This document shows, in pieces, positions 1 to 64,000 of a stretch of DNA of 64,000 bases. Position 1 is the first letter of the stretch; each line of letters begins with the position of its first letter. The DNA is from Candidatus Nanopelagicus abundans (lineage in GTDB: Bacteria > Actinomycetota > Actinomycetes > Nanopelagicales > Nanopelagicaceae): positions 434,001-498,000 of the forward strand of contig NZ_CP016779.1 in assembly GCF_002288305.1 (NCBI RefSeq), in the 5' to 3' direction. Under the pieces are notes generated by a model. That model was not told where the DNA came from. It did no database searches and was given only the letters and a program-made list of their open reading frames with translations. A program made the translations under genes and the position numbers.

Positions 1-1020
1 CTTGTAGTTGCTTACGCATTAACTGGCACGATGGATCATGATTTTGAAAATGATCCGATTGGTGTAGGTAGCGATGGTAAACCTGTATTTTTAAAAGATA
101 TTTGGCCAACAACAGCTGAGATTGATTCCGTGATCACATCTTCAATCTCCTCAGATATGTTTACAAAAGATTACGCCTCAGTTTTTGATGGCGATAAAAG
201 GTGGAAATCACTCGATACGCCGACAGGTAATACCTTTGAATGGGATAGTGCTTCAACATATGTTAGAAAGCCGCCTTACTTTGATGCCATGCCACGGAAT
301 CCAAAACCAGTAACAAATATTTCAGGTGCGCGTGTACTTGCAGTATTAGGTGATTCAGTGACAACTGATCACATATCTCCTGCTGGAAATATTAAAGTTG
401 ATTCACCAGCTGGAAAGTATTTAGCCGAACATAATATTGATCGAGCAGATTTTAACTCTTATGGATCAAGGCGTGGAAATCATGAGGTAATGATTAGAGG
501 TACTTTTGCCAATATTCGCCTTAAAAATCTTTTACTTGACGGAGTTGAAGGTGGATTTACTAAAAACTTCTTAGCAAATGGGGAGCAGACAACAATCTAT
601 GATGCTTCTCGGGCATACATTGCAGAAAATATTCCATTAGTAATTTTGGCAGGAAAAGAGTACGGCTCAGGATCATCCCGAGATTGGGCTGCAAAAGGAA
701 CTGCGCTACTAGGTGTTAGAGCAGTGATTGCAGAATCATTTGAAAGAATTCACCGATCTAATTTAATTGGCATGGGTGTATTGCCATTGCAATATTTAAA
801 TGGCGCCAATGCTTCCTCACTTGGATTAGATGGCAGTGAGATTTTCTCAATCACTGGTGTAGAAGAATTAAATAATGGACAAACGCCAAAAGAGGTGACG
901 GTCACAGCAGGGGATAAGAGCTTTAAAGTTAGCCTACGTATCGATACCCCAGGTGAGGCAGATTACTATCGCCACGGTGGAATCATGCAGTATGTATTAC
1001 GCTCACTTTTGAGTAAATAG
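1..1020 (+). CDS. acnA: Aconitate hydratase, C-terminal part (5' end outside window)
   Basis: The reading frame is open from base 1, so this is the last 339 codons of a longer gene. The product isomerises citrate and isocitrate in the TCA cycle. The opening residues [11 protein letters not shown] and the later blocks [23 protein letters not shown] and [16 protein letters not shown] are hallmarks of the AcnA swivel domain. The 4Fe-4S cysteines lie upstream of the window. It ends 36 nt before dxs, on the same strand. Family assignment is secure. Confidence 0.96.
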
Positions 1021-1044
1021 ATCGCTTTAATAAGTATCAGGCTT

Positions 1045-1050
1045 TAAACT
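1045..1050 (+). promoter_or_regulatory. -10 hexamer of dxs (leaderless)
   Basis: TAAACT lies exactly 6 nt before the dxs ATG. The same spacing recurs at about 20 genes here and predicts transcription starting at the A of the ATG. Confidence 0.6.
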
Positions 1051-1056
1051 ATCACC

Positions 1057-2991
1057 ATGCTTTCAGAGATTAAATCACCGGCTGATCTAAAAGGCTTATC
1101 AAATACACAATTAGATCAATTATCTACTGAGATTAGATCTTTTTTAATTGAGCAGGTATCAAAATCTGGCGGTCACTTAGGGCCAAACCTTGGTGTTGTT
1201 GAGTTAACAATCGCACTACATAGAATTTTTCAATCACCAAAGGATGTAATTGTCTTTGATACAGGTCATCAAAGTTATGTTCATAAGTTATTAACGGGGC
1301 GAATAGCTGGATTTGAAAAGCTGCGTCAACGCGGTGGATTAGCTGGATATCCAAATCGTAGTGAGAGTGAGCATGATGTTGTTGAGAATTCACATGCTTC
1401 AACCGCACTTTCTTGGAGTGATGGAATTGCAAAAGGATTTGCATTAACAAATCAGCATGATAGAACTGTAATTTGTGTAGTTGGTGATGGCGCTTTAACA
1501 GGTGGTATGAGTTGGGAAGCACTTAATAACATAGCGGCAAATAAAAAAGAAAAATTAGTAATAGTTGTAAATGATAATGAAAGATCCTATTCACCAACAA
1601 TTGGCGGCCTTGCTACATATTTATCAACTCTTCGAACAACTCGTGGTTATGAGAAGTTTTTAGATTGGGGTAAAGGTGTTTTAGAAAAAACACCGGTAGT
1701 AGGTCAACCAATTTATGAAACCCTACACGGAATGAAAAAAGGTATTAAAGATATTGTTGCACCACAAGGAATGTTTGAGGATTTAGGAATAAAGTATTTT
1801 GGACCAGTTGATGGCCATGATATCTCTGCGATCGAGCATGCATTGTTATCGGCTAAAGATTTTGGTGGTCCAGTACTCGTTCATGTTATTACTGAAAAAG
1901 GTAGAGGACATGCTCCAGCAGTTAATGATGAGGCTGAGAAATTTCATGCAGTTGGTGTAGTTGATGCTGAGACCGGACAACCACTTAGTAAAGCTGGCCA
2001 AAGTTGGACAAGTGTATTTTCAGATGAATTAGTAAAAATCGGTGCAAAACGTGGTGATGTTGTAGCTATTACCGCAGCCATGATGGGACCAACTGGCCTT
2101 GATAAATTTGAAAAAGCTTATCCAGATAGAACCTTTGATGTTGGAATTGCTGAACAACATGCAACAACAGCTGCTGCAGGTATGGCATATGCAGGCCTTC
2201 ATCCAGTAGTAGCTGTCTATTCAACATTTTTAAATAGAGCATTTGATCAACTTTTATTAGATGTGGCTCTTCATAAAGCAGGTGTGACATTTGTATTAGA
2301 TAGAGCGGGTATTACCGGAGATGATGGACCTTCACATAACGGTATTTGGGATCTAGCGCTAACTGGAATTGTGCCAACATTACATGTTGCTGCCCCTCGT
2401 GATGGTGAGCGAGTTAGAGAAACTCTTCGAGAAGCGTTAGATATAAGTAATGCACCAACTCTAATTAGATTTCCAAAGGGCGCCGTAAATCCAGATATTC
2501 CAGCATTTGAAAGAAGAGATGGCATTGATGTTTTATATCGAGGAGAGAGCGCTGATATTTTATTAGTAAGCATTGGAGCTTTTGCCCAAGTTGCAGTTGA
2601 TGCTGCAGCGCAGGCATATCGAGAAGGAGTAGGCGTTACTGTAATTGATCCAAGATGGGTTAAACCATTACCAAAATCTTTAGTAACAATGGCCCAGCGC
2701 TATAAGAAAGTAGTAGTAATTGAAGATGGCATTAAGCATGGTGGTATTGCCAGCACAATCTCTGAGTTATTTAGAGAATCTGCACTTCATGTGCCGGTTC
2801 ATTCAATTGGAGTGCCACTAGAATTTTTAGAACATGCTAAGAGAGCACAGATTTTAGAAGATTTAGGAATTACTGTTCAAAATATTACAAGATCACTTGT
2901 TACATGGAGTAGTGATGAGTTTTCAGTAGATACTAAGGAAGAGATGCCACTCCCTTTGGATGAAAACGAGCACCGCAAACCGCTTCGCTAA
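1057..2991 (+). CDS. dxs: 1-deoxy-D-xylulose-5-phosphate synthase
   Basis: This thiamine-diphosphate enzyme condenses pyruvate with glyceraldehyde 3-phosphate, the first step of the MEP isoprenoid pathway. It has 644 residues, the usual size. Visible signatures are [13 protein letters not shown] near the N terminus, the ThDP/Mg block [18 protein letters not shown], and the pyrimidine-domain motif [16 protein letters not shown]. The ATG is supported by TAAACT 6 nt upstream. Its last 59 bases overlap, tail to tail, the 3' end of the opposite fadB-like gene. Confidence 0.97.
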
Positions 2992-5035
2992 TTCCTTCAC
3001 GATCTAAATAAGGAAGTATTCCGCCTAAATGCATTGGCCAACCTGAGCCGAGCAACATACAAATATCAATCTCTTGTGGAGTTGAAATAACACCTTCATC
3101 AAGCATCATCTTTGCTTCAGTTGCTATCGCCTCTAATGCTCGCCTTCTAACCTGCTCTGCCGTTGAAGCCTTCTCACCTTTTTCAAGTAGTGCAAGTGCT
3201 GCAGGGTTTACAGTGTTAATACCTTGCTCATTTTTAACATAGAAAGTTTTAACACCTTCTTTAACAAAGCGTTGCATTGTTGGTGAAACTTTGTAGCGAA
3301 CTCCTAAATTCTTATTTAGAGTTTGAGAAACATGCAGCGCTACTCCTGGTCCTACCAAGCCAAGTAATTCAAGTGAGGACATTGGAAAACCTAAAGGAGC
3401 CATCGCAGCATCTGCGACCTCATAGGCAGTTCCTTCATCCATTGCATCAGTAACTTCGCCCATAAATCTAGTTAGTAAGCGGTTAACTACAAATGCAGGT
3501 GCATCTTTAACAATAACCATAGTTTTCTTTAGATCTTTACCAATATTTATTGCAGTTGCAACAGTTGCATCATCTGTTTTAGATGTTCTAGCAACTTCAA
3601 GCAAAGGCATTACTGCCACTGGATTAAAGAAGTGAAAACCAACAACTCTTTCTGGATTCTTAAGTCCCTCACTCATAGCTTCAACTGAAAGGGATGAGGT
3701 ATTTGTTGCTAAAATACACTCTGGCGTAATAATCGCTTCTAGATCTTTAAAAAGCTTTTGCTTTAGAGATAGCTCTTCAAATATTGCCTCAAGAATAAAA
3801 TCTGCGTTAGCAAATACCTTCTGATCAACTGAGCCAGAGATATTACCTAGTAAGCGAGTTGCTGCCTCAGGATTTAATCTTTTCTTATCAACTAACTTTT
3901 GGATCTCATTTTTTATCCAAGCTAGACCCTTATCTACTCGCTCCTGATCTAAATCAGTAATTACTACTGGAACTTTTAAATTACGCAGCATAAGTAGGGC
4001 AAGCTGAGAGGCCATAAGACCAGCGCCAACCACACCAACTTTAGTAATTTTACGAGCAAGAGCAGGTTTAGGAGCACCCTCAACTTTTTTGCGTTTCTTC
4101 TGTATTAAATTAAATGCATAAAGTGAAGCACGTAGGCCATCACTCATTACTAAATCTGATAACACCTTTGTTTCAGCTGCGTATCCATCTCTTACCGTAT
4201 TTGTTTGCGCAGCTTTTATTAATTCAAGAGCGGCAAGGGGAGAAGGTATTTGTGCGCCGCTATATTTTTTAGCAACTGCAGCTTTTCCAGTGGCAATAGC
4301 TCTCTCAAAACCTGTGCTATCTTTACTAAAATCTTTGCGATCAATTTTCTTTTTCCCACTTAATATATCTGCTGCAAACTTAACAGAATGTTCAAGAAAA
4401 TCAGCTGGTTCATAAACCGCGTCGACCACACCGAGTGATAGGGCATCTTTAGCTTTTAACATGGTGTTGTTATTTAAAGCATTTAATATAATCACCTGAA
4501 CCGCATTTTCTGGACCAATAAGCTTTGGTAGCAGTGTTGCCCCACCCCATCCAGGAACTAATCCAAGGAAACACTCTGGTAGGCCAATAAAGGCAGTTGA
4601 AGCCAGAGTTCGGTAATGAGAGTTAAGACCAACTTCAAGGCCGCCACCTAGAGCTAAACCATTAATAAATGCAAAGGTTGGTTTCTTACTTTCATATAGT
4701 TTTAGAAAAACTTCATGACCAAGATCGCCAAAGGCGGTAGCAACTGATTTATCACTTACTGAGCCAACTCCTGATAGATCAGCACCTGCTGCAAATATAA
4801 ATGGCTTACCAGTTACTGCAATTGCAACTGCATCTGATTTCTTAGCTTGATCTATCGCAGCTGAAAGTGAATTAAGGGAAGCCGGACCAAATGTATTTGG
4901 GCGATTATGATCTGCCCCGTTATCTAAGGTAATTAAAGCTAATTCACCAGTATGACCAAATGGGCTCAATGAAACCATTCGCAGTATTGCATTTGTTACT
5001 ACCTCATCAGGAGCGCCCGCTAATACTTCAACCAC
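2933..5035 (-). CDS. fadB: Fatty-acid oxidation complex alpha subunit (enoyl-CoA hydratase/3-hydroxyacyl-CoA dehydrogenase)
   Basis: This bifunctional beta-oxidation enzyme has 700 residues. The N-terminal half is a crotonase domain: [11 protein letters not shown] forms the oxyanion region and [14 protein letters not shown] is the family block. The second half is an NAD-binding dehydrogenase: [15 protein letters not shown] is the Rossmann glycine motif and [17 protein letters not shown] holds the catalytic His-Phe-Phe-Asn-Pro. The GTG start overlaps the thiolase stop (TAGTG), so the two are translationally coupled. The 3' end overlaps dxs. Actinobacteria typically keep this gene with fadA near dxs and rnd. 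Confidence 0.94.
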
Positions 5036-6240
5036 TACTTAGCACCTTTATAGTTTGGATTTTCCCAGATGATTGTGCCACCCATACCAAGACCGATACA
5101 CATTGTTGTAATGCCGTATCTAACCTCTGGGTGATCAGTAAAGGCGTTTGCTAAGTTAAGAATTAATCTCACTCCAGATGAAGCAAGTGGATGCCCAACT
5201 GCAATTGCCCCGCCATAGATATTTACTCGCTTATCATCATCGGCAATTCCAAAATGATCTAGAAATGAAAGTACTTGAATTGCAAATGCTTCATTGACTT
5301 CAAATAAACCAATATCAGAAATATCTAAGCCAGCTTTTTTAAGTGCTTTAATCGTGCTAGGCACTGGGCCGTATCCCATAATTTCTGGCTCAACTCCGGC
5401 AAATGCAAATGAAACTAATTTGGCTTTAATTGGCAGGTTTAATTCTTTAGCTTTACTCTCTGATGCCAAAATTGCAGCTGTTGCACCATCATTTAAACCA
5501 GCAGCATTTCCAGCTGTTACTCGACCAGCTGCGCGAAATGGTGTCTTAAGAGCGCCTAATGCTTCTAAAGTTGTTTGCGGCCTAGGTGGTTCATCAACTG
5601 TTGCCACACCCCAACCTAACTCAACAGTTCTAGTTGCAACTGGAATTAAATCAGGTTGAATCTTATTTGCAGCATATGCTGCAGCAGTTTTTTGCTGGGA
5701 GGCAAGAGCGTATTTATCTGCTCGATCTTTAGTTAGGTGTGGAAACTTGTCATGTAATCTTTCAGCAGTTGCGCCCATTTGCAGCGCATCAGTTTCAACA
5801 ATTCTCTCGGCTAAGTATCTTGGATTTGGATCCATGCCATCACCCATCGGATGATTTCCCATATGTTCAACACCGCCTGCAATTGCTAAATCATAAGCAC
5901 CCATATTTATGCCACCAGCAATTGTTGTTACTGCTGTTAACGCACCGGCACACCATCGATCAATTGAATATCCAGGTACTGATTTTGGAATACCAGCAAG
6001 GATTGAAACAGATCGACCAATATTCATTCCTTGATCACCAGTTTGGGTAGCGGCGGCAATTGCAACATCATCAATTTGATCAACTGGCAGATTTGGATTT
6101 CGCTCAAGTAGGCCGCGAAGGCAGCGAACCATAATGTCATCAGCTCTAGTGCCAGCATATAAAGAGCCAGCTTTACCAAATGGAGTTCTAACCGCATCTA
6201 CTAAAACCACATTGGTCTTTGCTGTAGCGCTTTTAATCAT
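5035..6240 (-). CDS. fadA: Acetyl-CoA C-acyltransferase (thiolase)
   Basis: The product performs thiolytic cleavage of 3-ketoacyl-CoA, the last step of beta-oxidation. It has 401 residues. The three catalytic elements are visible: the nucleophilic cysteine in DRWCAGALTAV, the histidine in GHPLASSGVRL, and the second cysteine in TMCIGLGMGGTIIWE. The ATG at 6240 follows a good AGGAG ribosome-binding site 7 nt upstream. It is first in a two-gene operon with fadB. A small inverted repeat lies just upstream at 6261-6280. Confidence 0.95.
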   Translation of the reverse strand: MIKSATAKTNVVLVDAVRTPFGKAGSLYAGTRADDIMVRCLRGLLERNPNLPVDQIDDVAIAAATQTGDQGMNIGRSVSILAGIPKSVPGYSIDRWCAGALTAVTTIAGGINMGAYDLAIAGGVEHMGNHPMGDGMDPNPRYLAERIVETDALQMGATAERLHDKFPHLTKDRADKYALASQQKTAAAYAANKIQPDLIPVATRTVELGWGVATVDEPPRPQTTLEALGALKTPFRAAGRVTAGNAAGLNDGATAAILASESKAKELNLPIKAKLVSFAFAGVEPEIMGYGPVPSTIKALKKAGLDISDIGLFEVNEAFAIQVLSFLDHFGIADDDKRVNIYGGAIAVGHPLASSGVRLILNLANAFTDHPEVRYGITTMCIGLGMGGTIIWENPNYKGAK

Positions 6241-6260
6241 TAAAGACTCCTAGCTAGATA

Positions 6261-6280
6261 AACCTAATAAGGCTTAGGTT
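6261..6280. repeat. Inverted repeat between efeU and fadA
   Basis: AACCTAA and TTAGGTT form a 7-bp perfect inverted repeat around a 6-nt centre. It is 31-50 nt past the efeU stop and 20-40 nt before the fadA start. It could be a weak terminator for efeU or an operator for fadAB. There is no strong T tract. Confidence 0.4.
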
Positions 6281-6310
6281 ACTAGCCAGTAATGATATTG
6301 GGTAGTGGGC

Positions 6311-7132
6311 TTACTTACTTACTAAAGTTTGAACTGTCCTAGCCGGGCGTGTGTATAGGCGTAAAACTAAGCCAAGGTAGGTGGCCCAAAGTGCTAGTTG
6401 CACCCAAGATGTGTTTACATCAAAGCCAACTGTGCCAGCTAGTAATGTGCCTGCAATTGAATCCTTTGCCATGACTGATGAGATATCCCAAGCGTATGAG
6501 CCATCACCAGGTAACCAGCCCAACTCCTGATACTCATGCACGCCATAGGAGAGAACTCCAGCTGCAACAATAATTAATGCCACACCTGTGATCTTAAAAA
6601 ACTTACTTAAATTTAACTTTATTGAGCGGTTATAGATTAAGTAACCAAGAATTACTGCAACTGCCAGACCTGCAACTAAGCCGATTGAGGCACCTGATGT
6701 AGCAGCGACAGTTTTAAAGTTTGTATAAACAAATAATGCGGTTTCAAGTCCCTCTCTAGCAACTGCAAAAAAAGCAGCAGCAGCGAGAGCTAATGGGCCA
6801 GCGCTAAGGGCAGTATCAACCTTGCCATGAAGATCATCTTTTAAGGTTCTAGCTACTCGCTTCATCCAAAAAACCATCCAGGTAACTAAACCAACTGCCA
6901 CAAAGGATGTAGTACCAGCGAAGAATTGTTCACCACGCTCTGATAATTCAGCTGAGGTAAAACTTAGAAAGCCGCCAAGTGCAAAACTTGCAGCGAGCGC
7001 AATACCGACGCCAGTCCAAATTGGAGTTAGAAGTTGGCGACGATCAGTCTTAACCACATAGGCAACTAGGATGCCGACAATTAATGCCGCCTCAAGTCCT
7101 TCGCGAAGTGCGATTAAAAAGGTACTTAACAT
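6311..7132 (-). CDS. efeU: FTR1-family high-affinity iron permease (EfeU type)
   Basis: A 273-residue polytopic membrane protein with about seven hydrophobic helices. It carries two copies of the FTR1 iron-binding motif, REGLEAALIVGI near residue 10 and REGLETALFVY in the middle. Iron uptake is the family role. No EfeO or EfeB partner is nearby, so it is a solo permease here. The ATG has TAGGCT 6 nt upstream, suggesting a leaderless transcript. A perfect 13-bp inverted repeat sits at about -25 to -56 and could be its operator. Confidence 0.92.
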   Translation of the reverse strand: MLSTFLIALREGLEAALIVGILVAYVVKTDRRQLLTPIWTGVGIALAASFALGGFLSFTSAELSERGEQFFAGTTSFVAVGLVTWMVFWMKRVARTLKDDLHGKVDTALSAGPLALAAAAFFAVAREGLETALFVYTNFKTVAATSGASIGLVAGLAVAVILGYLIYNRSIKLNLSKFFKITGVALIIVAAGVLSYGVHEYQELGWLPGDGSYAWDISSVMAKDSIAGTLLAGTVGFDVNTSWVQLALWATYLGLVLRLYTRPARTVQTLVSK

Positions 7133-7156
7133 GGCTTGAGCCTATGCCTAGGGTAG

Positions 7157-7188
7157 GGAATTACGCAACTTAAGTGTTGCGTAATTCC
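7157..7188. repeat. Perfect 13-bp inverted repeat upstream of efeU
   Basis: GGAATTACGCAAC (7157-7169) and GTTGCGTAATTCC (7176-7188) are perfect complements around a 6-nt centre. It lies 12 nt past the rnd stop and upstream of the efeU -10 at 7139-7144. No T run follows on either strand, so a metal-responsive operator is at least as likely as a terminator. Confidence 0.55.
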
Positions 7189-7199
7189 TGTGATAATCC

Positions 7200-8483
7200 T
7201 TACGCGCTCGCTTCAGCCTCAGATTCGCCCGCCGGGGGCTCAACAACTACCACCGGCTCAATCGCATCTAATTTAGCCGCTATTACAGGGCTAACCTGTT
7301 CAATCTGCCAGGGGCGTGCTCCCATTTGAGTTAATTGGGTAATCACAAAGCTTTCATATTCACTGCTACTAGAAGGTGGTTGCTGCCAGCATATCTTTTT
7401 TACCAATTCAGGAGTTACTAGGTTTTCAGTAGGGATTTGAATTTGTTTTGATAACTCAATTAGCGCTGCTCTAGCGTGAGTTAACCTGGCATATCCAAGT
7501 GGGTTCTTTTCCTTCCAAATCTTCATTGGCGGTAAATTCTCTGAAGCAACTCGAAATTCAGGTTGTTGATCAAGGGGCGTCTTTGGTGAGTCAGTTAAAA
7601 CCTTAAGCCAGGTATTAAATGGCGGTGATTCTAATTTAGTGCGCCAGCTAATTACCTTAGCAACAGCTTCAAGATTATCTGGCCTAATTATTGCAAGTTC
7701 AATAATTGCTAAATCTCCTAATACTCGACCGGGTGCTAGATCTATTTGCCTAGCTATTTCATCTCGGGCTAGCCATAAATCTCTAACAATTGTCATCGTC
7801 AATCTATCTCGAACCTTATGCATACCAGAGGTGCGCCGCCATCGATCAGCCTTTGGTTGATCTGAGAATTTGTAATCTTTATAGTTCTTTAATATTGATG
7901 TGAAATCCTGCTGGGCCCACTTTAATTTTTTTTGCTCAGTAAGTAAGTTCTCAACTGCATTTCGAATATCAAGTAAAATATCAACATCGAGAGCGGCATA
8001 GGTAATCCATTCAGGCTTTAATGGGCGAATAGACCAATCAACAGCTGAATGCTCTTTAGCAAGAGTTAGTTCTAATAAACTTTCTGCTAGTGCTCCTAAG
8101 CCAACTCTTTCACAACCTGCAATTCGTGCCCCTAATTCAGTATCAAATAGCAGTGTTGGCTTTAAACCAACCTCAATTAGGCATGGCAAATCTTGAGTAC
8201 TGGCATGAATTACCCACTCACAACTTGAAAACTGTTTATTAAATTTTTTCCATAATTTTGAATCTTTTAGGGGGATTGGATCTATTAAATGTAATCCACC
8301 GTCTTTGCGATAAATCTGAATTAAATAAGCTCGCTGGCTATATCGATAGCCAGATGCACGTTCGGCATCAATTGCAATTGGGCCATTACCCAGGGCTAAT
8401 TGATTAATTAATTCTTCAAAGCTACTTTCATCTTCTACAAGAGTAGACATAGCATTACGGGGTACTAGAAGTGGGGTACTCAT
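7200..8483 (-). CDS. rnd: Ribonuclease D-type 3'-5' exoribonuclease with HRDC domain
   Basis: A 427-residue DEDD exonuclease involved in tRNA and RNA 3'-end trimming. The N-terminal exonuclease domain shows AIDAERASGYRYSQRAYLIQ (the Exo I acidic pair), HASTQDLPCL (Exo II) and YAALDVDILLDI (Exo III). An HRDC-like helical domain follows at about residues 215-300. The acidic C-terminal tail is low complexity. The ATG at 8483 is preceded by an AGGA ribosome-binding site. It is 12 nt downstream of the DUF3000 gene on the same strand, the usual actinobacterial pairing. Confidence 0.93.
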   Translation of the reverse strand: MSTPLLVPRNAMSTLVEDESSFEELINQLALGNGPIAIDAERASGYRYSQRAYLIQIYRKDGGLHLIDPIPLKDSKLWKKFNKQFSSCEWVIHASTQDLPCLIEVGLKPTLLFDTELGARIAGCERVGLGALAESLLELTLAKEHSAVDWSIRPLKPEWITYAALDVDILLDIRNAVENLLTEQKKLKWAQQDFTSILKNYKDYKFSDQPKADRWRRTSGMHKVRDRLTMTIVRDLWLARDEIARQIDLAPGRVLGDLAIIELAIIRPDNLEAVAKVISWRTKLESPPFNTWLKVLTDSPKTPLDQQPEFRVASENLPPMKIWKEKNPLGYARLTHARAALIELSKQIQIPTENLVTPELVKKICWQQPPSSSSEYESFVITQLTQMGARPWQIEQVSPVIAAKLDAIEPVVVVEPPAGESEAEASA

Positions 8484-8495
8484 TTCCTACTTAGT

Positions 8496-9035
8496 CTAAC
8501 TATTACGAGCGATTGAACTAACACCTTGCGGGATTGGCTCAAGACCAGCTGCCATTGCAAGTAGTTCAAGCCAAGCATTTACATGAGATAGTAAATTTTC
8601 ACCATCAGTTGGTGTCCATGATGCACGAATTTCCATCTCAGAATCTTCTTCTCGATCAGCTAATGCACCAAAGGAGGCACTTGCAACTCTAGTTACCGTG
8701 CCACTTGGTGCACTAAATTCACAGTTATTTTTCTTAAGTGCTTCAAGTAACCAGGTCCAACCTATTTCAGGTAGTAATGGATCAGATGCCATCTCTAAAT
8801 CAATTGCAGATCTAGCAAAAGTTACACATCGCCATTGTCCACCCCAACCCTCTTGACCAGCAGGATCATGTAGTAAAACAAATCGACCGGTTGCAGCATC
8901 TTCTAAAACATCTGCAGTCATTGCTAATGCATGTGGTGCCAATTTTTGTGGAGCTGGCACAGCCTCAAGTGATATTTCACCCCGTGGCTTAAGTGCCAAT
9001 ATCGGCGCAGTTAATTGCTCAAAGCTTAATTTCAT
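8496..9035 (-). CDS. DUF3000 family protein
   Basis: A 179-residue soluble protein of the actinobacterial DUF3000 family. No catalytic motif is recognisable. Conserved-looking segments are LAPHALAMTADV, RFVLLHDPAGQEGWGG and the tryptophan-rich IGWTWLLEAL. It directly precedes rnd, an arrangement common in actinobacteria, so a role linked to RNA metabolism is only a guess from position. TATCCT lies 6 nt before the ATG, supporting this start. Confidence 0.85.
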   Translation of the reverse strand: MKLSFEQLTAPILALKPRGEISLEAVPAPQKLAPHALAMTADVLEDAATGRFVLLHDPAGQEGWGGQWRCVTFARSAIDLEMASDPLLPEIGWTWLLEALKKNNCEFSAPSGTVTRVASASFGALADREEDSEMEIRASWTPTDGENLLSHVNAWLELLAMAAGLEPIPQGVSSIARNS

Positions 9036-9128
9036 GGCTAAAGGATAAATTGGATATGGGGTAAGTAAGTGAAGGCGCGAGGAATTAGTGATAATTAAAA
9101 ACTCAGACCAGCGCGCTAGGCTTAACTT

Positions 9129-9968
9129 ATGGCCACAATTCTCGCTTTGTTCTCATCTTTGTTGTGGGGCAGCGCTGATTTCCTTGGCGGCAAATTAACT
9201 AAACGCCATCCAGCTTTGGCAGTTACAGCTGCATCGCAAAGTATTGGTTTAATAACTGGAATTTTAATTGTTGTAATTAGTTCATCTTGGCTATTGCCAA
9301 CTCTAAGTTGGGATAATTTTTTCCTACCCGGTGTATTAGCTGGCTTACTCGGATTTATTGGCTTAATAGCTTTTTATACTGGACTTGCAACTGGGCAAAT
9401 GGGCGTTGTTGCACCAATTAGCGCACTAAGTGTTTTAATTCCTTTAACAATTGCATTTATTAATGGCGAGAAGCCAAACACAATGCAGCTAAGCGGTATG
9501 AGTATTGCTTTAGTTGGCGCAGTTTTTGCAAGTGGGCCAGAAATAAAAGCTGGCATGACCATAAGGCCATTAGTTTATGCAGTCATTGCTGCCTTTGGAT
9601 TTGGTGGCGCAGTTGCTTTTATTGCCCAAGGATCAAGTTCAAGTGCAATTATGACCATGACAACTATGCGCTTTACTACTTTTATTGTCTCTTTATTTTT
9701 GCTTGCAAAATATAGAACTTTAGGAGGATTATCAAAGAAGAATGTTCCAATTTTAATTGTAATAGGCGCAGCAGATTTTATTGCAAATCTTTTCTTAGGG
9801 GTTGCAACTACTAAAGGTTTGGTCTCCTTAGCTGTTGTTTTAGGTTCGCTATATCCAATTGTTACTGCACTGTTAGCTTTTAAACTTCTACAGGAGCGTC
9901 TGCATAAAATTCAGTATGTAGGTATTGTTTTTGCAATAACTGGAGTAGCAGTAATAGCTGCTGGTTAA
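9129..9968 (+). CDS. EamA/DMT-superfamily transporter
   Basis: A 279-residue membrane protein with about ten hydrophobic helices and the duplicated EamA architecture. The N terminus ALFSSLLWGSADFLGGKLTK and the internal LGSLYPIVTALLAFKLLQER, with its helix-ending acidic/basic turn, are characteristic of metabolite exporters. The substrate cannot be told. The start is supported by TAGGCT 6 nt upstream. The last four bases overlap the convergent reductase gene. Confidence 0.88.
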   Translation: MATILALFSSLLWGSADFLGGKLTKRHPALAVTAASQSIGLITGILIVVISSSWLLPTLSWDNFFLPGVLAGLLGFIGLIAFYTGLATGQMGVVAPISALSVLIPLTIAFINGEKPNTMQLSGMSIALVGAVFASGPEIKAGMTIRPLVYAVIAAFGFGGAVAFIAQGSSSSAIMTMTTMRFTTFIVSLFLLAKYRTLGGLSKKNVPILIVIGAADFIANLFLGVATTKGLVSLAVVLGSLYPIVTALLAFKLLQERLHKIQYVGIVFAITGVAVIAAG

Positions 9969-10489
9969 ATTTTTTTATACCGTTCAAACTTAGTTTCTTC
10001 GATGATTTCTTGACTTACTAATTCAAAGTTAGCCACAAGGTGATCTACTGAAATTCTATTCTCGCCATCTTTGACTAAATTAGTGGTTAGATAAAGATGA
10101 TCAATTAAGCCTTGATCAATGAGTGATTGAAGCAACATGGGCCCTGCTTCAACTAGAACTTTTATAGCGGATGAGCTTTCTATTGGCGGAAAATTTTCAC
10201 TTATCTCCTTAAACAATTGCGCAGGAGTTAGTAAGAACTGCTTTGCTAATTGATTCTTTGGCTGCAATCTAACCTTGGTGTGGGTAAGAATATAAAGTGG
10301 GATAGGTGTGCGCTTATAAGGTTCGCGCCTGGCGGTATTGCCACCAATGATGATCAGATCAGATTCTTCTCGCAGCTGTTTAAATCGCTTTCGATCCTCA
10401 TCATTAGATAGCCCAATGGATGAACCAGCTACGGTGGTGGCTCCTGATTTACCCACGATCAAATTTGCGGTGGTTATTAAGGCTCTCAT
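9965..10489 (-). CDS. RibD C-terminal/dihydrofolate-reductase-like reductase
   Basis: A 174-residue protein related to the riboflavin-pathway pyrimidine reductase domain. It shows MRALITTANLIVGKSG at the start, DLIIIGGNTARREPY as the nucleotide-binding block, and VLVEAGPMLLQSLIDQGLID, which corresponds to the family EGGP region. It is short (homologues are usually 200-240 residues) and has no deaminase domain, so the substrate is uncertain. A true riboflavin role would need other rib genes, which are absent here. Confidence 0.82.
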   Translation of the reverse strand: MRALITTANLIVGKSGATTVAGSSIGLSNDEDRKRFKQLREESDLIIIGGNTARREPYKRTPIPLYILTHTKVRLQPKNQLAKQFLLTPAQLFKEISENFPPIESSSAIKVLVEAGPMLLQSLIDQGLIDHLYLTTNLVKDGENRISVDHLVANFELVSQEIIEETKFERYKKI

Positions 10490-10535
10490 AGGTAGCAGGT
10501 TAGCGAGTGTCAGTGCCTACTCCTACTCTTTTACT

Positions 10536-10748
10536 ATGATCATAAATTGTCAAACATGTGTAATGAGAGAGATCGCCTGTGGCGATTGTGTTATTTCTGT
10601 GCTGCTTGAAATTAAGCCGCTGCCTGGTAAAAACGCTGAACTCACAAAAGGTGATGAAGCTGCAATTAATTTGCTTTCAAATGCTGGCCTAGTACCCCCT
10701 TTAAGATTTAAAGCAGGCAGGAATCTGAAATTGCGAAATATCGGCTAA
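10536..10748 (+). CDS. Small four-cysteine protein (zinc-ribbon-like), 70 residues
   Basis: The start at 10536 is chosen over a longer upstream frame because TACTCT lies exactly 6 nt before this ATG and the upstream extension runs antisense through the reductase gene. The 70 residues begin MIINCQTCVMREIACGDC, giving C5, C8, C15 and C18 in two Cys-x2-Cys pairs, a likely zinc or Fe-S site. The C-terminal half includes AGLVPPLRFKAGR. Similar short proteins occur beside NlpC/P60 genes in actinobacteria, from memory. No function is known to me. Confidence 0.75.
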   Translation: MIINCQTCVMREIACGDCVISVLLEIKPLPGKNAELTKGDEAAINLLSNAGLVPPLRFKAGRNLKLRNIG

Positions 10749-10778
10749 ATAGTAAAAAAGATCACAAAATTTGGAAAA

Positions 10779-10831
10779 TTCTCAGCCCGCTACGCTTATG
10801 TTGGGTTGAGAATCGTAGCCAATGATGGCTA
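10779..10831. promoter_or_regulatory. Nested inverted repeats upstream of the NlpC/P60 gene
   Basis: TTCTCAGCCC (10779-10788) pairs with GGGTTGAGAA (10803-10812) with one G-T. GCTACG (10789-10794) pairs with CGTAGC (10814-10819), and TAGCC (10816-10820) with GGCTA (10827-10831). All lie upstream of the predicted -10, so they are better read as operator DNA, or a terminator for the 70-residue gene, than as a 5' leader. Confidence 0.4.
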
Positions 10832-10835
10832 GCAT
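10830..10835 (+). promoter_or_regulatory. -10 hexamer of the NlpC/P60 gene (leaderless)
   Basis: TAGCAT lies exactly 6 nt before the ATG at 10842, and no Shine-Dalgarno sequence is present. Confidence 0.55.
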
Positions 10836-10841
10836 TTCTGA

Positions 10842-11843
10842 ATGAGAAAATTACTGCGCTCACTTTTTTCTATTTTTATCGCAGCAACAGTATTAACACC
10901 AATTTCAGCCAATGCTGCTCCAAATCTAATTGAGGTGCAGGGTCGGGTTAGAGATCTGCAGGAGCAGGCCACAACAGCTGCTGAAGGTGCGCAGGAAGCC
11001 AAGGTAACTTTGGCAAAATTAAATAAAACTTTAGTTACTGTACAGCAGGAAGCAAGCCAGCAAGGTGCCTCAGTAACTGCAATGAACAAATTAATTGGCG
11101 CTATTGCAGCTGATCAATATAAGTCTGGACCACTTAGTAAATCATTAGAACTACTTTTTTCCTCTGATCCTTCGTTGTATTTATCAACAGCTGGTTCACT
11201 TGAGGCGGTTACTAGAAAAAAGAGCGCTGATTTAAAGAAATTTTCCGTAGCTACACAAAGATTAAATGCCACATCTTTAACTGTGGCCGATAAATTATCA
11301 TTAGTAAAAGCAGCTGAGGTTAGGTTTAAAAAACAATTAGAAACTGCTAACTCAAAATTAGATGAGGCAGAGGCATTACTAGCAAAATTAACTGCTGCAG
11401 ATCGAGTGCGACTTGCAAAATTAAATGATGATGAAGAAGATACCGATCAACAGAGATCACTTGCTGATGCTGGCAAGTATGGTTCACTCTCTGGTCGAGC
11501 AGGAGTTGCAATTAAGTATGGACTGGCCCAAATTGGGGATAGGTATGTCTTCGGTGCTGACGGGCTTACAACTTGGGATTGCTCAGGATTAACCATGCGC
11601 GCATTTGGCGCAGCCGGTGTTTCACTGCCACATTCTTCAAGAGCCCAATATAAATATGGCAAAGCAATTGCCAGAAAAGATTTACAGGCAGGTGATTTAG
11701 TATTTTTTGGAAAACCAATCTCACACGTGGCCATATATCTTTCTCCAGATCGTATGTTGACTGCGCCTAGATCAGGCAGTCGAGTAAAAATTGCTAATAT
11801 GAATATGGGCAAGAAGCCTTATATAGGAGCACGCCGTTTATAG
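10842..11843 (+). CDS. Secreted NlpC/P60 peptidoglycan endopeptidase with coiled coil
   Basis: A 333-residue cell-wall hydrolase. Residues 1-26 form a signal peptide ending ISANA. Residues about 30-205 are rich in heptad Leu, Ala and charged residues and form a coiled coil, as in RipA/CwlO-type proteins. Residues about 215-333 are the NlpC/P60 domain, with catalytic Cys247 in TTWDCSGLTMRAF and His295 in ISHVAIYLS. It should cleave peptidoglycan stem peptides outside the membrane during growth or division. The stop codon overlaps the next gene's GTG (TAGTG). Confidence 0.93.
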   Translation: MRKLLRSLFSIFIAATVLTPISANAAPNLIEVQGRVRDLQEQATTAAEGAQEAKVTLAKLNKTLVTVQQEASQQGASVTAMNKLIGAIAADQYKSGPLSKSLELLFSSDPSLYLSTAGSLEAVTRKKSADLKKFSVATQRLNATSLTVADKLSLVKAAEVRFKKQLETANSKLDEAEALLAKLTAADRVRLAKLNDDEEDTDQQRSLADAGKYGSLSGRAGVAIKYGLAQIGDRYVFGADGLTTWDCSGLTMRAFGAAGVSLPHSSRAQYKYGKAIARKDLQAGDLVFFGKPISHVAIYLSPDRMLTAPRSGSRVKIANMNMGKKPYIGARRL

Positions 11844-12981
11844 TGAGAAAAAAGTTTTATTAATCACAAATGATCTTGGTCCAAGAGCAGGTGGTATTGA
11901 AACTTTTCTTCTAGGCCTGATTGAAGGAATGCCATTTGGCGCTCTAGTTATTTATACATCCGCACAAAAAGGATCGGTCGAGTTTGATAAGCGGCTATAT
12001 GAAAAATTTGGCGCAAGAGTAATTAGAGATAGAGCTAAAATTTTGCTACCAACTCCAAGAATTACAGAACGAGCGATAAAAATATTAAAGAATGAATCAA
12101 TAACCAGGGTTTGGTTTGGCGCAGCAGCTCCACTGGCGTTAATGGCTAGTGCGCTTCGTAAAAATGGAGTGAGCAATATTGTGGCTTTAAGCCATGGTCA
12201 TGAGGTCTGGTGGGCAAAGATTCCTATATTTAAACAGCTACTTAAGAAGATTATTACTGATGTTAATTACCTTGGCTACCTTGGGAATTTTACAAAAAGT
12301 GAAATTACTAAAGTGAGTAATGAGCCAAATAAACTAATACAAATTGCCCCAGGTATAGATACCAACCATTTTATGCCTAGAACTGCTAGTGCTAAATTAA
12401 TTGCAAAATATAGATTAGAAGATAGACGAGTAATAATTTGTATTGCCAGGTTAGTTCACCGCAAAGGGCAAGATCAATTAATACAAGCTATGCCTAAAAT
12501 ATTACAATCACATCCGGATGCAATTTTGTTACTAGTAGGTGTTGGCCCAATTAAACAGATGTTAGAGAACTCAGCAAGGCAGCTACGGATTACTCATAAA
12601 ATTGTATTTGCCGGCAGAGTTTCACATGATGAATTGCCAGATTACTTAGCTATTTCAGAGATCTTTGCAATGCCAGTTCGTTCTAGATTTTCAGGTCTTG
12701 AAGTGGAGGGGCTAGGAATTGTTTATTTAGAAGCTAGTGCATGTGGCAAGCCAGTTGTGGTCGGTAACTCAGGGGGCGCAGCTGATGCAGTAATTGATGG
12801 CGTAACTGGGCTACTAGTTGATTCAAGTAAGGTTGATGAGATTTCAAATGCAATTTGTAAATTACTTGATGATCCAATCAAGGGTAAGCAAATGGGTCAG
12901 GCAGGTCGAGATTGGGTCATGGAGAACTGGCAGATGAGTAATTGGTCTAAGAAATTTAACAAATTATTATTGGATAATTAA
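11843..12981 (+). CDS. GT4-family glycosyltransferase; needs a -1 frameshift near its start
   Basis: A GT-B glycosyltransferase, probably a GDP-mannose-dependent mannosyltransferase of lipid glycosylation. The C-terminal domain shows the LVHRKGQDQLIQAMP and EIFAMPVRSRFSGLEVEGLGI (split here) region, then ASACGKPVVVGNSGGAADAV. An open frame from ATG 11929 gives 350 residues but lacks the first Rossmann strand and GG loop. These are encoded just upstream in the same frame (VLLITNDLGPRAGGIETF), yet no ATG, GTG or TTG opens that frame. The coupled GTG at 11843 joins it only by a -1 shift at 11848-11854, giving MRKKVLLITNDLG. It may be a real recoding event or a missing A in the assembly. Confidence 0.85.
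11848..11854 (+). other. Canonical -1 slippery heptamer A_AAA_AAG
   Basis: In the frame set by GTG 11843 the codons are GTG AGA AAA AAG TTT TAT TAA, giving a 6-codon peptide. A -1 slip on A_AAA_AAG continues as AAA AAA GTT TTA and enters the long glycosyltransferase frame exactly at the expected N terminus. Confidence 0.55.
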
Positions 12982-13001
12982 ATTATTTACTAAAGCGATA
13001 C

Positions 13002-13574
13002 TCACTGCTTGCGCACGGTTTCCGCACTTAGTTTTCGATAGATTGCCGATAGATGAGTCTTAACAGTGGGCTCGGTTAAAAAAAGCATGCCAGCAATAGC
13101 TGATGCCGTTGCTCCGGTTGGTAGCAGTGAAAGTACATCTAACTCTCGATTCGTTAGATCAAAATCAATGACTTGCTTTGATTGTTTTAATTCACCAGCT
13201 TTCATAAACTTATTTGAACCAGCACTAATACAGTTTATAATTTCAATTAAATCATTAATCGCAGCACCTTTAGTAACAAAAGCACTTGCCCCAGCCGATT
13301 TTGCACTTTCTAGTATTTCACTTTGATCATGCATGGTCAGCACTACAAATTTACATTTACTCTTTTGGGATATAGCAATTTTAATTAAATCTAAACCACT
13401 TGATATACCTAAGTTAATATCAACTAAGGCAATATCAGGCTGAAATTTATTAATGACTGCTAATCCTTCACCTACTGTTGATGCTTCAGCTACGACATTA
13501 AAGTCAGTTTCTGCTAGCGCAGCTATTAATCCAGATCTAATTAAATGGTGATCATCAACTACGACAATATCCAT
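13002..13574 (-). CDS. NarL/LuxR-family response regulator with an apparent C-terminal frameshift
   Basis: The receiver domain (about 1-120) has the acidic pair DD7-8, phosphoacceptor Asp52 in IALVDINLG, and a conserved Lys in FVTKGA. A LuxR helix-turn-helix follows: LTNRELDVLSLLPTG then LTEPTVKTHLSAIYRKL. The frame as given ends in SAETVRKQ after 190 residues. In the -1 frame the DNA encodes CGNRAQAVSIALVNN, the normal end of this family, running to a stop at 12967. One base therefore appears to be missing near 13025-13032. It is cotranscribed with the kinase upstream. Confidence 0.88.
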   Translation of the reverse strand: MDIVVVDDHHLIRSGLIAALAETDFNVVAEASTVGEGLAVINKFQPDIALVDINLGISSGLDLIKIAISQKSKCKFVVLTMHDQSEILESAKSAGASAFVTKGAAINDLIEIINCISAGSNKFMKAGELKQSKQVIDFDLTNRELDVLSLLPTGATASAIAGMLFLTEPTVKTHLSAIYRKLSAETVRKQ

Positions 13575-13577
13575 AAA

Positions 13578-14147
13578 CTAGAGTGTAATTAAGATTATGC
13601 TCCCAGTGGACCCGGACTTAATTTCAATTAGCGCACCTATTCCTTCAAGTCGCTCCTTGACGCCTAGCAGTCCGTAAGAGTGTTGTTTTTCAAGGGCGCC
13701 ACCATTTCCATTATCTTTTATTTGAATTTGATTTACTGTTAATTTGATCTTAATTACTGAGCAATTTGCATGACGCATTGCATTAATTACTAACTCTCTA
13801 ACTGCTCGCAGTAATTCAAAGCGCTGCTCGGATTTAACTTCAACCTCACCTTGAATTTCATAGGTGATATCAGTATGAGAAAGTATTGTTGATAAGTGCT
13901 GATCTAATTGTTCTTTAATAGATCTGCTTTCATTTGTGCGCAGTTCAAAGATCTCATCTCTAACCTGATTAATTAAGCCACTTATTGAAAATCTAATCTG
14001 GCGAAGGGGAGTGCGATTAATGTTGTCTAAATTATTACTGCCAATTATTTGATCTAGCCGGTAACCTAAGGATGCTAACTCCTGTGCCAAACCATCATGA
14101 AGCTCTCGAGCTAGTCGAGTTCGTTCTGAATTAGGCGAAGAGTTCAT
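13578..14147 (-). CDS. Sensorless histidine kinase (HisKA_3 + HATPase)
   Basis: A NarX/DesK-type kinase, partner of the adjacent regulator 3 nt downstream. The start at 14147 is preferred to an in-frame one at 14180 because it gives a 17-nt overlap with the acyl-CoA ligase gene and a sensible N terminus. Phosphoacceptor His17 lies in RLARELHDGLAQEL. ATP-binding boxes are NAMRHA (N box), IKDNGNGG (G1) and YGLLGVKERLEGIGA (G2). Only about 10 residues precede the H box. With no membrane helix or sensor domain, it must be cytosolic and sense through a partner. Confidence 0.85.
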   Translation of the reverse strand: MNSSPNSERTRLARELHDGLAQELASLGYRLDQIIGSNNLDNINRTPLRQIRFSISGLINQVRDEIFELRTNESRSIKEQLDQHLSTILSHTDITYEIQGEVEVKSEQRFELLRAVRELVINAMRHANCSVIKIKLTVNQIQIKDNGNGGALEKQHSYGLLGVKERLEGIGALIEIKSGSTGSIILITL

Positions 14148-15915
14148 CAATCTCGCTAGCAAATTGCTGTGATACCACATGGCGCTTAACCGATAACTTA
14201 GCTGTTAGTTGACCGCCCGCAATTGTAAAATCAACTGGCAGAATCGAAAATTTACGAATTGACTCAGCTCGGCTAACTGCTTTATTTGTGTCATCTACTG
14301 CAGTTTGAATCACGGCAATAAGTGTTGGATCCTTCGCTAACTCGGCAATAGAAGCATTTTCTTTCTTATTAGCAACTGCCCAAGGCCTAATCGAATCTGG
14401 ATCTAAGGTAATTAGTGCTGCAATAAATGGTTTGTTATCGCCAACTACCATGCATTGACTAATTAATGGATTAGAGCGCAGACGATCTTCAAGGACTGCT
14501 GGTGCAACATTTTTACCGCCGGCTGTAACAATTAATTCTTTCTTACGTCCAGTAATTGATAGGTAACCTTCATCATCTAATTTTCCAAGATCCCCAGATT
14601 TAAAGTAATTATCTTTAGTGAAAACTTCATCGTTAGCTGCATCATTTTGCCAGTAACCCTTCATCACGATTGGTCCCTTAATTAATACTTCACCATCTTC
14701 GGCAATCTTTATTGTTGTGCCAGGAATAGGTTTACCAACTGTTCCTACTTTGTGCGCAGAAGTTAGATTTAAAGTTGCACCTGCTGTGGTTTCAGTTAAG
14801 CCGTAGCCCTCTAATACTCTAACGCCAGCTCCACGATAGAAGTGGCCTAATCTCTCACCTAAAGGCGCTCCACCTGAAATCGCAGCTTCAACTCTGCCAC
14901 CAAGGCCAGCGCGAATCTTTGAATAAACTAATTTATCAAATAAGCCATGTTGCAGTTTTAATAATGGTGGAACACTCTTGGCATCTAATGCTCTGCTGTA
15001 TGCAATTGCAACCTCTGCTGCTTTATGGAAAATCTTTCCTTTGCCTGCAGCTTCTGCCTTTGCTTCTGCGCCATTAAATATTTTTTCAAAAATACGTGGT
15101 ACGGCTAACACGAAAGTTGGTTTAAAGCTACCCAGATCTTTTGGTAATCTAGTTAAATCACTGCAATGAGCTAAGTGAAGGCCTGCTGTAATTGCGCCAA
15201 TTTGAACCATTCGACCAAATACGTGTGCGACTGGCAAGAACAAAAGTGTTGATCCACCAGGCTTTAAGAAAAGATCACTTGCGCCATTTACAACATTTCC
15301 ACATTCAGATAAGAAGTTTCCATGAGTTAGTTGAACACCCTTTGGTTTACCAGTTGTACCAGAGGTATAAATTAAAGTAGCAAGAGTTTCTGGCTTTAAA
15401 GCTGCCCTTCGCTTACTTATTTCCTCATCACTTACATCTTTACCATCGTGGGCTAAGGTAGCAAGTGCGTTATAAGTGATATTCCAAATATTTTTACAAC
15501 TTGCTGGCATAACTGGTGTCACTAATTCAACTAGAGCAGGAGTTTCAACAATTATGGCAACCGCTGCTGAGTCAGTTAAAATCCAATCAACTTGCTCAGC
15601 ACTAGATGTTTCATAGATTGGCACAGGTACTGCGCCCGCATACCAAATAGCAAAATCTAAAACTGTCCACTCATAACGAGTCTTTGCCATGATCGCAACT
15701 CGATCACCAACATTAATTCCTGAGGCAATAAAACCTTTAGCAACAGCTTTGATTTCTTCCTCATACGCCTTTGCTGTAACTGCCTGCCAGCCATCACCTA
15801 ATGGGCGCGAGACAATTACTCGCTCTGGTTCAAAGTGGGCACGCTCAGCTATTAAGTTAGTTAAGTTACCTGCAGCCGCCGGTGGAATAATTGAATTGAT
15901 GGTCACTTCATTCAT
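14131..15915 (-). CDS. fadD: Long-chain fatty-acyl-CoA ligase (AMP-forming)
   Basis: A 594-residue ANL-superfamily enzyme that activates fatty acids with ATP and CoA. Core motifs are TLIYTSGTTGKPKGVQLTHG (P loop), VLEGYGLTETTAG (A5) and KSGDLGKLDDEGYLSITGRKK (A7-A8, written with its hinge; 21 residues span 14540-14602). The last lysine motif is near AKLSVKRHVV. It feeds fadBA-type beta-oxidation or lipid synthesis. Its 3' end overlaps the kinase gene by 17 nt, linking acyl-CoA formation with the two-component pair in one transcript. Confidence 0.93.
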   Translation of the reverse strand: MNEVTINSIIPPAAAGNLTNLIAERAHFEPERVIVSRPLGDGWQAVTAKAYEEEIKAVAKGFIASGINVGDRVAIMAKTRYEWTVLDFAIWYAGAVPVPIYETSSAEQVDWILTDSAAVAIIVETPALVELVTPVMPASCKNIWNITYNALATLAHDGKDVSDEEISKRRAALKPETLATLIYTSGTTGKPKGVQLTHGNFLSECGNVVNGASDLFLKPGGSTLLFLPVAHVFGRMVQIGAITAGLHLAHCSDLTRLPKDLGSFKPTFVLAVPRIFEKIFNGAEAKAEAAGKGKIFHKAAEVAIAYSRALDAKSVPPLLKLQHGLFDKLVYSKIRAGLGGRVEAAISGGAPLGERLGHFYRGAGVRVLEGYGLTETTAGATLNLTSAHKVGTVGKPIPGTTIKIAEDGEVLIKGPIVMKGYWQNDAANDEVFTKDNYFKSGDLGKLDDEGYLSITGRKKELIVTAGGKNVAPAVLEDRLRSNPLISQCMVVGDNKPFIAALITLDPDSIRPWAVANKKENASIAELAKDPTLIAVIQTAVDDTNKAVSRAESIRKFSILPVDFTIAGGQLTAKLSVKRHVVSQQFASEIDELFA

Positions 15916-16000
15916 GGGGGGAACGCTATATCAGCGGGGATATTTACGCCATAAGGCAGCCCCTTAATATTGCTGAGAATACAAAACTCCTACTAGGCGG

Positions 16001-16006
16001 TAACAT
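16001..16006 (+). promoter_or_regulatory. -10 hexamer of the SRPBCC gene (leaderless)
   Basis: TAACAT lies exactly 6 nt before the ATG at 16013. Confidence 0.55.
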
Positions 16007-16012
16007 TGAGCC

Positions 16013-16447
16013 ATGTCGTCAGTAAGCACCTCAACAGTAAGTATCACTGCCAGCGTCGATGAAGTTCGGGCAGTTTTATTTGATATTGCTAGTTACCCAA
16101 GCTGGTCAACCTCTTTTAAGTCAGTAACGGTATTAGCTAGTGATGGGCAGGGCAGGCCAACACAGGTGAGCATGAGTGTTGATGCTGGCGCACTTAAAGA
16201 TAAGCCAACATTAAATTACGACTGGTCGGCGTATCCTGATCGTTTAGATTTTTCATTAGAAGATGCTGATCTACTAACGCAGATGAGCGGTGGTTATATT
16301 GTTAAAGATAATGGTGATGAAACTGAAGTTACCTTTGAATTAACTGTGGCACTTTCAATGCCAGTGCCAGACATTATGCGCACGAAAGCTGAAAAATCTA
16401 CAATTGATTTAGCCCTAAAACAATTGAAAGAAAAACTAGAAAACTAA
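16013..16447 (+). CDS. SRPBCC (START-like) ligand-binding protein
   Basis: A 144-residue protein with the SRPBCC/polyketide-cyclase fold pattern. ITASVDEVRAVLFDIASYPSW opens the domain (split at the aromatic helix), and the C terminus is a long amphipathic helix. These proteins bind lipophilic ligands. It is immediately followed by the ROK kinase gene with no spacer. In actinobacteria this protein commonly sits between the acyl-CoA ligase and the sugar kinase, as here, and may serve lipid or cell-wall glycosylation, which is inference. Confidence 0.82.
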   Translation: MSSVSTSTVSITASVDEVRAVLFDIASYPSWSTSFKSVTVLASDGQGRPTQVSMSVDAGALKDKPTLNYDWSAYPDRLDFSLEDADLLTQMSGGYIVKDNGDETEVTFELTVALSMPVPDIMRTKAEKSTIDLALKQLKEKLEN

Positions 16448-17404
16448 TTGAACACTGTAATTAAAGGTTCAGATTTAACAATTGGTATTGACATAGGTGG
16501 CACAAAGATTTCTGCAGGAGTCGTAGACAGTAGTGGAAATTTAATTGATTCATCAAAGTGCTCAACACCTGCTGAGGGTGGTAAAGAACTAATTTCATCA
16601 GTAGTTAATTTAGTAAAAGAGTTGAATAAGAAACATGAAATCAAAGGTATTGGAATAAGTATTGCAGCACTAATCTCCTCAGATTATGGAACAATTGTTG
16701 GTGCTCCAAATATTGCAAACTTAAGTAAGCTAAATTTTGCAAATGAAATCAAAGAAGAATTTAAACTACCCATAATTATCGAAAATGATGCAAATGCAGC
16801 AATGTGGGCAGAATTTAAGTTTGGTAGTGCCAAAGGTTTAAATCCAGTAATGTTTTTTATAATTGGCACTGGCGTAGGTGGTGGTCTAGTAATTGATGGC
16901 AAATTATTTAAAGGTGCAAACGGTATTGGTGCTGAGTTCGGGCATATGTGTGTGGTGCCAAATGGACTTTTATGTGGCTGTGGCGCTAAGGGATGTATTG
17001 AGCAATATGCATCAGGTGGTGCATTAATTCGTTATGCCAATGAAGCCTTACTGGCCAATCCAGATAAATCTGAAGAAGTATTAAATTTTGGGGAAGGTAA
17101 ATTATCTGGAACTGCGTTAACAAAGGCAGCAAAAGCTGGTAATGAATTGGCCTTAGCTGCATTTAGTAAACAAGCTGATTGGCTTGGCTTAGCATGCGCA
17201 TCGTATTCATTAATAATTGACCCGCAAGCAATAATTATTGGTGGGGGAGTAGTAGATGCTGGTGAATTATTTTTAACACCTGTCAGAGCTGCAATGCGTA
17301 AATACATGCCATTTGCTGAATCACATGTGCCACCAAAAATCATCGCTGCAAAGTTTGGAAATGATGCCGGATTAATTGGGGCTGCAGATCTAGTTAGAGC
17401 GTAG
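16448..17404 (+). CDS. ROK-family sugar kinase, probably glucokinase
   Basis: A 318-residue ROK kinase. It has the ATP motif GIDIGGTKISAGVV, the sugar-binding ENDANAAMWAEF with catalytic Asp, EFGHMCV, and the zinc-binding LCGCGAKGCIEQYASG. The start is TTG, directly abutting the SRPBCC stop codon. Glucose phosphorylation is the likely role from actinobacterial context. Whether ATP or polyphosphate is the donor cannot be told. Its 3' end overlaps the convergent hydrolase gene by 11 nt. Confidence 0.9.
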   Translation: MNTVIKGSDLTIGIDIGGTKISAGVVDSSGNLIDSSKCSTPAEGGKELISSVVNLVKELNKKHEIKGIGISIAALISSDYGTIVGAPNIANLSKLNFANEIKEEFKLPIIIENDANAAMWAEFKFGSAKGLNPVMFFIIGTGVGGGLVIDGKLFKGANGIGAEFGHMCVVPNGLLCGCGAKGCIEQYASGGALIRYANEALLANPDKSEEVLNFGEGKLSGTALTKAAKAGNELALAAFSKQADWLGLACASYSLIIDPQAIIIGGGVVDAGELFLTPVRAAMRKYMPFAESHVPPKIIAAKFGNDAGLIGAADLVRA

Positions 17405-18503
17405 CTCCATCTTCATAGTCATCATCTTTTCGAGCAGTATCCCAAATTAAATTAGCAACAGAGGCACTCACGCCAATTACTACCGGCCAAAGCCCTAATA
17501 CTTCAAAATCAGTTAAATTATAAGCAAGTAGATATACAAGACTTGAAGTTAAACCAACTAAAGATAATCGCTGATTTTTATTTAGTATAAAGCGGTGAGG
17601 ATTTGGTGGCTTAAAACGTTCTACTTCATAAATACCATCTAACTCATCTAGGTAGGTAGTAGGGGAGGATTCATCGAGTGATAATCCAGAGACTATTGAA
17701 TCAAACTCTGCATCTACTAGATCAGTCTCATTAAAATCACTGCCTCGCTTTAATTCACCACTTAACACATCTTGAATAAATAATTTACTTTCAGCATTTA
17801 ATTGTTCACAGTCATAGTCAATTGCAACATTATGATATGAGTTCTCAAAAATAACTTCCCGAATATCTACTGAAAAAATATTATCAATTACAGTCATTGA
17901 GTTTTCAGGATCAACGGCGTGATCATTAATTGAATAGGCCACCATAATTGGTAGATCGATTAAATACAGATCGCGTTCAACTATCTGCCACAGTTTTCGA
18001 AGCGAGTCGAATGCTTTAAGGGGAGTGCGGTGATATGCATGCTTTATTGGATTAGGGGCTGCGATATCAGTTGGCCCTTTTTTAACTGAGGAAATAAAGT
18101 GTTTAAGAAATGGAGTTAATTTAAGAAATAAGCGACGATCATGAATTGAAGGATTTAGTAGTAGCAAGCCTTCAACTTCACTGCTACGAATCTGACAAAG
18201 CCGAAGTGCTAAAGCTCCTCCCATTGAAAAACCAGCAATAAATACTCGATCACAATTTTTTTGTAACTCTAATAATTCTTGCTCAGCTGCTTTATACCAA
18301 TCTTGCCAAGTAGTTTTATTCATTTGCTGCCAACTACTGCCATGACCTGGCAGACATGGCGCGGATACGGTGTAACCAAGAGTGTTTAAATAATTTGCCC
18401 AAGGTGCAATTGATACTGGAGATCCGGTAAAGCCATGTAGAACCAGCACACCTATTTTTCCACCAGTTAGGTTAAATCCGGCTGAGTTTGGAATCGAATT
18501 CAC
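17394..18503 (-). CDS. Alpha/beta hydrolase fused to a C-terminal two-helix membrane domain
   Basis: Residues 1-230 are a carboxylesterase/lipase-type hydrolase: LVLHGFTGSP forms the oxyanion loop, GFSMGG holds nucleophile Ser93, and Asp and His appear in SINDHAVDPE and YHNVAIDYD. Residues about 245-369 look like a second actinobacterial protein normally encoded separately. It has an acidic start (DAEFDSIVSGLSL), FKPPNPHRF, two membrane helices near 313-355 and the tail DDDYEDGATL. The start is GTG at 18503. The hydrolase would be membrane-anchored by its C terminus, facing the cytosol if no signal is used. Confidence 0.85.
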   Translation of the reverse strand: MNSIPNSAGFNLTGGKIGVLVLHGFTGSPVSIAPWANYLNTLGYTVSAPCLPGHGSSWQQMNKTTWQDWYKAAEQELLELQKNCDRVFIAGFSMGGALALRLCQIRSSEVEGLLLLNPSIHDRRLFLKLTPFLKHFISSVKKGPTDIAAPNPIKHAYHRTPLKAFDSLRKLWQIVERDLYLIDLPIMVAYSINDHAVDPENSMTVIDNIFSVDIREVIFENSYHNVAIDYDCEQLNAESKLFIQDVLSGELKRGSDFNETDLVDAEFDSIVSGLSLDESSPTTYLDELDGIYEVERFKPPNPHRFILNKNQRLSLVGLTSSLVYLLAYNLTDFEVLGLWPVVIGVSASVANLIWDTARKDDDYEDGATL

Positions 18504-18547
18504 GCTCAGATGGTGGCACAGATTCCCTTAGCCACTAAATTAGACCC

Positions 18548-19258
18548 GTGGCATATTCGATATTAAAGTCCTTTTTGATTCCGCTCCTAATGTTTATTTT
18601 TCGACCTAAGGTAACCGGACTAAGGCATGTGCCAAGTAACGGTGGCGTAATCATTGCTTCAAATCATCTCTCCTTTAGCGATTCAATCTTTATGCCCCTA
18701 GTAGTTCCTCGTAAGGTTACTTTTTTGGCAAAGAGTGAGTACTTCACCTCACCTGGCTTAAAAGGGTTTATTAAAAAGTTAACCTTCATTGCACTAGGTC
18801 AGGTCCCAATTGATCGCTCTGGCGGAAAAAGAAGTGAGGCAGCTTTATTAACTGGGCTACGACTTCTTAATGAGGGCCATTGCCTTGGCATCTATCCGGA
18901 AGGAACAAGATCCCCCGATGGTCGTCTTTATAAGGGCAGGACTGGTATTGCTCGAATGGCAATTGAATCAGCAGCTCCAGTAATTCCAGTTGCAATGTTT
19001 AATACCGCTGAGATTCAACCAACTGGGCAAGTTGTGCCTAAGGTGAGAAGAGTTGAAATGGTATTTGGTGAACCAATTTATTTCACAGGAGATTCAACTG
19101 ATCAAGGTGTACTCAGAGCTGCTACCAATGAACTTATGGAAAAAATAGCCCAGTTATCTAAGCAGGAGTATGTATCAGATACTTATGCATCAGATGCTAA
19201 AGATGCTATCAAAAAAAGTTTTAAGGATAGGACTGAATTTGATGAAGATGATGCCTAA
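18548..19258 (+). CDS. 1-acyl-sn-glycerol-3-phosphate acyltransferase (PlsC family)
   Basis: A 236-residue membrane-associated acyltransferase of phospholipid synthesis. The catalytic HX4D is H40-D45 in SNHLSFSDSIF. The glycerol-phosphate-binding motif is YPEGTRSPDGRLYKGRTG. The N terminus is a hydrophobic helix. The GTG start is supported by TAAATT 6 nt upstream. It ends directly against the convergent nuclease gene, with no terminator between. Confidence 0.92.
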   Translation: MAYSILKSFLIPLLMFIFRPKVTGLRHVPSNGGVIIASNHLSFSDSIFMPLVVPRKVTFLAKSEYFTSPGLKGFIKKLTFIALGQVPIDRSGGKRSEAALLTGLRLLNEGHCLGIYPEGTRSPDGRLYKGRTGIARMAIESAAPVIPVAMFNTAEIQPTGQVVPKVRRVEMVFGEPIYFTGDSTDQGVLRAATNELMEKIAQLSKQEYVSDTYASDAKDAIKKSFKDRTEFDEDDA

Positions 19259-19975
19259 TTACTTCTCGCTAATAAACTCTCTGCGTGTTGTTAAGTAATT
19301 ACACATATCACAGTTATCTTTTGCCCCTGGCATTTGCGAGCTAACTACAGTAATAAAATCAGTTAACCTAGTTGAGAGTGCTTCTGGGTTTCTAGTAATT
19401 GGTCGCCAGGTGTGCTTTAACTTAAGTCCAAATCCTTTATTAACATCACCTGCTGGTTCTAGTAATGACCAAACTAGTAATCCCATTAGTGAAACTTTCT
19501 TAGCCTCACCTGCTGCTGGATTTTCTAAAGCAAATGCATAGGCCTCAAGCTGAGGTTGGTATAGATCAGTCTTATCTGAATCCTTTGCTTGGAATTTGCA
19601 ATCAATAATTCCATAAGTGCCATCGGTGAACTCAATTAGTAAGTCATATTTACCTCGAATTGCATACTTAGTTGGCTTAGCATTTACATTAATAAAAGAT
19701 GATTTAACCCAACCACCTAAATCAGTCACCTTGCCTTCTGGCAGGACTGGTGCGATATCTGCTGTAGTTTTATTCTCAAAGTATTTTTCTTGCATATTTG
19801 CAAGATCACCAACTAATGGCATAAAACCAGGAGTTCGAAGGCCATGATTGTAATTAAGCCATAAACACCTGTGGCAACCGCCCCAAGAAAAAGTTAAATC
19901 AGATGGTGAGATAAATTCACGAGCATTTCCTACTGCATTAGATGATGCCATTATTACTCTTTTCTTTGCGCCCAT
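19259..19975 (-). CDS. PD-(D/E)XK RecB/Cas4-like nuclease with four cysteines
   Basis: A 238-residue PDDEXK nuclease. Catalytic elements are RGKYDLLIEF (Asp), GIIDCKFQAK (D-x-K) and YQPQLEAYAFALE (QxxxY). Cysteines C34 and C37 (GGCHRC) and C222 and C225 (NCDMC) frame the domain as in Cas4/AddB iron-sulfur nucleases, so a 4Fe-4S cluster is plausible. There is no CRISPR array or cas gene here. A role in DNA repair or end processing is inferred. A later in-frame ATG at about codon 9 is an alternative start. Confidence 0.85.
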   Translation of the reverse strand: MGAKKRVIMASSNAVGNAREFISPSDLTFSWGGCHRCLWLNYNHGLRTPGFMPLVGDLANMQEKYFENKTTADIAPVLPEGKVTDLGGWVKSSFINVNAKPTKYAIRGKYDLLIEFTDGTYGIIDCKFQAKDSDKTDLYQPQLEAYAFALENPAAGEAKKVSLMGLLVWSLLEPAGDVNKGFGLKLKHTWRPITRNPEALSTRLTDFITVVSSQMPGAKDNCDMCNYLTTRREFISEK

Positions 19976-20059
19976 GAGGGCCTATGTGGATTTTCTTAGT
20001 ATAACTCTGGCACTGACCACTGACATTGATTATCAGTTAACACCACTAAAAGTGCTTGA

Positions 20060-20716
20060 TTAAGCGGTGAGGATTGCGGAGGCGATTGTGAATAAACCAA
20101 GCCCAATCATGACGCTTCCACCAAATCTGCGCATAAATACCAGCCTACCCAAATCACTTGCTAACCATTGCCTGACTGTGCCAGCTAAAATGCCGTAAGT
20201 ACTATCTGAGATGAAAGCAATAATTGCAAAGACCAACCCCAAAAAGAGTAGCTGGGAAGTTACATTATTCTTTTCTTGATCAACAAAGGCTGGCAAAATT
20301 GCAGCGAAGAAAACAATTGATTTTGGATTTAGCACGCCAACCCAAAAGCCATTTTTAATTGAGGTAATAATTGATGGTTTTAAGCCTTCAGTACTTGTCA
20401 TTGACTGCGCATCAATCTTGCTTGCAGCAATTGCGGCATACCCAAGATAGATCAGATAAAGCCCGCCAAGTAATTGAACTGCGTAGTAAAAAGGTTTGGA
20501 GCTTTGCAGCACTGGGCCAAGGCCGACGGCAACTAAAACCGAAACTAAAAACATTCCAGTTGCATTGCCTAAAACTGTTGCAACTGCTGCTCGCCTACCC
20601 CAAGCAATCGCTCTTGCAATGGTGAAAAGCACTGATGGTCCAGGGGCTAAAATGATCAAAATTGTCGCGATTAGATACTCCCAAAGGCGCGATGGGATTA
20701 GATCTGAGGAGAACAT
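20060..20716 (-). CDS. LysE/RhtB-family exporter
   Basis: A 218-residue membrane protein with six hydrophobic helices. APGPSVLFTIARAIAWGRRA (helix 1 and basic loop) and GFWVGVLNPKSIVFFAA are family signatures of amino-acid exporters. Substrates are typically amino acids or homoserine lactones and cannot be assigned here. TAGAAT 6 nt upstream supports the ATG. The 175-bp spacer upstream (20717-20891) is very AT-rich, and I see no gene in it. Confidence 0.9.
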   Translation of the reverse strand: MFSSDLIPSRLWEYLIATILIILAPGPSVLFTIARAIAWGRRAAVATVLGNATGMFLVSVLVAVGLGPVLQSSKPFYYAVQLLGGLYLIYLGYAAIAASKIDAQSMTSTEGLKPSIITSIKNGFWVGVLNPKSIVFFAAILPAFVDQEKNNVTSQLLFLGLVFAIIAFISDSTYGILAGTVRQWLASDLGRLVFMRRFGGSVMIGLGLFTIASAILTA

Positions 20717-20891
20717 CTAATTATTCTAGTACTAAATAATGAGGTATTCAAAATTTATAGGGAATCTAAATCTTATTTTATACTTTTAATTACAAATGAA
20801 TTTATAAAATTTTACTACCCCTAATATACCAATGGATGGGTATATATTTGAGAGATAATAGGTTTAGCTAATATTTAAAACAAGATTTCAA

Positions 20892-21218
20892 TTAATCAGA
20901 ATGTCTTGCACAAATTTGTTCACCATTTGGTCCAGCTGTTAGGTGCCTGCAAGTGGCTCCTAATTTATCAAAAGCATTGTCACCAAAATGTGAGCGATAT
21001 GTAAGGGCTAATAAAACTCTGACATTTACTTGACCATTTGATTTGATCGAAAATGCATGGGCAACACGTGAGACAGTGTTCTCGATTACTTTTTCAGTAT
21101 GAGCTGTTGTTTTAGCAATTGCTGAATTTGTTAGCCCATCGCATAGATGCTCACAGACTAACTGCTCAAACGGGGTTAACTCTCGAAGCAAAATGTTAAC
21201 GTCCAAGGCCGTCTCCAA
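20892..21218 (-). CDS. Stand-alone LuxR-type HTH protein
   Basis: A 108-residue protein with a LuxR/GerE helix-turn-helix (ELTPFEQLVCEHLCDGLTNS and EKVIENTVSRVAHAF) and no receiver or sensor domain. The C-terminal tail has Cys and His residues (ATCRHLTAG and ICARHSD), perhaps a metal or redox site. The TTG start is the only in-frame choice I can see. It is transcribed away from the enoyl-CoA hydratase operon and could regulate it. Confidence 0.75.
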   Translation of the reverse strand: METALDVNILLRELTPFEQLVCEHLCDGLTNSAIAKTTAHTEKVIENTVSRVAHAFSIKSNGQVNVRVLLALTYRSHFGDNAFDKLGATCRHLTAGPNGEQICARHSD

Positions 21219-21286
21219 TGATCTGGCTCCATTGTGCTCTTATTTATGAGCCCGTCAAGGCACATGGCATTTTGGCAATTTGCACC

Positions 21287-21292
21287 TATTAT
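21287..21292 (+). promoter_or_regulatory. -10 hexamer of the enoyl-CoA hydratase operon (leaderless)
   Basis: TATTAT lies exactly 6 nt before the GTG at 21299. This selects that start over an in-frame ATG at 21218. Confidence 0.65.
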
Positions 21293-21298
21293 TACCGC

Positions 21299-22048
21299 GT
21301 GAGTTTTATATTAGATGAGCAAATTGGCGCGGTTCTACGCCTGACCTTAAATCGGCCTGAAAAGAAAAATGCGATAACTCAGGATATGTATCAAAGGTTG
21401 GCAGATAAAATAAATGAAGCAGCAGGAGATTTCTCAATCCGAGCGGTTGTAATTAATTCAAATGGTGATTCATTTACAGCAGGTAATGACATCAATGATT
21501 TTGCGAATGATCCACAAATGGATGAGGGATCTCCAGTGTTTAATTTTCTATTTGCAATTCACAATTTCCCAAAACCATTAATCGCTTCAGTTAAAGGTAG
21601 AGCTGTCGGAATCGGTACAACCATGTTGCTTCACTGCGACCTTGTAACAGCAAATCCAGATACGCAATTTTCTATGCCATTTGTTTCACTTGGCCTAGTT
21701 GCTGAGGGCGGTTCAAGTTACTTGTTCCCAAGGTTAGTAGGACACGCAAAAGCTTCTGAAATATTGCTTACGGGTAGAACTTTTTCTGCAGATGAAGCGA
21801 AAGAGATGGGCTTAATTAATTCCATAGCAGCTGATGAGTTAGCTGCTGCAATGGCATTCGCCAATGAAATTGCAGAGCAACCACCGAATGCGGTAATTAA
21901 TACCAAGGCGTTGCTTAAGAGTGGATCACATGAGGCGCTTAATCAGGTTATGAAAGCTGAAGGAGTTTTATTTAAAATGGCAGCAGAATCTGATGAAGCA
22001 CAACTTGCGTTTATGAACTTTTTAGCAAAAAAGAGTAAGGTCAAGTAA
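21299..22048 (+). CDS. Enoyl-CoA hydratase/isomerase family protein
   Basis: A 249-residue crotonase. LTLNRPEKKNAITQDMY opens the fold, SFTAGNDINDFAN is the first oxyanion region, and SVKGRAVGIGTTMLLHCDL the second. The GTG start at 21299 is chosen from the -10 spacing and because upstream residues do not look like the family. The stop overlaps the ATG of the next gene (TAATG). Together with the SDR it may form a lipid or acyl-CoA pathway separate from fadBA. Exact substrate unknown. Confidence 0.88.
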   Translation: MSFILDEQIGAVLRLTLNRPEKKNAITQDMYQRLADKINEAAGDFSIRAVVINSNGDSFTAGNDINDFANDPQMDEGSPVFNFLFAIHNFPKPLIASVKGRAVGIGTTMLLHCDLVTANPDTQFSMPFVSLGLVAEGGSSYLFPRLVGHAKASEILLTGRTFSADEAKEMGLINSIAADELAAAMAFANEIAEQPPNAVINTKALLKSGSHEALNQVMKAEGVLFKMAAESDEAQLAFMNFLAKKSKVK

Positions 22049-22878
22049 TGTCACTTATAGGTAAGCGAATATTTATAACTGGTGGCTCTCGAGGTATTGG
22101 TTTAGCAATTGCGCTACGAGCTGCAAAAGAGGGTGCATCAATTGCAATCGCAGCAAAGACCACAGAAGCACATCCAAAACTGCCTGGCACAATTCATACT
22201 GCAGCAAAAGAAATAGAAGCAGCCGGTGGTAACGCACTGGCAATTCAATGTGATATTCGAGATGAGAATCAGATTGCATCAGCAATAGAACAGACCGCAC
22301 AAGCATTTGGCGGAATTGATATTCTAATTAACAACGCTTCTGCTATAAATTTAACAAATACTGAAAGCACGCCGGCGAAGAGATTTGATTTAATGATGGG
22401 TGTAAACACTCGCGGCACATTTTTAACATCCCAAGCTGCTCTGCCATATTTAAAGAAGAGTGCTCAAGAAGGTCGTAACCCACATATCTTGATGCTCTCA
22501 CCACCACTTTCTATGAAAGGAAAATGGTTTAAGCCCCACCTTGCTTACACAATGGCAAAGTATGGAATGAGTATGTGTGTTTTGGGATTAGCAGATGAGT
22601 TAAAGCGAGATGGCATTGGAGTTAATGCTCTTTGGCCAAGGACTGCAATTGATACCGCAGCCCTTGCCATGATTCCAGGCATAGATACCGCTTTTTGCAG
22701 AACTACTGAAATCATTTCAGACTCTGCATACATAATCCTAAATAGAGCTGGTAAAGAGTGCAGCGGAAACTTCTTTATTGATGATGAGGTTTTAGCAAGT
22801 GAAGGTATAACTGACTTAGATAAGTATGCCGTGGTGCCAGGAACTAAAGAGTTTATAAATGATTTGTATGTGGATTAA
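22048..22878 (+). CDS. Short-chain dehydrogenase/reductase (HSDL2-like)
   Basis: A 276-residue SDR. GKRIFITGGSRGIGLAIALR is the NAD(P) glycine motif, DILINNASAI the NNAG-like motif, and YTMAKYGMSMCVLGLADEL holds the Tyr-x3-Lys pair. SPPLSMKGKWF carries the preceding serine region. The sequence resembles the peroxisomal HSDL2 group more than FabG. It is translationally coupled to the enoyl-CoA hydratase. Its 3' end overlaps the convergent metal permease gene by 4 nt. Confidence 0.9.
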   Translation: MSLIGKRIFITGGSRGIGLAIALRAAKEGASIAIAAKTTEAHPKLPGTIHTAAKEIEAAGGNALAIQCDIRDENQIASAIEQTAQAFGGIDILINNASAINLTNTESTPAKRFDLMMGVNTRGTFLTSQAALPYLKKSAQEGRNPHILMLSPPLSMKGKWFKPHLAYTMAKYGMSMCVLGLADELKRDGIGVNALWPRTAIDTAALAMIPGIDTAFCRTTEIISDSAYIILNRAGKECSGNFFIDDEVLASEGITDLDKYAVVPGTKEFINDLYVD

Positions 22879-24014
22879 AGCTTAAACTCTTTATGCTCAT
22901 GCTCGGTCTCTTTAATACCTGAAGAGTAACGAGCTTCATACCTTCCAAGGCGCCAAATCAAGACCGAGATAAGCCATGTGCCCACAAATGATGCAACAAT
23001 AAAGTAGCCCACTCGATTTAAATCAAGTGACGCAATGAAGGTAAATGGTTGATAATTATCAATATTTGTTTTATTTGCAAGTACGCTGACAAACTGAATT
23101 GTTCCAATTACAAATGCTACAAAAATCGATAAGCCAGTTGTCGTTATGTTGTAATAGATTTTTCGAAGCGGAGAAGTAAAAGCCCAGGCATAGGCTTTAG
23201 TCATAAATATTCCATCAAGGGAATCCATTAGTGACATTCCAGCTGCAAAAATTAAAGGTAGTGCGATGATTGCAAGAGGTGGCAGAAAGCCACCAACAGT
23301 GCCCACTGCGGCGGTAGCTGATAGCGCAAGTAGTGCTACCTCAGTTGCAGTATCAAAACCTAAGCCAAATAAAACACCAACTGGGTATAACTGCCAGGAG
23401 TGATCAAAGCCTTTCTTGAATACGCCACGGAATACCCTGCGCATTAGCCCGCGCTCATTTAATAACTCAGTCAAATGCTCATGGGAAAACTTACCGGTTT
23501 TCGCCTGCTTCCAAACTTTAATAATCCCAATCAAAATAACTAGGTTCAGGATTCCAACTAGATACAAAAAGATAGTTGAAACTGATGCTCCAATTAAGCC
23601 ACCTGTCTCGGCAAAATCTTTTTGAAATTTAGCGGCTTGGCGGGCGGCAAATGCCACACCGATACATAGTGCTAGCACAATAGTTGAGTGGCCTAATGAG
23701 AAAAATAATCCGAGAGCTATTGGATTTTTACCTTTTGCCAGCATCAATCTGGTGGTGTCATCGATGGCCGCAATATGGTCGGCATCAAAAGCGTGTCTTA
23801 ATCCAAAAGAGTAGGCAAGTGCGCCAGCGCCTGCGTAGACAAGTGCGCCACTTGAATCAGTTAATGAGCTATAGGCTGGATTTGAATTGAAGTGAATAAA
23901 TAAACCCCAGCCAGCAATATGTAAAAATGCTACTACTGAAAAAACTCCAATCAACGATGGCAATTCCTGCCGTGTAAATCGCAGATGTTGGCGTAGTTGG
24001 GTGGGTTTACTCAC
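22875..24014 (-). CDS. NiCoT-family nickel/cobalt permease
   Basis: A 379-residue membrane protein with about eight helices. The helix-II signature RHAFDADHIAAIDDTTR and the later LGFDTATEVALLALSA identify the HoxN/NixA nickel-cobalt permease family. FFSLGHSTIVLAL is another family block. The GTG start has TAACCT 6 nt upstream, directly beside a Nur-like palindrome at 24027-24043. This predicts nickel-dependent repression and favours nickel over cobalt as substrate, though the cobalamin module elsewhere makes cobalt possible. Confidence 0.93.
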   Translation of the reverse strand: MSKPTQLRQHLRFTRQELPSLIGVFSVVAFLHIAGWGLFIHFNSNPAYSSLTDSSGALVYAGAGALAYSFGLRHAFDADHIAAIDDTTRLMLAKGKNPIALGLFFSLGHSTIVLALCIGVAFAARQAAKFQKDFAETGGLIGASVSTIFLYLVGILNLVILIGIIKVWKQAKTGKFSHEHLTELLNERGLMRRVFRGVFKKGFDHSWQLYPVGVLFGLGFDTATEVALLALSATAAVGTVGGFLPPLAIIALPLIFAAGMSLMDSLDGIFMTKAYAWAFTSPLRKIYYNITTTGLSIFVAFVIGTIQFVSVLANKTNIDNYQPFTFIASLDLNRVGYFIVASFVGTWLISVLIWRLGRYEARYSSGIKETEHEHKEFKL

Positions 24015-24020
24015 TGCCTT

Positions 24021-24026
24021 AGGTTA
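24021..24026 (-). promoter_or_regulatory. -10 hexamer of the nickel/cobalt permease gene (leaderless)
   Basis: On the minus strand TAACCT lies exactly 6 nt before the GTG at 24014. The Nur-like operator abuts it. Confidence 0.6.
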
Positions 24027-24043
24027 ATGCAAACGATTTGCAT
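24027..24043. promoter_or_regulatory. Nur-like operator (TGCAA-N5-TTGCA)
   Basis: ATGCAAACGATTTGCAT is a palindrome apart from its three central bases. It matches the known Streptomyces Nur box tTGCaa-N5-ttGCAa at nearly every informative base. It occupies the space just upstream of the permease -10, an ideal repressor position. A weaker related element (TGCAAAAACGATCGCA) follows at 24045-24060, towards copC. Confidence 0.6.
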
Positions 24044-24080
24044 CTGCAAAAACGATCGCAGGTGTTGCTACCCTGTGGTC

Positions 24081-24608
24081 ATGAGAATTAACTCACATGA
24101 AAAAAGAATTATTTCAGCAGTTTTTACTGGCCTTATAACCTTGATTTTAACAATCCAACCGGCCTATGCCCATACAAAATTAGTTAGCGCATCTAAACCT
24201 GCTAATAGCGTGGAAGAAAACTGGCCAACCCAGATAATTCTTGAATTTGATGAAGAGTTACAAAATCTTGGGCCAGAAAAAGCCAACTTTCTTGTAGTAA
24301 ATAATTCAGTTGGGGATCAGGTCAGTGAAACTGATGAGATCATTGATGGAAATAAGCTCTTAGTTAGCCTCTCACCAAATGAAATTAAAGGCCCGGTACT
24401 AGTTTACTATCGCGTGGTTTCAACAGATGGTCACCCAGTTGAGGGTGAATACAAATTTACCTACGGAGCAGATGAGGTTACAGCCGAAGGTGTTACAGAA
24501 AGTGAAGAGAAAAAGCTCCCAATTACTATCTATTTAGCTTCAGCAGTATTTATTGTCTCAGGCTTATTCTTTGGCATCTATTCATACCGGCGACGAAACC
24601 AAAGTTAA
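24081..24608 (+). CDS. copC: CopC-like copper-binding protein, membrane anchored
   Basis: The start at 24081 (MRINSHEKR) is chosen because TACCCT lies 6 nt upstream and a signal peptide follows at once. An upstream in-frame start would run through the operator. After cleavage at AYA the mature protein begins HTKLVSASKP, the N-terminal copper-ligand histidine of CopC. DGHPVEGEYKFTYGA is the second conserved block. A C-terminal helix and a basic tail (YRRRNQ) anchor it outside the membrane. It is 175 residues. A strong terminator follows. Confidence 0.88.
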   Translation: MRINSHEKRIISAVFTGLITLILTIQPAYAHTKLVSASKPANSVEENWPTQIILEFDEELQNLGPEKANFLVVNNSVGDQVSETDEIIDGNKLLVSLSPNEIKGPVLVYYRVVSTDGHPVEGEYKFTYGADEVTAEGVTESEEKKLPITIYLASAVFIVSGLFFGIYSYRRRNQS

Positions 24609-24611
24609 TAA

Positions 24612-24644
24612 AAAAGCGCCCTAGAGTTTATCTAGGGCGCTTTT
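24612..24644. terminator. Bidirectional rho-independent terminator (copC / glnA)
   Basis: A perfect 14-bp stem (AAAAGCGCCCTAGA with TCTAGGGCGCTTTT) around a 5-nt loop, flanked by A and T runs on both sides. It lies between the convergent copC and glnA stops. It is the clearest intrinsic terminator in the window. Confidence 0.92.
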
Positions 24645-24654
24645 AATTTAGATC

Positions 24655-26085
24655 TTATAGATCGAAGTAAAGCTCAAACTCTGCAGGGTGTGGACGAAGT
24701 CGAACGTAATCAACTTCTTGCTTGCGCTTAAAGTCAATCCAGGTATCGATTAGATCCTTAGTGAATACACCACCACGAGTTAAGAAGTCATTATCTTTTT
24801 CAAGATTATCTAGAACTGCATCTAATGAGCCAGGAACCTGTGGGATTGCCGCAGCTTCTTCTCCTGTTAACTCATACAGATCCTTATCAACTGGCTTTGG
24901 TGGCTCGATCTTGTTTTGAATTCCATCAAGGCCTGCCATCAACATCGCAGCAAATGCTAGATATGGATTAGACGAAGGATCTGGGCAACGGAACTCAATT
25001 CGCTTTGCCTTTGGATTAGATCCTGTAATTGGAATTCGAATACAAGCAGATCGATTTCTAGCTGAATAAACCAAGTTAACTGGTGCTTCATATCCTGGCA
25101 CTAGGCGCTTATATGAGTTAACGGTTGGGTTAGTAAAGGCTAGAAGAGATGGTGCATGTTTTAGCAGACCACCGATATACCAGCGAGCAGTATCAGATAA
25201 GTCACCATATCCATCGCCCCAGAACAATGGCTTGCCATCTTTCCAAAGTGATTGATGAACATGCATTCCTGAACCGTTGTCACCAAATAATGGCTTTGGC
25301 ATAAAGGTTGCAGTCTTACCAGCTGCCCAAGCAGTGTTCTTAATGATGTATTTAAACTTCATTAGTTCATCACCGGCAGTTAAAATATCGCTGAAGCGAT
25401 AATTAATTTCCATCTGTCCTGCAGTTCCCACTTCATGGTGAGAACGTTCAACTAATAAGCCGACCTTGCCAAGATTCATAACCATTTCATCGCGAAGATC
25501 TGCGAATTGATCAGTTGGTGAAACCGGGAAGTAGCCACCTTTAATACGTGTTCGGTAACCACGGTTTGGTGTGCCGTCTGCATCTGCCACAATTCCGGTA
25601 TTCCAAGCACCTTCATAAGAATCAATATGATGGAAGGCTTGATTCATGCCAGTTTCAAATCTGACACTATCGAAAACATAAAATTCTGCCTCTGGTGCAA
25701 ACAATGCAGTATCAGCAATCCCAGTACTGCGCATGAAATCAACTGCTTTTGCTACTACGCCACGTGGATCACGTGAGTAGGCAGAGTCATCACTTGGATT
25801 ATGAACTGAGAAAAGAATAATTAGTGTTTTCTCTTTACGAAATAAATCTAGATATGCAGAGGATGGGACTGGTAGCAACTTCATATCTGATTCATGAATT
25901 GATTGGAAACCTCTAATTGAGGATCCATCAAACATTAAGCCATCTTTAAAAACACTTTCATCAAAGGATTCAACCGGCACATTAAAGTGATGTTGAATTC
26001 CAGGTAGATCGATAAATCTTACGTCAATCAACTTCACATCATTTTTCTTGATGTAATCGAAGATCTCAGATGAATTCTTAAACAT
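24655..26085 (-). CDS. glnA: Glutamine synthetase, type I
   Basis: A 476-residue GSI-beta enzyme making glutamine from glutamate, ammonia and [22 protein letters not shown] is the N-terminal signature. [20 protein letters not shown] is the ATP-binding region. [16 protein letters not shown] carries arginine ligands, and the adenylylation tyrosine lies in [11 protein letters not shown], so post-translational control is expected. The ATG follows an AGGAG site, so the gene has a leader. A GlnR-like half-box pair lies about 100 nt upstream. Confidence 0.97.
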
Positions 26086-26185
26086 CTATTCTCCTAGGAT
26101 TAATATCGCTGAGTTGGGGGCCACATTGCACCTGTTCAGATAGGTAAAAGATAGTAGAGATTAATTAAAAACCCATAACCTCAGT

Positions 26186-26201
26186 GTTACATCTATGTTT
26201 C
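26186..26201 (-). promoter_or_regulatory. GlnR-like box upstream of glnA
   Basis: On the minus strand GAAAC-N6-GTAAC matches part of the Streptomyces GlnR consensus (gTnAc-n6-GaAAc repeats). It sits about 100 nt upstream of the glnA start and 13 nt before the RDD gene. Only two of the expected half-sites are clear. Confidence 0.35.
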
Positions 26202-26213
26202 AGGCTCTAAAGA

Positions 26214-26612
26214 ATGGATACGCTTACCCGCATGAGTTGGAATGGTGAGCCTAGATTATTGCCGCAGGCCTCCCTGGGCAGGCGCCTGATTGCGCTGGTA
26301 ATTGATTGGACAATGTGCCGGCTAATCGCCGGTCTTCTTAGCCCAGCCCTGTTTTTTGAGAATAACTTCAGTACTTTATTTCTCTTTTTTATTGAAGTCA
26401 CTTTATTTACAATCGCATTTCAAGCATCTGCTGGGCAACGAATCATGGGGATAAAGATTCTTACCTATCCTGACCAATTAAGAGTAGCCCCACAAAAAAT
26501 TTTGCTTAGAACATTATTAATTTGCTTAGTGCTGCCAGCAGTTTTTACAAGCAACGGCAGAGCACTTCATGATCATTTTACTGGTAGTCAAAGCGTTAGA
26601 GAGCTCTACTAA
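26214..26612 (+). CDS. RDD-family membrane protein
   Basis: A 132-residue protein with three hydrophobic helices. LGRRLIALVIDWTMCRLIAG carries the Arg and Asp of RDD proteins, and ASAGQRIMGIKIL is the second conserved block. RDD proteins are proposed transporters or channels with no firm role. In actinobacteria they often lie between glnA and the DUF4191-lipA-lipB cluster, as here. An alternative ATG at 26232 has TACGCT 7 nt upstream and would give 126 residues. Confidence 0.85.
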   Translation: MDTLTRMSWNGEPRLLPQASLGRRLIALVIDWTMCRLIAGLLSPALFFENNFSTLFLFFIEVTLFTIAFQASAGQRIMGIKILTYPDQLRVAPQKILLRTLLICLVLPAVFTSNGRALHDHFTGSQSVRELY

Positions 26613-26615
26613 AAG

Positions 26616-27317
26616 TTAGCGCTTTGGCATCCTAGAATTTGTTGGCATTGGCCCTTTTGGCATTGGTATGTTTAAACCACCAACTGAGCGAAGACGGGCT
26701 CTAACCTCTCGAAGTTGAGTGGTACTTAATTTCTTAGGCAACTTCTTAAGATGTTTTTGTAACTTACGAACTGAAACCTGCCCATTCTCATCACCAACCA
26801 TAACTTCCGTTACAGGCACACCAGATAAAAATCTCTCCATCTTACGTCGCTCATCTTGCATTAATGAACGGGTAGCAAAACCACCTTCACCAACTAAAAT
26901 TATTCCAGCCTTACTAGATACTCGGTGGACCATATCTTGGTTGCGATTAACATTTACGGCAGGAGTTGTAACAAAGCCGCGTCTAATGGACATCAATACG
27001 CTAGCACCAGCACCAAGTTGACCTTCAATGGATGAGAAGGCAGCGGTGTTAGCAAATCTTGTAAATAAGAAAAATCCTGCAAGGAATCCTAATGGAGTTG
27101 ATAAAAAGCCAGCATAGATTGGGTGGTCTAAATTATTTCCAATTATCACGCCAAAAGTAACTACTAATACAAATACTAATAAGCACCAAACAATTGCAAA
27201 GGGGGAGTCCTTCTTTACTAATTTGTACGCATCCTTTAAAACTGCAAGTTGGCTTTGCTTTTCTGGCGCAGCAGATTTATTAGCTGACTCTTCCTTCTTT
27301 TTCTTTCTTCCAAACAT
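26616..27317 (-). CDS. DUF4191 family membrane protein
   Basis: A 233-residue protein. A lysine-rich cytosolic N terminus is followed by two membrane helices (IVWCLLVFVLVVTFGVIIG and FLSTPLGFLAGFFLFTRF). A soluble domain follows with GIILVGEGGFATRSLMQDER. It matches the actinobacterial DUF4191 family, which is regularly placed next to lipA, as here. No activity is known to me. The ATG has a GGGAG site. It lies 9 nt after lipA in the same operon. Confidence 0.87.
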   Translation of the reverse strand: MFGRKKKKEESANKSAAPEKQSQLAVLKDAYKLVKKDSPFAIVWCLLVFVLVVTFGVIIGNNLDHPIYAGFLSTPLGFLAGFFLFTRFANTAAFSSIEGQLGAGASVLMSIRRGFVTTPAVNVNRNQDMVHRVSSKAGIILVGEGGFATRSLMQDERRKMERFLSGVPVTEVMVGDENGQVSVRKLQKHLKKLPKKLSTTQLREVRARLRSVGGLNIPMPKGPMPTNSRMPKR

Positions 27318-27326
27318 TTCTCTCCC

Positions 27327-28256
27327 TTACTTAACTGCTCTGGCAGCCATTGCTTGGTTATATAGCCGGCCTGCTCGATAGCTAGAACGTACCAATGGAC
27401 CACTCATAACACCAAGAAATCCTATCTCTTGGGCCTCTTTACTTAACTCCACAAACTCATTTGGCTTAACCCAACGGATAACTGGATGGTGTTTAGCAGA
27501 TGGGCGAAGGTATTGAGTAATAGTGATTAAATCACAACCTGCATCGCGTAGATCCTTCAGGGCTTGTGAAACTTCATCTCTAGTTTCACCCATTCCTAAG
27601 ATTAAATTTGATTTTGTAATCAAGCCATAATCTCTTGCTTGAGTAATCACATTAAGAGATCTTTCATATCGAAAGGCTGGTCTAATCTCTTTAAATATTC
27701 TTGGAACTGTCTCAAGATTATGAGCGAAAACTTCAGGCCTTGTTTCAAAGACTTGATTTAAAAGATGTGAATGCCCACTAAAGTCAGGAGCTAACATTTC
27801 TACGCCAACTCCTGGATTTAATGCATGAACTTGGGCAATAGTTTCTGCATATAGCCAAGCACCTTCATCATCTAGATCATCTCTAGCAACTCCAGTAATG
27901 GTTGCATACTTAAGATCCATCACCTTAACTGACTCAGCAACTCTTCTTGGTTCATCTCTATCTAGAGGATCTGGCTTACCTGTATCAATATTGCAGAAAT
28001 CACAACGCCTTGTGCAGGCTTGGCCGCCAATTAAAAATGTTGCTTCTCTATCTTCCCAGCACTCAAAAATATTTGGACAAGCCGCTTCTTGGCAGACTGT
28101 ATGTAATCCCTCTGTTGCAACTAAAGAGCGAAGTTTTGTGTACTCAGGACCCATTACCGCTTTGGTTTTAATCCACTCTGGTTTGCGCTCTATTGGCGTC
28201 TGAGCATTTCGAGCTTCAATTCTAAGAAGCTTTCGCCCATTTGGATCGATACTCAT
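27327..28256 (-). CDS. lipA: Lipoyl synthase
   Basis: A 309-residue radical-SAM enzyme inserting two sulfurs into octanoyl groups on E2 and GcvH lipoyl domains. The auxiliary cluster cysteines lie in [14 protein letters not shown] and the radical-SAM CX3CX2C in [15 protein letters not shown]. The C-terminal SSYRAGRLY contains the conserved serine ligand motif. Its ATG overlaps the lipB stop (ATGA). The products are used by sucB, also in this window, and by the glycine cleavage system of gcvT. Confidence 0.97.
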
Positions 28257-28906
28257 TGCGAGATTCTATCTAGCATGGGTTGAATGTGCTTTTTAATTAC
28301 GGGAAGAGCTTCATTAATAGTTATTTCCCTGCCAAGCTCTGCGCTCAGTGAGGTCACCTTTGCACCAGAGATGCCGCATGGAATTATTTTTTCATATGCA
28401 GATAAATCTGGATTTACATTTAAAGCAAAGCCATGCATGGTGACACCTTTTGCAACTCGTAGCCCAATGGCTGCAATTTTTCGATCACTTTTATCATCTC
28501 TTACCCAAACACCACTTCGCTCACAGTAACGATCAGCCTTAACACCAAACTCAGCACATACTGAAATTAGTGCAGTTTCTAACTCTCTTACAAAACCAAC
28601 TACATCAGTTGAATTCTTTAGTTTAACAATTGGATAACCAACTAACTGTCCAGGACCATGCCAAGTTATCTTTCCACCCCGATCGACATCAATTACTGGA
28701 GTGTCATCTAGTGGGCGATCTAGAATTTCAGTGCGCCGCCCCGCGGTATATACAGAGGGGTGTTCAAGTAATAACAACGTATTCTCACTTTGTAAATTAA
28801 CAACATCTTGATGAATTTGTTTTTGCAACTTCCACGCGCTTAAATAATCTACAACTCCAAGCTCTGTTACTTTAAGTTGATTCTCAGTTAATATGGCTGA
28901 ACTCAC
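28253..28906 (-). CDS. lipB: Octanoyl-[acyl-carrier-protein]:protein octanoyltransferase
   Basis: A 217-residue enzyme that transfers octanoate from ACP to lipoyl domains before LipA acts. [19 protein letters not shown] is the signature. [20 protein letters not shown] carries the catalytic lysine, and [14 protein letters not shown] the catalytic cysteine in CGI. The GTG start at 28906 has TAGGCT exactly 6 nt upstream on the minus strand, so this is the leaderless first gene of lipB-lipA-DUF4191. Confidence 0.96.
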
Positions 28907-29031
28907 AGAGATAGCCTAATTGGTAGGGTAGATTTTCGCTAAAGATTAGATTTATTCGCGCCATTGGTGTGAGCAAAATTGCATCGCTGGTAGATTATGC
29001 GACTTAAGCCAGATTAAATCGAAGGGTTTTA

Positions 29032-31218
29032 TTGAGCATGGTAAAGAAAAATAAGTCATCAGGCACAGTTAAAGGACGAAAGCCACTTTGGATAGCAATT
29101 ATTGTAATTATTGCATGGCTTGGTATCACATCCGTTGCCGGGCCTACTTTTGGCAAGCTCTCTACTGTTCAGGAAAATGATAACGCCGCATTTTTACCTG
29201 ATAGCGCAGAATCAACTCTGGCTAGCAAAATTACTGTTAAATTTTCTGATAGCTCAAACGATCAAATTCCAACACTTCTACTTTTCCTAGGAGATATTAA
29301 TCCTATAAAAAATCCAGCTAATTTAGTAAGAATTCAAAGCTACCTTGATGGAATAGGAAATAAAGTATTACCAGAATCTGGTAAGCCACTTAGCACATAT
29401 TTTGTTGCTGGTTTTCCTATCCAAGCTATTCCTTCAGAGGATGGCAAGGCGGCGCTAGTAAATATTGCCTTAAACTCGGCAATTACTGAAGAAAGAGTTG
29501 AGGAAAAACCAACACTTTCACTAATAGTGGATTTTATGCGCGAGGATTTAAAAGAAAATTTCGAGGCAAAGGATCTAACAACGCATGTCACCGGATTTGG
29601 TGGCATATTTGCTGACCTATTTGGAGCATTTGGATCAATTGATTCAACTTTATTAACAACAACTTTATTAGTAGTCTCTCTTATTTTAATTGTGGTTTAT
29701 AGATCACCATTACTTTGGATCCTGCCATTATTTTCTGCAATAACTGCGCTATCACTCGCTGGAACAATTGTTTACTATGCAGCAAAAGCTGATTTGCTAG
29801 ATTTAAATGGGCAGTCGCAGGGAATTTTATCGGTGCTAGTGCTTGGTGCCGCGACAGATTACGCATTATTACTAATTGCCAGGTATCGAGAAGAGTTACA
29901 TCACCATGAATCTAGATATGAAGCAATGAAAGTTTCACTAAGGGGAGTAGTTGAACCGATTTTAGCTTCAGGTTCAACTGTAATTGCCGGCCTCTTAGTC
30001 CTATTACTCAGTGATCTATCGGGTAACCGTGGGCTTGGCCCAGTTGGCGCAATCGGTGTTGCAGTGTCAATGGTTACTGTATTAACTTTTCTACCAGCAC
30101 TGCTATTAGTTTTTGGTCGATGGATATTTTGGCCAAAAATTCCAAGATTTGATGATGTAGATGAGCAGTTAAGCGGTACTTGGGCAAAGATTGGTAATGC
30201 GGTTGAGCGAAATCCAAAACGAATCTGGATATCAACAGCGTTACTTCTAGTTATATTTGCGGGTTTTTCCTTCACTCTAAAGGCGGATGGGTTAGCAAAT
30301 ACTGAAGCGTTTACAAAAAGGACTGATTCAGTAATTGGACTAGAACGCCTTGGTGAACATTTTCCCAGTGGTGAAGGTTCACCGGTTGAGATTGTGGTGA
30401 ATGAGAGTGATGTGGCACGAGTTAGCGATGCATTATTAACTGTTAAAAACGTTGCATTTGTTGAACCAGTTGTTGCCGGACAAAAAATTCCAGGCGCCCC
30501 TACACCACCAATTAAGGTGGTAGATGGACAGGTATTACTAAATGCTACTTTAAAGGTAGCCCCTGACTCTGTCGAAGCCAGGAATACTATTCCGTTGATT
30601 AGAGAAGCAGTACACGCGGTCGATAAAGGAATTCTTGTTGGTGGTGGAACGGCAGTTCAGTATGACACCGATGTGGCATCCCGTAATGATAATAGAGTAA
30701 TTATTCCGATTGTATTAATAATTATTGGAATTATTTTAGGCTTACTATTACGAAGTATCTTAGCTGCAGGATTACTACTACTAACTGTAGTACTTTCATT
30801 TATGGCCACTCTTGGTGTCTGTCAATTAGTCTTTGATAACATATTTAATTTCAAAGGCGCTGATGCTTCATTCCCATTGTTTACTTTTATCTTCTTAGTT
30901 GCACTAGGTATCGATTACAACATCTTCTTAATGACAAGAGTTAGAGAAGAGTCGTTAAAGTTGGGAACGCGTAAGGGAGTAATTAAAGGATTAACCGTAA
31001 CTGGCGGCGTGATTACTTCAGCTGGAATTGTGTTAGCTGCAACATTCGCAGTACTTGGTGTTCTACCACTTGTTTTCTTAGCACAACTTGGCTTTGCAGT
31101 CGCCTTTGGAGTATTACTTGACACCATCATTGTTAGATCATTACTTGTTCCTGCGCTGGTTCATCAGATAGGACCAAAGATTTGGTGGCCTTCAAAGTTA
31201 CAACATGAACGTAAGTAG
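29032..31218 (+). CDS. MMPL-family transporter (RND superfamily)
   Basis: A 728-residue membrane protein with the RND layout. One N-terminal helix and an extracytoplasmic loop precede a cluster of helices with GAATDYALLLIARYREELH, and the layout repeats in the second half with GIDYNIFLMTRVREE. These Asp-Tyr pairs in the helices are proton-relay motifs of MmpL proteins, which export lipids or drugs. TTG 29032 and ATG 29038 are both possible starts, with GAAGGG upstream. The substrate is unknown. Confidence 0.92.
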   Translation: MSMVKKNKSSGTVKGRKPLWIAIIVIIAWLGITSVAGPTFGKLSTVQENDNAAFLPDSAESTLASKITVKFSDSSNDQIPTLLLFLGDINPIKNPANLVRIQSYLDGIGNKVLPESGKPLSTYFVAGFPIQAIPSEDGKAALVNIALNSAITEERVEEKPTLSLIVDFMREDLKENFEAKDLTTHVTGFGGIFADLFGAFGSIDSTLLTTTLLVVSLILIVVYRSPLLWILPLFSAITALSLAGTIVYYAAKADLLDLNGQSQGILSVLVLGAATDYALLLIARYREELHHHESRYEAMKVSLRGVVEPILASGSTVIAGLLVLLLSDLSGNRGLGPVGAIGVAVSMVTVLTFLPALLLVFGRWIFWPKIPRFDDVDEQLSGTWAKIGNAVERNPKRIWISTALLLVIFAGFSFTLKADGLANTEAFTKRTDSVIGLERLGEHFPSGEGSPVEIVVNESDVARVSDALLTVKNVAFVEPVVAGQKIPGAPTPPIKVVDGQVLLNATLKVAPDSVEARNTIPLIREAVHAVDKGILVGGGTAVQYDTDVASRNDNRVIIPIVLIIIGIILGLLLRSILAAGLLLLTVVLSFMATLGVCQLVFDNIFNFKGADASFPLFTFIFLVALGIDYNIFLMTRVREESLKLGTRKGVIKGLTVTGGVITSAGIVLAATFAVLGVLPLVFLAQLGFAVAFGVLLDTIIVRSLLVPALVHQIGPKIWWPSKLQHERK

Positions 31219-31230
31219 TACTATTTCTAA

Positions 31231-32241
31231 ATGGTTCTTCGTGTTGGTATTGCAGGTTATGGCCTTGCTGGGCGCGTCTTTCATGCTCCACTCCTAAAAG
31301 GAGTTGGATTTGATGTAGTTGGAGTACTTACTACAAATTCTGAAAGAAAAGCTTCTGCAGTAAGTGATTTTCCAGCTATTAAAGTTGTCGAAAGCATTGA
31401 GCAACTTCTTGAATTAGATTTAGATCTATTAATTGTTGCCTCGCCAAATAGCGTGCATGCCAGTCAAGCAATTGCTGGATTAAAGGCAGGTGTGCCTGTA
31501 GTTGTAGATAAACCAATGGGACGCTCACTTAAAGAAACTGAAGAGATAATTCAAGCATCAAAGCAATTCAATACCCCTGTCACAACATTTTTTAATCGTA
31601 AGTGGGATAGCGATGCGTTAACTATTAAAAAAGTAATTAGTGACGGCGTGATCGGAAAGATTTTTAGATTGGAATCGAGATTCGAGCGTTTTAGAGAGGC
31701 AATCAACCCTGGCTCTTGGCGAGAAAATCAAGACGCAAGTGAGGGTGGCGGTATTTTGTTAGATTTGCAGCCACACTTGCTATCAACTGCATTAGATTGG
31801 TTTGGTCCGGCAGAGTTAGTTTCATCCTCAATAAATTCAATTCGTGGCGGAGTAGATGATGATTCAGTTTTGGTTTTAAAGCATGCATCTGGTGTTGATT
31901 CCTACTTGTCTGGAAGTGCAATCATTGGTTCACCTGGCCCAAGAATTAGATTAATCGGTGATAAAGGCGCACTAATCATTAATGATTTAGATCCACAAGA
32001 AGCAATTCTGCGAAATGGAGTTTACCCAAAAGGGGGAGTCTGGGAACAAAGCACAAAAAGCAAAGCTTTTATTCATCGCGGTGATGAAGTCACTGAGTAT
32101 CAAAGTGTTGATGGAAATTATGCGCAATTTTATGTTCAAGTTAAAGAAGCTTTATCTGGTGGAAGTTGGCCAGTTACTACAGATGAAGCATTAAGTGTTG
32201 CAAAAATTATTGAATTAGCAAGACTAAATTCAATTAGATAA
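31231..32241 (+). CDS. Gfo/Idh/MocA-family oxidoreductase
   Basis: A 336-residue NAD(P)-dependent oxidoreductase. RVGIAGYGLAGRVFHAPLL is the Rossmann motif, and VDKPMGRSLKETEEI holds the family EKP-like lysine. The substrate is probably a sugar or inositol derivative but cannot be defined. It starts 13 nt after the MMPL stop. TACTAT 6 nt before its ATG nevertheless suggests its own leaderless promoter inside the end of the MMPL gene. Confidence 0.9.
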   Translation: MVLRVGIAGYGLAGRVFHAPLLKGVGFDVVGVLTTNSERKASAVSDFPAIKVVESIEQLLELDLDLLIVASPNSVHASQAIAGLKAGVPVVVDKPMGRSLKETEEIIQASKQFNTPVTTFFNRKWDSDALTIKKVISDGVIGKIFRLESRFERFREAINPGSWRENQDASEGGGILLDLQPHLLSTALDWFGPAELVSSSINSIRGGVDDDSVLVLKHASGVDSYLSGSAIIGSPGPRIRLIGDKGALIINDLDPQEAILRNGVYPKGGVWEQSTKSKAFIHRGDEVTEYQSVDGNYAQFYVQVKEALSGGSWPVTTDEALSVAKIIELARLNSIR

Positions 32242-32252
32242 AAATTTTAAAA

Positions 32253-33140
32253 TTAATCTACTAAAGCGGTAAGTGCTGCAGATACATGCGGATAAGCAAA
32301 TTCAAATTTATTATCCATTAATACCTGCGGGATTACTTTTTTAGAACCTAAGACCTCGGTGGAAAAACCACCCAATACCGCCCGCAGGGCAAATGCTGGA
32401 GCAGGAAATATTGCAGGGCGCTTCATAGCGCGAGCTAATGCGGCTGTGAACTCTTGATTAGTTACGGGATTTGGTGAAGTTAAGTTGACCGCACCTTCAA
32501 TATTTGAGTTCATTAAAAACAGCATCGCTCTAATTTGATCATGAAGTGTAATCCAAGACCACCACTGCTTACCTGAACCCAGCTTTCCACCAAGTCCAAA
32601 TTTAAATAATGGAATCATTCGCCCTAAGGCTCCACCGGTTGGATCAAGTACTAATCCAGTACGCAACTTAATTGTTCTAACACTTGGAGCAAGATCAGCT
32701 ACCGCCTCCCACTCACGGCAAACGATTGATAAGAAATCATCACCACCACGATCTGTTTCGGTAACTGATCGATTTCCAGTCTCACCGTAGTAACCGATCG
32801 CACTAGCGGATATAAATACTTCAGGTTGTAATTTCTCACATGCTGCTGCAATTGTGGTTGTGCCAAGTAAACGAGAATTTAAAATTTTAGAACGGTAAGC
32901 AGCTGACCATCTTTTATCACCAACTCCAGCGCCAGCTAAATGAAATACCGCATCAACACCCTCTAAAGAAGCAAGATCAATTTCACCTTTAATTGGATCC
33001 CAACTGACTTCATCTGCAGTTCTAGGTGATCGCCTTACTAGTTTTTTTACCTGATAGCCATCAAGTCTTAGTTGACCAACTAGTGCGCTTCCAATTAAGC
33101 CAGAGGCCCCAGTTACTGCGATTGAAGTGATCTTTGGCAA
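32253..33140 (-). CDS. TIGR01777-type NAD-dependent epimerase (YfcH/SULA-like)
   Basis: A 295-residue extended SDR. AVTGASGLIGSALVGQL is the nucleotide motif, SASAIGYYGETGNRSVTE contains the catalytic Tyr region, and NLTSPNPVTNQEFTAALARA leads into the C-terminal DUF1731-like segment. The biochemical role of this family is not settled. The start is TTG. It follows sucB by 1 nt in the same direction, a common actinobacterial arrangement. Confidence 0.88.
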   Translation of the reverse strand: MPKITSIAVTGASGLIGSALVGQLRLDGYQVKKLVRRSPRTADEVSWDPIKGEIDLASLEGVDAVFHLAGAGVGDKRWSAAYRSKILNSRLLGTTTIAAACEKLQPEVFISASAIGYYGETGNRSVTETDRGGDDFLSIVCREWEAVADLAPSVRTIKLRTGLVLDPTGGALGRMIPLFKFGLGGKLGSGKQWWSWITLHDQIRAMLFLMNSNIEGAVNLTSPNPVTNQEFTAALARAMKRPAIFPAPAFALRAVLGGFSTEVLGSKKVIPQVLMDNKFEFAYPHVSAALTALVD

Positions 33141-33141
33141 A

Positions 33142-34518
33142 TTACAAACCTAAATCAGATTCGAAGCGACCCTCTTCTAATCTTTCTTTTAGTGTTACTA
33201 AAAAGCGGGCAGCATCTGCGCCGTCAACGACTCGATGATCATAAGAAAGAGCTAGATAAACCATTGAACGAATTGCAATAGTTTCGCCCCCATCAGTATC
33301 TTTCACAACTGTTGGTCTTTTAACTACAGCGCCTAAACCTAGAATTGCTACCTGTGGTTGATTAATAATTGGTGTATCAAATAGCGCCCCACGTGAGCCG
33401 GTATTAGTAATGGTAAAGGTGCCACCACCTAGTTCATCTGGTGTTATTTTATTTTCTCTAGTGCGAGAGGCCACCTCTGAGATTCGTCGCGCAATGCCAC
33501 CCATGTTTAAATCACCAGCATCTTTAACAACTGGCACTAATAATCCACGCTCAGTATCTACTGCAACACCTAAATGCTCGGCGCCATGATAAGTAATTTG
33601 ATCACCTTCAACTGATGAGTTTAAAACTGGATGTTGCTTTAATGCCTCACATACTGCAACAGCAAAAAATGGCAAAAATGTTAACTTAACTCCTTCTCTA
33701 GCTTCAAAAGATGCCTTTGCAGCGATACGCAAACGATCGATCTTTGTTACATCAACTTCAACAACTGTGGTTAATTGAGCAGAAATCTTTAATGACTCAA
33801 CCATTCGATCAGCAATTACCTTGCGCAATCTTGACATTGAAACAGTTGTGCCTCGAAGTGGTGAGGAAGCAATTGGCGCCGAGCGCGAAGCTGAAGCAGA
33901 TGGTGAGTAATTAGATTGAGTTGAAGATAGAGAAGTTGCAGTAGGTGTAGCAGCAGCTCTAGGAGCGGCAGCTAAAATATCTTCCTTACGAATTCGCCCA
34001 CCAACACCAGTTCCAGTAATTGTGGAAAGATTAACGCCAGCTTCAGCCGCAAGTTTTCTAACAATTGGTGTCACATAAGCATCATCTGATCTAGTTGTGT
34101 TTACCTGTGCACTAATAACTGGGGCAGGTGCAACAATAGGAGTTGCCACAACTGGTGCTACGGCTACCGGTTTTTGTACAACCGGAGCTACTTGAACTGG
34201 TGCTACTGCTACCGGTTTTGGTTCAACAACAGGAGCGGCTGCAACAACTGGCGCAGGTGCGGCAGCTTTTGCAGGGGATGAAGATTCATTAATTACAGCA
34301 AGTTCTGCGCCAACTGCCACAGTTGAATCAACTTGGACAATAATTTTTTGTAGTACTCCTGCAACTGGAGATGGAATCTCAGTATCAACTTTGTCGGTAG
34401 AAACTTCTAATAAAGGTTCATCAACTGCGATTTGATCGCCCTCTTTTTTAAGCCAACGTGTAACAGTTCCTTCAGTTACTGATTCACCAAGTGCTGGCAT
34501 AGTTATTGAAAATGTCAT
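33142..34518 (-). CDS. sucB: 2-oxo acid dehydrogenase E2 component (dihydrolipoyl acyltransferase)
   Basis: A 458-residue E2 protein. Residues 1-80 are a lipoyl domain with the lysine of [15 protein letters not shown] long Ala/Pro/Val linker follows (about 85-145), then a peripheral-subunit-binding domain ([14 protein letters not shown]), then the catalytic core with [14 protein letters not shown]. It is named for the 2-oxoglutarate dehydrogenase type, but a pyruvate or branched-chain complex is possible. It follows lpdA, its E3 partner, in one operon, and has an AGGAG site. Confidence 0.92.
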
Positions 34519-34530
34519 ATTTATTTTCTC

Positions 34531-35898
34531 CTAACCATGAGCATGTAATGGCTTACCGGCCAGGGCTAAGTGTGCCTCACCCATTGCCTCAGACAAGGTT
34601 GGATGGGCATGAATGTGTTGGGCAACATCGCTTGCATCTGCTTCCCAGTTATAAATTAACTGTGCTTCAGCTAAAAGCTCACCGACTCGAGAGCCGACCA
34701 TATGTATTCCCAAGATTGGTCCATTCTTCTTCGCAACTAATTTCACTGATCCAGCGGTCTTTAAGATATTAGCCTTTCCATTTCCAGCCAAATCATAATT
34801 TAATTCAACTACATCATGGCCAGCTGCCTTAGCAGCTGCGGTGGTAAGGCCAACGGAAGCCACCTCAGGCTCAGAGTAGGTAACACGAGGAACTCCATCA
34901 TAATTAATCGCCCTTGGATTTAAACCAGCGATCTCTTCAGCCACCAGAATTCCTTCAGCAAAACCAACATGGGCTAATTGCAAAGTCGGTATTAAATCTC
35001 CAACTGCCCAGATACCCGCCACATTTGTTCGGCATTTATCATCTACTAAAACATAACCGCGATCCATCTTTATACCAGCCTCTTCATAACCTAAGCCAGA
35101 AGATACTGGGCCGCGACCAACTGCTACTAATAAGATCTGCGCACTAAATTTTTTACCATCCTCTAAAGTAATTGTTACATCTTTCTTACCGCGTTCAGCG
35201 GATTTAAACTTAACACCAAGTTCGAAATTAATACCACGCTTTCTAAATGCCCGCTCTAATTGTTTACTTGATGATTCATCTTCAAGAGCTACTAAATGGG
35301 AGAGTCCTTCAACAATTGTTACTTCAGCACCAAATGATTTCCAGACTGAGGCAAACTCACAACCAATTACGCCACCACCTAAAACAATTACAGATTTTGG
35401 AACATAATCTAGATGCATTGCTTGCTCACTAGTCATGATCTGCTTACCATCAATTTCAAGACCAGGTAATGTTTTTGGAAATGAACCTGTAGCTAAAATA
35501 ATGTTCTTGCCGGTGTATTTTTCACCATTGGCTTCAATTGTATTTTTAGATATTAGCTTTCCAGATCCCTGCACGTAGGTAATGTTTCTTGATTTAACTA
35601 AGCCTTCTAATCCTTTATGTAACTTTGAAACCACGCCATCCTTATATGAATTAACTGCGCCCATATCCATTGAATGAAAATCTGCCTTAACACCAAACTC
35701 ACCAGCATGGCGAGTGTTATCAGCAATCTCACCAGCATGAAGTAAGGCTTTAGTTGGAATGCAACCTTTATGCAGGCATGTGCCGCCAAGTTTTTCTTTT
35801 TCAATTAGTACGACTTTTTGACCTAGTTGGGATGCTCGAAGTGCTGCCGCGTAGCCACCACTGCCACCACCGAGAATTACAAGATCAAAATCGGCCAT
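34531..35898 (-). CDS. lpdA: Dihydrolipoyl dehydrogenase (E3)
   Basis: A flavoprotein that reoxidises lipoyl groups of E2 and GcvH. LVILGGGSGGYAAALRASQL binds FAD, GGTCLHKGCIPTKALLH has the redox disulfide cysteines, VIVLGGGVIGCEFASVW binds NAD, and HAHPTLSEAMGEA holds the catalytic His-Glu. The start at 35898 (MADFDLV) is preferred to an upstream TTG because AAGGA lies 7 nt before it. Length is 455 residues. Confidence 0.96.
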   Translation of the reverse strand: MADFDLVILGGGSGGYAAALRASQLGQKVVLIEKEKLGGTCLHKGCIPTKALLHAGEIADNTRHAGEFGVKADFHSMDMGAVNSYKDGVVSKLHKGLEGLVKSRNITYVQGSGKLISKNTIEANGEKYTGKNIILATGSFPKTLPGLEIDGKQIMTSEQAMHLDYVPKSVIVLGGGVIGCEFASVWKSFGAEVTIVEGLSHLVALEDESSSKQLERAFRKRGINFELGVKFKSAERGKKDVTITLEDGKKFSAQILLVAVGRGPVSSGLGYEEAGIKMDRGYVLVDDKCRTNVAGIWAVGDLIPTLQLAHVGFAEGILVAEEIAGLNPRAINYDGVPRVTYSEPEVASVGLTTAAAKAAGHDVVELNYDLAGNGKANILKTAGSVKLVAKKNGPILGIHMVGSRVGELLAEAQLIYNWEADASDVAQHIHAHPTLSEAMGEAHLALAGKPLHAHG

Positions 35899-35952
35899 GA
35901 GGTAATCCTTCCACAAAATTACTACCTACTAATACCTGAGAATTAATAAGCA

Positions 35953-37437
35953 CTATGCCTGTGATGAAGCCAACTCAGCTAGGCAAAGCAGTGAGCGTAG
36001 GGCAATTCCTGTGCCACCAACTGGTGTGTAACCATGAGCGATTTTCTCGTTAAATGCTGGTCCAGCAATATCAAGGTGAAGCCATGGAGTTTGTGGATCA
36101 ATAAATTCCTTTAAAAATAATCCTGCCACCAACATGCCACCCATTCGATCACCAATGTTTGCTAAATCTGCAATTGGTGAATCAAGTGATGCTCGAAGTT
36201 CAACTGGCAATGGCATTGGCCAAAATGATTCGCCAGCAATATTTGCTGCAGTTAAAAATTGGCCACTAAAATTTTCATCATTTGTCATAACTGCAGATGT
36301 TCTACTACCGAGTGCAACAACTTGAGCGCCAGTTAACGTGGCAACATCAATAATTCCATCTAGGCCACCAGACTTCTTACCGACCTCGGCAGCTTTTACT
36401 AGGGCATCGGCTAAAACTAATCTTCCTTCTGCATCAGGATTTAATACCTCAACAGTTTTACCACCATAAATAGTAATTACATCACTCGGCCTAGTAGCGG
36501 TATCGCTAACCATATTCTCAGCAAGGGGCGCCCAAGCATCAATAGCAACTGGAAGCTTTAACTGCGCAATTGCAAAGATAGCTGCAACAACAGCTGCTGC
36601 CCCAGACATATCTGCCTTCATTGCCTCCATGCCATTAGCTGGTTTAAGTGCAAGACCGCCAGTGTCAAAGGTAATTCCTTTACCAACAAAAGCAAATCTT
36701 TTTTTAGCTTTGGTAGGTGAATATGTCAGGTGAAGAAGTCTTGGGGGATTAGCCGAACCTTGCCCTACGCCAATAATTCCACCGTAGCCACCTTTGCGAA
36801 GTGCTGCATCATTAAGTATCTCAACTTTTACTCCATACTTTGACGCTAATTTTTTAGTTCGAAGACAAAATGAATCAGGAGTTAGAGATGATGGTGGAGT
36901 ATTAATAAGGTCTCTTACAAGAAAAGTTTGTTCTGCAATAATCTCAGCACGTTTAATTGCAGATTTTGCTTGGGCGGTATTAGCAAAGCGGGTTACAACT
37001 GTTATTGATGAAAGTGGGTTCTTTTGAGCACCCTTGCTACTGCCGCGAAACTCTGTAAATGCATAGGAACCTAGTGCGGCTCCTTCAGCAATTGCAGCTA
37101 TTTCTGCAACAGATTTGTGGGGCAAGGCAAAGCTTGCCGAGTCATTACCAAGTAAATGTCGAGCAGCGGCTCCAGCAGCTCTGCGTAAAAGCTCTGGACT
37201 AAAGTTTGATTCAATTTTTCCAAGGCCAGTAAAAACGATTAACTTATTTGATTTACTGGGTAATTTAATTACTTCATCAACCTCACCGCTAGCACCCATG
37301 CTAGTTAGTGTGGTCAGTAAGGCGGCGGTGTCTATTTGTGCACCTGTTGATTCAATTTGCAATTTTTTTCCGACTAAACCAAGCCCAACCACCAAGATTT
37401 CACTATCTGCTCGTTCAGTTAGTTTAATCTTTAACAT
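35953..37437 (-). CDS. pepA: Leucyl aminopeptidase (M17)
   Basis: A 494-residue cytosolic metallo-aminopeptidase that removes N-terminal residues from peptides. Metal ligands and active site are visible in FVGKGITFDTGGLALKP, KADMSGAAAVVAAI and the signature NPDAEGRLVLADAL. An N-terminal macro-like domain precedes them. GGGAG is placed well before the ATG. It lies upstream of lpdA-sucB on the same strand. Confidence 0.95.
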   Translation of the reverse strand: MLKIKLTERADSEILVVGLGLVGKKLQIESTGAQIDTAALLTTLTSMGASGEVDEVIKLPSKSNKLIVFTGLGKIESNFSPELLRRAAGAAARHLLGNDSASFALPHKSVAEIAAIAEGAALGSYAFTEFRGSSKGAQKNPLSSITVVTRFANTAQAKSAIKRAEIIAEQTFLVRDLINTPPSSLTPDSFCLRTKKLASKYGVKVEILNDAALRKGGYGGIIGVGQGSANPPRLLHLTYSPTKAKKRFAFVGKGITFDTGGLALKPANGMEAMKADMSGAAAVVAAIFAIAQLKLPVAIDAWAPLAENMVSDTATRPSDVITIYGGKTVEVLNPDAEGRLVLADALVKAAEVGKKSGGLDGIIDVATLTGAQVVALGSRTSAVMTNDENFSGQFLTAANIAGESFWPMPLPVELRASLDSPIADLANIGDRMGGMLVAGLFLKEFIDPQTPWLHLDIAGPAFNEKIAHGYTPVGGTGIALRSLLCLAELASSQA

Positions 37438-37572
37438 CTAAACTCCCATTTTTTGGTTAATCACATCACAGTATTGGCTAGGGGCTAAGCCTAAGGGATA
37501 CTTTTAAAAGATGATAATCATAGAAAATGCCACCTGCATTAAAATTTAATCACTGGCGTGTAGGTTAAGCCA

Positions 37573-38661
37573 ATGAATAATTCACCTCTAAATTCTAGGC
37601 ATTTGCAGTTAAATGCAAAGATGGCAGATTTTGGTGGCTGGCTTATGCCAATTGAGTATCCAGATACTGGAGTAATTGCGGAGTACTCTGCAGTTCGCCA
37701 GCAAGTAGGAGTATTTGATGTTTCCCATCTTGGCAAAATTTCTGTTAAGGGAGATGGTGCACTTAATTTTTTAAATCAAATGTTAACCAATGATTTAAAT
37801 AGAATTACAGCCGGACAAGCCCAATACTCTTTACTATGTAATGAAGATGGTGGAGTAGTTGATGATCTTATTGTTTATCGAAACTCAGATACTGATCTAT
37901 TTTTAGTACCAAATGCATCTAATACCAGTTCGGTCTTTAAAATATTAAATGATCAAGCACCTAGTTCAGTTGAAGTTAAGAATCTGCATAATGAGTATGG
38001 AGTGATCGCGCTCCAAGGACCTAAGTCATCACAAGTTCTAGAGATACTTGGAATTAAAAGCTCAATTAATTACATGGAGTTTATAAATACCACAATAGAT
38101 AATTGCTCAGTTATTTTGTGTAGAACTGGCTACACCGGTGAGTTCGGCTTTGAAATCATTCCAACATGGGCGCAGACTGAAAAAGTTTGGGACAGGTTGA
38201 TCACAGTTATTAAGCAACTTAATGGCACGCCATGTGGCTTAGGAGCGCGAGATATTCTGCGAACCGAAATGGGATATCCATTACATGGACATGAACTCTC
38301 ACTTGAGATATCACCAGTGCAAGCATCGGCAAGTTGGGCAATTGGTTGGCAAAAAGAATCCTTCAGGGGCAAGCAAACATTGCTTGAGCAGAAGCAAGTT
38401 GGAACTAAATTAAAGTTAAGAGCGATTTTGGCAACTGATCGCGGAATTCCACGAAAAGACATGAAGGTTAAGGATATAACTGGCAAAGTTATTGGGCAGG
38501 TAACTAGTGGAACATTTTCCCCTGGCCTTAAAAAAGGTATTGGACTGGCATTAATTAATCCTGCAATTGTTAAAGGAGATCAGGTTCTCATTGATATTAG
38601 GGGAGCTGATTCATTATTTAATGTTGTAGAGCTACCTTTTGTGCCATCAAAGGTTCGTTAA
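37573..38661 (+). CDS. gcvT: Glycine cleavage system T protein (aminomethyltransferase)
   Basis: A 362-residue folate enzyme of glycine decarboxylation. FGGWLMPIEYPDTGVIAEY and GVFDVSHLGKISVKG are N-terminal family blocks. YTGEFGFEII and GLGARDILRTEMGYPLHGHE are central signatures, and the OB-like C-terminal domain is present. The start is supported by TAGGTT 6 nt upstream. gcvH and gcvP are not in this window. The stop is 5 nt from the convergent stop of the 56-residue protein. Confidence 0.93.
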   Translation: MNNSPLNSRHLQLNAKMADFGGWLMPIEYPDTGVIAEYSAVRQQVGVFDVSHLGKISVKGDGALNFLNQMLTNDLNRITAGQAQYSLLCNEDGGVVDDLIVYRNSDTDLFLVPNASNTSSVFKILNDQAPSSVEVKNLHNEYGVIALQGPKSSQVLEILGIKSSINYMEFINTTIDNCSVILCRTGYTGEFGFEIIPTWAQTEKVWDRLITVIKQLNGTPCGLGARDILRTEMGYPLHGHELSLEISPVQASASWAIGWQKESFRGKQTLLEQKQVGTKLKLRAILATDRGIPRKDMKVKDITGKVIGQVTSGTFSPGLKKGIGLALINPAIVKGDQVLIDIRGADSLFNVVELPFVPSKVR

Positions 38662-38666
38662 TAGAT

Positions 38667-38837
38667 TTAGTAGTGCCCGCCCCAGTAACGCCAGCCATAT
38701 TCTGCAAGGCTAGTACCAGCAAAAAGTATTGCTACATGCAGAACTAACGCAAATACTTTTGAAATCGCTAGTTTAATTCTTGAAGTTGTTTTAGTCATGA
38801 CGATTATCGGTTCTTGCTCAAACATAGTTTTTTGCAT
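38667..38837 (-). CDS. 56-residue single-pass membrane protein, second gene of the cobalamin-riboswitch operon
   Basis: A short gene with an excellent AGGAG site that overlaps the stop of the preceding gene, so it is coupled to it. The first 26 residues are polar and basic. Residues about 27-44 form one membrane helix (VFALVLHVAILFAGTSLA). The tail EYGWRYWGGHY is aromatic with Gly and a terminal His-Tyr. It has no His-rich cobalt motif like CbtB. Being under a cobalamin riboswitch, it may help cobalamin or cobalt uptake. I do not recognise a family. Confidence 0.75.
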   Translation of the reverse strand: MQKTMFEQEPIIVMTKTTSRIKLAISKVFALVLHVAILFAGTSLAEYGWRYWGGHY

Positions 38838-38845
38838 TTTTACTC

Positions 38846-39373
38846 CTAATCAGGGAACTTTACATCGCCGTTGGTAACAAAAACAAACGCCAAGCCATCA
38901 CCTGGTTTCATGGCTAACTCAGCAACACCAACTTGTGCCCAAGCCCATTTTCCATTTAAATCAAAAGGGTTTGGAATTACTTGCCATCTTTTTTCAAGTA
39001 CTGCCCAGTATGCAAAAGAAGCTGGCATCTCTTTACACTCTTCAATGTAATCTTCATGCCCCTTTACACCGATTGGTTCAGTCGGCTTAGGTAAATTATT
39101 TAATCGACAAATTACGTTATTTCCGTATTTATTAGTTCCTTCTAATTTAAAGTTTGCATTTTGCATCAATTCTAAAGCTGTAATTTCACCAGTTACTGTC
39201 AAGCATTTTTTAAAGTCAGCATTAGAAGAATCTAAAGAGCCATAATCAATAAGCACATTTACACAATTTGCTCGAGTTTGAGTAGACCAAAGGGTGACAC
39301 CACTGATAACTAGAACTACGACAAATATGGCAGAAAAAAATTTTCTTGCCTCAGTAGATGTATCGCTAAACAT
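38846..39373 (-). CDS. Secreted/anchored transcobalamin-like (DUF4430-type) protein under a cobalamin riboswitch
   Basis: A 175-residue protein. Residues 11-30 form an uncleaved-looking signal anchor, and the rest is extracytoplasmic. Four cysteines (37, 57, 89, 113) could make two disulfides. The segments ALELMQNANFKLEGTNKYG and VICRLNNLPKP, FAYWAVLEKRW, then VGVAELAMKPGDGLAFVF follow the pattern of the DUF4430 domain, which resembles the C-terminal lid of transcobalamin and intrinsic factor. With the riboswitch upstream, a cobalamin-capture role is a strong inference. GAGGGG precedes the ATG and can be masked in a hairpin. Confidence 0.8.
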   Translation of the reverse strand: MFSDTSTEARKFFSAIFVVVLVISGVTLWSTQTRANCVNVLIDYGSLDSSNADFKKCLTVTGEITALELMQNANFKLEGTNKYGNNVICRLNNLPKPTEPIGVKGHEDYIEECKEMPASFAYWAVLEKRWQVIPNPFDLNGKWAWAQVGVAELAMKPGDGLAFVFVTNGDVKFPD

Positions 39374-39379
39374 AGAGCC

Positions 39380-39394
39380 CCTCTAGATAAGAGG
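39380..39394 (-). promoter_or_regulatory. Shine-Dalgarno-sequestering hairpin of the riboswitch
   Basis: On the minus strand CCTCT-N5-AGAGG forms a hairpin whose 3' arm contains the GAGG of the ribosome-binding site, 6 nt before the ATG at 39373. This suggests translational control. Confidence 0.55.
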
Positions 39395-39577
39395 TTTACG
39401 AAAGCATTGAAACTCACCAAGTGAGAATCCGTGCCCCGCAATCCTCGACGGTTGGATAAAAATGTGTGGGTAATCCGACTTGAAAAAATCTTCTCACGGT
39501 TGCGGGACAGCGCCGGATTTACACCGACTTCCCCCACCTAAATCTCTTCTTCAATATCAAGTTGTGGATACATTCTG
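39395..39577 (-). ncRNA. Cobalamin (adenosylcobalamin-type) riboswitch
   Basis: The minus strand carries the conserved core: GGGGGAAGTCGGTGTAAATC (39536-39517), then CTGTCCCGCAACCGTGA, the B12-box region, followed by AGTCGGATTACCCACAC. AGGTGGG and CCCACAC can close the four-way junction. The loop TCCCGCAA (39507-39500) can kiss TTGCGGG (39441-39435), the loop of a stem CCGT/ACGG: the L5-L13 contact of B12 switches. A CTCAC/GTGAG hairpin (39413-39425) follows, then the ribosome-site hairpin. CATAAT at 39584-39589 is a likely -10. The ends are approximate. Confidence 0.9.
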
Positions 39578-39647
39578 ATACCAATTATGGCTTAAGGCAA
39601 CTAACCACGCTATTGCAGGGTTTGACTGTGGCAGTTATTGTTCAGAT

Positions 39648-40649
39648 ATGGAACATAGGCGGCTTGGCAGTTCGGGAATGTATGTCTCAGAAATAACCTA
39701 CGGTAACTGGCTTACACATGGCTCTCAGGTTGAGGCCGATGCTGCAATTAAATGTGTAAGAACTGCATTGGATTTAGGAATAACAACTCTAGATACTGCC
39801 GATATGTATGCCGGAACTCGCGCAGAGACTGTTTTAGGTAAAGCCCTTAAAGGTGTTCGCCGTGAGTCCTATGAACTACTAACTAAAACCTATTGGCCAA
39901 CCGGCACTGGAAAAAATGATCGTGGTCTTTCCCGCAAACATATTATGGAATCCTGTAACGCCTCCCTAAAACGACTTAAAACTGATTATGTGGATCTTTA
40001 TCAAGCTCATCGATTTGATGTTGAAACACCACTTGAGGAAACACTCGGAGCATTTGATGATCTAATCAGAAGTGGCAAAGTTTTATATATTGGTTTTTCC
40101 GAATGGAATGCTCAGCAGATCGCAGCAGCGCTAAAGATTCAAGATGAAAAAGGTTACTACCGCTTTATATCTAGCCAACCTCAATATTCAATGCTTTGGC
40201 GAGTAATTGAGGGTGAAGTTGTGCCACTGTGTAAAAATGAAGGCATAAGCCAAATCGTTTGGTCACCAATTGCGCAGGGAGTCTTAACTGGTAAATATCT
40301 TCCTGGCCAGAAAGCGCCAGCAGGTTCTCGTGCTACTGATAAAAAAGGTGGCGCAAATATGATTTCTCCCTTTATGACAGAACCAATTTTAAATGCTGTG
40401 CAAAAACTACAACCAATTGCTAAGAAAGTAGATTTAACTCTTGCCCAACTAGCAATTGCTTGGGTTCTACAAAATCCAAATCTTTCAAGTGCAATTATTG
40501 GTGCTACTAAGCCTGCACAAATTAAGGAAAACATTAAAGCTGCAGGGGTAAAATTGGATAAATCAATTATAGATGAGATCGACCTCGTAATCGGTGGCGT
40601 AGTTGAAAGAGATCCTGCTAAAAATGTAAGCCCAAATCCTAGGGCCTAG
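39648..40649 (+). CDS. Aldo/keto reductase
   Basis: A 333-residue NADPH-dependent oxidoreductase of the potassium-channel-beta/YghZ group. The catalytic tetrad is visible: Asp and Tyr in TLDTADMYAGTRAE, Lys in LLTKTYWPTG, His in YQAHRFD. WSPIAQGVLTGKY and SAIIGATKPAQI are cofactor regions. TATTGT lies 6 nt before the ATG. It is divergent from the riboswitch operon, and the spacer holds both promoters. The substrate is unknown. Confidence 0.93.
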   Translation: MEHRRLGSSGMYVSEITYGNWLTHGSQVEADAAIKCVRTALDLGITTLDTADMYAGTRAETVLGKALKGVRRESYELLTKTYWPTGTGKNDRGLSRKHIMESCNASLKRLKTDYVDLYQAHRFDVETPLEETLGAFDDLIRSGKVLYIGFSEWNAQQIAAALKIQDEKGYYRFISSQPQYSMLWRVIEGEVVPLCKNEGISQIVWSPIAQGVLTGKYLPGQKAPAGSRATDKKGGANMISPFMTEPILNAVQKLQPIAKKVDLTLAQLAIAWVLQNPNLSSAIIGATKPAQIKENIKAAGVKLDKSIIDEIDLVIGGVVERDPAKNVSPNPRA

Positions 40650-40654
40650 TAAAT

Positions 40655-41173
40655 CTACTTTTTAGTTACAGGTCCTACCTGAGGAGCAGGGGCTCTTAAT
40701 CTTCGAAGTTGAGTAGAGCGCATCCAGCCATATAAGCCAAGCCCTTTTGTTGGTTCACCAGGAAATTTTTCAGTAACAAGTTTTTTAATTTTACGAGACA
40801 TTAAAAAGCCATTTACTCCGATAAAGATCATTGATGAGTACATAATTGCAACTGCTAGAAGCTGAACAGCTGGAATTGGGATAAGAGTTAAGAATAAAAT
40901 AACTACAATTATTACTAGAAAATATTCAGCAAATGATCTTCGTTCATCAATATAATTTCTAACAAATCTACGTACTGGTCCCTTATCTCTGGCAGGCATA
41001 GCGCTCTCTTCACCACGCATATATGCGGCTCTAGATTCCATTCTTCTAATTCGAGTTTGTGCTTTTAACGCTTTTTTTGATTCTTTACTGGCGCCCGGAG
41101 ATAGCGGTGAAAGATTTAACTTAGCCTGAGCCTCTTTACGCTTAGGAGTTGGCTTGCCTTTTTTATCAACCAT
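40655..41173 (-). CDS. DUF3043 family membrane protein
   Basis: A 172-residue protein. The basic N terminus contains KGKPTPKRKEAQA and the charged RAYMRGEES region, followed by VRRFVRNYIDERRSFAEYF. Two membrane helices follow (about 92-130) and then a short basic tail. This is the actinobacterial DUF3043 pattern, commonly next to nadA or HesB as here. No activity is known. It starts 4 nt after nadA. Confidence 0.88.
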   Translation of the reverse strand: MVDKKGKPTPKRKEAQAKLNLSPLSPGASKESKKALKAQTRIRRMESRAAYMRGEESAMPARDKGPVRRFVRNYIDERRSFAEYFLVIIVVILFLTLIPIPAVQLLAVAIMYSSMIFIGVNGFLMSRKIKKLVTEKFPGEPTKGLGLYGWMRSTQLRRLRAPAPQVGPVTKK

Positions 41174-41177
41174 GAGA

Positions 41178-42320
41178 TTAAGGTAGAGCCAACATTCGCT
41201 CTAATGCAACTTTTGCATATTTAGCAACCTCTGCTTCAACCTTTATTTGATTGACTAAGCGGCCACTTACAAGTGACTCCATAACCCAAACAAGATGGGG
41301 TAGATCAATTCGGTTCATTGTTGAGCAGTAACACACAGTTTTATCTAAGAACACTACCTGCTTATCCAAATTCTCATTAGCTAATCGAGATACAAGGTTT
41401 AACTCAGTACCGATTGCCCATTTTGAGCCAGGAGCTGATTCTCTAACTGTTTTAATAATCATCTCGGTGCTTCCCACGACATCAGCATTTGAGACCACCT
41501 CATGTTGGCACTCTGGGTGCACCAACACCTTAATTCCGGGCACTTGTTGCCTAACATCATTAATGTTTTGAATAGAGAATCGCCCATGTACTGAGCAATG
41601 ACCTCTCCATAAAATTACCTTAGATTTTTTAATTTGATCATCAGTTAAGCCACCATTTGGTTTCCACGGATTCCATAAAACGCAATCATTAAGTGTCAGG
41701 CCAAGGGATAAAACTGCTGTGTTTCTTCCTAAGTGTTGATCTGGCAGAAATAAAATCTTCTCACCATTTTCAAATGCCCATTTCATAGCTCTAGCTGCAT
41801 TAGATGAGGTGCAAACTGCGCCATTATTTTTACCAGTAAAAGCTTTAATGGCAGCGGAAGAGTTCATATATGTAATAGGAATAGTTTTTGCTGCTACCCC
41901 TAACTTACCTAACACCTGCCAGCAATCATTAACCTGTGAAGCCGTTGCCATATCAGCCATTGAGCAACCAGCAGATAAATCAGGCAGGATTACCTTTTGA
42001 TTTGGTGTGGTTAAAATATCGGCGCTTTCTGCCATAAAGTGAACGCCGCAAAAGAAAATAAATTCTGCTTCTGAATTATCAGCTGCTGCTTGTGCTAACT
42101 TAAATGAGTCACCACGAATATCAGCAAATGCAATTACTTCATCCCTTTGATAGTGATGTCCTAAAACCATCGCTTTACTGCCAAGGGCAGCCCTTGCAGC
42201 TTTTGCCCGCTCTACTAACTGCGGATCACTAGCGGCAGGTAATTCACCATCACAGGAGACGCCCCGCTCACTATTTAGATCCCGCTCACCTTTTTGCAGC
42301 AGTAGATCAGTTATTCCCAT
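41178..42320 (-). CDS. nadA: Quinolinate synthase
   Basis: A 4Fe-4S enzyme condensing iminoaspartate with dihydroxyacetone phosphate in NAD synthesis. VLGHHYQRDEVIAFADIRGD, NSSAAIKAFT, PDQHLGRN, VHPECQHEV and CYCSTMNRI provide the substrate and cluster residues. The start at 42320 (MGITDLL) is chosen over a GTG at 42341 because TACACT lies exactly 6 nt upstream. Length is 380 residues. nadB and nadC are not visible in the window. Confidence 0.95.
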   Translation of the reverse strand: MGITDLLLQKGERDLNSERGVSCDGELPAASDPQLVERAKAARAALGSKAMVLGHHYQRDEVIAFADIRGDSFKLAQAAADNSEAEFIFFCGVHFMAESADILTTPNQKVILPDLSAGCSMADMATASQVNDCWQVLGKLGVAAKTIPITYMNSSAAIKAFTGKNNGAVCTSSNAARAMKWAFENGEKILFLPDQHLGRNTAVLSLGLTLNDCVLWNPWKPNGGLTDDQIKKSKVILWRGHCSVHGRFSIQNINDVRQQVPGIKVLVHPECQHEVVSNADVVGSTEMIIKTVRESAPGSKWAIGTELNLVSRLANENLDKQVVFLDKTVCYCSTMNRIDLPHLVWVMESLVSGRLVNQIKVEAEVAKYAKVALERMLALP

Positions 42321-42326
42321 GAGGGG

Positions 42327-42332
42327 AGTGTA
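42327..42332 (-). promoter_or_regulatory. -10 hexamer of nadA (leaderless)
   Basis: On the minus strand TACACT is 6 nt upstream of ATG 42320, which moves the start 21 nt inside the longest frame. Confidence 0.6.
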
Positions 42333-42415
42333 AACGCTCACAGGTTTTGGTGCTCAAAACACTGGCCGGAACTAGTAACCTATGAGCCTAGGCAAAGTAA
42401 TGGAGAAGAGTGAAT

Positions 42416-42790
42416 ATGAGCACAGAGTCAACAACTAAAACCGATGCTGCAATTTCATCATCTTCAATTGCACTTTCTGATGTTGCAGCCGAAAAGGTTT
42501 CTGCTCTATTAAAGCAAGAAGGACGTGATGATTTAAGTCTTCGCGTTGCTGTTCAACCTGGTGGTTGTTCAGGTCTTCGTTACCAACTTTATTTTGATGA
42601 CCGTAATTTAGAAGGTGACACCGTAACTGAATTTGGTGCAGCAAAGGTTCGAGTTGTTACCGACAAGATGAGTACGCCATATCTAATGGGCGCCACAATT
42701 GATTTTACTGACACCATCGAAAAGCAAGGTTTTACAATTGATAATCCAAATGCCGGAGGCTCTTGTGCTTGTGGCGATTCATTTAACTAA
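42416..42790 (+). CDS. erpA: HesB/IscA A-type iron-sulfur carrier
   Basis: A 124-residue A-type carrier delivering Fe-S clusters. The three cluster cysteines are in QPGGCSGLRYQ and the C-terminal SCACGDSF. The start ATG 42416 is preferred to GTG 42410 because GGAG lies 10 nt upstream of the ATG and only 4 nt from the GTG. It is divergent from nadA, whose product needs a 4Fe-4S cluster. Confidence 0.93.
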   Translation: MSTESTTKTDAAISSSSIALSDVAAEKVSALLKQEGRDDLSLRVAVQPGGCSGLRYQLYFDDRNLEGDTVTEFGAAKVRVVTDKMSTPYLMGATIDFTDTIEKQGFTIDNPNAGGSCACGDSFN

Positions 42791-42806
42791 AAGCTAAATC
42801 AATAAA

Positions 42807-43796
42807 ATGAGAGTGGCAGTTGCCGGCTCAGTCGGTGGCGACCACATCATGAGTTTTGGTGGCAAGTTCACCGATTCACTAGTTGCTGGATCTTTAGCAA
42901 AAGTTTCTCTTTCCTTTTTAGTAGATACTCTTGTAATTAGGCGTGGTGGGTGCGGTGCCAATATTTCATTTGGAATGGGCGCCCTTGGACTTAACCCAAT
43001 ATTAATTGCAGCAGTTGGTCGTGACTGGGTTGACTATGAAGCCTGGTTAAAGCGGCACGGTGTAGATACCTCACATGTATTAGTTTCAGAGACACTTCAT
43101 ACTGCAACTTTTATGGTTACCACTGATACTGAGTTAAATCAGATCGCATCATTTTTTCCAGGAGCAATGAGTGAGGCAAGAAATATTGAACTTTCTCCGA
43201 TAATTGCTAAAACTGGCAATTTTGATTTACTAGTTATCTCGCCCGATGACCCAGAAGCAATGATGCGTTACTCCCAAATGGCCAGAGAGTTAAAGATCGC
43301 TGTAGCAGCTGATCCATCACAACAAATGGCTCGGATGGATGGCAAAGAAATTGCCCAACTAATTGATGGGGCTAAGTACTTATTTTTAAATGAGTATGAG
43401 TTAGCACTTGCTATTCAAAAAACTGGCTGGACTGATCGACAATTATTTGATCGCGTGCAGGTCCGTGTTGTCACATTAGGTTCAAAGGGTGCTCAAATAG
43501 AGGAGCATGGCAAAGAAACCATTTATGTGGGAGTACCAAAAGAAAAAGAAAAACTAGATCCGACTGGAGTTGGCGATAACTTTAGATCAGGATTTATTGC
43601 TGGTCTTTCCTGGGGCCTTGGACATGAGCGGTGCGCTCAACTTGGCTCGATGCTTGCCACATACTGTATTGAAACTACTGGAACTCAGGAGTACAGCTTT
43701 ACAAAAGATGAGTTTTTAACAAGATTTGAAACTGCTTATGGCAAAGCTGCAACTGATGAGGTTATGCCTCACCTGAATGTGAAATTAGCGGGTTAA
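42807..43796 (+). CDS. PfkB-family carbohydrate/nucleoside kinase
   Basis: A 329-residue ribokinase-family enzyme. RRGGCGANISFGMGALGLNP is the first PfkB signature, and LDPTGVGDNFRSGFIAGL the second, with the anion-hole Gly and catalytic Asp. The second motif reads GVGDNFRS rather than the usual GAGDxFxxG. Adenosine kinase is the most likely activity from similar actinobacterial genes beside HesB, but a sugar kinase cannot be excluded. It begins 16 nt after erpA and overlaps the next convergent gene by 4 nt. Confidence 0.88.
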   Translation: MRVAVAGSVGGDHIMSFGGKFTDSLVAGSLAKVSLSFLVDTLVIRRGGCGANISFGMGALGLNPILIAAVGRDWVDYEAWLKRHGVDTSHVLVSETLHTATFMVTTDTELNQIASFFPGAMSEARNIELSPIIAKTGNFDLLVISPDDPEAMMRYSQMARELKIAVAADPSQQMARMDGKEIAQLIDGAKYLFLNEYELALAIQKTGWTDRQLFDRVQVRVVTLGSKGAQIEEHGKETIYVGVPKEKEKLDPTGVGDNFRSGFIAGLSWGLGHERCAQLGSMLATYCIETTGTQEYSFTKDEFLTRFETAYGKAATDEVMPHLNVKLAG

Positions 43797-44848
43797 TTAG
43801 AACGTAGTTTTGAAACGCTAGTTTTAAGTGCTTGGCAGAAATGCTTAACAATCTCAGATGTAATCTCTTTATGAATCGTTAATCTAATATTTCCAGTAAT
43901 TGGTTTACCCATTGCAGCTAATACATGAGATGGTTTCATATCAGCTGATTTACAGGCTGAGCCTGATTCAACTGCAAAGCCTAGATCCTCTAAATCAAGT
44001 AATAAGCGATCTGCCTCAACACCTTTAATTGAAAGAGAAAGAAACTTTCCAAGGCCATTAGCGCTAGATGCGATATCAACATCGGTGATCTGCTCTTTAA
44101 TAAAACCGATTATTTCATTTTTTAATTTAGATCGAATATCAGTTTGTGATAGGTAATTCTCAAGTGCTACCGCACTAGCTAGTAATAGGGGTAGTGAGTA
44201 TGTATTAGGAGTTCGATTTAAATCATTATGGGGTAGGGGATTGCGCCAAGTAGCTGATGATTTAATAACTAATATGCCAACTCCGGCTGGTCCCGCCCAT
44301 GAGCGGCTATCAAATAAAGCAGTTTGATAATTGAAATTAGGCAGTAAATCAACTCCACTACTTGTGCAGTCAGCAAAAATATTTGCGCCACTTTTTGGTG
44401 CACTTTGGATATTTCCAGTTTCCCCGTTTGCAACCTGCCAGATTAAAAGATCACTTAATCCGATTTCACTTTCTTTAATTACGCCATCACCATTTACTGG
44501 TAGTTCAGTAACAGTTCGGCCATTATTTTTTTCATTTGCTGTTATTGCGAAAACTTTTTGACGATCAATACTTGAATAAAACAATTTACTCTCAGCGTTT
44601 AATAGACCTGCGATACCTAGCTGAAAGCCAAGGTCAGGTTCACCTAAAAATTCAATCTCATCGCTTCTAACATTTAATGCCTTAGCAAAACTTTGGCGCA
44701 CCTGCTCTAATAGAATGTTCACCTGACGCGAGCTATTATTTAATTTAGCTGGGTCCGCCCACCCGGTAGTAAAAAACTGCGGAAGTAGCGAAATGGCGGC
44801 AGGGTGCAGCACTCTTTCCTGTTGGAAATCGCCTGTGATGCGAACCAC
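43793..44848 (-). CDS. Cysteine-desulfurase-like protein lacking the PLP lysine
   Basis: A 351-residue aminotransferase class V-fold protein. The C-terminal catalytic-loop motif VESGSACKSADMKPSHVL is intact (Cys299), and Asp160 (FADCTSSG) matches the PLP-nitrogen ligand. At the site of the Schiff-base lysine (SGHK in IscS) it reads DSRSWAGPAGVG, with Ser183 in place of Lys. The PLP-stacking His (EH) is DR at 95-96, and the ATE phosphate loop is gone. It is therefore probably not a normal desulfurase. Start GTG. It diverges from ctaC. Confidence 0.85.
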   Translation of the reverse strand: MVRITGDFQQERVLHPAAISLLPQFFTTGWADPAKLNNSSRQVNILLEQVRQSFAKALNVRSDEIEFLGEPDLGFQLGIAGLLNAESKLFYSSIDRQKVFAITANEKNNGRTVTELPVNGDGVIKESEIGLSDLLIWQVANGETGNIQSAPKSGANIFADCTSSGVDLLPNFNYQTALFDSRSWAGPAGVGILVIKSSATWRNPLPHNDLNRTPNTYSLPLLLASAVALENYLSQTDIRSKLKNEIIGFIKEQITDVDIASSANGLGKFLSLSIKGVEADRLLLDLEDLGFAVESGSACKSADMKPSHVLAAMGKPITGNIRLTIHKEITSEIVKHFCQALKTSVSKLRSN

Positions 44849-44906
44849 CTGATACCCCTATCCAAGAATGTAAAGCAACTCAATGGCAGAAGGTTATCCT
44901 TAAGCC

Positions 44907-45671
44907 ATGCGCCAGGCTCACTTTAAATTCATCTCAACTTTGCCGGCCGCCACCTTCTTACTTACTAGCTGCTCAGGTGAAGTATCTGGCCTTGGGTTTG
45001 AAGAGGGAGTTTCTAGCGTAAATGATCAATCACTCTCACTCTGGCAAGGGGCTTGGATATCAGCTGCAGTGGTTGGAGTATTTACATTAATTTTAATTTT
45101 ATGGCCAGTTTTCTTTCATCGTAAAAAAGATGAAAACTTTCCAAAGCAAACCCAGTACAACATTCCGGTAGAGATTGCTTACACCGTCATACCTTTTATT
45201 ATCGTGGCAGTACTTTTCTATTTCACCGCTCAGCGTGAATCTCGAATTTTAAAGATCTCACCAGATAATCAGGTCTCACACTTTATTGATGTAGTTGGTT
45301 TCCAGTGGTCATGGCAGTTTAAGTACAAAGATGCTGGTGATTACAAGAGTGCCACTGTTACTGGAACTCCAGCGCAGCCACCAACGCTGTACTTACCATT
45401 GGGTGAAAATGTAAGATTCACATTAACTGCAAATGATGTAGTTCACGGCTTTTGGATACCAGCTTTTATGATTCAAATGCAAAATTTACCTGGAGTAACA
45501 AATCAACTTGAATTCTCAGCAACCAAATTAGGAACCTTCCCGGGTAGGTGTAATATTTTGTGCGGAAGAAATCACTCACAGATGTTATTTAACGTTAAAG
45601 TAGTAACCCCAGCAGAGTATGAGAGTTATATTCAATCCTTGGTAGCCGAAGAGAAAGCAGTGATTTCATGA
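44907..45671 (+). CDS. ctaC: Cytochrome c oxidase subunit II (lipoprotein)
   Basis: A 254-residue aa3-oxidase subunit. A signal peptide ends in the lipobox LLTSC. Two membrane helices lie at about 47-67 and 88-108. The CuA site is in [18 protein letters not shown] (two Cys, His, Met). [12 protein letters not shown] is the electron-entry aromatic region. TATCCT lies 6 nt before the ATG. Its stop overlaps the ctaD ATG (ATGA). Confidence 0.96.
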
Positions 45672-47329
45672 CCACCTACGCCCAGCGCCCAGTTATCTCA
45701 TCATCTGCTTCAGCACCAGCGCCAACTTCAAAAGGAAGACTACTTGTTAAGTGGCTTACTTCAACTGATCACAAGACAATCGGCTATTTATATTTAATTA
45801 CTTCATTTGCTTGGTTTTTAATTGCTGGATTACTTGCATTATTACTCCGAGGTGAACTAGCTCGTCCGGGAATGCAATTTTTAAGTAATGAGCAGTACAA
45901 CCAAATCTTTACAATGCATGGAACTATTATGTTGTTAATGTTTGCAACACCATTATTTGTTGGTTTTGCTAATGTGATTATGCCTCTACAAATTGGTGCA
46001 GCAGATGTGGCATTTCCAAGATTAAATATGCTCTCTTATTGGTTGTATTTATTTGGCGGAACAATGGCATTTATCGGATTTATTACACCAGGAGGTGCTG
46101 CCTCCTTTGGTTGGACTGCCTACGCCCCACTTTCCAGAGTTGAATACTCACCAGGTATTGGCGCAGATCTTTGGTTAGTTGGTCTTGCAATTGGTGGACT
46201 TGGCACAATCCTTGGCGGAGTTAACTTTGTAACCACAATTTTAACTATGCGAGCACCTGGTATGACTATGTTTAGAATGTCAATATTTAGTTGGAACGTA
46301 TTGCTAACTTCAATTTTAGTTTTAATTGCATTCCCACCACTTGCAGCAGCGTTTTTAGCACTTGAATCTGATCGATTATTTGGTTCTCATATCTTTGATC
46401 CAGCAAATGGCGGAGCTATGCTCTGGCAACATTTGTTTTGGTTTTTCGGCCATCCTGAGGTTTATATCTTGGCGCTGCCATTCTTTGGAATTGCAACTGA
46501 AATCTTGCCAGTCTTTTCTCGCAAACCAATCTTTGGATATAAAGGCTTAATCGCAGCAACTATTGCAATTGCTGCCTTATCTGTCGCAGTTTGGGCACAC
46601 CATATGTATGCAAGTGGGCAAGTGCTCTTGCCGTTCTTCTCGTTTATGACATTTTTAATTGGTGTTCCTACCGGCGTTAAGTTCTTTAACTGGATCGGCA
46701 CGATGTGGCGAGGATCAGTTACCTTTGAAACCCCGATGCTTTTTGTTCTAGGTTTCTTAGTAACATTTTTATTTGGTGGAATTACTGGAATTATTTTGGC
46801 TTCACCACCACTTGATTTCGCAGTCTCTGCTTCCTACTTCGTAGTTGCTCACTTCCATTATGTGTTATTTGGAACAGTGGTCTTTGCTATGTTTGCTGGT
46901 TTCTACTTCTGGTGGCCAAAGATGACTGGCAAGATGCTAAATGAGACTCTAGGTAAAATTCACTTCTGGACCTTATTTTTTGGCTTCCACATAACATTTT
47001 TAATTCAGCACTGGCTAGGAATTAAAGGTTTCCCACGTCGTTATGCTGATTACCTAGCGAGTGATGGCTTCACATTTATGAATATGGTTTCAACTGTTGG
47101 TTCAGGCTTGCTTGCACTTTCAATGATTCCATTTGCAATTAATATTTGGATTACTCGCTCAACACCTTCAGTCACAACTGATGATCCTTGGGGTTATGGC
47201 TCCTCTCTTGAGTGGGCAACCTCATGTCCACCGCCAAGGCACAACTTTAAATCAATGCCAAGAATTAGAAGTGAGCGACCAGCATTTGATCTTCACTACC
47301 CACATATGGCAGCAAAGGCAGATCACTAA
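45668..47329 (+). CDS. ctaD: Cytochrome c oxidase subunit I
   Basis: A 553-residue heme-copper oxidase core with 12 helices. [11 protein letters not shown] has the low-spin heme ligand His. [17 protein letters not shown] has the CuB His crosslinked to Tyr. AHHMYASGQ has two further CuB His, and [10 protein letters not shown] has the heme a3 and heme a ligands. The GHPEV element places it in the A-type family with a proton-pumping K channel. It is coupled to ctaC and to ctaF (TAATG). Confidence 0.98.
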
Positions 47330-47730
47330 TGAAAACTGGTTGGATGCTATTTGTTGGTCTTGCAATTTTTTACGCAATCCTTGCAGTTATTTATTGGCAA
47401 GTTGGTGGAGAAGCTGTCGGTATCACCGCTATTTCATTAAGTGCTGGGCTATCAATAATCGTGGGATTTTATCTATGGTTTACTAACCGAAGATTAGGAA
47501 ATTTATTACCTGAAGATAATGTGCAAGGTGAGATTGCAGATTCTGCTGGTGAACTTGGTTTCTTTTCACCTCATTCATGGTGGCCTCTGCCGCTGGCATT
47601 ATCAATTTGCGCAGTTGGTACTGGATTAATAATTGGCTGGTGGCTGGTGTTAATTGCCGTGGGGGCGATGATAATTTCAATAATTGGTCTTGTTTTACAG
47701 TATGAACGCCCTTCTAACTCTGTGCACTAG
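47329..47730 (+). CDS. ctaF: Cytochrome c oxidase subunit IV (actinobacterial CtaF)
   Basis: A 133-residue membrane protein with four helices, the actinobacteria-specific subunit of the aa3 oxidase. GEAVGITAISLSAGLSIIVG and ELGFFSPHSWWPLPLALS match the family pattern. The ATG overlaps the ctaD stop. Assembly of the bc1-aa3 supercomplex is its known context. Confidence 0.93.
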   Translation: MKTGWMLFVGLAIFYAILAVIYWQVGGEAVGITAISLSAGLSIIVGFYLWFTNRRLGNLLPEDNVQGEIADSAGELGFFSPHSWWPLPLALSICAVGTGLIIGWWLVLIAVGAMIISIIGLVLQYERPSNSVH

Positions 47731-47732
47731 TT

Positions 47733-48191
47733 ATGGCAGAGCGAGCTGAGATACTTGATACCTCAACACCTTTATTATTTAAAGCGCAAATTAAAATAAA
47801 TGTCCCTGCTAAAAAGATATTTGATTTCATATCCAGGCCAAGTAATCATCCTTTAATGGATGGCTCAGGGATGGTTAAAGGCAGGTTCAAAGGACCAGAA
47901 CAGCTTTATTTAGGGGCAAAATTTGGAATGAAAATGAAACTTGGCATTCCTTATGTGATAACAAATCAGGTAGTTGAGTTTAAAGATAGTAATCAAATTG
48001 CTTGGCAACACCTACTTCGTAATGTTTGGCGATATGAATTACAAGAAATTGATCCAAGTACCACATTAGTTATTGAAACTTGGGATGGCAGAAATGCTTT
48101 ATCAAGATGGTGGGTAAGTGATTCAGGTGAGTGGGTTCCAAAAGCTATGGCCAAAACTCTAGTTAAGTTAAAAGGTATTTGCGAAAGCTAA
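47733..48191 (+). CDS. SRPBCC family protein
   Basis: A 152-residue START/SRPBCC-fold protein. FKAQIKINVPAKKIFDFISR opens the domain, NHPLMDGSGMVKG follows, and a C-terminal helix ends it. It begins 3 nt after ctaF and so is the last gene of the cta operon. Its ligand is unknown, and a link to oxidase or heme is only positional. Confidence 0.8.
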   Translation: MAERAEILDTSTPLLFKAQIKINVPAKKIFDFISRPSNHPLMDGSGMVKGRFKGPEQLYLGAKFGMKMKLGIPYVITNQVVEFKDSNQIAWQHLLRNVWRYELQEIDPSTTLVIETWDGRNALSRWWVSDSGEWVPKAMAKTLVKLKGICES

Positions 48192-48194
48192 AGA

Positions 48195-49517
48195 TTAACG
48201 ATTAATTAGCGGATCAATAATTGCAGCAAGTAAACTTGGTCTCTTAGTAATTTTTTCTTCATAATCGGCAAGCACAGTAGCCTTAAACCCAGCATTAACT
48301 GCAAGGTATCGAATTGGCTCTGGCTCCCATCTGCCAATTCCTTGATCAATAAATGGCAGGTTTGCAGTTTTTATATTACTCATTTTTTCTGCCAAAGTTT
48401 TTGCCACTAAGTAAGAAAGTGTCACTCCATCACCAACATAGCCACCAATTTCAGCACGGCCAGTGGCCTGATCAAAATTTAAATATGCCTGCCACCTTCT
48501 CGTTAGAGCTACAGCGCCACCCCAGCGATACTCAAACTTTGCATTAGCAATTTGTGGAAACCAAGATCTAGCGCGCCTTTCTAACGCCGAGTGCATTCGA
48601 TTATCTATCTCACTTCGTTCTGAAAGTCGGGAGAATAATTTATAGCGAACACCTCGCCCACCGAGCGCTAATCTGTTATCACTTGTAATTTGAGCGTAGG
48701 TAATTAAATGGCAAGCCTCTTGAAAAGTAGCGCGTTGGGTATTTCGTATTTCTTTTATCACCTCACTAGATAATTGCTCAGTTGCAACCATTAGGGAATA
48801 AATTGGTATTTGTCTATTTCCCATCCATTTTCTAGGCGTAAAGGCCTCAGTTGCTCTAATTGAAAATGTGCAGTTAACATTAAAGCCATTTACTTCAACC
48901 TGTTTATCTTTTATCTCACTCACACTAGATTGTTCATAGATCATTACACCGAGTTTTTCTAGATGATCAGCTAGAGCTCTGACTAATTTAAATGGATTTA
49001 GTGCGGCGCAGTGTGGGGTAAAGACTGAGCCAAGAGCGGAAGGGATATTTAATAGATCGGTAGTTTGGGATTTATTTAATAATTGATGCTCCTCATCAAT
49101 TTCCTTTGAGATCCTGCTTAGTTGAGCGTTACCTCTTGCAAATACTAAAGCCCCACCTTTGGCATAATCAATCTGCCAATTATTTGATTTAGCGATCTCG
49201 CCAATCTCATCAATGGATTTAGTTATAGCGGTGCGCAGATTTTTGTAGCTTTCTAAACCATTCTCTTTGATTAATCTATTACTTGAAGTTGGATATTCAG
49301 CAGATGCCCATCCACCATTTCGGCCGCTTGCTCCAAATCCAACATACTCCTTTTCCAAAATTGCGATCTTAAGATTAGGTTGAAATTGTTTTAAATGAAA
49401 TGCACTCCAAAGCCCACTAAAGCCAGCTCCAATGATTACTACATCAAATGAATCATTCTTGCTAATTGGTTTGCGATAATTGATATTTTGCTTACCTTGC
49501 CACAGTGAGGAGTTCAC
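48195..49517 (-). CDS. FAD-dependent amine/amino-acid oxidoreductase (DAO family)
   Basis: A 440-residue flavoprotein. VVIIGAGFSGLWSAFHLKQ binds FAD, and GFGASGRNGGWASAEYP is the DAO/gamma-glutamylputrescine-oxidase-like motif. The C-terminal half has EYRWGGAVALTRRWQAYL and YVGDGVTLSYLVAKTLAE. Polyamine or amino-acid oxidation is the likely role. The GTG start at 49517 has CATAAT 6 nt upstream. It lies between the two respiratory operons without obvious link. Confidence 0.87.
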   Translation of the reverse strand: MNSSLWQGKQNINYRKPISKNDSFDVVIIGAGFSGLWSAFHLKQFQPNLKIAILEKEYVGFGASGRNGGWASAEYPTSSNRLIKENGLESYKNLRTAITKSIDEIGEIAKSNNWQIDYAKGGALVFARGNAQLSRISKEIDEEHQLLNKSQTTDLLNIPSALGSVFTPHCAALNPFKLVRALADHLEKLGVMIYEQSSVSEIKDKQVEVNGFNVNCTFSIRATEAFTPRKWMGNRQIPIYSLMVATEQLSSEVIKEIRNTQRATFQEACHLITYAQITSDNRLALGGRGVRYKLFSRLSERSEIDNRMHSALERRARSWFPQIANAKFEYRWGGAVALTRRWQAYLNFDQATGRAEIGGYVGDGVTLSYLVAKTLAEKMSNIKTANLPFIDQGIGRWEPEPIRYLAVNAGFKATVLADYEEKITKRPSLLAAIIDPLINR

Positions 49518-49591
49518 ACCATCATTATGGTTTATTTAATAGAAATAGCAAACATCACAGCAACTGTATTAGTAATACATACTAAGAAAAC

Positions 49592-51184
49592 TTAGTGGTG
49601 CCCGCCCTCAAGCTCTTTAACCTCAGTAGCAGTTGGTTTTGCAATATTCTCAGCATTAGCTGCGCTAAATCTTGCTTGTAGTCTTGCTCTTATTCCCTTT
49701 GGATTTAGCACACCACCCGCATCTTCTTTAACAAGTGCAATCGCCTTTGGCTGCTCATGTTGGGTAAGGGTGAATTTCTTTTCAGCAGATAGTTCTTCGT
49801 GAATTTCTACAAACTCACCATGTGGAAGCATTACTAATCGTCCAGTTTCTTTACCATGCAGCACTAGTTCACGATCTGCTCGCTGTAGTGATAAACAAAT
49901 ACGCTTGGTAATCACAAAGGCAAGCGGTGGCAGGACAATAATTCCAATCCGAGAGAACCACATAATTTGGTTAATACTTAAGTCAAAATGGGTGGCAATA
50001 ATGTCATTTCCACCATTGATCATTGCAATAACCATAAATGTTAGAGACATAACGCCAAGTGCGGTTCTATTTGGCACATTTCTTGGGCGATCAAGCAAAT
50101 GGTGCTCACGCTTATCACCACTTAGCCAGCTTTCAATAAATGGGTAGAGCGCCATACCGGTAAAAATAATTCCTGGAACTATTAAACCTGGAATCAAAAT
50201 ATTCCAAGAGATTGTGTATCCAAAAATATAAGTTTCAATAGGTGGCGCCATTCGGACTAAACCATCTAGCCAACCCATATACCAATCAGGTTGCGAGCCG
50301 GCAGAGATCTGCCCTGGTGTGTAGGGACCATAGAGCCAGATTGGGTTAATAGATGCAACCGCTCCTAAGAATGCAGTAACACCAAATACGATAAAGAAGA
50401 AACCACCAGCTTTTGCCATATATACAGGCATTAATGGATAACCAACAACATTTTTCTCAGTTCGTCCTGGTCCTGGATACTGAGTGTGCTTCTGGTACCA
50501 AACCAACATTAAGTGCACTGTAATTAAAGCTAAGAAAATTCCAGGCAGTAACAACACATGCACAATATAAATTCGCGGTATAAATACTTCACCTGGGAAC
50601 GCCCCGCCAAATACGAAGAAAGATAAATATGTACCAACTACTGGAATGGATTGAATAATTGCATGGGCAATTCTTACTCCAGTTCCAGATAAAAGATCAT
50701 CAGGAAGTGAGTAGCCAAGAAAGCCTTCAACAATTGCAAGAGTAAGTAATGCAATACCTAAAATCCAGTTAAATTCACGAGGCTTACGGAAGGCACCTGT
50801 GAAGAAAACTCTAAGCAGATGGACCACAATTGAAGCCGCAAAAATCAGAGCTGCCCAGTGATGTATTTGGCGCATTAATAGCCCGCCTCTAACATCAAAG
50901 GAGATATGAAGAGCAGAGGCGTAAGCAGCGCTCATCTCAACATCTTTTAATGGTTGATAACTACCTTCATATACAACATGACGCATTGAAGGATCAAACC
51001 AAAAGGTTAAAAAGGTTCCAGAGAGTAATAAAATTACAAATGAATAAAGTGCTATCTCACCTAACATAAATGACCAGTGATCAGGAAAAACCTTTTGTAG
51101 ATTTTTCTTCATCCAAGCAGCAGCGCCAGTTCGCTCATCTACATAATTAGCGACAGTTCCTGCAACTCTCTCACGTGCGGTCAT
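49592..51184 (-). CDS. qcrB: Cytochrome bc1 complex cytochrome b subunit
   Basis: A 530-residue menaquinol-oxidising subunit. GGLLMRQIHHWAALIF and VHLLRVFFTGAFRKPREFNW carry heme b histidines. ISAGSQPDWYMGWLDGLVRM includes the Qo-site PDW(Y) in place of PEWY. The start at 51184 is chosen because its ATG overlaps the qcrA stop (ATGA); a TTG 15 nt upstream is less likely. The cytoplasmic C-terminal tail is long, as in actinobacteria. Last of ctaE-qcrC-qcrA-qcrB. Confidence 0.96.
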   Translation of the reverse strand: MTARERVAGTVANYVDERTGAAAWMKKNLQKVFPDHWSFMLGEIALYSFVILLLSGTFLTFWFDPSMRHVVYEGSYQPLKDVEMSAAYASALHISFDVRGGLLMRQIHHWAALIFAASIVVHLLRVFFTGAFRKPREFNWILGIALLTLAIVEGFLGYSLPDDLLSGTGVRIAHAIIQSIPVVGTYLSFFVFGGAFPGEVFIPRIYIVHVLLLPGIFLALITVHLMLVWYQKHTQYPGPGRTEKNVVGYPLMPVYMAKAGGFFFIVFGVTAFLGAVASINPIWLYGPYTPGQISAGSQPDWYMGWLDGLVRMAPPIETYIFGYTISWNILIPGLIVPGIIFTGMALYPFIESWLSGDKREHHLLDRPRNVPNRTALGVMSLTFMVIAMINGGNDIIATHFDLSINQIMWFSRIGIIVLPPLAFVITKRICLSLQRADRELVLHGKETGRLVMLPHGEFVEIHEELSAEKKFTLTQHEQPKAIALVKEDAGGVLNPKGIRARLQARFSAANAENIAKPTATEVKELEGGHH

Positions 51185-52173
51185 GATTTTCTCTCCCAAA
51201 AGCTAGGGCCAACTGCCTCTGTAAATGGTTGTTTAGCAATTAAATATCCATCAGCATCAACAGTGATAGCCAATTGTGGCAGAGGTCGAGCCGAAGGACC
51301 AAAGATAACCTTTGCGGCCCGGGTCACATCAAAGGTTGATTGATGACATGGGCAAAGTAAATGTTTTGTAGTTTGTTCATATAAAGCAACGGCGCATCCC
51401 ATATGTGAGCAAATCTTTGAGAAGGCAATAATTCCTTCATGAGTCCAAGATAAACGCTCAGCATCTAATTGGAACTCAGATGGACGCAATCTAATTAATA
51501 AAACTGCATCCTTGGCAATATCTTCAAGAGTTCGCTTTTGACCGGCTAGAAGTGCTGGCATAACTTGAGCAACACCGCCAACTTCAAGATCACTAGCTTT
51601 AATTGGGCGATCACCTGGATCAGTAACTAATTTTGTACCAGTCTTCCAATTTGTTTCATTTAATGAGTTACCAGGAAGTGGTCCAAGGTCTCGAAGTAAA
51701 ATTACAGCAGGTAAACCAGCAAGACCAACTGCTGCTGCCAAACTTCTTTTAATAAGTGGGCGACGTCCTAGTCCTGCTTGCTCAGCGCCCTCTTTAGCAG
51801 TCTTAACAAATTCGCTGCGGTCTTCCGGTGCTGATTTTAATTCATGACGATAAGCAATTACCTCTTGATCTGGCATTAAAGTTTTTGCCCAGTGAACTGC
51901 GCCAAAGCCAATAAATAAAAGACTGAGCGCCATGCCCATGCCAATACCTAATTGATGGGCATTTGTATTTCCCATAATTGGTAAGAAAATAAAGACGTCA
52001 TCTTTAATGAAGAAGAATGAATAGATAAATAACAAAGTCCCTGCACCAGAGAGTGCGAATAAGACTGCAACTTGTCGCTCTGCACGCTTGGCAGCGATTG
52101 GATCAATATCTGCTTTGCGGTGGACGTGCTCTGGCAAACCTGGATCTGCTAGCGGCTCTAATTCTTTAGACAT
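51181..52173 (-). CDS. qcrA: Cytochrome bc1 complex Rieske iron-sulfur subunit
   Basis: A 330-residue subunit with the actinobacterial three-helix N-terminal region and a C-terminal Rieske domain. The 2Fe-2S ligands are in ICSHMGCAVALY and CPCHQSTFDVTRAAK, where Gln replaces the usual Gly after His. A twin-Arg-like SLAAAVGLAG segment precedes the third helix. It overlaps qcrB and follows qcrC by 3 nt. Confidence 0.95.
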   Translation of the reverse strand: MSKELEPLADPGLPEHVHRKADIDPIAAKRAERQVAVLFALSGAGTLLFIYSFFFIKDDVFIFLPIMGNTNAHQLGIGMGMALSLLFIGFGAVHWAKTLMPDQEVIAYRHELKSAPEDRSEFVKTAKEGAEQAGLGRRPLIKRSLAAAVGLAGLPAVILLRDLGPLPGNSLNETNWKTGTKLVTDPGDRPIKASDLEVGGVAQVMPALLAGQKRTLEDIAKDAVLLIRLRPSEFQLDAERLSWTHEGIIAFSKICSHMGCAVALYEQTTKHLLCPCHQSTFDVTRAAKVIFGPSARPLPQLAITVDADGYLIAKQPFTEAVGPSFWERKS

Positions 52174-52176
52174 TTC

Positions 52177-52971
52177 CTACCTTGCCTTTGCAGTTAGCCA
52201 AACAGCAATACCAATTAAAAGTCCAAGGCCAAATGTCCAAACTAATAAACCTTCAGTTACTGGTCCGACTCGACCAAGGGCGGCCCCACCTAAGTTTGGC
52301 TCATTCTCTGCTGCTTTAATCCATTTAATAACTGAAAGTTTTTCCTCTGGTGTAATAATTGTGTCAGAAAAAACTGGCATTGATTGTGGACCAGTAATCA
52401 TTACTTCATAAATATGTTTTGCCTCTACTCCCATTACTGTGGGAGCATATTTTCCTTGTGAAAGAGCGCCACCTTGGCCAGCAAAGTTATGGCACATCGC
52501 ACAGTTATTTCTAAATAACTCTCCACCTTCAGCAGTATTGCCATCTCGCTCCCAAGTTATTTCCTCATTTGTATAAGCACGAGGACCTGGAGCAAGGGAT
52601 GCAACATATGCAGCAAGGGCTGCAACCTGCTCTTCATTATAAACAGGAGTCTTACGCGCAGCTTGTTGACTCATATCCTGCATCGGCATGCGTCCGGTGC
52701 CAACTTGAAAATCAACAGAGGCAGCGCCAACTCCAATTAAAGCAGGAGCAACAGCGCCCCCTTCAAGATTTAAACCATGACAAGAAGAACATCCCTTTAA
52801 AAATATCTCTTTACCTTCTTCAATAACCGTGGATTTAGCAGAGGCGGTCATTGTGTTTTTAGCTGGCGCAGCTGTGGCTGCTGAAAATGTTAAACCTAAG
52901 CCAGTGAGTGCTAACATAATTAATATTGGAAGTGCGCCTTTGCGGCGACGGTATTTAGAGATAAATTTCAT
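52177..52971 (-). CDS. qcrC: Cytochrome bc1 complex diheme cytochrome c subunit
   Basis: A 264-residue diheme cytochrome cc. A basic N terminus and one helix anchor it. Two CXXCH heme sites are visible, CSSCHG and CAMCHN, with distal methionines in GRMPMQD and SMPVFSD. A C-terminal membrane helix (LLVWTFGLGLLIGIAVWL) ends the protein. Two hemes let it replace a soluble cytochrome c, as is known for actinobacterial bc-aa3 supercomplexes. Confidence 0.96.
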   Translation of the reverse strand: MKFISKYRRRKGALPILIMLALTGLGLTFSAATAAPAKNTMTASAKSTVIEEGKEIFLKGCSSCHGLNLEGGAVAPALIGVGAASVDFQVGTGRMPMQDMSQQAARKTPVYNEEQVAALAAYVASLAPGPRAYTNEEITWERDGNTAEGGELFRNNCAMCHNFAGQGGALSQGKYAPTVMGVEAKHIYEVMITGPQSMPVFSDTIITPEEKLSVIKWIKAAENEPNLGGAALGRVGPVTEGLLVWTFGLGLLIGIAVWLTAKAR

Positions 52972-52976
52972 GATCG

Positions 52977-53603
52977 TTATTTAATTAGGTAGATGGCAGA
53001 GAAGAGTGCGATCCACACAATATCTACAAAGTGCCAGTAGTAGGAGACCACAATTGCTGTGGTTGCTTGGTTATGACCAAATTTTTGCGCCCTAAATACT
53101 CTAATTAAAACAATTAAGAATGCAATTAAACCACCGGTCACATGCAGGCCGTGAAAACCAGTAGTCATATAAAAAACTGAGCCATATGGACTATAAGATA
53201 GTGTTAATCCTTCGTGAACTAATTCAGCATATTCATATACTTGACCGGCAATAAAAAATGCACCCATCAAAAAAGTTAAGGCAAACCATTCGCGCATTCC
53301 CCATTTACTAAATTGCCATAAGCTACCTGATCTGCGTGCTTGAAAGCGCTCGGCTGCAAATACTCCGTACTGACATGTAACAGAGGAGAGCACTAAAACG
53401 GTGGTATTAGTTGCTGAAAATGGAATATTTAACATCCCAGCAGATTCAGCCCATACCTTCGGCCCTTGAACTGCTCTAGTTGTGAAATACATTGCAAAGA
53501 GAGCGGCAAAAAACATTAATTCAGATGCCAACCAAACAATGGTGCCAACTGCTACAAGGTTAGGACGGTTAGTCTTAACTGGAGCCTGGGCATATGTAGT
53601 CAC
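52977..53603 (-). CDS. ctaE: Cytochrome c oxidase subunit III
   Basis: A 208-residue membrane protein with five to seven helices. [19 protein letters not shown] and [17 protein letters not shown] are subunit III signatures, and the C terminus is [19 protein letters not shown]. The GTG start at 53603 (VTTYAQA) is chosen over an ATG at 53642, because homologues begin near it and an AATAAT -10-like element lies 7 nt upstream. First gene of the operon with qcrCAB. Confidence 0.93.
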
Positions 53604-53742
53604 AGGGATGATTATTCCCGAAATAGATAGGCAATGCCTCATTTTCAGCAGTGCTAGCAGCCCTATGATTTGGTGAAACTGATCACCCAGGCCTTAAATC
53701 ACAGCAAAATTACTGATCTAACTGGGTAGGTAGGATTAAGCC

Positions 53743-54144
53743 ATGGAAAAGTTAGTAATAGCCCTTTATTCCGATGATTCAACCGTTCGAGCATCAGTTA
53801 TCGCAGCATTAGGTAAACGCCTAGATCAAAGTTTGCCAGAGCATGAGATTAAAGAGTTTGCCACAGCCCCTGCTCTGCGCCTTTACGTTGATAACAAAAA
53901 ACAGGTTGATCTTTTTGTATTAGATGCTGAGGCAGTTCCAGAAGGTGGCATGGGAGTTGCGCGGCAATTAAAAGATGAGGTATTTAATTGTCCACCAGTT
54001 TTATTAATTACAGGCCGTGAACAAGATAATTGGTTAGCAGCTTGGTCAAAAGCTGAGGCCACTGTGACTCATCCAATTGATCCATTTAATATTGCGGCAA
54101 AGTGTGCTGCGCTACTTAAGTCTGACTCTGCGCTCGCAAATTAG
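53743..54144 (+). CDS. Receiver-like (CheY-fold) protein
   Basis: A 133-residue protein with the response-regulator receiver fold and no output domain. The beta-3 aspartate is in DLFVLDAEAVPEGGMG, LLITGRE gives the Thr/Ser position, and THPIDPFNIAAKCAALL replaces the usual Lys-Pro with His-Pro. The acidic first-strand pair is S-D-D. It is typical of actinobacterial proteins near the respiratory genes and trpD. TAGGAT 6 nt upstream supports the start. Whether it is phosphorylated is open. Confidence 0.82.
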   Translation: MEKLVIALYSDDSTVRASVIAALGKRLDQSLPEHEIKEFATAPALRLYVDNKKQVDLFVLDAEAVPEGGMGVARQLKDEVFNCPPVLLITGREQDNWLAAWSKAEATVTHPIDPFNIAAKCAALLKSDSALAN

Positions 54145-54157
54145 TAAGTAGTAATAG

Positions 54158-55198
54158 ATGGCTTGGGATTTAATTTTTAACTCACTATCTGCGTCAGAGG
54201 ATTTATCTTCAGATCAGATTACTTGGGCGATGGGGCAAATTTTAGAGGGCAAAGCTAGTAATGATCAGATAAAGCAATTTTTACTTGGCCTTAAAGCAAA
54301 AGGTGAGAGTGCTAAAGAAGTTCAGGCCCTTGTCTCACAAATGTATTCCTATTGCGCCCCAATAAATATTACCGAGCGGGCAGTTGACACGGTTGGTACC
54401 GGTGGAGATGGTGCTAATACAATAAATATTTCAACTACTGCCGCAATAATTACAAACGCAGCTGGTGCTCGAGTGGTTAAGCATGGCAATCGCGCGGCCA
54501 GCTCTAAATCTGGAGCTGCTGATCTATTAGAGGCATTGGGCATAAAGATTGATTTAACTGGCAGTGAGGTTGAGCAAACTGTTCACAAGATCGGGATTGG
54601 CTTTTGTTTTGCGCCCATATTTCATTCATCAATGAAGTATGCCGCAGCTGCGCGCAAAGAACTTGGCACACCAACAATTTTTAATATTTTAGGACCGTTA
54701 GCAAATCCAGCCAATGCAATCGCCTGCGCTATTGGGGTAGCAAGAGCGGAGTTACTGCCATTAATGTCGCAGGTATTACTTGAACAAGGTAAAGAGGGTT
54801 TTGTTTTTCGTGGCGATGATGGTTTAGATGAGGTTTCACTATCTACTACCACCCAAGTTATTCAAATAAATGATGGCAAGTTAACTCAGTCTGAATTTAA
54901 TCCAGCAGATTTAGGAATAACCTCAAGCTCAGTCTCTGATTTAGTAGGGGGAGTTGCAAAATACAATGCTGATATGACTATGAAAATCTTTTCAGGACTT
55001 AAGGGACCAATGCGAGATGCAGTCACTCTAAATGCTGCCTTTGCAATTGCTGCTTTTAAGGCTGATTTTAATTTGCCACTACAAACCCAGATTGCAAATG
55101 GTTTTGTATTAGCAAATAAGGCGATCGATTCAGGGGCTGCATTATCGGTAGTGAAGAAGTGGGGCGAACTTACAAATGAGATTGTCTCAGCTAGATAG
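54158..55198 (+). CDS. trpD: Anthranilate phosphoribosyltransferase
   Basis: A 346-residue enzyme joining PRPP and anthranilate in tryptophan synthesis. VGTGGDGANTINISTTAA is the PRPP-binding glycine loop, KHGNRAASSKSGAADLLEAL the anthranilate loop, and FHSSMKYAAAARKELGTPT the catalytic region. The start is ATG, 13 nt after the receiver-like gene. Anthranilate is also the product of kynureninase, encoded 2 kb downstream. The last 8 nt overlap the convergent exonuclease gene. Confidence 0.96.
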   Translation: MAWDLIFNSLSASEDLSSDQITWAMGQILEGKASNDQIKQFLLGLKAKGESAKEVQALVSQMYSYCAPINITERAVDTVGTGGDGANTINISTTAAIITNAAGARVVKHGNRAASSKSGAADLLEALGIKIDLTGSEVEQTVHKIGIGFCFAPIFHSSMKYAAAARKELGTPTIFNILGPLANPANAIACAIGVARAELLPLMSQVLLEQGKEGFVFRGDDGLDEVSLSTTTQVIQINDGKLTQSEFNPADLGITSSSVSDLVGGVAKYNADMTMKIFSGLKGPMRDAVTLNAAFAIAAFKADFNLPLQTQIANGFVLANKAIDSGAALSVVKKWGELTNEIVSAR

Positions 55199-55847
55199 AG
55201 CTTAATCCCCAATAATTTTGTCGCTGGATATGCGCAGCAGTTTTTGCAAACTCCATTAAGGCATCCACGGTATTAACATCAAAAGATCCTAAACGTTCAA
55301 GTAATCCATGGAGAATTTCAGTAGTTGCTTTTGCATCATCTAATGCCCGATGGTTAGGTTGCGTCGTAGTGCCAAAGTACTGAGCCAGTGTTTGAAGTTT
55401 ACAGTTTGGTACTTTCTCCTTAGTTAGCACCTGTCGGGCAATAGTTACCGTATCTAGTGTTTTATATTTTGGCCACATAATGTCTAATTCCTTAGCAGCG
55501 CTTTTAAGAAAACTTAAATCAAATGGTGCGTTATGAGCAACAATTATCACTTCATTATGTTTACCAGCAAATTCAAGAAATGCTGGCAAAATCTCATCAA
55601 TTACTGGAGCTTTTGCCAACATTAAGTCAGTAATGCCAGTCATCTGAGTTATGTAATCTGGAATTGGTGAGAGTGGGTTTACAAATGATTCAAAGTTTCC
55701 AAGATATTCACCACTTCTAACTTTAACTGCGCCAATCTCAGTAATAGCTGCACCTTTATTAGGGGACGCACCAGTAGTCTCCAAATCTACAACTACAAAT
55801 GTTGCCTGAGATAAGGAGGTAGTACCTAAAGCCATAGGTGAAAGCAT
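55191..55847 (-). CDS. DEDDh 3'-5' exonuclease (DnaQ/epsilon family)
   Basis: A 218-residue exonuclease. Exo I is VVDLETTGASPNKGAAITEI (Asp, Glu), Exo II is IIVAHNAPFDLSFL (Asp), and Exo III is PNHRALDDAKATTEIL (His, Asp). A repair or proofreading role is expected; it is not necessarily the polymerase III epsilon subunit. TATCTT lies 6 nt before the ATG at 55847. An internal ATG at residue 5 is an alternative. Confidence 0.9.
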   Translation of the reverse strand: MLSPMALGTTSLSQATFVVVDLETTGASPNKGAAITEIGAVKVRSGEYLGNFESFVNPLSPIPDYITQMTGITDLMLAKAPVIDEILPAFLEFAGKHNEVIIVAHNAPFDLSFLKSAAKELDIMWPKYKTLDTVTIARQVLTKEKVPNCKLQTLAQYFGTTTQPNHRALDDAKATTEILHGLLERLGSFDVNTVDALMEFAKTAAHIQRQNYWGLSSI

Positions 55848-55886
55848 AGGTTGAAGATAGTTGTTAGAGGTGACAGTTTGGCTTAT

Positions 55887-56510
55887 TTAGCCAATATTAA
55901 AGAAAGCCTTTATAGCGCTAACTATCATCTCTACTGCAATTGCTGATAGAAGTAAGCCAGCAATGCGTGCAAGAAGTGTGACGCCAGAATCCTTAATTAC
56001 GGAAAGGATTTTGGTTGAGAACATAAAGGTAATGCCAATAATTAAGTGAACTGCCACAATTGCAATTGCTAGCGCCCCTAACTGTTCATTTCCATCCGCC
56101 TTTTGTACATACAACATTGTGGTCACAATTGCGCCAGGGCCTGCAAGTAGTGGTGTACCAAGTGGAACGAGTGCAATATTTTGAGAAGCAGCAGAGTCAC
56201 TGTCGGTAATTGAGCCAGTAAGTAGGCCAAGTCCAGTAATTAAAAGCAGTATGCCACCTGCTCCCTGTAGTGCAGGTAGTGAGATATTTAAATAACCTAA
56301 AAGTGCGTTACCAAATAATGCAAAAGTAACAATTACAAAAAGTGAGACGGTAGCTGCCTGCCATGCCAATCTGCGTTGAACTTTGATTGATTTTCCAGAT
56401 GCCAAACTTAAGAAAATTGGAGCCGCTCCCGGTGGATCTAAAATAACAAATAATGTTACAAAGGCTTGAGTACCAAAGGTGAGTGCTGAAATTGTAAGTG
56501 CATCTTGCAT
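55887..56510 (-). CDS. MarC-family integral membrane protein
   Basis: A 207-residue protein with six helices. FVILDPPGAAPIFLSLASG and ALVPLGTPLLAGPGAIVTTM are the two conserved MarC blocks. The family's function is unresolved despite its name. TATGAT 6 nt before the ATG supports the start. It is divergent from kynU. Confidence 0.9.
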   Translation of the reverse strand: MQDALTISALTFGTQAFVTLFVILDPPGAAPIFLSLASGKSIKVQRRLAWQAATVSLFVIVTFALFGNALLGYLNISLPALQGAGGILLLITGLGLLTGSITDSDSAASQNIALVPLGTPLLAGPGAIVTTMLYVQKADGNEQLGALAIAIVAVHLIIGITFMFSTKILSVIKDSGVTLLARIAGLLLSAIAVEMIVSAIKAFFNIG

Positions 56511-56637
56511 TAAATTATCATACTCAAAATAGTTAAAACCGCTTAATTTGAGGTTATGTTAGACGGGCTTTCATTTCTATTACCTCTGGAATACTCTTAT
56601 GTAGTAATCACTAGGGAGTAAGAGTGGGGCAGTGGTA

Positions 56638-57912
56638 ATGAAAGCAACTGATCGAGATTATGCACTCTCACTAGATGCAAAAGACCCGCTTGCAAAATAT
56701 AAATCCCAATTCGTAATTACTGATCCAGATTTATGTTATTTAGATGGTAATTCACTTGGTAGATTGCCTAAAAAAACTATCGAGAGTATTTCAAATTTTT
56801 TAACAAATGAGTGGGGACCAGAAGTAGTGACTGGGTGGAGTCATTGGGTAGATGAAGCCCAACCAACCGGTGATTTACTTGGGGCTGCAGCATTAGGCGC
56901 AGCTGCTGGGCAGATCCTAGTTTGTGATACAACATCGGTTAATTTTTATCAACTGTGTCTAGCAGCAATTAAGGCACGTCCGGATCGAAAAACAATTATT
57001 ACAGATAAGGCAAATTTTCCTACCGATCGATATATTCTAGAAGGAATCGCAACCCAGTTTGATTTGAAGTTAGTAATTATTGATAATGAAAATCCAAAAA
57101 TTGCAGAGCATGAGCGAATTACAACTGATGTGCTAGCTCCTTATTTAAATGAGGATGTTGCACTGGTAACACTTGAAGTTATTCAATATCGATCTGGAGC
57201 AAGAAGTGATATTAAAGCAATTACAGATCAGGTGAGAAAAATTGGCGGATTAGTAGTTTGGGATGCTAGCCATGCAGTTGGCGCAATTGAATTAGATTTA
57301 GATGCAAATGGTGTTGACCTATGCGTGGGATGTACATACAAGTACGGAAACTCAGGTCCTGGTTCACCCGCATGGCTTTATGTTTCAAAACGTATTCAAA
57401 ATCAATTACAGGTACCTATTCAAGGTTGGTTTGCGCAGGAGGATCAGTTTGAAATGGGTTCAGAGTTTAAACGCACTGAAAGTATTCGTGGCTTCCAAAT
57501 AGCTAGTCCATCCCTTATGGGAATACGTTGTGTGCAGAGTGCATTTGAAATGATTAAAGAGGCTGGAATTAAAAGTATTGCAGAAAAAGCTGGCATAGGG
57601 ACCGATTTAATGATTTCATTATTTGATGCTTGGCTTAAACCATTAGGTTTTGTTTTAAATACACCAAGAGATGCAAAACAAAGAGGTGGGCATATCTCAT
57701 TAGTTCACCCTGATGCAGCCAAGATTTGTGTGGCTCTTAGAGAGATAGCAAATGTAATTCCAGATTACCGAACACCAAACTCAATTAGGGTTGCAATTTC
57801 ACCTCTGACAACTTCTTATACCGAAGTTTGGGATGGATTTTTACGTATGAAGGAGCTAGTGGAAAGTGGTAAATACAAAGAGGTAGCAGCGAGTGGTTCT
57901 CGAGTAACATGA
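56638..57912 (+). CDS. kynU: Kynureninase
   Basis: A PLP enzyme cleaving kynurenine to anthranilate and alanine. YLDGNSLGRLPKKT begins the fold, VWDASHAVGAIELDL holds the PLP Asp, and GCTYKYGNSGPGSPAWLYV holds the PLP lysine. The start is ATG 56638; GTG 56632 is equally possible, and no clear ribosome site or -10 spacing decides. Length is about 424 residues. Its stop overlaps the kynA ATG (ATGA), so the two are coupled. Confidence 0.95.
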   Translation: MKATDRDYALSLDAKDPLAKYKSQFVITDPDLCYLDGNSLGRLPKKTIESISNFLTNEWGPEVVTGWSHWVDEAQPTGDLLGAAALGAAAGQILVCDTTSVNFYQLCLAAIKARPDRKTIITDKANFPTDRYILEGIATQFDLKLVIIDNENPKIAEHERITTDVLAPYLNEDVALVTLEVIQYRSGARSDIKAITDQVRKIGGLVVWDASHAVGAIELDLDANGVDLCVGCTYKYGNSGPGSPAWLYVSKRIQNQLQVPIQGWFAQEDQFEMGSEFKRTESIRGFQIASPSLMGIRCVQSAFEMIKEAGIKSIAEKAGIGTDLMISLFDAWLKPLGFVLNTPRDAKQRGGHISLVHPDAAKICVALREIANVIPDYRTPNSIRVAISPLTTSYTEVWDGFLRMKELVESGKYKEVAASGSRVT

Positions 57913-58703
57913 GTGAGAACTTTGATTCTGCCCTAACCTATAACTCATATCTGGGTATAGATGAATTACTTAAACTACAAAAACCAATATCAGATGGACC
58001 AGAGCATGATGAGATGCTGTTTATTATCATCCATCAAACATATGAATTATGGTTTAAACAATTAATTCATGAGTTTAAACAGGCACAAAAAGCCTTAGAG
58101 TCTGGTGATACTTACTACTCATTATCTTTACTTGGGCGGATCAGAACTATTTTGAAAGTTTGTGTTGCCCAAATAGATATTTTAGAGACGATGACTCCAT
58201 TGCAATTTAATGCATTCCGCTCATACTTATCCTCATCAAGTGGTTTTCAATCTGCACAATTTAGAAAAGTAGAGGCTTTATTAGGCAGGCGGGACAGTAA
58301 AATGGCATCACATTTGCCGCCAAATGTGCAGCAAGAGATAGCTGAATTAACTAAAAGTAATTCACTATGGGACTCAGCACTGATCTTTTTAACAAAACGC
58401 GGGCATCAAATGCCAGATGAGGTATTAAAGCGCGATAAGTCCCAGGCTTATATTGAAAACAAAGCAGTCCAGGATGTTTTACTTACACTACATCGAAATG
58501 ATCCAGAGACATCTATTGTTTGTGAGCGATTAGTTGATATCGATGAAGGATTACAAGAGTGGCGATATCGTCATGTGAAAATGGTTGAGCGAACAATTGG
58601 CCAAAAAATTGGAACTGGTGGATCAAGCGGAGTTGGTTACTTAAGTGGCACATTATCTAAACCAGTTTTTCCAGATCTTTGGCAGATTAGATCGAGTTTT
58701 TAA
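57909..58703 (+). CDS. kynA: Tryptophan 2,3-dioxygenase
   Basis: A 264-residue heme enzyme opening the indole ring of tryptophan to N-formylkynurenine. LTYNSYLGIDELLKLQKP, HDEMLFIIIHQTYELWFKQ (distal His region), QFNAFRSYLSSSSGFQSAQF and KIGTGGSSGVGYL are family signatures. An arylformamidase gene is not adjacent. It is followed 9 nt later by the aminotransferase with its own AAGGAG. Confidence 0.96.
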   Translation: MSENFDSALTYNSYLGIDELLKLQKPISDGPEHDEMLFIIIHQTYELWFKQLIHEFKQAQKALESGDTYYSLSLLGRIRTILKVCVAQIDILETMTPLQFNAFRSYLSSSSGFQSAQFRKVEALLGRRDSKMASHLPPNVQQEIAELTKSNSLWDSALIFLTKRGHQMPDEVLKRDKSQAYIENKAVQDVLLTLHRNDPETSIVCERLVDIDEGLQEWRYRHVKMVERTIGQKIGTGGSSGVGYLSGTLSKPVFPDLWQIRSSF

Positions 58704-58712
58704 GGAGATAAA

Positions 58713-60071
58713 GTGGCAGTAGTTGATCGAGATCATTTAGCAAAATTGCGCAAGATAGAAGATGAAAGATTTCTATTGCTGCATCCAAAAAGTGGTGAAT
58801 TCTTTGCTAAAGCAAGGCAATCAATGCCAGCTGGTGTACCAATGTCTTGGATGTCTAAGTGGCCAGGGGCGTATCCAGTATTTGTTGAAGAGGCAAAGGG
58901 ATCAAGTTTTATTGATGTAGATGGCAATACCTATGTTGATTTTTGTTTAGGAGATACCGGATCTATGACCGGTCATTCACCAGATGCAATTGCAACTGCA
59001 ATTAGAGAGCAGGTTGGTCGTGGGATGTCGACTATGTTGCCAAGTAAAGATGCATCCGCCGTCTCTGAGGAGTTGGCAAAGAGATTTAGTTTACCGTTTT
59101 GGCAATTTACTGTTTCAGCGACGGACGCTAATCGTCATGCAATTAGGTATGCCAGGTTAATAACTGGAAAAGCTAAAGTTATTGTGATTGATCGCTGCTA
59201 CCACGGAAGTGTTGATGAAAGCTTTGCCACTCTAGATTCAAAAGGAAAGACAGTTGCTAGAGAGGGCAATATTGGCGCACCTGTTGATTTAGACGTCACT
59301 ACTCGTGTTGTGGCATTTAATAATCTGCCTGCAATGAAAAAGGCCTTAACAAATAATGATGTGGCTGCCATATTGATGGAGCCGGCTATGACAAATGTTG
59401 GAATTGTCTTACCAAAAGATAATTACTTAGCTGGAGTAGAGAAATTAGCAAAAGAGTTTGGCGCCTTACTAATAATTGATGAAACTCATACTATTTCAGT
59501 AGGGCCCGGTGGTATGACTGCGCAATTATCACTTTCACCTGATTTTTTAACGATTGGAAAAGCAATCGGGGGCGGATTCCCAACCGGTGCTTTTGGTATG
59601 ACTTCAAGTGTTGCAGATTCAATTAAAAAGCTAGTAGATCTTGAGGTAATTGATACTGGTGGTATTGGCGGCACTCTTGCTGCAAACGTACTTTCATTAG
59701 CTGCAATGAAGGCAACTTTGACTAAAGTTTTAACGAAAGAAAATTTTGATCAAATGATAAAACTAGGTAATCGTTGGGCTGATGGGGTTGAAAAAGTTAT
59801 TAATAAATATGAGCTACCTTGGACAGTAAACCGCCTAGGAGCGCGGGCTGAATATATGTTTAGTGAAAAAGCACCAATAGATGGGCGTGAGGCTGCTGAT
59901 GCTGGTGATTTTGAACTAGAACAGTACATACATTTACGTATGTTAAATGAAGGTTTTTTAATTACGCCATTTCATAATATGGCACTGATTTCACCTGACA
60001 CTACTTATGAAGATGTTGATTCACATACAGTGATGTTTGAGCAAATGTGTGGCGATTTAATTGGAAAGTGA
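58713..60071 (+). CDS. Class III PLP-dependent aminotransferase (GSA-aminomutase-like)
   Basis: A 452-residue fold-type I aminotransferase. IDVDGNTYVDFCLGDTGSMT is the N-terminal signature, LIIDETHTISVGPGG has the PLP Asp, and LTIGKAIGGGFPTGAFG has the PLP lysine. The GTG start has AAGGAG 7 nt upstream. In an operon with kynU and kynA, it could act on kynurenine or on alanine from kynureninase. The substrate is unknown, and glutamate-1-semialdehyde aminomutase itself is unlikely, given the context. Confidence 0.85.
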   Translation: MAVVDRDHLAKLRKIEDERFLLLHPKSGEFFAKARQSMPAGVPMSWMSKWPGAYPVFVEEAKGSSFIDVDGNTYVDFCLGDTGSMTGHSPDAIATAIREQVGRGMSTMLPSKDASAVSEELAKRFSLPFWQFTVSATDANRHAIRYARLITGKAKVIVIDRCYHGSVDESFATLDSKGKTVAREGNIGAPVDLDVTTRVVAFNNLPAMKKALTNNDVAAILMEPAMTNVGIVLPKDNYLAGVEKLAKEFGALLIIDETHTISVGPGGMTAQLSLSPDFLTIGKAIGGGFPTGAFGMTSSVADSIKKLVDLEVIDTGGIGGTLAANVLSLAAMKATLTKVLTKENFDQMIKLGNRWADGVEKVINKYELPWTVNRLGARAEYMFSEKAPIDGREAADAGDFELEQYIHLRMLNEGFLITPFHNMALISPDTTYEDVDSHTVMFEQMCGDLIGK

Positions 60072-60582
60072 AATAAGACTTAAGCCAGTCTCCGAAGTCC
60101 CGCACCTTGCAAGTGCACCACTTGAATGGAGTCTTAAGTTGTGGGGTCAAGGTAAAGAGGAATTTTCAGCTCAAGACTGGAAAGATTTTTATAATAAAAC
60201 TTTAACCTCAAATTACGATAAGTGGGATTTAAATGGTTTAGATCAAGAATTACTTTTCTTGGCCATTGTTAACAACCAAGGAGTGGATGAGGTTGTTGCA
60301 TCAATAGCAATTTGTGACTTTGATGATTTTGAAGAGCTTCGTAAGTACAAACCTTGGGTAGCAGCATTTGTGGTTAGGGAAGATCTAAGAGGAAGTGGAG
60401 TCGGCACTTTAGTTCTTGAATTAGTTGAACAAAAAGCAAGATCATTTGGAATTGATCAGATCTATTTATGGACTGAAGGGGAGAAGCCTTTTTACCAAAA
60501 GAGGGGATATTCACAGGTGGAGCAAGTAATAAAGCCTGGCCGGGTTATAGATGTATTAAGTAAAAATCTTACAAACTTTTAA
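60061..60582 (+). CDS. GNAT-family N-acetyltransferase
   Basis: A 173-residue acetyltransferase. The acetyl-CoA motif is VVREDLRGSGVGTLVLELVE (R/Q-x-x-G-x-G), and the C terminus has PFYQKRGYSQVEQ. The TTG start lies inside the end of the aminotransferase gene (11-nt overlap), so it is coupled to the kynurenine operon. It may acetylate a product or antibiotic-like amine; the substrate is unknown. Confidence 0.85.
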   Translation: MESEIRLKPVSEVPHLASAPLEWSLKLWGQGKEEFSAQDWKDFYNKTLTSNYDKWDLNGLDQELLFLAIVNNQGVDEVVASIAICDFDDFEELRKYKPWVAAFVVREDLRGSGVGTLVLELVEQKARSFGIDQIYLWTEGEKPFYQKRGYSQVEQVIKPGRVIDVLSKNLTNF

Positions 60583-60585
60583 CAG

Positions 60586-61362
60586 CTATTTTTGTGATTT
60601 CTTTTTAGCCTTTAAAAGTAATTCATCTACATCAATGCGATTTGCTTGAAAAGAATTAACTGGTGAATCACTTGGATATCCGATGGCAATTCCACAAATT
60701 AATCGATAATCCTTTGAAACTTCAAACTCATCTCTAACAACATCATCCCAAATATTTACGGCACCTTGAGCACATGTTCCAAGTCCATGCGCATGAGCTG
60801 AGAGCATTAGATTTTCCATCATTAGGCCAGCATCAGAGGCTGCGTAAATATGTAGACTTTTATGAATATAAACAAATAATTCAACTGGGGCGCCAAAGAA
60901 TTCATAATTCTTCCCCCACTGCTTATCTCGAGCATCACGATCACCACGGGCTACTCCGAATAATGTGTATAGCTCGCGGCCAACCCGTTCTGCTCTTGGT
61001 TTTAACTCAGCAACGTAAGGTTTAACGATTGAACGATTACTAGTTGGCAGACCGTAGCGAGTAAAAATTAGCCTTAATTTATTTTTAAAACCCTTGCGCA
61101 TAATCTTTGAAAGAACATGCCATCTTGCTAGAAATTCATTACTAATTCGATCTCTAACTTCACCGGTAGCAACTGCGACCTTAAATGGTCTTGTGTTAGA
61201 CCAGCTAGGAGCGGTTAGAGAATCTTTTAGTATCTGATTAATTATTTCTGGCGCAACCGGAGTGGGCAGGAAATCTCGAGTTGTTCGACGAGATGCTAAG
61301 AATTGGGAAACCCAAGCTGCATCTTTATCAGCGAGATTTAGATCCACTGCACTACTCAACAA
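60586..61362 (-). CDS. Nitroreductase family protein
   Basis: A 258-residue FMN-dependent oxidoreductase. SRRTTRDFLPTPVAPEIINQ is the N-terminal FMN arginine motif. SAHAHGLGTCAQGAVNIW and the C-terminal ICGIAIGYPSDSPVNSF are family blocks. Starts at 61362 (TTG) or a GTG five codons later are possible. It directly follows the aldolase gene. The substrate is unknown. Confidence 0.88.
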   Translation of the reverse strand: MLSSAVDLNLADKDAAWVSQFLASRRTTRDFLPTPVAPEIINQILKDSLTAPSWSNTRPFKVAVATGEVRDRISNEFLARWHVLSKIMRKGFKNKLRLIFTRYGLPTSNRSIVKPYVAELKPRAERVGRELYTLFGVARGDRDARDKQWGKNYEFFGAPVELFVYIHKSLHIYAASDAGLMMENLMLSAHAHGLGTCAQGAVNIWDDVVRDEFEVSKDYRLICGIAIGYPSDSPVNSFQANRIDVDELLLKAKKKSQK

Positions 61363-61363
61363 T

Positions 61364-62251
61364 CTATTTGATAGATGCTTCGTAAATACTTTGAATTGTT
61401 GAATTTAAAGTTGCATCAAAATCTGACTCACTCTGCTTAGCTGATAAACCTTCAGTTAGCGCTCTTGAGAAGGATGCAATTACTCCTGTGTTTTGCGCTA
61501 GAAGTTTATTTGCCTCATCTCTTGAATACCCACCAGATAGAGCAACAACTTTAATTACTCTTGGATGCTGAGTTAACTTTAGGTATAAATTAGATTGAGT
61601 TGGGATTGAAAGTTTTAACATCACATTCTGGTCATCACTTAGCGCATTTAGGTGCTTAAGAAGAGTGACCTTAAGAATTTCCTCGGCCTGTGCTTTTTGA
61701 GCACTATTGATATTAACTTCAGGTTCGATAATTGGCATTAGTCCACCTGCAATTATTTGCTTACCAATTTCAAACTGCTGGGCAACAATTGCTTCGATGC
61801 CAGCTGGATTTGCTAAATTAATTACTGATCTCATTTTGGTACCGAATACGCCATGCTTAACTGCAGCACTGATACGACTAGCAAGTTCTGGGATTGGCTT
61901 CATCAACTGAACATCATTTGCCTCAGCTGCTAGGCCATTATCAACTTTTAAGAAAGTAGGAATTTTTTTCTTGCTCCATAAATACTCAGCGCTAGCAATT
62001 CCATCGATATCGCGCTCCATAGTCATTTCAAACAAGATTGCGCCAACAATGCGATCGCTAGTAAAGACTGGGGATTTAATTAAACGAGAGCGCATCTTAT
62101 GAATGAGATCAAACATTGCGGGCTCACCTGAGTACTCAGATTCATCTATGCCATAAAGTTTAAGTGCCTTTGGCGTACTACCACCGCTTTGATCAAGTGC
62201 TGCGATAAATCCTTTGCCAGCCTTTACTTTTTCAAGCATATCTTTATTCAT
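61364..62251 (-). CDS. Fructose-bisphosphate aldolase class I
   Basis: A 295-residue Schiff-base aldolase. GFIAALDQSGGSTPKALKLYG is the N-terminal signature (one residue shortened: GFIAALDQSGGSTPKAL). FLKVDNGLA holds a conserved Lys, and VALSGGYSRDEANKLL the phosphate-binding SGG. The start at 62251 (MNKDMLE) is chosen because AGAGGA lies 6 nt upstream; a longer in-frame extension is not like the family. It works in glycolysis or gluconeogenesis. Confidence 0.92.
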   Translation of the reverse strand: MNKDMLEKVKAGKGFIAALDQSGGSTPKALKLYGIDESEYSGEPAMFDLIHKMRSRLIKSPVFTSDRIVGAILFEMTMERDIDGIASAEYLWSKKKIPTFLKVDNGLAAEANDVQLMKPIPELASRISAAVKHGVFGTKMRSVINLANPAGIEAIVAQQFEIGKQIIAGGLMPIIEPEVNINSAQKAQAEEILKVTLLKHLNALSDDQNVMLKLSIPTQSNLYLKLTQHPRVIKVVALSGGYSRDEANKLLAQNTGVIASFSRALTEGLSAKQSESDFDATLNSTIQSIYEASIK

Positions 62252-62361
62252 AATTGTCCTCTTCACTCCGTTAATCAAAATTATTTGCCTGCACACATCA
62301 TTGTTGGCAGTGCCTTAATCCTAGTAGATAGGAGTATAAATCTACAAAACAACCGTACTGG

Positions 62362-63213
62362 TTAGTTTTTTAAGAATTCAATTAGGCCCCCACTGGCCTG
62401 TGCTAATCGCTTGTACTCAAGCATCTGTGGGTCAAGTGATTGCAAAGTTTTTATAAACTCAGCAGTAGCTTGTGGGTCTTCTTTAATCCATTTAAATGGT
62501 TCACTTCGATTTCGAATTGTAAAAAGTAAAAACTGATTAGATTCTGATTTTGTTAGTGTTTGTCGCTCAGTGCGCCACCAGTAATCAGAAATCTCAACTT
62601 TATGTGGCGTATAGGTTGGTTCATGCAACTCTTCGGTTTCATGCAGTGACCAGTTGCGCCGCCAAACTGGGCGTTCTGGTTTAATTTTATTAAAAGTATC
62701 AACCATTAATGGCTGAAGTGCTCCGTGATATCCCGGTACCGGTTCGTGTATTGCATCAATATTTTTTCCAATTTTTTCAAGAAGTTTCCAACGAGAAGGA
62801 AATATCACAACACCAGCAACTAAGTTCCAAGAGGAGTTTTCATAGGACAGTAAGCACAAATCTTCGGCAATAACCCGTGCTAATTGCACAAATGGATGAT
62901 CTTCTAACAAGTTAACAGAAATACCTGTTGGTTTATGGGTTATCTGATCATCGTCAACCACATAATCTGAATGAAACTTACCTAGGTTATCTTTTAAAGC
63001 TCTTGCATAGGTAAGTGCGGCTTCTTCATATCCCGCTACTTCTTTGAAAACTATATTTCGTTTTGTTTCTAATAGCTCATTACGTTGCTTTAGTTGCTCT
63101 ACTAAATCTGATCCAACCTCAATCCAATTTGCAGGATCTAATTCACGCAAACCTAAACTTAATCGAAATGGTTTCCCATCTTTAGGTGGGGGATAGATGA
63201 ATCTGGTACTCAT
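62362..63213 (-). CDS. DUF3445/heme-dependent oxidative N-demethylase-like protein
   Basis: A 283-residue protein. PFRLSLGLRELDPANWIEV, LVAGVVIFPSRWKLLEKIG, IHEPVPGYHGALQPLM and RRNWSLHETEELHEP match the DUF3445 family. That family includes the catalytic subunit of heme-dependent oxidative N-demethylase, from memory. Partner subunits are not nearby, so the natural substrate is open. The ATG lies 10 nt after the tRNA-Val 3' end, and its -10 (CATAAT) overlaps the tRNA CCA. Confidence 0.8.
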   Translation of the reverse strand: MSTRFIYPPPKDGKPFRLSLGLRELDPANWIEVGSDLVEQLKQRNELLETKRNIVFKEVAGYEEAALTYARALKDNLGKFHSDYVVDDDQITHKPTGISVNLLEDHPFVQLARVIAEDLCLLSYENSSWNLVAGVVIFPSRWKLLEKIGKNIDAIHEPVPGYHGALQPLMVDTFNKIKPERPVWRRNWSLHETEELHEPTYTPHKVEISDYWWRTERQTLTKSESNQFLLFTIRNRSEPFKWIKEDPQATAEFIKTLQSLDPQMLEYKRLAQASGGLIEFLKN

Positions 63214-63219
63214 TACGCA

Positions 63220-63225
63220 ATTATG
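63220..63225 (-). promoter_or_regulatory. -10 hexamer of the DUF3445 gene, overlapping the tRNA CCA end
   Basis: On the minus strand CATAAT lies exactly 6 nt before the ATG at 63213. Its first two bases are the last two of the encoded CCA of tRNA-Val. Confidence 0.45.
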
Positions 63226-63298
63226 GTGGACGATACTGGGATCGAACCAGTGACCCCTTCCATGTCAAGGAAGTACGCTACCGCTGCGCTAATCGTCC
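63224..63298 (-). tRNA. tRNA-Val (anticodon GAC), CCA encoded
   Basis: A complete 75-nt cloverleaf on the minus strand. The acceptor stem pairs GGACGAT with ATCGTCC. The D arm GCGC...GCGT follows. The anticodon stem CTTCC/GGAAG carries loop TTGACAT with anticodon GAC. The T arm is ACTGG-TTCGATC-CCAGT. Discriminator A and an encoded CCA complete it. Confidence 0.97.
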
Positions 63299-63312
63299 GT
63301 AATTAAATTCTA

Positions 63313-63654
63313 CTAGCGACCGAAATCATCCTCAACACGTTCAATATCATCCTCGCCAAAGTAGCTACCAGTTTGTACTTCAATAAATATCAATTCAGTA
63401 TTTCCTGTGTTGTGCACTCGATGAAGCACGCCCTGAGGAACCGCAATCACAGAGCCGGGGGATATTGGTGAAATTTTTCCATCAAGGGTTACCTCACCCG
63501 TTCCTTGGGTGATATACCAATGCTCACTTCGTTTTTGATGGCGTTGATATGAAAGACGTTTACCAATTGCAACGTGAATTGATTTAACCTTGTATGTAGC
63601 GCCCTCTTGCAGCACCTCATACCTGCCCCAAGGCCGCTCTGATTTTTCTAGCAT
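63313..63654 (-). CDS. Cupin protein, mannose-6-phosphate isomerase type II-like
   Basis: A 113-residue single cupin domain like the C-terminal part of bifunctional mannose-1-phosphate guanylyltransferase/phosphomannose isomerase. RPWGRYEVLQEG, LSYQRHQKRSEHWYITQGTG (metal His and Glu) and VPQGVLHRVHNTG are visible. TAAAGT lies 6 nt before the ATG. It is divergent, by 29 nt, from the manA-like gene, fitting a shared mannose role. Confidence 0.9.
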   Translation of the reverse strand: MLEKSERPWGRYEVLQEGATYKVKSIHVAIGKRLSYQRHQKRSEHWYITQGTGEVTLDGKISPISPGSVIAVPQGVLHRVHNTGNTELIFIEVQTGSYFGEDDIERVEDDFGR

Positions 63655-63683
63655 GGAAATACTTTAACCCCTAAACTACCAAC

Positions 63684-64000
63684 ATGAGCAATTTAGAAGT
63701 TAAGCCCTCAAAATTACCCTCAAATCAATTCGACCATTTCTATAAGGGTGGTTATCGAATCGGTAAGTTGCGAAATGGCCCAGGTGGCCCGATGCGGCCG
63801 GAAGAGTGGATTGGTTCTACAACTACTAGATTTGGTGAATTAGTAAACGGACTTTCAAAGTTATCTGATGGCGGCTTGCTTAAAGATGCAGTTAACGCAG
63901 ATCCCAGTGCTTGGCTTGGTCAAAAGCATGTTGAAAAGTTTGGCGTCTCTACTGAGGTTTTAGTTAAGTTATTAGATCCAGATCAACGCCTGCCAGTTCA
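63684..64000 (+). CDS. manA: Mannose-6-phosphate isomerase class I-like, N-terminal part (cut by window end)
   Basis: A frame that starts at ATG 63684, with TAAACT 6 nt upstream, and runs off the window. The first 105 residues include YKGGYRIGKLRNGPG, RPEEWIGSTTTRFGE, LGQKHVEKFG and LVKLLDPDQRLPV, the pattern of actinobacterial class I phosphomannose isomerases. It would link fructose-6-phosphate to mannose-6-phosphate, supplying mannosyl donors. Confidence 0.85.
   Translation, partial: MSNLEVKPSKLPSNQFDHFYKGGYRIGKLRNGPGGPMRPEEWIGSTTTRFGELVNGLSKLSDGGLLKDAVNADPSAWLGQKHVEKFGVSTEVLVKLLDPDQRLPV

Follow-up and report, generated by a model that had tools for sequence, protein, structure and literature searches.

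The closest known counterparts of the locus described here are the SCO2322/SCO2321 ECF operons (NF040672 and NF053823) and the Micrococcales loci in which a homologue of the same capture protein is followed by a fused ECF transporter. Many of these loci carry a cobalamin riboswitch, and their first gene encodes an extracytoplasmic protein that is predicted to resemble the lid of transcobalamin. We find the same characteristics in a two-gene operon of Candidatus Nanopelagicus abundans, whose products are here called P1 and P2, but this operon is without EcfT, EcfA, and EcfS, and has P2 instead. The SCO2322-type ECF operon occupies the same slot in family relatives, although the elements of the lid fold follow the canonical order in P1 and look circularly permuted in SCO2322. 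In two members of the family this riboswitch-led slot holds BtuFCD; in contrast to that system, P1 is not a Peripla_BP_2 protein and the genome that carries P1 and P2 has no FecCD permease. BtuM and solitary BioY allow vitamin uptake without an ECF module, as we propose for P1 and P2, and BtuM binds cobalt via a cysteine (PMC6072759); many P2 proteins have Cys or His as their last residue. However, BtuM has its relatives among the ECF S components, whereas P1 and P2 are single-pass proteins unrelated to it in sequence. The Bacteroides surface lipoproteins BtuG and BtuH (PMC6143338, PMC13398666) are also B12 capture proteins encoded in B12 transport loci, but they differ from P1 in fold and have the outer-membrane protein BtuB as their partner.

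We consider it probable that this operon, under repression by B12, serves the organism for acquiring corrinoids, and that it is a reduced locus which took the place of an ECF importer at the same position. The broader statement, that P1 and P2 serve B12 acquisition in some way, is slightly more secure still. What is new here is a putative ECF-type B12 capture protein that has been kept without the ECF module, together with a new small partner. Few freshwater bacteria are as abundant as the acI-B actinobacteria, and we regard this locus as the leading candidate for B12 acquisition in them. Cobalamin biosynthesis is missing from acI genomes (PMC5301498, PMC5574706). For strains of acI A and C, an ECF module preceded by cobalamin riboswitches has been reported (PMC5301498), while acI-B (Nanopelagicus) is a predicted adenosylcobalamin auxotroph and a cobalamin transporter has been named only for acI-A (PMC5574706).

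The window (the whole stretch of 64,000 nucleotides that was analyzed) comes from a genome assembled as one contig of 1,161,863 bases and 99.92% complete. P1 (38846-39373, minus strand) is an open reading frame of 175 amino acids with an ATG start, encoding an N-terminal anchor and an extracytoplasmic domain. It is followed after a gap of 8 nt by P2 (38667-38837, minus strand), an open reading frame of 56 amino acids with one membrane helix. The operon consists of these two genes only. On one side it is bounded by the convergent gcvT (37573-38661, plus strand), which is the neighbor whether the slot holds P1+P2, ECF, or BtuFCD, and on the other by the divergent gene of an aldo-keto reductase (39648-40649, plus strand); both are flank markers outside the operon. 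The preliminary description of this DNA, made from the letters alone, had reported an operon without further genes and without an adjoining importer component, containing an anchored 175-residue protein with four Cys and a coupled 56-residue single-helix protein. All of this was borne out.

A cobalamin riboswitch on the minus strand had likewise been recognized, at 39395-39577. Its presence is confirmed by an Infernal-type scan (cmscan), which matched RF00174 over the full length of the model (1-189) with 38.0 bits against a gathering threshold of 31.5 (E = 4.6e-6), but its position shifts slightly, to 39448-39590. The leader is kept in 12 other P1+P2 loci, where it is strongly conserved from the aptamer to the P1 start codon. 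Between aptamer and start codon lies a probable expression platform (39374-39447, minus strand), delimited by sequence and single-sequence folds. It comprises a TTGCGGG segment with pairing complementarity to CCCGCAA in the aptamer, a long hairpin, and a short hairpin (39380-39394, minus strand) that covers the ribosome-binding sequence of P1, AGAGG. The short hairpin is retained across 13 leaders, in the window leader via a shifted register or G-U pairs. A hairpin that covers the ribosome-binding site suggests that control is translational.

P1 has a hydrophobic anchor at residues 12-30. Searches of P1 against Pfam returned no family up to E = 10, DUF4430 included; NCBIfam gave no match, the SCO2322 family NF040672 included, and a P1 profile found nothing among PDB sequences. 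Since there was no sequence-level family match, the DUF4430 label required a structure model. An AlphaFold2 model built from 73 sequences has a mean pLDDT of 81, mostly above 90 over residues 36-175. The 18 best PDB matches of this model in Foldseek are human, rat, and bovine transcobalamin, intrinsic factor, and haptocorrin, together with 3u7z, a small Ruminococcus protein deposited as putative metal-binding. These matches have probabilities of 0.99-1.00 and modest E values (4e-3 to 5e-2), with TM scores normalized by target of 0.60-0.73 against isolated domains. An independent, poorer model of an Arthrobacter homologue of P1 gave the same Foldseek answer. As modeled, the P1 ectodomain is a transcobalamin beta/DUF4430-type lid by fold, and not a member of the Pfam family model. 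The earlier suggestion of a DUF4430/transcobalamin-lid protein thus holds for the fold and fails for the Pfam DUF4430 model. The predicted fold is shared with the beta domains of transcobalamin, intrinsic factor, and haptocorrin and with 3u7z at 9-15% identity; unlike the transcobalamin group, neither P1 nor its operon includes an alpha-alpha toroid partner domain. In PDB entry 5np4, the beta domain of human transcobalamin stands on its own and has cyanocobalamin bound, so a lone lid domain is able to hold B12.

P2 has a conserved C-terminal W-R-x-W-G motif followed by His-Tyr, His, or Cys at its end, and its helix contains the conserved residues His34, Gly41, and Thr42. Its topology is probably N-in/C-out, judging from hydropathy and charge. 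No family in Pfam or NCBIfam matches P2, CbtB included, and it has no detectable relatives outside the genus. We also considered P2 as a fragment of SCO2322, on the basis of a WRYWG/YRYWG motif in both, and rejected this, as the SCO2322 motif aligns better with FAYW of P1.

P1 and P2 co-occur in all 14 genomes of one clade of the genus, and neither ever occurs alone. In the window and in each of the 12 genomes that have both flanks on the fetched contig, gcvT is on one side of the pair and the aldo-keto reductase gene on the other. Pairwise comparisons give dN/dS values of 0.05-0.11 (P1) and 0-0.40 (P2). Because the pair is conserved in 14 genomes and its dN/dS is low, we regard P1 and P2 as real genes under purifying selection. 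The same slot has other occupants elsewhere. Six family relatives have a riboswitch-led SCO2322-family secreted protein, EcfT, a double EcfA, and EcfS; one of the six (G010) belongs to the same genus, and its operon spans two contigs. Two further relatives have a riboswitch-led BtuF-BtuC-BtuD operon (L145 6510-9400 and L148 860-3796), which means that the type of importer has been exchanged at a single locus. In a tree of flanking genes, the genomes with P1 and P2 form one clade with a support of 1.000, and the ECF form lies outside it; the simplest reading is that the import module was replaced once by P1 and P2. Three different import modules, the putative P1+P2 module among them, have been exchanged at one riboswitch-controlled slot.

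Relatives of the P1 domain are found elsewhere in Actinobacteria. Named genomes yielded 80 loci, all from Micrococcales (Arthrobacter, Pseudarthrobacter, Microbacterium, Agromyces, Leifsonia, and Glaciibacter). In every one of them an ECF transporter, usually a single fused T-A-A-S protein, comes directly after the P1 homologue. In most of them metH adjoins the ECF gene. Because resemblance to an ECF-linked protein had been the criterion for picking these loci, we took another sample across the class, in which EcfT, EcfA, and EcfS adjoin the P1-domain gene in 18 of 20 loci. When 19 of the class-wide loci were scanned with Rfam, at least 11 showed a cobalamin riboswitch on the same strand, upstream of the P1-domain gene or its operon (L206, L207, L209, L211, L212, L215, L217, L218, L221, L222, and L223). 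The Rfam cobalamin riboswitch was not found in nine Micrococcales P1-ECF loci, and riboswitch control is therefore not universal in the P1 family. The preliminary description had tied its reading to homologues that stay within B12 regulation; those sampled keep to B12 contexts, with ECF neighbors and often cobalamin riboswitches. The lid fold of animal B12 carriers is thereby linked to widespread, mostly uncharacterized actinobacterial B12-import loci. In L222 (1520-2639), a riboswitch and a lone P1-domain protein are followed by dapA-like and other unrelated genes, with no ECF gene within the 9 kb fetched. L215 contains an extra P1-domain copy with its own cobalamin riboswitch (5490-6250) near the ECF operon.

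We find that the complete genomes with P1 and P2 depend on B12. NrdJ is an adenosylcobalamin-dependent ribonucleotide reductase, and it is present in the three complete genomes with the pair (G000, the window genome, G004, and G013), with 1554-1566 bits to NF005122. In G004 and G013, NrdJ is the only large subunit of a ribonucleotide reductase, and metH is present. B12 uptake should thus be essential for DNA synthesis in two of the three complete genomes. The window genome has nrdE besides NrdJ (G000:C1:405923); no metH match was found there, while the metH B12-binding domain is present in G004 and G013. One of its two cobalamin riboswitches lies in the window. The other precedes nrdH-nrdI-nrdE-nrdF (G000:C1:250000-253811; L033 3796-7811), which encode a B12-independent class Ib ribonucleotide reductase. 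The window organism probably reserves its class Ib enzyme for times of B12 scarcity; the large subunit of this class has been lost from G004 and G013.

Targeted profile searches were made for known importers in the same three complete genomes only, and it is to these that both the absence of importers and the dependence on B12 refer. None of them has a FecCD/BtuC permease (the control G030 was positive), a B12-type EcfS or a true EcfT (positive controls were found for both), or an ABC_membrane_2 protein (PF06472; BacA/Rv1819c-type). A weak CbiQ match at G000:831581 was rejected as EcfT, the protein being RodA-like, and a weak B12-binding match at G000:27993 was set aside as a 478-aa frame of another family that by eye is not corrinoid-related. 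Since these genomes need B12 and the searched importer families are absent, B12 must enter the cell by another route.

We propose that P1, anchored at the outer face of the membrane, would capture B12 with its lid-like domain. P2 is most likely the obligate membrane partner of P1. Placed with its helix across the membrane and the conserved aromatic C terminus outside, it would hold or present P1 or the ligand. The next step would be transfer of B12 to a translocator, which would be either a permease from a different family whose gene lies elsewhere in the genome or, with lower probability, P1 and P2 assembled together. At high levels of adenosylcobalamin, the riboswitch would turn the operon off.

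To our knowledge, two single-pass proteins form no recognized importer, and part of the system is therefore missing from this account. There is about an even chance that P1 and P2 feed a permease of a known kind encoded elsewhere, such as an ordinary ABC importer, a CbtA-like or BtuM-like protein, or a divergent ECF S component. The relatives of P1 are normally found beside a permease, the genome searches covered four permease profiles only, and the acI lineage retains a solitary BioY (PMC5301498). Such a permease would not be co-regulated, however, as the other cobalamin riboswitch of the genome controls nrdHIEF. The preliminary description had likewise pointed to a permease encoded elsewhere; in the three complete genomes this is now excluded for BtuC/FecCD, B12-type ECF T or S, and ABC_membrane_2 proteins. 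We think it unlikely that P1 and P2 are instead a complete importer of a new transporter class, with a path formed by P1/P2 oligomers or by P2 alone and with no ECF or ABC module. The two proteins have one short helix each and no ATPase, there is no precedent for a molecule the size of B12, and P2 evolves faster than P1, with His34 being Asn in one homologue. Nevertheless, several observations agree with a complete importer: the searched B12 importers are absent from three complete, B12-dependent genomes, P1 and P2 are strictly paired, and the helix residues of P2 and its outer W-R-x-W are conserved. Solitary BtuM and BioY also show that small B12 and biotin carriers can lack an ECF module (PMC6072759). 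If true, a two-protein importer has evolved in place of ECF in one of the most abundant lineages of freshwater bacteria.

Other explanations would remove B12 import from the locus altogether. The ECF genes are gone from the slot and the genome is highly reduced, as might be expected if the operon were what decay has left of the former ECF operon, in which the riboswitch and a vestigial binding protein were still expressed but B12 was no longer imported. This is very improbable, given that P1 (by its low dN/dS) and P2 are conserved across 14 genomes, that the three complete ones still need B12, and that the ECF operon of relatives starts with the SCO2322 type and not with P1, which is then not simply a leftover. 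Also doubtful, though less so than decay, is a locus for handling cobalt or a corrinoid precursor, or for keeping B12 stored or shielded on the cell surface. Cobalt transporters, too, are under the control of B12 riboswitches, 3u7z carries its putative metal-binding annotation, and the His or Cys terminus of many P2 proteins would suit such a role. Yet acI genomes are without cobalamin biosynthesis (PMC5301498, PMC5574706), so that cobalt uptake alone would be useless, and the relatives of P1 sit with an ECF S component shared across the family, beside metH. Our preferred reading remains B12 acquisition by P1 and P2.

The relationship between P1 and SCO2322 was compared by halves. The C-terminal half of P1 aligns with the N-terminal half of SCO2322 (hhalign, E = 1.1e-5), and the N-terminal half of P1 with the C-terminal half of SCO2322 (E = 5e-3); none of 60 column shuffles reaches the score in either case. 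Same-order pairings of the halves are at chance, with 23 and 11 of 60 shuffles reaching the score. This is suggestive of SCO2322 (NF040672; e.g., L144 6108-6863, minus strand) having the lid fold of P1 in circularly permuted form, as distant kin. We found no paper on SCO2322 in the literature, nor one on DUF4430 with a cobalamin riboswitch. In L149 (4263-5989, minus strand), a SCO2321 alpha-toroid-like protein is encoded beside a SCO2322 lid-like protein, upstream of ECF genes, an arrangement in which both halves of transcobalamin appear as separate bacterial proteins.
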